IMG/VR virus record: IMGVR_UViG_3300034103_002087
Location: 1 to 20,298 of that record
Length of the DNA: 20,298 bases
Reading direction: 5' to 3' (one strand)
Source of the DNA: a virus
Below are positions 1 to 20,298 of this stretch, piece after piece (the first letter of the stretch is position 1; the number at the start of each line of letters is the position of its first letter). The translations under genes and the position numbers were made by a program. Below the pieces are notes generated by a model. The model searched no databases and was not told where the DNA came from. It saw only the letters and a list, made by a program, of their open reading frames with translations.

Positions 1-1839
1 ACGTTAAACTTTTATGAAGACTTAACAGCTGTTCCTTCAAGTGAAGTAACTCCAAACTTCCAAACAAACTTTGTGTTTGGAAATTCTTGGTATAAATTCA
101 TAGCTGTAAACACTTCAGGAAGTGGAACAGTTCCTCAAGATGATACTGACGGGTTAGTTTACTTCTACGCTTGGAATAGCGGATCAGACAGTAGAGTAAT
201 ACTAAACCAAAATCTTCAAACTAAAATGAATACTGTTTTAGGTTCGAGCGGTGCTGGTTTATTTACAGTTAACTATAATTCTGGTAATAACACTATTGCA
301 TTAACTGCTTCGCTTCAAGGAGCTGCTTACAACGGAGCTTATATTACATTAGATGAACCTGTTCCTTACTATGATGCTAACTATGCTCTTATCGGCTATG
401 TAGATAGTGGTACAGGCTTATTAGGAACTTTAGCAAATGGTGCTAATGGAAATCCAGGATATGCATTTACTTTAGAAACTATTTCTGAAGGAATTATCAT
501 GAACAACAACCAAGGATCTCAAACAAACGGTTCCTTAATAAGTGGTAGTGCAGATAACGTAAGATGGCAGATCGTTAGTCCTGATACAGCTAGTGGTACA
601 TTTACATTATTGATTCGTCAAGGTAATGATACAACAACAAATCCTAACGTATTAGAAAGCTTTACTAACGTAAGTTTAGATCCTAACCAAGCTAATTACA
701 TTGAAGCAGTAGTAGGTAACTACAGCCAAACCGTAGCTTATGATAGCTCAACAGGCCAATACTACATTCAAAATAGTGGATCATATGCTAATGCTTCTCG
801 CTATGTACGAGTAAAAGAAGTATTAACACCAACTTATAACTATTTCAACAACAATGGTGTTGCAAAAACTCAATACTACAATTCAATTCCAACAACTGGA
901 TCAGGTAGTTTTGGTGGAGCTACAGGAAATGATTTAGATTACACAACTAACTTGTATCAAAACATTAGCACAGTTACTCAAGGATTAGTAGCATCTGACT
1001 ATACTATAGTTGATGATATTTTAGCTAATCCAGATGAATACAACTTCTCTTTAATTTCAGCTCCTGGTATTACACAACAATATCATTCAACCGTAGTATC
1101 TCAATATATTACTATGGCTGAAGAAAGAGGTGATTGTTTCTATATTACTGATTTAACAGGATATGGAGCTACAATTAATACTCCTGGTATTTTAGCTAAC
1201 CAATTAAATACAAACTATGCTGCTGCTTACTGGCCTTGGGTTCAAGTATTAAGTGCTGCTACAGGTAAGTTAGTATGGGTTCCAGCTTCAACAGTAATGC
1301 CTGGTGTTTATGCATTTAACGACCGAGTAAGTGCTGAATGGTTCGCTCCTGCTGGTTTAAACAGAGGTGGTGTTGGTGGTGCTTTACAAGCTGAAAGAAA
1401 ATTAGGCACAAACGATCGCGATACTTTATATCAAAATAAAGTTAACCCAATTGCTAGTTTCCCTGGTGTTGGTTTAGTAGCTTATGGTCAGAAAACATTA
1501 CAGACTAAAGCTTCAGCTCTTGATCGTATTAACGTTCGTCGTTTGTTGATTAACTTAAAGAGATATGTTAGAGCAGTTGCTGAAAGCTTGTTGTTCGAAC
1601 AAAACACTTTAACTACAAGAAATAACTTCGTTTCACAAGTTAACCCATACATGGAATCAGTGCAACAAAGACAAGGTCTTTATGCATATAAGGTAGTAAT
1701 GGATGACAGTAACAACACTCCTGACGTAATTGACAGAAACCAATTGGTAGGAGCTATTTACATTCAACCTGCTAAAACAGTTGAATTTATCTACATTACC
1801 TTTAACATTACCCCAACTGGTGTGACTTTTGGAGCTTAA
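1..1839 (+). CDS. 18: Tail sheath protein, 5'-truncated by window edge
   Basis: This is the contractile sheath subunit that polymerises around the tail tube and drives DNA injection. The frame is open from base 1, so the true start lies upstream; the GTG at position 73 is internal. 612 residues are visible; T4 gp18 has 659. The sheath core is recognisable by MAEERGDCF (about visible residue 372), AYWPWVQV (about 409) and the C-terminal block VNPIASFPGVGLVAYGQ (from 481). After that come the conserved arginine-rich RRLLINLKRYVRAVAE segment and a terminal beta strand ending in GVTFGA. The Gly/Asn/Ser/Thr-rich first half probably contains the surface-exposed domains. The tail tube gene follows after 31 bases, the usual contractile-tail order. 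The product family is seen directly in the sequence; the numbering after T4 is by analogy. Confidence 0.93.
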   Translation, partial: TLNFYEDLTAVPSSEVTPNFQTNFVFGNSWYKFIAVNTSGSGTVPQDDTDGLVYFYAWNSGSDSRVILNQNLQTKMNTVLGSSGAGLFTVNYNSGNNTIALTASLQGAAYNGAYITLDEPVPYYDANYALIGYVDSGTGLLGTLANGANGNPGYAFTLETISEGIIMNNNQGSQTNGSLISGSADNVRWQIVSPDTASGTFTLLIRQGNDTTTNPNVLESFTNVSLDPNQANYIEAVVGNYSQTVAYDSSTGQYYIQNSGSYANASRYVRVKEVLTPTYNYFNNNGVAKTQYYNSIPTTGSGSFGGATGNDLDYTTNLYQNISTVTQGLVASDYTIVDDILANPDEYNFSLISAPGITQQYHSTVVSQYITMAEERGDCFYITDLTGYGATINTPGILANQLNTNYAAAYWPWVQVLSAATGKLVWVPASTVMPGVYAFNDRVSAEWFAPAGLNRGGVGGALQAERKLGTNDRDTLYQNKVNPIASFPGVGLVAYGQKTLQTKASALDRINVRRLLINLKRYVRAVAESLLFEQNTLTTRNNFVSQVNPYMESVQQRQGLYAYKVVMDDSNNTPDVIDRNQLVGAIYIQPAKTVEFIYITFNITPTGVTFGA

Positions 1840-1840
1840 C

Positions 1841-1848
1841 ATATTTAT
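1841..1848 (+). promoter_or_regulatory. ATATTTAT motif upstream of tail tube gene
   Basis: The 8-mer ATATTTAT lies in the 31-base gap between sheath and tube, 22 bases before the tube ATG. The same 8-mer occurs in four other tail-side gene junctions. It may be a phage late promoter element or an mRNA leader or processing signal; its role is inference. Confidence 0.35.
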
Positions 1849-1870
1849 AACAAGATAAAAACATAAGACA

Positions 1871-2359
1871 ATGCCAGTATTAAACCCTAACGAAATAATG
1901 TTTACAGCTTTTGAACCAAAAGTTCAAAACCGCTTTTTAATGACTATTCAAGGTGTTCCTGCTTACTTAGTTCATAAAGTAAAATTCCCTGATATTAACT
2001 TAAATTCAATTAAAGTTGATCATATTAACGTATATCGTAAAGTTAAGGGAAAAGCTGAGTGGCAAGACATGACAATGAATCTTTATGATCCTGTAACACC
2101 TTCAGGTGAACAGGTAGTAATGGAATGGATTCGTCTATCACACGAATCAGTAACAGGCCGTGATGGCTACTCAGATTTCTACAAGAAAGACATCACATTA
2201 AGTGAATTAGGTCCTGTAGGTGATGTTGTAGGTGAATGGATCATTAAAGGTGCATTTATTAAACAAGCCAATTTTGGTGATGGTGATTGGAGTCAAGGTG
2301 AATCGTTAAAAGACATTCAATTGACAGTCGCTATGGATTATTGCATCCTGAACTACTAA
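1871..2359 (+). CDS. 19: Tail tube protein (gp19 family)
   Basis: Major tail tube subunit; hexamers stack to form the inner tube through which DNA passes. The length of 162 residues matches the T4 gp19 class. Family-typical features are visible: an N-terminal NRFLMTIQGVPAYLV strand, VKGKAEWQDMTMNLYDP near residue 60, EWIRLSHESVTGRDGYSDF near 90-108, LGPVGDVVGEWIIKGAF near 118-134, and the end AMDYCILNY. The ATG at 1871 is the first start after the sheath stop and gives the family-length product. There is no Shine-Dalgarno sequence; the leader is A-rich. A strong terminator follows directly, so sheath and tube, both needed in large amounts, can be made on a transcript separate from the genes downstream. 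Confidence 0.93.
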   Translation: MPVLNPNEIMFTAFEPKVQNRFLMTIQGVPAYLVHKVKFPDINLNSIKVDHINVYRKVKGKAEWQDMTMNLYDPVTPSGEQVVMEWIRLSHESVTGRDGYSDFYKKDITLSELGPVGDVVGEWIIKGAFIKQANFGDGDWSQGESLKDIQLTVAMDYCILNY

Positions 2360-2384
2360 AATATATACTCAAAAAGTACAAAGG

Positions 2385-2411
2385 AAGTCTGGTTTTTGCC
2401 AGACTTTTTTT
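2385..2411 (+). terminator. Rho-independent terminator after tail tube gene
   Basis: A perfect 8-bp stem (2385-2392 pairs with 2399-2406) encloses a 6-base T-rich loop and runs into a T tract at 2405-2411. It lies 25 bases past the tube stop codon and separates the sheath-tube unit from the gp26-type gene. Its loop-closing core, TGGTTTTTGCCA, is nearly the same as in the terminator at 14667-14694. Confidence 0.9.
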
Positions 2412-2419
2412 GTTTGTAT

Positions 2420-2435
2420 ATATTTATTATAAATA
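2420..2435 (+). promoter_or_regulatory. ATATTTAT motif and 15-bp palindrome containing TATAAATA
   Basis: ATATTTAT occupies 2420-2427. Positions 2421-2435 form a perfect inverted repeat, TATTTAT-T-ATAAATA, so the T4 late promoter consensus TATAAATA is present on the + strand at 2428-2435. If it works as in T4, transcription would begin around 2441, only a few bases before the ATG at 2447. It sits just after a terminator, where a new promoter would be expected. Function is inferred. Confidence 0.4.
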
Positions 2436-2446
2436 ATAATATAATT

Positions 2447-3205
2447 ATGTCAGAGTTTCGTTTCCCAACAGAAGTTATTGATTTACCTAGTAAAGGTTTA
2501 ATCTATCCCGAGTCCAGCCCATTAAGTTCAGGAACAATTGAACTAAAGTACATGTCTGCTAAAGAAGAAGACATTTTAACTAACCAAAACTTCCTAGAAA
2601 AAGGAATTGTAGTTGATAAACTCTTACAAAGTATGATTGTAAGTAAAATTGATTACAGTGAATTGATTTTAGGAGACAAAAATGCTATTTTAGTAGCAGC
2701 ACGTATTTTAGGTTATGGAGCCGAATATCCTGTAGAAGTAACAGATAAATACGGAAAGAAAGTTTCAACAACCATTAATTTAAGTGAATTAAAAGACAAG
2801 AAAATTGATGAAACTTTATTTATTAAAGGAAAAAATGAATTTAATTTCACACTTCCTCAAAGTAAAGTAACAGTTACTTTTAAACTTTTAACTCACGGTG
2901 ATGAAATGAAAATTGAAGAAGAACTTAAAGGTTTGAAAAAGTTGTATCCTCAAGAAAGTTTTGACATAACTACACGCTTAAAATACCAAATTATCGCGAT
3001 AAACGGTGATTCTAACGCGGAAAAAATTCGTTTATTCGTGGATAATATGTTGTTACAAGATTCACGCGCTTTTCGCAAACATATAAACGAAATTACACCT
3101 GACTTAGACATGGTTTTTAACTATGAAGACAGTAAAGGAGACATTGTGGAGGGTGTCTCTGTACCTATGAATCTAAACTTTCTTTGGCCTGACGCCAACT
3201 TATAG
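2447..3205 (+). CDS. 26: gp26-family baseplate hub / tail assembly chaperone-like protein
   Basis: A 252-residue member of the T4 gp26-type family (Pfam T4_baseplate). The hallmark N-terminus is visible: VIDLPSKGLIYP followed by GTIELKYMSAKEEDILTNQ and a KLLQSMI helix. A beta-rich middle and the terminal NFLWPDANL are also consistent. In T4, gp26 acts in hub assembly. Its position directly before a small helical protein and the tape measure matches the G/GT or E/E' chaperone pair of other phages. The ATG at 2447 is preferred over one at 2396, which lies in the terminator hairpin and would add a non-conserved hydrophobic leader. The stop is TAG, the only TAG among the window's genes. A possible +1 frameshift near 3182-3188 into the next gene is discussed in the findings. 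Family assignment is fairly firm; the chaperone role is inference. Confidence 0.75.
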   Translation: MSEFRFPTEVIDLPSKGLIYPESSPLSSGTIELKYMSAKEEDILTNQNFLEKGIVVDKLLQSMIVSKIDYSELILGDKNAILVAARILGYGAEYPVEVTDKYGKKVSTTINLSELKDKKIDETLFIKGKNEFNFTLPQSKVTVTFKLLTHGDEMKIEEELKGLKKLYPQESFDITTRLKYQIIAINGDSNAEKIRLFVDNMLLQDSRAFRKHINEITPDLDMVFNYEDSKGDIVEGVSVPMNLNFLWPDANL

Positions 3206-3215
3206 GTCTACTTTT

Positions 3216-3449
3216 ATGACTGAAATTCATGATTTAACTTATCATGGAGGCGGTGGATTTATATACAGTGAAGTTTGGCAAATGCCAATTATGACTCGTC
3301 GTTATCACATTAAAAAAATCAACGAATTTTTACAGAAAAAGGCTGAAGCTGAAGAAAAAGCTATGAAAGGATCCAATACTATGGATGCTAAATCATATGC
3401 TAAATCTACAAATGTTCCTGATTTCGTAAGTAAGGTAAAAAAATCATAA
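3216..3449 (+). CDS. Small tape-measure chaperone-like protein (gp51/T-domain position)
   Basis: A 77-residue protein between the gp26-family gene and the tape measure. The conserved-looking core is FIYSEVWQMPIMTRRYHIKK followed by a lysine/glutamate-rich helix (about residues 37-52) and a polar tail. An aromatic-Pro-Arg core with a charged helix is what the second tape-measure chaperone of other phages looks like (the T part of lambda GT, P2 E'). The ATG lies 10 bases past the upstream stop with only a weak AGG before it. The frame is open upstream to 3177, so it overlaps the end of the gp26-type gene in the +1 frame. It could be made as an independent protein, by reinitiation, or as a frameshift extension of gp26. 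The reading frame is clear; function is inferred from position and composition. Confidence 0.6.
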   Translation: MTEIHDLTYHGGGGFIYSEVWQMPIMTRRYHIKKINEFLQKKAEAEEKAMKGSNTMDAKSYAKSTNVPDFVSKVKKS

Positions 3450-3454
3450 CGTAA

Positions 3455-3462
3455 ATATTTAT
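3455..3462 (+). promoter_or_regulatory. ATATTTAT motif upstream of tape measure gene
   Basis: A copy of the 8-mer in the 17-base gap before the tape measure, ending only 4 bases before its ATG. If it were a promoter the transcript would start inside the gene, so here it is more likely a leader or processing element, or chance. Confidence 0.25.
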
Positions 3463-3466
3463 TAAC

Positions 3467-5782
3467 ATGGCAATTGATCAATTACAAAACGACAGTGTAG
3501 ATAAATCTAGACAGCAGTTAGGTTATTCCCAACAACTTACTAAAGAATTAGACGATCAAAAAAATATTGCAAAAAACTTAAATCTAATTTATGTTAAAAA
3601 TAATGATGCTTTAAAACAGTTTTCTTTAATTATAAAAGATGCAAAAGATGAAGCTCAAGCTTTATCTGAGGCCATTAAAGACCAGTTAGAAGCTTTAAAG
3701 AAAACTACTGAATATTCTACAAGATATGCTGAATTAAATGAAAAAATTAAAAAAGCTGGAAAAGAATTTGCCGAAAATAAACAAAAATCATCTGACATTG
3801 AAGCAAATTTAGGAAAAGATGCACAAAAATTAGCTCAACAATATGTAGATGGTTTAACTGCTAGATATAAAATAGATGAAAAAATAAATGAGTTAACTGA
3901 AAAAAGATTAGCTTTTGAAGACGCTAAAAGAACAGGTGGAAATTTAGAAGAAACTAGAGAAGAATACATAAAGGCTGGACTAGTAGTAAAAACACTTAAA
4001 GAACAATTAGAAATTGTTGACCAGATTAATACTGGTAAAGGAGCATATTTCGATCAATTATCAGATGAAGAAAAAGCACAATTACAAATATTTGCTTTAT
4101 CTCAAAAACAAATGGACGTTTCTCGTAATATTGTTAGAAATCACCAAGACGAATTAGATGTTTTAGAGAAACAACTTACTGTTTTCCAAAAAAGGGTATC
4201 CTCTATATTATTCTATATTAATAAAATTAAAGAATTTCCTGGAATAGCATCGGGTCTTAAATTTATTAACACTCAACTTGATGCAATTGGAATTAGTTTT
4301 AGTGCTATATTAAAAAATGTTTTAGCATTAGATAAAACTTTAACAGAATTTGGCAAGTCTGTACAAGTAAGTAAAGAAGGAGCTAGAACTTTAGCAGATA
4401 GTTTTCAAGAAACCAGTTACGAAGCATCACAAATAAATAAAAATGTTTCTAGTGTTCAAGCTAGTCTTAAAAACCAAATAGAAGCTAACAACGAATTAAA
4501 TAAAAGTTTAGGAACTGGAGCCTTATTTACAAAACAAAGTCGAATTGATCAAATAGAACTTGTAAAAGGCATGGGTCTTCAAGGTGAAGAAGGTGCTAAA
4601 ATTTATGGTCTAGGCAAGTTAAATAACATGACTGCTCACCAAACTGCAGTAGCTATTGGTGATCAAGTAGTAAATACTAGAAAAGCAACCGGAATAACAT
4701 TAGACTATAGAAAAGTTTTAACAGATGTAGCTAAAGTAGGAGGTCAGTTAGCTGCTCAATATAAAAATAATCCTGCACTTTTAGCTGAAGCCGTTACTCA
4801 AGCTCAACTTTTAGGCTTAACTTTAGAACAAACTGCTAAAATGGGCAGTAGTTTAGTTGATGATTTTGCAGGAAGTTTAGGTAGAGAATTAGAAGCTGAA
4901 TTATTAACCGGTAAAGCTCTTAATTTAGAACAAGCTAGATACTTTGCTTTAATGGGTGATAGTGCTAAAGCTGCAAAAGAATTAATGGATAATGTTGGAG
5001 GAATTGGAGAATACCAACAACTCAACGTTCTTCAACAAAAGAGTTTAGCAGCCGCTATTGGTTTAACCACAGATGAATTAGCAACTTCTTTAAAACAACA
5101 AGAACTTTTAAAAGGAACAGCATTTGAAACACAAGCTGCTTTTGAAGAAGTAGCGAGAGAAGCAGCTAGAACTGGAGACTACACTAAATTGAATGCTCAA
5201 TTAGCTCAAGCAGCAAATGGAGAAGAATTAGCTAAACAAGCCTCTCAAATAAGCAACCAAGAAAAGTTCCAAATGGCTATTGAAAAACTACAAGAAACCG
5301 TAGCTAATTTTGTAAATGGACCTCTTGGAAAATTCATAGATAAAATAGCAATATTAGTAGGTCAAGCTGGAACTCTTAAATTTCTATTCACTGGTATAGC
5401 AACTATTATAACAGTAAAAATGCTAAATGGGTTATTTGCATTAGGAGCTCCTTTCTCTAAATTAATTGCTAAAACCGCTATTTGGGCTGCTGAAGCTACT
5501 TTTGCTAATGCTGCATTAACTTTAGGAGCTGGGGTTGCTATAGCAGCAGCTGCTGCTGCTGTTGGATATGGTATTATTAATTCTTTATCTGATGGTGAAG
5601 CTAGTGTTAGTGGAGCTAGTGGAGGTGGTGGAGGAGGAGTTAAGGTTCCTAACTCAGGTGCTGAAGGAAACAGAGATATTAATATAACTCTTAGAAATGA
5701 AAATAAAGTAGATATTGGAGGACAAAAAATGTCTCACCTCAATACTCAAGGACAACTGGTAATTAACACAAGAATGGGTTAA
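3467..5782 (+). CDS. Tail tape measure protein
   Basis: A 771-residue protein that should extend inside the tube and set tail length (the role of T4 gp29). The first roughly 250 residues are rich in Lys, Glu, Gln, Ala and Leu with a heptad-like pattern, consistent with long coiled coils. The middle is alanine-rich and helical. Two hydrophobic stretches lie at about 636-660 (LKFLFTGIATIITVKML) and about 683-703 (TLGAGVAIAAAAAAVGYGII), as is common in tape measures that contact the host membrane. A glycine run follows at about 719-725, then a short beta-type C-terminus (INITLRNENKVDIGG) that may dock to the baseplate hub. The position after the two chaperone-like genes supports the call. I see no peptidase or lysozyme motif. 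The length predicts a tail of roughly 115 nm if about 0.15 nm per residue applies. Confidence 0.82.
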   Translation: MAIDQLQNDSVDKSRQQLGYSQQLTKELDDQKNIAKNLNLIYVKNNDALKQFSLIIKDAKDEAQALSEAIKDQLEALKKTTEYSTRYAELNEKIKKAGKEFAENKQKSSDIEANLGKDAQKLAQQYVDGLTARYKIDEKINELTEKRLAFEDAKRTGGNLEETREEYIKAGLVVKTLKEQLEIVDQINTGKGAYFDQLSDEEKAQLQIFALSQKQMDVSRNIVRNHQDELDVLEKQLTVFQKRVSSILFYINKIKEFPGIASGLKFINTQLDAIGISFSAILKNVLALDKTLTEFGKSVQVSKEGARTLADSFQETSYEASQINKNVSSVQASLKNQIEANNELNKSLGTGALFTKQSRIDQIELVKGMGLQGEEGAKIYGLGKLNNMTAHQTAVAIGDQVVNTRKATGITLDYRKVLTDVAKVGGQLAAQYKNNPALLAEAVTQAQLLGLTLEQTAKMGSSLVDDFAGSLGRELEAELLTGKALNLEQARYFALMGDSAKAAKELMDNVGGIGEYQQLNVLQQKSLAAAIGLTTDELATSLKQQELLKGTAFETQAAFEEVAREAARTGDYTKLNAQLAQAANGEELAKQASQISNQEKFQMAIEKLQETVANFVNGPLGKFIDKIAILVGQAGTLKFLFTGIATIITVKMLNGLFALGAPFSKLIAKTAIWAAEATFANAALTLGAGVAIAAAAAAVGYGIINSLSDGEASVSGASGGGGGGVKVPNSGAEGNRDINITLRNENKVDIGGQKMSHLNTQGQLVINTRMG

Positions 5783-5785
5783 TTA

Positions 5786-5793
5786 ATATTTAT
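5786..5793 (+). promoter_or_regulatory. ATATTTAT motif upstream of 111-aa structural gene
   Basis: A copy of the 8-mer (within TTAATATTTATA) in the 25-base gap after the tape measure, ending 14 bases before the next ATG. The leader is A-rich with no Shine-Dalgarno sequence. It may be a promoter or leader element shared with other tail genes. Confidence 0.33.
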
Positions 5794-5807
5794 ACCAAAA
5801 TAAAACT

Positions 5808-6143
5808 ATGGCAACAGCATTAAAAGACAGATTATTAAACCCAAATACTACTAGTGGTTTGGGATTAGCCGGTAACAAAGGACCCGAATTTGAAAATGAA
5901 GGTCAAATGATGACATCAAGAATACAAGCATTTGTAGGAGTACCTCCAACAAATACTTTGTTGGCTTCACAAGACTTACTTACTGGTCGTTTATCTACTC
6001 AAATTCCATTGTATCCATACTTCAAACCTGCTTCTAACCCTCCAGTAAGTTTTCAACCTGGATATGAGGGTCGTATAGCTCCTTGGGGCCCATACTCAAG
6101 AAATTATGCTGGAGGTAAAGGTCCTATTGAAGGAAGATATTAA
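5808..6143 (+). CDS. Unknown 111-aa protein, probable tail/baseplate component
   Basis: I do not recognise this family. The protein is rich in Pro, Gly, Tyr and Asn, with little predicted helix after the first 12 residues. It ends in a Gly/Tyr/Arg-rich segment (FQPGYEGRIAPWGPYSRNY and on). The phrase PGYEGR resembles LGYEGG near residue 55 of the next protein, and both have an IP-x-YP segment shortly before it, so the two may share a local fold or contact the same partner. Its TAA overlaps the next ATG by one base (TAATG), which suggests translational coupling with the 638-aa protein and hence a shared complex. Cytoplasmic assembly and a virion location are inferred from context only. Confidence 0.6.
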   Translation: MATALKDRLLNPNTTSGLGLAGNKGPEFENEGQMMTSRIQAFVGVPPTNTLLASQDLLTGRLSTQIPLYPYFKPASNPPVSFQPGYEGRIAPWGPYSRNYAGGKGPIEGRY

Positions 6144-8059
6144 TGGCTAGTTTAAAGGAGATATTTGAAAGGGCCCAACAAACGGGTCAAGTTGAGTACA
6201 CCTATTTTGGTGGTACTAATGTGTCTCCTTTTAATCAAACTTCAATTCCTGTTTATCCAGGCACAAATAAAAAATTAAATTCAAAGTCTCCTTATATAAG
6301 ACTAGGATATGAAGGTGGATTTCCTGATGATCTTAAATTTAGAGAAGGTGATCCTTCCGGAGTTTACAATACTGGTTTAGCAATTGTTAGAGACACAGCT
6401 AGAATAGGAGCGTTTTTTACTGATGTTCCTAATGGTCCATTATGGTTAGCTAAACAATCAGGACTACAATTATCAAATCCTGACACAGCTTATAATCCTA
6501 AACGATTTCAATTAAATGGCCCTAGAATTTACAATCCTATAGGTCTTAATACTTTAGCATCAGTAGCAGGTAACGCATTAGGTTTACATTTTACTCGCCA
6601 TGGTTTAAGTCCTACAAATGACACAGGATATATTAGTTTAAATACTGAAGACGGAAAGTTTTTAAGTAGACTAGATAAATATTATACAACTTTAACGGGT
6701 GAAAATTCATATAGTTCTATATCTTTATTTCAATATAACGGAGGTCCAAATTCATTTTATGGTTTAGGAAAAACTAGAAACGAAACATACAGTGACAGTT
6801 TTGGGTTAAATACTGGTGTAACTAATAAAAGTCCTTTTGGAAATAATCCAGCAGAAACAGCACAAAATTTAGGGTTTAGACCTTGGAATTATCAAACAAT
6901 TGATAATTATGGAAGTGTTGAAAGTAAAAATCCTTTAATTATTCCACCTGTAGGAGAATTTGGAACAAGCCCAAATTTAACTGCTACTTCTGGTATTAAA
7001 AATCAAGCTAGATATCCTAAAGATTTTAGAGAACTATATGAAAATCCTAACGCTGAAGATTATCAAAGATTTAATCTTCACCAGAGAATAGGAATGACTA
7101 CACCTTCTGATCCAAAAAGTACAGTAGGTCCTAGCTTTCCTGTAGACTCAATAAACGTTTTAACTATTACTCCTAGATCAGTATTTTATGGTAATTCAAA
7201 TTCTGCAATAAAGCCAACAAATGGAGTAAATAGTAATTTGATATACAGTGGTTTATATGATCAAAATGAAGTAAAAAGTAAAACAGGTGGAAATTACGGT
7301 AGAGACATTATTAAATTTAGAATTGAATTATTAAATAATGACTTACCTATATTTCCAAATACTGGTGATAGTGCGCGCACTATAAATACAGACGTACTAG
7401 CGTTTAGAGCTTACTTAGATTCTCTTACAGACGATTTTAAAACTAACTGGAAAACCTTTAACTATATGGGTAGGGGTGAACCATTTTATGCTTATGAAAA
7501 CTATGCTAGAACAGTAAATTTTAGTTTTATATTAATGGCCCACTCAAAATATGAAATGCCTGCTATTTACACTAAATTAAACTACTTAATGTCTAGTTTT
7601 GCTCCTGATTATAATGATAGAAACCAAATGAGAGGCAATTATGCTTACTTAACTATTGGAGACTACATTTATCAACAACCAGGAGTATTTACAAGCATGA
7701 ACATTACCAATTTAGTAGGTGATGGTTCTGCACCTTGGGAAATTCAATTAAGTGAGCCTGAATTTAGAAATTCAGGAAGAGAAGGAGTTGATGCTACCAC
7801 CGGTAGAGATTTTTTCCAACATGAAATGCCAACATACATGAAAATTTCAATGGTGTTTAATCCAATTCATAACTTTTTACCTCGTAAAAATAAAAGAGAT
7901 AAAGAACATACTGCTACGTTTGTTACTCCTAATTTTAGAATAGGACATCCTAACTATTACTTACCTCAAAAAACACAGTACGTTAAAGATTCAACAGACG
8001 TTATAAAACAAATTGAAACATTAATCAGGGTTCCTGAAGAAAATATAGTACAAAACTAA
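6143..8059 (+). CDS. Putative baseplate / tail-tube initiator structural protein
   Basis: A 638-residue structural protein. The first 120 residues contain DTARIGAFFTDVPNGPLWL and KQSGLQLSNP, which look like a conserved virion-protein signature. The C-terminal 200 residues read like a baseplate/tube-initiator domain: FRIELLNNDLP, AFRAYLDSLTDDF, YMGRGEPFYAYENYARTVNF, a helix MPAIYTKLNYLMSSFAPDY, and the final strand MPTYMKISMVFNPIHNFLP. The order tape measure, this protein, LysM protein, hub fits the position of the tube-initiating ring (T4 gp48/gp54, P2 U-like). Its ATG overlaps the previous stop by one base, and an AGGA 8 bases upstream (6131-6134) is one of the few plausible ribosome sites in the window. 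It also overlaps the next gene by one base. The structural role is likely; the exact ring position is inference. Confidence 0.6.
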   Translation: MASLKEIFERAQQTGQVEYTYFGGTNVSPFNQTSIPVYPGTNKKLNSKSPYIRLGYEGGFPDDLKFREGDPSGVYNTGLAIVRDTARIGAFFTDVPNGPLWLAKQSGLQLSNPDTAYNPKRFQLNGPRIYNPIGLNTLASVAGNALGLHFTRHGLSPTNDTGYISLNTEDGKFLSRLDKYYTTLTGENSYSSISLFQYNGGPNSFYGLGKTRNETYSDSFGLNTGVTNKSPFGNNPAETAQNLGFRPWNYQTIDNYGSVESKNPLIIPPVGEFGTSPNLTATSGIKNQARYPKDFRELYENPNAEDYQRFNLHQRIGMTTPSDPKSTVGPSFPVDSINVLTITPRSVFYGNSNSAIKPTNGVNSNLIYSGLYDQNEVKSKTGGNYGRDIIKFRIELLNNDLPIFPNTGDSARTINTDVLAFRAYLDSLTDDFKTNWKTFNYMGRGEPFYAYENYARTVNFSFILMAHSKYEMPAIYTKLNYLMSSFAPDYNDRNQMRGNYAYLTIGDYIYQQPGVFTSMNITNLVGDGSAPWEIQLSEPEFRNSGREGVDATTGRDFFQHEMPTYMKISMVFNPIHNFLPRKNKRDKEHTATFVTPNFRIGHPNYYLPQKTQYVKDSTDVIKQIETLIRVPEENIVQN

Positions 8060-8355
8060 TGAATAGATATCCTTCAACTCTAATAAGAAAAGAAACTAGT
8101 GGACCAAGATATTTTGGTTCTACTAAGTATCCTCCTGTTGACTTTACCATTGAGGATTTTTATATTATATCTATGCAGGGAGATAGATTAGATAATTTAG
8201 CAGCTCAATTTTATGGAGATCCAACTTTATATTGGATACTTCAACAAGCTAATAGTTTAAATAGAGATTCATTATATCCCCCAATTGGTGTTCAAATAAG
8301 AATACCACAAAATCTTGCTCGAATTTTAGATGAATTTAATGCTTTAAATAGTTAA
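8059..8355 (+). CDS. LysM-like baseplate protein (gpX/gp53-type)
   Basis: A 98-residue protein with a single LysM-like unit at about residues 40-85: MQGDRLDNLAAQFYGDPTLY, then WILQQANSLNRDSLYPPIG and a closing VQIRIP strand. This GD-L..IA...YG-DP..YW..I...N pattern is typical of the small tail protein X of P2-like phages and of the LysM part of T4 gp53, which bridges the hub and wedge parts of the baseplate rather than digesting peptidoglycan. The N-terminal 35 residues (RYPSTLIRKETSGPRYFG) look like an extended arm. It is coupled to the preceding gene by a TAATG overlap and followed 8 bases later by the hub gene. The family call is good; the binding partner is inferred. Confidence 0.75.
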   Translation: MNRYPSTLIRKETSGPRYFGSTKYPPVDFTIEDFYIISMQGDRLDNLAAQFYGDPTLYWILQQANSLNRDSLYPPIGVQIRIPQNLARILDEFNALNS

Positions 8356-8363
8356 AAAATGTT

Positions 8364-11300
8364 ATGTCAATTTTTAAAGAAACCCTCGAAAACTCCATAC
8401 AAACCCAACTACAAGCTAGAACTTTAGTTGTAAGTGGTGAAAATGGTAGAAGAAATAATTTATTACCTTGGTATTTAAGTAAAAATAGTTGGGTAAGAAT
8501 GACCAGTTTTGTCAACTACACATCAGGAAATCAACTTAAATCTGGGGAGATCAGTGGAAGTTTAACTGTAATTCCTGATGGATCTTATAAGGACACTGAA
8601 CTTAGTAAAAAATACATTTTAGAAGGAGGCACACTATACACTAAAACTAATGGAAGTGGGTTAGATGGTATTTTAAGATATGGAGTAAGTACTCCTCAAG
8701 CAGCATATGGTGGTAACATTGATGTAAGACCAAATAATACAGCTGATCCTGAATATTTTAGAACATTTGGTATTAGACCAATGCCGGGCATTACTGAAAT
8801 GAGTTTAAGAACCATAGGAGCTTATGGTAGTTTATTTGAAACAACAGTAAAATTTTATGCTTGGGACATAAACCAGTTAAACGAATTAGAAATTTTGTTT
8901 ATGAGACCTGGATACTCAGTTCTTTTAGAATGGGGTTGGTCTCAGTACATAGATTATGCTACAGGTTCTGTACAAAATTTTACTCCTTCTAATAGAAGAA
9001 ACAGTAATTTAACTCAAGATGATATATACCCTACAGTTTTTAATGGAGTTACAATAAATCCTTTTGAAAATTTAAGTCAAGATGATGTTTATTTACAGTT
9101 AGAAGCTTTACGTAAAGAATATCGCCATAATTACGATGGTATGTTAGGTTACGTAAAGAATTTTACATGGACTATGATGACTAACGGTGGATTTGAATGT
9201 CAAACTACATTGATTTCAATGGGTGAAGCAATCAATACCGTTAAAATGTCCTCAAATGTTAATAATCCAAAAACTGGAGGAATAGTAGTAGATGCTAATG
9301 GAGCATCTAGTTATGTTTTTGATGATTATGAAAATGTTTTATTAAGTTTAAAAGCAAACGTAGAAGATAAAAAAATTGATACATCAACAGATAATCAAAG
9401 ATTAATTGAAAGTGAATATGAAGGGGCTTGGGACTACAATTATAACTATGTATCGAAAGATATTATTAAAGGAAATGTTTCAAAATACTATTCAGACCAA
9501 GCTACTAAAATAGATGTAGCTCCTCAAGTACAAGAAGTAGAATTTCAAGAACCTTCAGAAACTGGAAGATTTTATGAATATTTAACTTTAGACGTTTGGT
9601 TAGCTATTGTAGCTTCTTATTTTAATATAAAATCAAACAGTGAAAAGGATAAAAAAGGATCTGTGCCTTTAGTAAAATTTCAATTACCTGGAGATGATGA
9701 TTTGTGTTTAGCATGTAAAGATTCAATTTCAGTTACTCCATTTATTTGTCAAGTTAAAAATAATGGAGCTTTTAAAACAGAAATAGCATTTATGTCAACA
9801 AATAATGGTGGAAAGTATTCACCATCTATAAATGGTATTAATCCTCCTATGTATCAATTTGAAAATAATCCTAATGGAAGTGGATTAGAAAAAAAGACTT
9901 TAAATAACATTACTTATCAATTTTATGATGATACTTTAAAAGCTGGAAAAATAAAAAATATTTTTGTTAATATTAGTATGTTATTGCAAACATATAAAGA
10001 CATGAAAAATGCTTCAAATGATGAAGGAGTTATTATGTTAGATTATATAAAAAATGTTTTAAATAAAATATCAAATAGTTTAGGAGGTTTAAATAATTTT
10101 GGATTAAGCACTGTAGGTAAAACTCAAAATGTTATGAAAGTAGTAGATTACTATTACTTAGAAAGTGGATTTAATAGTAAAGCAGATCAAAAATACCAGT
10201 TTGACTTATTAGGTTTAGGAAGTATTTGTAGAAATGTAAATATACAAAGTCAAATATTTGAAAATCAAAGTACTATTGTAGCTATAGCGGCTCAAAGTAG
10301 AGCTAACTTAGCTGATGTATACAATTCAAGTCAAGTTTATTTAAATGCTGGGTTAGAAGATAGAATAGCTTTAAATAAATGGCAGGGAGATGAACTTGAT
10401 AATATTAAAGCAAATAAAGATGATGTTTTTTACCAAAAGTTATACAGTTTTATGCTTTATGCTAGAGATTATATTGTTGGTAATTTAATTCCTGATAGAA
10501 CAAAAAATGATTATAGAATTAAAGTAGAAACATCAGGTCAAGCAAATCCAAGTACTATTTTAAAACAGTCTATGTTGCGTTATAACAGTGAATTAAATTT
10601 TAAAGCATTAATTCCTTTTAAATTAAGAATAACAATAGACGGAATTGGAGGAATTGTAGTAGGACAAATTTTTACAGTAAAACAAAATGTATTACCTAAA
10701 AACTATTATGATAAACAATTAGGATTTGTAATTACCCAAATCAACCATAGACTTACTAAAAATGATTGGGAAACTGAGTTAGAAACTCAAATTTGTATTT
10801 TAGATCAAGACAGACCATTACTTCAAAATTTTATTAACATAAAAAGAGATGGTTTTGGGTTATATGTTGCGGTCCAACAAACTAAATCAATCCTATATCC
10901 AATTCTTCAAGATTTTTTAATATATCAAGCAACACGATCTATAATAGGATACATTTATGCTATAAATAGAGACATTGGAAGTGGAGCTAAAGTTATTTAT
11001 GATACTTTATATAACAATTTTAATAAAGATAACGACGTACAACAATTTTGGATTGACAACCAAAAAGAATTTATTGGGTTAGGAACAGGACTAACATCAA
11101 TAACCCCAACTCCTGGTGCTAATAAATCATATCAAATGTATGAATTTGAAGACTTTGTAATTGATTGGATGAAAACTTGGACAAACCAACAACCAGCTAG
11201 TGTTTTAAGTGAAACTTTTTCTAGAACTAAAACTTTACAAGACTTATCTGATTTTATAATCAATAAAAATTATATTTCTAATACAGTAGATGAAGAATAC

Positions 11301-11897
11301 AATGGATTTAAAGATGTGTTAGAAGAAATAGAAATTTATTTAAATAAACTTAATCCTGAATTTTTTTATCCTATTGCTAATGCTGCATCTATTTATTATG
11401 ATCCCTCACAAAATAAATTATTACTTGATGGCAGCCAAAATTCTATTTTAAATTTCGAAGTTCAAACACCAAACCCAATTTTGAGACTTTTTACTGTAAA
11501 TGGATGGAATGTAAAAAATTTAATAAATAGAATTTATAGTATTACTACGACAAATCAAACAATACGAAATTTAGCTAATTTTTATAATTCAAATACTGCT
11601 ATTGCCAATACAAAACCATTAAATAATTATTTTTCTTCTTGTAGTGATGTAATGTATGGTAAACCAAATTCTCTCGTTATTACTGAAAAAATAGTAAATG
11701 ATGGAATTGTATTAGGTAATTTTGCATTTGGAATAGATGGCCCAGATGAAAAGATTGATGAAACTTTTGCTAAAACCATTTATTGGAATCAAACATATAA
11801 TGATGGTAAAACTATAAGAACAAACCCTTCACCACAACCAACTGGTACCATAATTGATAGAAATAATTTCTTTTACCGTCCTTATAATCTCCCATAA
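8364..11897 (+). CDS. Large baseplate hub protein (gp27/gpD-like core)
   Basis: A 1177-residue protein. Near residues 140-195 it has PGITEMSLRTIGAYGSLFET, an aspartate/leucine-rich NQLNELEILFMRPGYSVLL segment and LEWGW, a signature seen in phage baseplate hub proteins. Near residues 735-815 there is a second hub-like block: FKLRITIDGIGGIVVGQIF, VLPKNYYDKQLGFVITQINH and WETELETQI, resembling the beta-barrel domain of T4 gp27 and P2 gpD. The region between is long and Asn/Lys-rich. About 360 residues after 815 have no family I recognise. No lysozyme, VgrG-spike repeat or metal site is evident, so a separate spike gene is expected elsewhere. T4 gp27 has about 390 residues, so this protein is about three times larger. 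Hub identity is moderately sure. Confidence 0.68.
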   Translation: MSIFKETLENSIQTQLQARTLVVSGENGRRNNLLPWYLSKNSWVRMTSFVNYTSGNQLKSGEISGSLTVIPDGSYKDTELSKKYILEGGTLYTKTNGSGLDGILRYGVSTPQAAYGGNIDVRPNNTADPEYFRTFGIRPMPGITEMSLRTIGAYGSLFETTVKFYAWDINQLNELEILFMRPGYSVLLEWGWSQYIDYATGSVQNFTPSNRRNSNLTQDDIYPTVFNGVTINPFENLSQDDVYLQLEALRKEYRHNYDGMLGYVKNFTWTMMTNGGFECQTTLISMGEAINTVKMSSNVNNPKTGGIVVDANGASSYVFDDYENVLLSLKANVEDKKIDTSTDNQRLIESEYEGAWDYNYNYVSKDIIKGNVSKYYSDQATKIDVAPQVQEVEFQEPSETGRFYEYLTLDVWLAIVASYFNIKSNSEKDKKGSVPLVKFQLPGDDDLCLACKDSISVTPFICQVKNNGAFKTEIAFMSTNNGGKYSPSINGINPPMYQFENNPNGSGLEKKTLNNITYQFYDDTLKAGKIKNIFVNISMLLQTYKDMKNASNDEGVIMLDYIKNVLNKISNSLGGLNNFGLSTVGKTQNVMKVVDYYYLESGFNSKADQKYQFDLLGLGSICRNVNIQSQIFENQSTIVAIAAQSRANLADVYNSSQVYLNAGLEDRIALNKWQGDELDNIKANKDDVFYQKLYSFMLYARDYIVGNLIPDRTKNDYRIKVETSGQANPSTILKQSMLRYNSELNFKALIPFKLRITIDGIGGIVVGQIFTVKQNVLPKNYYDKQLGFVITQINHRLTKNDWETELETQICILDQDRPLLQNFINIKRDGFGLYVAVQQTKSILYPILQDFLIYQATRSIIGYIYAINRDIGSGAKVIYDTLYNNFNKDNDVQQFWIDNQKEFIGLGTGLTSITPTPGANKSYQMYEFEDFVIDWMKTWTNQQPASVLSETFSRTKTLQDLSDFIINKNYISNTVDEEYNGFKDVLEEIEIYLNKLNPEFFYPIANAASIYYDPSQNKLLLDGSQNSILNFEVQTPNPILRLFTVNGWNVKNLINRIYSITTTNQTIRNLANFYNSNTAIANTKPLNNYFSSCSDVMYGKPNSLVITEKIVNDGIVLGNFAFGIDGPDEKIDETFAKTIYWNQTYNDGKTIRTNPSPQPTGTIIDRNNFFYRPYNLP

Positions 11898-11914
11898 CAA
11901 TAAATAAAAAATAA

Positions 11915-12523
11915 ATGTATTTACCACCTAGCGTCATATTACCTGAAATTTTTTATACCTATGGGGGTGAGTACTATTATTCAACAACTCCATCTTTTTA
12001 TGTAGGATATTATCATAAAGATAAGTATGGAAATGCTTACACAGGTAAAACTCATACTAACGATTCTCAAAAATTAAACCAATCCTTTAATACGTCTTTA
12101 CCTATTGAAGATTTAGGAATTAACACACTAGCTAATACATACAATAATTTAGATTTAAGTTCTCAAAATTATTTTGGCATGTCTCTGCCATCAAATAATA
12201 GTTTACCTCCTACTAGTGACGAATACAATCAAACATACTACACTAGATACATTTTAGAATATAAATTAAGTAGTCAACTTTACATTATAGAAACTAATAA
12301 ATCTACATTTTATGAGTATTTTAACAGTAATTTCTCAAAGTATTTTACTTTTGCTGAAGTACTTTGGAAAATTAGTGGTCCATTGTATGATGTAAAAGAA
12401 AATGGTATATTAATGCAAGGTGGAGTTATTGATTCTAATTTAAGAAGTATTAATGAAGCTAGAAAATTAATACCTGGAATTGAAAACTATTTAACAGATT
12501 TAACTCTTTATTACAAACCGTAA
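11915..12523 (+). CDS. Unknown 202-aa protein, probable virion structural protein
   Basis: I cannot assign a family. It is strikingly tyrosine- and asparagine-rich, with an N-terminal block FYTYGGEYYYSTTPSFYVGY followed by KYGNAYTGKTHT, which suggests a beta-rich fold. The second half has YYTRYILEYKLSSQLYIIE, VLWKISGPLYD and a final helical part ending in IPGIENYLTDLTLYYKP. It follows the hub gene by 17 bases (leader AATAAATAAAAAATAA, no Shine-Dalgarno), so it is probably transcribed with it and may be a baseplate or tail-tip part. It has no signal peptide or membrane segment. Confidence 0.6.
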   Translation: MYLPPSVILPEIFYTYGGEYYYSTTPSFYVGYYHKDKYGNAYTGKTHTNDSQKLNQSFNTSLPIEDLGINTLANTYNNLDLSSQNYFGMSLPSNNSLPPTSDEYNQTYYTRYILEYKLSSQLYIIETNKSTFYEYFNSNFSKYFTFAEVLWKISGPLYDVKENGILMQGGVIDSNLRSINEARKLIPGIENYLTDLTLYYKP

Positions 12524-12530
12524 TATTTAT
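12523..12530 (+). promoter_or_regulatory. ATATTTAT motif upstream of 705-aa gene
   Basis: A copy of the 8-mer overlapping the last base of the preceding TAA stop and ending 13 bases before the ATG at 12544. It is followed by TGTATATAATACT, another AT-rich promoter-like stretch. Confidence 0.33.
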
Positions 12531-12543
12531 TGTATATAATACT

Positions 12544-14661
12544 ATGAAATATTTACTTAATGAAGAAGTAAAAAAGATGCAGCATTTGGCTGGTATTACA
12601 CCTTCAAAATCTTTATTTGAAAAATTTATTGATGGAGAAACTGAATATAAAACTCTTAAAGAGTTTATGAGTTCTTTAAATGAAGAAACAACTCAAGCTG
12701 CTATAGATGCAGCTAAAGAATATTTAGAAAAATTAGAAGATCAAGGCCAAGGAAATATATTAGCTGCTGGAGAAAAAGTAGCTAATGCTTTATCTGGGAT
12801 AGATAATTTAACTAGAGATACTTTAGGTGCTAAAATTAATACTTTTTTCAAAAGTAAAGGGGATCAAATTAAAAAATCTATTTTTGGTGCTACTATGGCT
12901 TTAGTAATGTTAGCTCATAGTTTAGGACCTTCAATTCCTGTAGGAAGTAAAACATATACTGTAAAAACAAAAGGAAATACTGAATTAGTACAAGCTAATA
13001 ATCAATTAAATCAAAATTTACAACCTATTGTAGGACCTGATCAAGATGATTTAGATCAAGCATCAAACCAAAACCCAGAATATGATGATACTACAACTAA
13101 TACTGATTTGCATATTCAACATAAAACAGGAGAATCAGGAATAAATCAACAAGATACTCAACAGATGGATGATTATGCAGATGTTGTTGCTTCAACTGTT
13201 TTAGATGATGGTATGGATGTTAATGTTACTGTAAAATCGGGAGTATCTAAAAATGCTGGTAAATCTTCAAACGTATCAAAGAGTGGAGGAAAATTAGACC
13301 AAGAAAGAAACGATGAAGCTGAAAAACAAATAACTGATAAACTAGTAAAATCTTTTCAAAAGAAAGGAGCAAAAGTAACAAAAACTGAAGATGGATTAAA
13401 AGTAGAAAAAAATGGAAAAACTCATACAGTTAAAATTACTAAAAAACTAATAAATTGGGTAAAAAATAAAGTAACATCAGCTAACGATAAAAATCCAACT
13501 CAATCAAGTGAACTTACAGCTAAAGCAACATCAGCTGATACAGAAAAAGTTGTAAAATCTTTTAAATTTTTAGATTTTGTAGAAAATCCTAGATTACCTG
13601 GTGAAATTCCTGTCGGAAAAAGAGGAGATGATAAACCAAGACCAACAGGAGATGATAAGGAACCTGGAGTTGAAAGACCAATCCCCACAGGAGATGCTGA
13701 TCCTGATGAAGCTAAAAAATTATTTAAAAATAAAAATTTAAACAGAAACCAAGAAATATTTAGTGTGTTAAAAATGGCTAATCCTAACATTAAAGGAGAT
13801 CCAAATGACACAACTTACAAGTCTTGGGATCCTAATACTAAAAAAGTTGTTATTAGTTTACGTAAAAGTCCTGATACTCTTTTAAAGAAGTTTCAACAAG
13901 TAACGGGAATTAACTTAAGTCAAAGACAAAAATCAACAGGAAAATTTAAAAGATCAGGAGTAGCTGAAAATATTTCATTAGGAAACATGTTAAGTGAAGC
14001 TGCTATTGATAAAACTTTAGTAAGTATTGGTGTTACTGATGATGCTATTAGAAAAAATAAAGTAGAAGTAATGGCTATGTTAATGGATATGTATAATCTT
14101 CGCTATGATGATGTAGACAAGTCTAAATTAACTCCAGAAGAACAAAAACAGTTAAAAGATATTACTGTATCTGAAGAATTAGAAAAACAAATTCAAAAAC
14201 AACGTCCTGATGTGTCAGTTTTAGAAAAAGACATTGATTCAAATATATCACTAAAAACAGCTTTAAGTAGAATTAATACTTATGATGAATTTGAAGCTTT
14301 AGTTTTAGGAATGGCTGCTTTAGTTAATCCAAACTTTGCTAAACAAAAACAAGACATTAGAACAGCATTAAGTTCTTTAGCTAGTAAAGTTAGAGCTATG
14401 AAAGAAGAAAGTGATACTCCTTCAGACACAGAAGGTGTTTACAAGATTATTGAAACTTTAAAATTATTAAAAAATCGTTTAAATAATATAAATAATAAAG
14501 AAGAATTTGAACAATTAATTTTTGCTTTATTGAAATACATTGATCCAAAAGGCACTATTACTAAAGACACAAGTAAACTATCAAATGCTATAATAGCTGC
14601 TTCTAACAGAAGTTCATTAAAAGATGCTAGGCCTGTAGATTTAGATCAATTAGGAAGATAA
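12544..14661 (+). CDS. Unknown 705-aa modular protein
   Basis: I do not recognise the whole protein. Visible parts, in order: an N-terminal amphipathic helix MKYLLNEEVKKMQHLAGI; a short segment YKTLKEFMSSLNEE; an alanine-rich helix; a hydrophobic stretch at about 112-131 (SIFGATMALVMLAHSLGPSI) that could be one membrane or buried helix; a long Asn/Gln/Asp-rich linker; a Lys-rich basic domain (about 250-310); a Pro/Asp/Lys linker repeating RPTGDDK/PTGDAD (about 360-390); a small alpha/beta domain (about 390-465); and a helical C-terminus. The C-terminus has two similar units, about 569-617 and 638-685, sharing L..IN...EFE.L.......P. It is the last gene before a strong terminator, so it belongs to the late unit. 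It may be a virion-internal, injected or scaffold-type protein; this is inference. Confidence 0.6.
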   Translation: MKYLLNEEVKKMQHLAGITPSKSLFEKFIDGETEYKTLKEFMSSLNEETTQAAIDAAKEYLEKLEDQGQGNILAAGEKVANALSGIDNLTRDTLGAKINTFFKSKGDQIKKSIFGATMALVMLAHSLGPSIPVGSKTYTVKTKGNTELVQANNQLNQNLQPIVGPDQDDLDQASNQNPEYDDTTTNTDLHIQHKTGESGINQQDTQQMDDYADVVASTVLDDGMDVNVTVKSGVSKNAGKSSNVSKSGGKLDQERNDEAEKQITDKLVKSFQKKGAKVTKTEDGLKVEKNGKTHTVKITKKLINWVKNKVTSANDKNPTQSSELTAKATSADTEKVVKSFKFLDFVENPRLPGEIPVGKRGDDKPRPTGDDKEPGVERPIPTGDADPDEAKKLFKNKNLNRNQEIFSVLKMANPNIKGDPNDTTYKSWDPNTKKVVISLRKSPDTLLKKFQQVTGINLSQRQKSTGKFKRSGVAENISLGNMLSEAAIDKTLVSIGVTDDAIRKNKVEVMAMLMDMYNLRYDDVDKSKLTPEEQKQLKDITVSEELEKQIQKQRPDVSVLEKDIDSNISLKTALSRINTYDEFEALVLGMAALVNPNFAKQKQDIRTALSSLASKVRAMKEESDTPSDTEGVYKIIETLKLLKNRLNNINNKEEFEQLIFALLKYIDPKGTITKDTSKLSNAIIAASNRSSLKDARPVDLDQLGR

Positions 14662-14666
14662 TAGAG

Positions 14667-14694
14667 AGGCTTGGTTTTTACCAAGCCTTTTTTT
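14667..14694 (+). terminator. Rho-independent terminator closing the late/tail module
   Basis: A perfect 9-bp stem (14667-14675 pairs with 14680-14688) with a TTTT loop runs into seven T residues (14688-14694). It begins 5 bases after the 705-aa gene's stop and lies just before the polymerase gene, so it marks the boundary between the structural and replication modules. Confidence 0.92.
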
Positions 14695-14703
14695 ATAGTA
14701 TTA
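14692..14703 (+). promoter_or_regulatory. TTTATAGTATTA motif upstream of polymerase gene
   Basis: It begins inside the terminator's T tract and ends 9 bases before the polymerase ATG. It resembles TTTATTATATTA, found before the SSB and helicase genes (10 of 12 bases identical). Because a terminator precedes the polymerase gene, some promoter activity is expected here; the exact element is uncertain. Confidence 0.3.
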
Positions 14704-14712
14704 ATAAAGGTT

Positions 14713-15999
14713 ATGCATGCGATCATTGAAACAAAACTACAATTAGAAAGACTACAAGAATACTGTGAAGATTCTTGTTTTGTTCAAATCATTCCAGGCA
14801 ATGATTGTTTTCATCCTAAATTTAACAATATAGTAGCGGTTTATTATCATTGTTTAAACAGTAAAGGCTACATTTTTCCAATCAATCACAGTGAAACATT
14901 TAATTTAGATTGGCAAGATGTGTTAGATTTCTTAAATAAACACAAACTTATTTATGTTTTAGACAAAAAGTTTCATGATTATTTTTTACCGTTTACTTTA
15001 GAAACAACCGACATTCAGTTTAACATTTTAAATAAAACTAATAAAGTTTTTAAAGCTGATGAATATGATACACCGGCTCATACTCACTTTTACAGAGAAC
15101 ATTACTTTAGAAACAATATTAACAGTATAATTCCCGTTACTAAACACTTAGAAAAATGGGACCATGTTTTTACTAAAATAAAACAACACATGAACTACAG
15201 ACCAAATACTTGGTTTGACAAAGAATACACTAGTGTTTTTAAAAGAATTGAACAAGAAGGTATTAAAATTAGTCCAACTAAATTCAATCACTTTTTTGAA
15301 CCTACATTTGAAGACTACAGTATCAGCAAAAATAAAATACATACTTCGTACAATCTTTACAACATTACTACAAGACCGAGCAACGCATTTAACAACATTA
15401 ATTTCGCCGCACTTCCTAAAGAAAACGGCGCAAGAAATGTATTTATTCCCAACAACGATTACTTAATAGAATATGACTTCTCCGCTTACCATCCTTCTCT
15501 TATTGGTTCCCTTTTTAATTTTAAATTCAGTAGTGATCCCTATGCTGATATATCAGAAATACTTGGAGTATCAAAAGAAGAAGCGAAGGAAATTACGTTC
15601 AAAAATCTTTATGGAGGAATCAAAGAAGAACACAGAAATAAGGTGTACTTTGGACAAGTCAATGGACTAATTAAAAAAATGTGGTTGGTTTACAATCAAG
15701 AAGATAGAGTAAAATTAGCAACTGGTCGAATTTTACATAAGTCTGATGAATTAAGTCCAACAAAAATATTTAATTATTACATTCAAAGTTTAGAAACTAA
15801 AAGTAATGTAGAATTAGTTGGAAAAGTATTAGACTTTTTAGAAACTAAGAAGAGTAAAATAATTCTTTACACATATGATTCTATACTTATAGACTTTAGT
15901 AAAGAAGACGGAATTGAAACAGTAACTAAAATAAAAGAATTGTTAGAAAGCACAGGTTATACAACAAAGATGAAGAAAGGACTAGACTATGGTTTATGA
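14713..15999 (+). CDS. Compact family A DNA polymerase, degenerate exonuclease region
   Basis: A 428-residue family A (Pol I-like) DNA polymerase. Visible motifs: the template/primer motif TTRPSN..NNINFAALP (219-234), GARNVFIP (239-246), motif A with Asp255 (EYDFSAYHPSLIG), motif B/O-helix KEEAKEITFKNLYGG with Lys288, Lys292, Phe296 and Tyr300 at canonical spacing, and motif C YTYDSILID with Asp389 (usual HDE is YDS). Both catalytic Asp are kept. Residues 1-110 resemble the 3'-5' exonuclease fold (GYIFPINHSE at 52-61, KKFHDYFL at 85-92, TTDIQFNIL), but the acidic exo I residues are replaced (VQIIPGND at 24-31), so proofreading is probably lost. The thumb is short; Klenow-type enzymes are about 600 residues. 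The start at 14713 is chosen because upstream in-frame codons lie in the terminator hairpin. It overlaps the next gene by 11 bases. Confidence 0.85.
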   Translation: MHAIIETKLQLERLQEYCEDSCFVQIIPGNDCFHPKFNNIVAVYYHCLNSKGYIFPINHSETFNLDWQDVLDFLNKHKLIYVLDKKFHDYFLPFTLETTDIQFNILNKTNKVFKADEYDTPAHTHFYREHYFRNNINSIIPVTKHLEKWDHVFTKIKQHMNYRPNTWFDKEYTSVFKRIEQEGIKISPTKFNHFFEPTFEDYSISKNKIHTSYNLYNITTRPSNAFNNINFAALPKENGARNVFIPNNDYLIEYDFSAYHPSLIGSLFNFKFSSDPYADISEILGVSKEEAKEITFKNLYGGIKEEHRNKVYFGQVNGLIKKMWLVYNQEDRVKLATGRILHKSDELSPTKIFNYYIQSLETKSNVELVGKVLDFLETKKSKIILYTYDSILIDFSKEDGIETVTKIKELLESTGYTTKMKKGLDYGL

Positions 16000-16426
16000 T
16001 ATTTCTTCGATATTTATTAGCAGTATTCCCTTTGACATGAAGAATAAGTTACTGTGCTCATTTACAGCCCAAAATCGTTTATTAGACACCATTGCTGGTA
16101 TAACTTCACGTTATGCTATATTGTACGATAAAATGTTTGTATTGGAAAGTCCTCAAACAACTGAATATATAATTACCTATAACATAGATACAGAAAATTC
16201 AGTAAATGAAATACCTGAAAATACTATTTTATTACACAGAAAAAAAGAATCAAATACTTTATATACTATTAATGCTTTAAATACTTTAATTAAACAACTA
16301 AACAACGGTATGTTAGACAACCAGTTTAAAGTAAGTTGGAACGATTATCAAAATAGTATATTGTTAACTCAAGGTCCTGACCTTCGCATTTTAAATACAA
16401 AAATTTACAAGATTATTAATATATAA
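15989..16426 (+). CDS. Unknown 145-aa protein coupled to the polymerase
   Basis: No family recognised. The first 50 residues are hydrophobic/polar with a helix-like SFTAQNRLLDTIAGITSRYA segment. The middle has EYIITYNID followed by a strongly conserved-looking NTILLHRKKESNTLYTINAL segment (about 78-97), then a helix NTLIKQLNNGMLD and a beta-type end. It starts 11 bases before the polymerase stop (ATGGTTTATGA). AAAGGA at 15976-15981, seven bases upstream of the ATG, is one of the few good Shine-Dalgarno-like sites in the window, which supports this start and coupled translation. Position between a polymerase and the SSB gene suggests a replication role, for example a polymerase accessory factor. 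That is inference with no motif behind it. Confidence 0.65.
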   Translation: MVYDISSIFISSIPFDMKNKLLCSFTAQNRLLDTIAGITSRYAILYDKMFVLESPQTTEYIITYNIDTENSVNEIPENTILLHRKKESNTLYTINALNTLIKQLNNGMLDNQFKVSWNDYQNSILLTQGPDLRILNTKIYKIINI

Positions 16427-16457
16427 TTGGCTTTTAGTCTTTTATTTATTATATTAG
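16427..16457 (+). promoter_or_regulatory. Candidate Bacteroidota-type promoter for the SSB operon
   Basis: TTGG at 16427-16430 and TATATTAG at 16450-16457 are separated by about 20 bases. This fits the Bacteroidota pattern of a -33 TTG and a -7 TAnnTTTG, with one mismatch in the -7 box. It lies in the 52-base gap before the SSB gene, one of the longest in the window, and would give a leader of about 15-20 bases. Positions 16444-16456 (ATTTATTATATTA) are repeated exactly before the helicase gene. Confidence 0.4.
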
Positions 16458-16478
16458 TAGAGAAATAATAAAATTGTT

Positions 16479-17327
16479 ATGGATATTAATCAAATCAAAA
16501 ATCGCTTGAATTCCCTTCAAAACAAGAAAGGGGGCTCTCAAAACAAAGAAGAAAGAGCAAAGAATTTCTGGAAACCTACTGTAGGTAAACAAATTATTCG
16601 TGTCGTTCCTAGTAAGTTTGACAAATCAAATCCTTTTAAAGAGGTTTATTTTCACTATGGTGTAGCTAATCGTTCAATGATTGCTTTGACTAACTTTGGT
16701 GAAAAAGATCCTATTGTAGAATTTGCAAGTCAACTTCGCAAGTCATCAGAAAAGGAAAATTGGCAATTAGCTAAAAAAATCGAACCTAAAATGCGAGTAT
16801 TTGCTCCAGTCATTGTTAGGGGTGAAGAAGAAAAAGGTGTTCGTTTGTGGGAATTTGGTAAAGAAACTTATCTTGAATTGTTGAGCATGGTTGCTGACGA
16901 AGACATCGGAGATTTTTCTGACATCTATGAAGGTCGTGATTTGACTATTGAAACTGTAGGACCTGAAGTAACTGGTACTAAGTACAATAAGTCTACAGTA
17001 CGTCCTCGTACTAAAATTACTCCTTTGAGTGACAACAGTGCACAAGCTAAAATGTGGATGAGTGAACAACCTGAAATTTTGGCTCTATACAAAAAGTATG
17101 AGTATGATGAAATGAAAGGTATTTTGTTGACTTGGTTGAATCCCGAAGCTGACGTAGAAGAATCAGAAACAGAAGAAGTTGAACAACCAGTAACTCCAGT
17201 AGTTACAAGTTATTCAACTCCTGTTAAGAAAAAGTCTTCGTTTAATGAAGATGAGTTTGATGCTTTGTTTACTGACGCTAAAGCTCCATCTAAATTTGAT
17301 GATGAAGACAACGATTTACCTTTCTAA
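16479..17327 (+). CDS. 32: gp32-like single-stranded DNA-binding protein
   Basis: A 282-residue ssDNA-binding protein that would coat single strands at the fork and during recombination, and contact UvsX and the helicase. The gp32-type layout is visible: a basic N-terminal segment (INQIKNRLNSLQNKKGG) for cooperative binding; a core starting FWKPTVGKQIIRVVPSKFD and including KEVYFHYG, the VFAPVIVR strand, and LWEFGKETYLELLS; and an acidic C-terminal domain (about 223-282). Two features differ from T4 gp32. There is no cysteine anywhere, so the zinc site is absent. The last residues are DDEDNDLPF, like the bacterial SSB tip (D/E-rich, I/L-P-F), rather than the T4 end. Codons such as CGT and TTG are frequent, in keeping with high expression. 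It is followed 10 bases later by uvsX. Confidence 0.88.
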   Translation: MDINQIKNRLNSLQNKKGGSQNKEERAKNFWKPTVGKQIIRVVPSKFDKSNPFKEVYFHYGVANRSMIALTNFGEKDPIVEFASQLRKSSEKENWQLAKKIEPKMRVFAPVIVRGEEEKGVRLWEFGKETYLELLSMVADEDIGDFSDIYEGRDLTIETVGPEVTGTKYNKSTVRPRTKITPLSDNSAQAKMWMSEQPEILALYKKYEYDEMKGILLTWLNPEADVEESETEEVEQPVTPVVTSYSTPVKKKSSFNEDEFDALFTDAKAPSKFDDEDNDLPF

Positions 17328-17337
17328 TCTGTAAAAA

Positions 17338-18420
17338 ATGGCTAAGAAAAAACTAACAGAAGCTATTTCTGGTGCTGTCAAAGGAAACTTTAACCTTGAA
17401 TCGTTTAAAAAATCAAAAAACTTAAGTAACAATCAAGTAACATTTAAAGATCAACGTTGGATTCCACTTTCAGCAGCATTCCAAGACGTTCTTTCATTAC
17501 CCGGTATTCCTATGGGCCACATAACTTTGTTACGTGGTCATAGTGATACTGGTAAAACAACAGCTTTAATTGAAGCAGCTGTATCAGCCCAAAAAATGGG
17601 TGTATTACCTGTGTTTATTATTACTGAAATGAAATGGAACTGGGATCATGCTCGTCAAATGGGCTTCCAAATGGAAGAAGTAGTAGACGAAGAAACTGGA
17701 GAAATAGTAGATTACACAGGTAATTTTATTTACGTAGACAGAAGTTCACTTAATACTATTGAAGATGTAGCTAGTTTTATTGCTGATTTGTTAGATGAAC
17801 AGGCTAAAGGAAGATTACCACACGATTTGTTATTTTTATGGGACTCAGTTGGTTCAATACCTTGTTCAATGAGTATTGAAAAAAATTCAAATAACCCTCA
17901 GTGGAATGCTGGTGCAATGAGTCAACAGTTTGGTAACTTCATTAACCAAAAAATCATTTTGTCAAGAAAATCTAATACACCATACACAAATACAATGGTA
18001 GTAGTAAATAAAATATGGGTATCACCAGCAGAAACTCCAATGTCTCAACCTCGTATGAGAAATAAAGGTGGTGATACAATGTTTTTTGACTCAAGTTTGA
18101 TTGTAACATTTGGAAACATTACAAACAGTGGAACAAGCAAGTTGAAAGCTACTAAAAATGGTAAAGACGTTGAGTTTGCTAAACGTACTCGTATTATGTG
18201 TGATAAAAATCACGTTACTGGTGTAACTACTAAAGGAACAACTGTAATAACAGTACATGGTTTTATTGACGATGATCCAAAGGCAATAGATCAATATAAA
18301 AAAGAACACAAAGACGAGTGGCTAACAATATTAGGAGCAGGTGATTTTGAAATCAAAGAAGATTTATCTGAGTGGGACGAAAGTAAAAATGGTATTTTAG
18401 CCGTAAACGATGGAGAATAA
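17338..18420 (+). CDS. uvsX: UvsX/RecA-like recombinase
   Basis: A 360-residue ATP-dependent strand-exchange protein that forms filaments on ssDNA for recombination-dependent replication and repair. The Walker A motif GHSDTGKTT is at 67-75, more canonical than the T4 UvsX loop. IITEMKWNWDHARQMGF (about 98-114) holds the probable catalytic glutamate. Walker B LLFLWDSVGS is at 164-173, with Asp169. The segments NAGAMSQQFGNFINQKI and MRNKGGDTMFFDSS are RecA-core-like (ssDNA-binding loop and following strand). The C-terminus is acidic. T4 UvsX has about 390 residues, so this is slightly shorter. The ATG lies 10 bases after the SSB stop with an A-rich leader; the 3' end overlaps the nuclease gene by 11 bases. 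Confidence 0.92.
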   Translation: MAKKKLTEAISGAVKGNFNLESFKKSKNLSNNQVTFKDQRWIPLSAAFQDVLSLPGIPMGHITLLRGHSDTGKTTALIEAAVSAQKMGVLPVFIITEMKWNWDHARQMGFQMEEVVDEETGEIVDYTGNFIYVDRSSLNTIEDVASFIADLLDEQAKGRLPHDLLFLWDSVGSIPCSMSIEKNSNNPQWNAGAMSQQFGNFINQKIILSRKSNTPYTNTMVVVNKIWVSPAETPMSQPRMRNKGGDTMFFDSSLIVTFGNITNSGTSKLKATKNGKDVEFAKRTRIMCDKNHVTGVTTKGTTVITVHGFIDDDPKAIDQYKKEHKDEWLTILGAGDFEIKEDLSEWDESKNGILAVNDGE

Positions 18421-19450
18421 TATCGATCCAGATTTTCAAGCGATAATAAATAAACTTAGTAAAGCAAGACAGGACAATAGTCCTGTTTTGCAACCTAAGG
18501 TACTTATTATTGATGCAATGAACACATTTTTACGTTCATTTGCTATTATTAACCACATAAATCCTAAAGGCAACCACATTGGAGGTCTTACTGGTTTCTT
18601 AAAATCAGTAGGTTATGCTATAAAACACACTAATCCTACAAGAGTTATTATTGCTTTTGAAGGTGAAGGTTCAACTCTCAACAAGAAAAACTTGTATCCT
18701 GATTATAAAGGAACCCGTAAACTAAAACGAATTACTAACTTTGATGGATTTTCAAGCCAAGAAGATGAGTCAGAATCAATAGAAAACCAGTTGTTAAGAC
18801 TCGTGGAATACTTACAATGTCTTCCTTTAGACATGTGTGCTGTTGATAGAGCAGAAGCAGACGATACGATGGCTTATCTTGCCACGAAATTTGCACCTAC
18901 TCACGATGTAGTAATTATGTCTTCAGATCAAGACTTTTTACAGTTAGTAAGTCCAAAAATTACAGTTTACTCACCCACTAAAAAGAAGTTTTATGATCCT
19001 AATAAAATAAAAGAAGAATATGGTGTTCCACCTCAAAACTATCTTCAAGTAAAAATCTTATTAGGTGACTCAAGTGATAATGTTCCTGGTGTTCCTAAGT
19101 TAGGCCCTAAAAAACTCATTAAAAACTTTCCAGAATTACAAGAATCTACTGTAGTTAGTCTAAAAGACATTTTAGAAAAAAGTAATAACACTAAAGGAAC
19201 TATGTATGAAAGTGTTAGTATGTTTCAACATCAATTAAAAATTAATGAAAAATTAATGGATCTACACAATCCTAATTTGTCTAGTATGATGATTTTAGAA
19301 TTGGAGGATTTAATTTCTCAACCTAAAAGTACTATGGACAAAAGTAAGTTTCTTACTATGTACCAACAAGATCTATTAGGTAATAGTATTCCAAATGTAG
19401 AAAATTGGTTAGTAAATGTTTTTACTCACCTTATGGTTTCTAAAAAATAA
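18410..19450 (+). CDS. rnh: RNase H / 5'-3' exonuclease (FEN family)
   Basis: A 346-residue PIN/FEN-type nuclease that removes RNA primers and flaps during lagging-strand maturation, as T4 RNase H does. Metal-binding acids are in place: Asp35 (VLIIDAMNTF), the basic arch region (LYPDYKGTRK, 95-104), Glu149/Asp151/Asp152 (AEADDTMAYLA), Asp173/Asp175 (MSSDQDFLQL) and Asp220/Asp223 (LLGDSSDNVPG). The last leads into the helix-hairpin segment VPKLGPKKLIK that holds duplex DNA. It is somewhat longer than T4 RNase H (about 305 residues), with the extra length at the N-terminal leader and C-terminal helices. Its ATG lies 11 bases inside uvsX (ATGGAGAATAA), suggesting coupled translation. No ribosome site is visible. 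Confidence 0.9.
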   Translation: MENNIDPDFQAIINKLSKARQDNSPVLQPKVLIIDAMNTFLRSFAIINHINPKGNHIGGLTGFLKSVGYAIKHTNPTRVIIAFEGEGSTLNKKNLYPDYKGTRKLKRITNFDGFSSQEDESESIENQLLRLVEYLQCLPLDMCAVDRAEADDTMAYLATKFAPTHDVVIMSSDQDFLQLVSPKITVYSPTKKKFYDPNKIKEEYGVPPQNYLQVKILLGDSSDNVPGVPKLGPKKLIKNFPELQESTVVSLKDILEKSNNTKGTMYESVSMFQHQLKINEKLMDLHNPNLSSMMILELEDLISQPKSTMDKSKFLTMYQQDLLGNSIPNVENWLVNVFTHLMVSKK

Positions 19451-19462
19451 TTTATTATATTA
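19450..19462 (+). promoter_or_regulatory. ATTTATTATATTA motif upstream of helicase gene
   Basis: A 13-mer starting at the last base of the nuclease stop codon, identical to 16444-16456 upstream of the SSB gene, and ending 10 bases before the helicase ATG. TATATTAT within it partly fits a Bacteroidota -7 box, but I see no good -33 partner. Confidence 0.35.
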
Positions 19463-19472
19463 TAAAAAAGTT

Positions 19473-20298
19473 ATGGTTTCATTCAATAAGTTATCGCAGT
19501 ACGGATTACCTTTTCAACTCAAGGTAATCAACCAACTCTTGACAAACAAAGAGTTCTTACTAAATATTAGAGATACAATTCAAGAAGAGTATTTTGATAA
19601 TTCTTCTTTACAATGGATTGTAACAAGAACATTAAAATATTTTGATCATTACCATACAAGTCCTACTTTAGAAGCTTTACAAATTGAAGTAAAAAAGTTA
19701 GACAATGACTTGTTAAAAACTAATGTTATTGAACAATTACGTGAATCTTACAGAATAGAAAACAGTGATGTAGAGTATGTAAGAGAAGAATTTAGTAATT
19801 TTTGTAAAAACCAACAACTTAAAAAAGCACTGCTTACTAGTGTAGATCTACTCAATTCAGGAATGTACGATGACATTAGATCTTTAATTGACAGTGCTTT
19901 AAAAGCAGGAATGGACAAAAACATCGGTCACGAATACAGTAAAGATGTAGAGTCCAGATACAGACCAGATGCTAGACAAATTGTTCCCACACCTTGGGAA
20001 GACATCAATAAACTTCTTATGGGAGGTTTAGGAGGTGGAGATTTAGGTCTAGTATTTGGTAATCCTGGTGGTGGTAAGAGTTGGATGATGGTAGCTGTAG
20101 CAGGACATGCCGTAAAATTAGGTTTTAATGTTGTATATTACACATTAGAATTAGGCGAAGTTTATGTAGGGAAACGATTTGATGCGTTTTTTGTTAATGA
20201 ACCTGTAAACCAAATTCACTTACACAGAAAAAAGACTGAAACTGAAATTAATAGATTAGAAGGTAAGTTAGTAGTAAAAGAGTTTAGTATGGGAAAAG
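19473..20298 (+). CDS. 41: Replicative DNA helicase (gp41/DnaB type), 3'-truncated by window edge
   Basis: The first 275 residues of a hexameric replicative helicase; the frame is open to the window end. The first 165 residues are helical, like the N-terminal domain of T4 gp41 (SLQWIVTRTLKYFDHYHTSP is typical of this group). The linker IVPTPWEDINKLLMGGLGGG leads to Walker A GNPGGGKSW (196-204) with Lys202. YYTLELGEVYVGKRFDAFF (222-240) matches the DnaB/RecA-fold segment with the catalytic Glu (Glu226 or Glu229) and arginine-rich follow-up. Walker B and the DNA loops lie beyond the window. The ATG follows AAAAAAGTT with no Shine-Dalgarno. It sits in a replication cluster with SSB, UvsX and the flap nuclease. 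Confidence 0.9.
   Translation, partial: MVSFNKLSQYGLPFQLKVINQLLTNKEFLLNIRDTIQEEYFDNSSLQWIVTRTLKYFDHYHTSPTLEALQIEVKKLDNDLLKTNVIEQLRESYRIENSDVEYVREEFSNFCKNQQLKKALLTSVDLLNSGMYDDIRSLIDSALKAGMDKNIGHEYSKDVESRYRPDARQIVPTPWEDINKLLMGGLGGGDLGLVFGNPGGGKSWMMVAVAGHAVKLGFNVVYYTLELGEVYVGKRFDAFFVNEPVNQIHLHRKKTETEINRLEGKLVVKEFSMGK

Follow-up and report, generated by a model that had tools for sequence, protein, structure and literature searches.

The closest described systems are the tail assembly chaperones of the lambda gpG/gpGT type, with which the locus analysed here shares a predicted short and a predicted long form and its position as one gene just before the tape measure gene. According to a passage of a 2016 review, long-tailed phages 'except T4' share G-T frameshifting as a conserved feature, and shifts of -1, -2 and +1 all occur (PMC5009743). 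T4 has two genes, and its gp26 and gp51 belong to the same Pfam family, PF12322, as the gene described below. In some T4-like phages a short chaperone gene is accompanied by a longer one that is fused (Vladimirov et al. 2022, as summarised in a passage of PMC10885494), phage 0305phi8-36 was described earlier with a two-gene form in a section of PMC2147016, and the idea of two-gene chaperones in T4-like phages is already known. Frameshifting in gp26-type genes was not described among the matches listed by a literature search outside which most subscription journals lay. In cyanophages gp26 overlaps a small gp51 gene at the corresponding Phe-Phe codons, but the overlap is in the -1 frame, at T_TTT_TTC, and the small gene has its own ATG.

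The sequence analysed, here called the window, is a stretch of 20,298 nucleotides of a viral record (IMGVR_UViG_3300034103_002087), and its features are collected in Table 1. The genes lie in the order tube, gp26-type, small and tape measure, which is also the order in Flavobacterium phage Immuto. The gp26-type ORF matches PF12322 (T4_baseplate) with 31.6 bits, above the curated cut-off of 24.5, and PHROG 150 (baseplate hub) with an E-value of 2e-12. In contrast to the lambda gpG/gpGT type, this is a PF12322 protein, the second frame is +1 and not -1, and there is no canonical heptamer at the site. We propose that ribosomes very probably undergo a programmed +1 shift at CUU-U, or at UUU-U in most relatives, and that this yields tail assembly chaperones of 252 and 333 aa. 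Frameshifting of this kind is known, and the junction probably represents a +1 version of it that is widely conserved, within a family for which T4 has been counted as the exception.

Table 1. Coordinates in the window of the features at the junction and of the neighbouring tail genes
Feature	Position	Strand	Details and evidence
Tail tube gene, upstream	1871..2359	+	PHROG 4542 tail tube protein, E 2.1e-24
gp26-type gene, short tail assembly chaperone (predicted)	2447..3205	+	252 aa, TAG 3203-3205
Overlap of both open frames	3177..3205	+	29 bases
C preceding T-run (AAC codon)	3178..3178	+	Removes canonical -1 heptamer
Putative shift site TTT CTT TGG CCT GAC, frame 0	3179..3193	+	Codon statistics, synonymous constraint, site forms
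Inferred slip CTT to TTT	3182-3184, next codon GGC 3186-3188	+	Within shift site
Predicted +1-frame C-terminal domain, putative gp51-type tail	3186..3449	+	GLTPTYR..., 87 aa plus stop; alignment, AF2 model
gp26 stop TAG	3203..3205	+	Inside +1 codons TAT AGG (Tyr-Arg)
77-aa ORF	3216-3449	+	ATG 3216, TAA 3447-3449; +1 relative to gp26
ATG, annotated start of 77-aa ORF; probably internal Met	3216..3218	+	ATG past site in 18/96 representatives
Tape measure gene	3467..5782	+	771 aa; PHROG 167 tail length tape measure protein, E 3.9e-6

In the proposed mechanism the gp26-type gene and the small ORF would be one tail assembly chaperone gene with two product forms. The majority of ribosomes would terminate at TAG 3203 and release the 252-aa short form, and some would slip +1 on TTT-CTT-T and then read GGC. 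The likeliest slip would be of the peptidyl-tRNA-Leu from CUU to UUU with UGG waiting in the A site, and the slipped ribosomes would make the 333-aa long form, whose C-terminal domain has 87 residues and is predicted to be helical. As in the lambda gpG/gpGT case, both forms may coat the tape measure protein, and the C-terminal domain may recruit tail tube subunits. What the sequences show is that the overlap, the site and the +1 domain are conserved and that start codons are missing in most relatives; at which codon ribosomes slip, how efficiently they do so and what the two forms do, we infer.

A sequence-only reading of this DNA had suggested a +1 frameshift from an overlap of the two frames, and the overlap was confirmed: the nearest upstream stop in the 77-aa frame is TAA at 3174-3176, and the frame is open in +1 from 3177 across the last 29 bases of gp26. 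Such an open stretch of 13 codons would be unremarkable in one sequence, and its significance comes from the relatives. The CTT TGG C proposed as the slip site was also found at 3182-3188 in the gp26 frame. At the junction, frame 0 reads AAC TTT CTT TGG CCT GAC GCC AAC TTA TAG, and the +1 frame after a slip on CTT reads GGC CTG ACG CCA ACT TAT AGG..., giving GLTPTYRSTFMTEIHDL.... The sequence CTTTGGCCTGAC occurs once on the + strand of the whole window. One gp26-type match and one adjoining tail match were found per record in a 176-kb contig (L005), whose gp26 is 96% identical to that of the window, and in five other records; contigs may be incomplete for such a count, and Immuto and Microcystis phage Mel-JY01 are deposited as complete genomes.

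Relatives were gathered by protein searches of viral contigs, MAG contigs and three phage records (L109-L111), in which the site could be aligned at 193 loci, a number that includes contigs found by more than one search. An earlier pass that included SP-15-type records gave 141 distinct junctions, and eight loci were too short 3' of gp26. The counts below refer to 98 representatives at <85% gp26 identity, of which 97 were long enough for the frame test; L103 is among the 98, and L018 was dropped from the set for an in-frame TAA within gp26. This TAA follows 177 residues, and is either a sequencing error or marks a broken gene.

The overlap is conserved in relatives. Beyond the gp26 stop, 96 of the 97 testable representatives have a further 120 nt or more without a stop in +1, and one has an equally long open stretch in -1. 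Relatives with in-frame stops or long gaps between the genes, which would speak against a fusion, were looked for, and among the 97 the genes are separate only in L103 (with L104), where they do not overlap, the site is different and the small gene has its own ATG. Start codons (ATG, GTG and TTG only) were counted from the site to 33 nt past the gp26 stop. An ATG is present there in 18 of 96 representatives, the window included, GTG or TTG only in six, and none of these in 72, and 31 of the 72 have none upstream in that ORF either. Since 72 of 96 representatives have no ATG, GTG or TTG after the site, the downstream domain could hardly be made there except by frameshifting.

The codons of the site are strongly constrained. 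Measured against backgrounds from the same genes, and in related sequences which are hence not independent trials for the binomial values, codon 1 is TTT in 97 of 98 and TTC in one (TTT background 0.82, 8e-8), codon 4 is CCT in 95 and CCA in three (CCT background 0.36, 3e-38), the Asp codon is GAC in 81 of the 84 representatives with Asp (background 0.19, 2e-54), and the Tyr codon is TAC in 7 of 7 (background 0.27, 1e-4). Codon 2 is TTT in 76, CTT in 20 and CTA in two; codon 3, the would-be A site, is TGG in 87, TAC in seven, TTC in three and CTC in one, and is never a stop codon. Among the 242 gp26 columns of 57 representatives, the four most synonymously constrained are site positions +3, +6, +5 and -1. 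At codon 2 a YTT precedes a pyrimidine in 96 of 98, and at codon 1 a TTT does so in 97; none of the 98 lacks a slip codon of the form TTT-Y or YTT-Y, and 95 have both. The odd forms are CTA in L019 and L111, TTC as first codon in L095 and CTT-C in L121. The slippery run of the sequence-only reading is kept in relatives (YTT-pyrimidine, 96/98); as CTT itself is the minority form (20/98), the conserved, putatively slippery site in the overlap is better written TTT-YTT-TGG-CCT-GAC. At the places of the TAT AGG codons, the +1 residue is Tyr in 67 of 98 and Arg or Lys in 75 of 98.

The base preceding the T-run is C in 85, G in nine and T in four of the 98 representatives, and the codon at the 5' edge of the run is AAC in 59 vs AAT in two (background AAC fraction 0.26). 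A canonical -1 heptamer (X_XXY_YYZ) in frame at the site is absent in the window, and the preceding base is C or G in 94 of 98. The four cases with T are L103, which has no shift, L128, L147 and L160. No shifting member of the +1 clade other than the last three has this T (n=98); in these three the -1 heptamer is present and CCA stands for CCT.

The +1 domain is conserved from GLTPxYR through IHxIVFHGxGGYxxxxVYNMPIWLRxF (37 of 56 tails at <70% identity aligned), and its conservation starts upstream of ATG 3216. An AlphaFold2 model of the domain has a mean pLDDT of 80.5 and a pTM of 0.57, with helices at residues 4-19, 27-31 and 35-63. The Met encoded by the window ATG is residue 11, within predicted helix 1, and a protein begun at ATG 3216 would therefore miss part of this predicted helix. 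Both routes may operate, in that frameshifting would give the long form and ATG 3216, in the subclade that carries it, would also give a free small protein. This is unlikely, if not to be neglected. An M.E[IV]HDL motif is found in 14 representatives, and the cyanophage small ORFs keep an ATG at +5 beside a -1 heptamer in all 64 readable distinct junctions. However, in other clades the aligned residue is often another hydrophobic, so the Met may be an ordinary replacement, and the 25-nt leader of ATG 3216 is the least AT-rich of 14 (60% vs 64-100%).

For frameshifting as the source of the long form, the slip in the window is likeliest CTT to TTT. In all 98 representatives the codon preceding Pro has C or G as its third base, as if this codon was read in +1, which favours a slip upstream of it, at YTT; the residue that it gives in +1 is Gly in 87, Thr in seven and Ser in four. 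The CTA of L019 and L111 suggests that the first TTT can serve as slip codon too, and no one candidate slip codon fits all representatives. As reported in a passage of PMC10885494, Curran's randomisation of prfB placed CCC and UUU next after CUU as slippery codons. A slip at CCT instead, with tRNA-Pro moving to CTG, is distinctly improbable. CCT is kept in 95 of 98, and proline codons are known +1 sites in Listeria phages (according to a passage of PMC5009743) and for SPP1 gp17.1* (likewise PMC6316719), but L128, L147 and L160 have CCA, and the C or G that ends the codon before it would already be read in +1. Poorer still are the prospects of a -2 slip into the same frame, as used in Mu according to a passage of PMC5009743: T7 runs permit -2 re-pairing and 57 of 98 representatives have TTTTTTTGGCCTGAC, but CTA (L019) and TTC-TTT (L095) pair poorly at -2, and the CTT of the window would pair more weakly.

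That there are two separate genes, with ribosomes starting on the 77-aa ORF at ATG 3216, either independently or by reinitiating once they have stopped at TAG 3203, is very hard to credit: the window and 17 other representatives of 96 have an ATG past the site, the genes of L103/L104 are separate, and a small ORF can start at its own ATG in D509, VP-1 and phiA8-29, but the 72 representatives with no start after the site, a conserved domain and predicted helix that begin before the Met, and the conserved TTTYTTTGGCCTGAC are left unexplained. The absence of a good ribosome site before the small ORF had been taken as a further sign of frameshifting. No SD-like motif was indeed found in the 25 nt before ATG 3216, but as an argument this is weak: 12 of the 14 inspected window starts lack one, and, with an SD-like motif in only two of 14, a missing ribosome site says little and is compatible with separate genes. 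SD leaders are seldom used in Bacteroidota genes. Among the relatives, seven of ten MAG matches are titled Bacteroidota, Immuto infects Flavobacterium, and Mel-JY01 is recorded on Microcystis.

The sequence-only reading also likened the site to that of prfB (RF2). The CUU-U slip codon is indeed common to both, but the likeness does not extend to a stop codon in the A site, which is UGG in the window (TGG in 87/98) vs UGA in prfB. The clade of the window also differs from prfB in having no consistent SD element or structure. An SD-like 4-mer just 5' of the site was found in only 15 of 58 representatives, and RNA structure gave no consistent signal as a stimulator over five regions in 56-57 representatives (mean z -0.25 to -0.75); region +15..+75 of the window alone has a structure z of -2.3. 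Going by the sequence, then, the usual frameshift stimulators are missing, with no stop in the A-site codon, no consistent structure and a rare SD-like 4-mer. Overall, the frameshift suggestion appears right in kind, and probably in mechanism.

Among named or deposited phages, an open +1 frame at the corresponding Phe-Phe (or Phe-Leu) codons is seen in Immuto (L109), Mel-JY01 (L110) and the uncultured LR756508 (L111), likewise in Listeria LIS04 (L112), Bacillus SP-15 (L113) and Streptococcus GXN1 (L114), and also in Rhodothermus RM378 (L115), for which the frame alone was examined. A relative from a huge phage, LR756511.1 (L116, L212), combines a canonical -1 heptamer, U_UUU_UUC, at these Phe codons with a -1 frame that stays open over a long stretch. 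The cyanophage junctions (80 loci, reduced to 64 after removal of seven without the C-terminal pattern, two short ones and duplicates) have T_TTT_TTC in gp26 and the small ORF in -1, which is annotated as gp51 in P-SSM2 (L219) and S-PM2 (L220). A conserved -1 frameshift apparently joins cyanophage gp26 to the small gp51 gene (L222-L301, P-SSM2 and S-PM2), with the ATG kept. Other heptamers are T_TTT_TTT in HTVC008M and phiM19, T_TTT_TTC in ZPAH1 and ValKK3, and T_TTT_TTG in RHph_I1_9. D509, VP-1 and phiA8-29 have no T6 run and apparently have separate genes. PF12322 matches number two each in T4, 44RR and phiKp_23 and one each in 10 of 12 other records. Immuto and Mel-JY01 have none at E <= 0.01, and their gp26-type genes match that of the window by other searches.

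Profile comparisons were made between these groups, and the E-values are those of single hhalign pairs, which differ from database E-values. Between the fused cyanophage-type protein and T4-type gp51 the match covers 246 columns and extends to the C-terminus (99.4%, E 3.7e-21); with gp26 the cyanophage-type protein shares a common domain of 204 columns (98.7%, E 2.1e-16). For the fused window-clade protein, the match to the fused cyanophage type spans 275 columns, tail included (97.1%, E 5e-11), and that to the fused SP-15 group is at 99.9%; the latter group reaches 14% with gp51. Among the tails, that of the window clade reaches 59% with the cyanophage tails (score 26.9 vs 17.4 for the best of 100 shuffles), and the cyanophage tails match gp51 at 97.7%. 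The cyanophage tails were gathered with a permissive pattern, which gave 54 entries, and 22 distinct rows were aligned; the gp51 alignment omits one row under 200 aa (L317). Direct comparison of the window-clade tail with gp51 gave 1.3% probability and a score of 14.2, a value that falls among those of 100 column shuffles (best 19.9), and the fused window clade gave 0.13% with gp51 and 0.06% with T4-type gp26, neither significant. Because the direct comparison with gp51 fails, the link to T4 is transitive and runs only through the cyanophages.

In a 36-row tree, T4-type gp26 and gp51 group together (94/93), beside the single-gene -1 phages ZPAH1 and ValKK3 (84/92). We lean towards an order of events in which duplication replaced -1 shifting; the tree has long branches and several weak forks, so this order is a lean and no proof. 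In its broadest form the proposal is of a widespread class of +1 sites, C/G-TTT-YTT-TGG-CCT-GAC, that work without stop codon, SD or structure, of a shift direction in the T4 superfamily that is largely set by the base before the T-run (C or G for +1, T for -1), and of a T4 that lost its shift on duplication into 26 and 51. For this broad form we would put the chances for and against as equal. If true, T4 relatives frameshift in two directions at the same codons, with the two genes of T4 a later substitute, and the series of +1, -1, duplication and separate genes would be one in which the evolution of shift direction and product ratio can be followed. It would also provide a large collection of natural +1 sites from phages that in many cases seem to infect Bacteroidota, as judged from relatives.

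The gp26 model has a mean pLDDT of 89.3, and its N-terminal part may resemble the HK97 chaperone. Residues ~1-94 align with YqbN (3klu; Z 5.7, rmsd 4.3, 87 residues), which we take to be related to tail chaperones, and the same stretch aligns with the HK97 tail assembly chaperone (2ob9) with Z 5.0 and rmsd 4.2 over 81 residues; the third-best of 992 chains has Z 2.8, and by the tool's own note a Z under 8 may reflect merely a common arrangement. It is suggestive that a solved tail assembly chaperone is within the leading pair of structure matches to the predicted gp26 fold. A Foldseek search of the gp26 model against the PDB gave no match at E <= 0.001, with the HK97 chaperone at rank 7 (E 1.2).

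The tail model gave only weak helical matches in the PDB and no match at E <= 0.001 in BFVD. The third BFVD row for it, with probability 0.98 and E 0.62, is a phage Moogle protein labelled 'tape measure chaperone', which is described as frameshifted in a passage of PMC4319497. Deposited annotations at L109 3839-3949, L113 3809-3928 and L221 2367-2504 show a small free protein that covers just a C-terminal portion of the tail domain. If the proposed frameshift is true, small 'free' proteins such as those of Immuto, SP-15 and HTVC008M would in fact be truncated versions of a C-terminal domain.

The motif ATATTTAT is found on the + strand at window positions 1841, 2420, 3455, 5786 and 12523, 12-30 nt before the start codons of five genes, and its total of seven in the window is not above chance. 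Within 60 nt after the tail stop, ATATTTAT or TATTTATA is present in 85 of 92 representatives, and these may possibly be a late promoter or processing signal.
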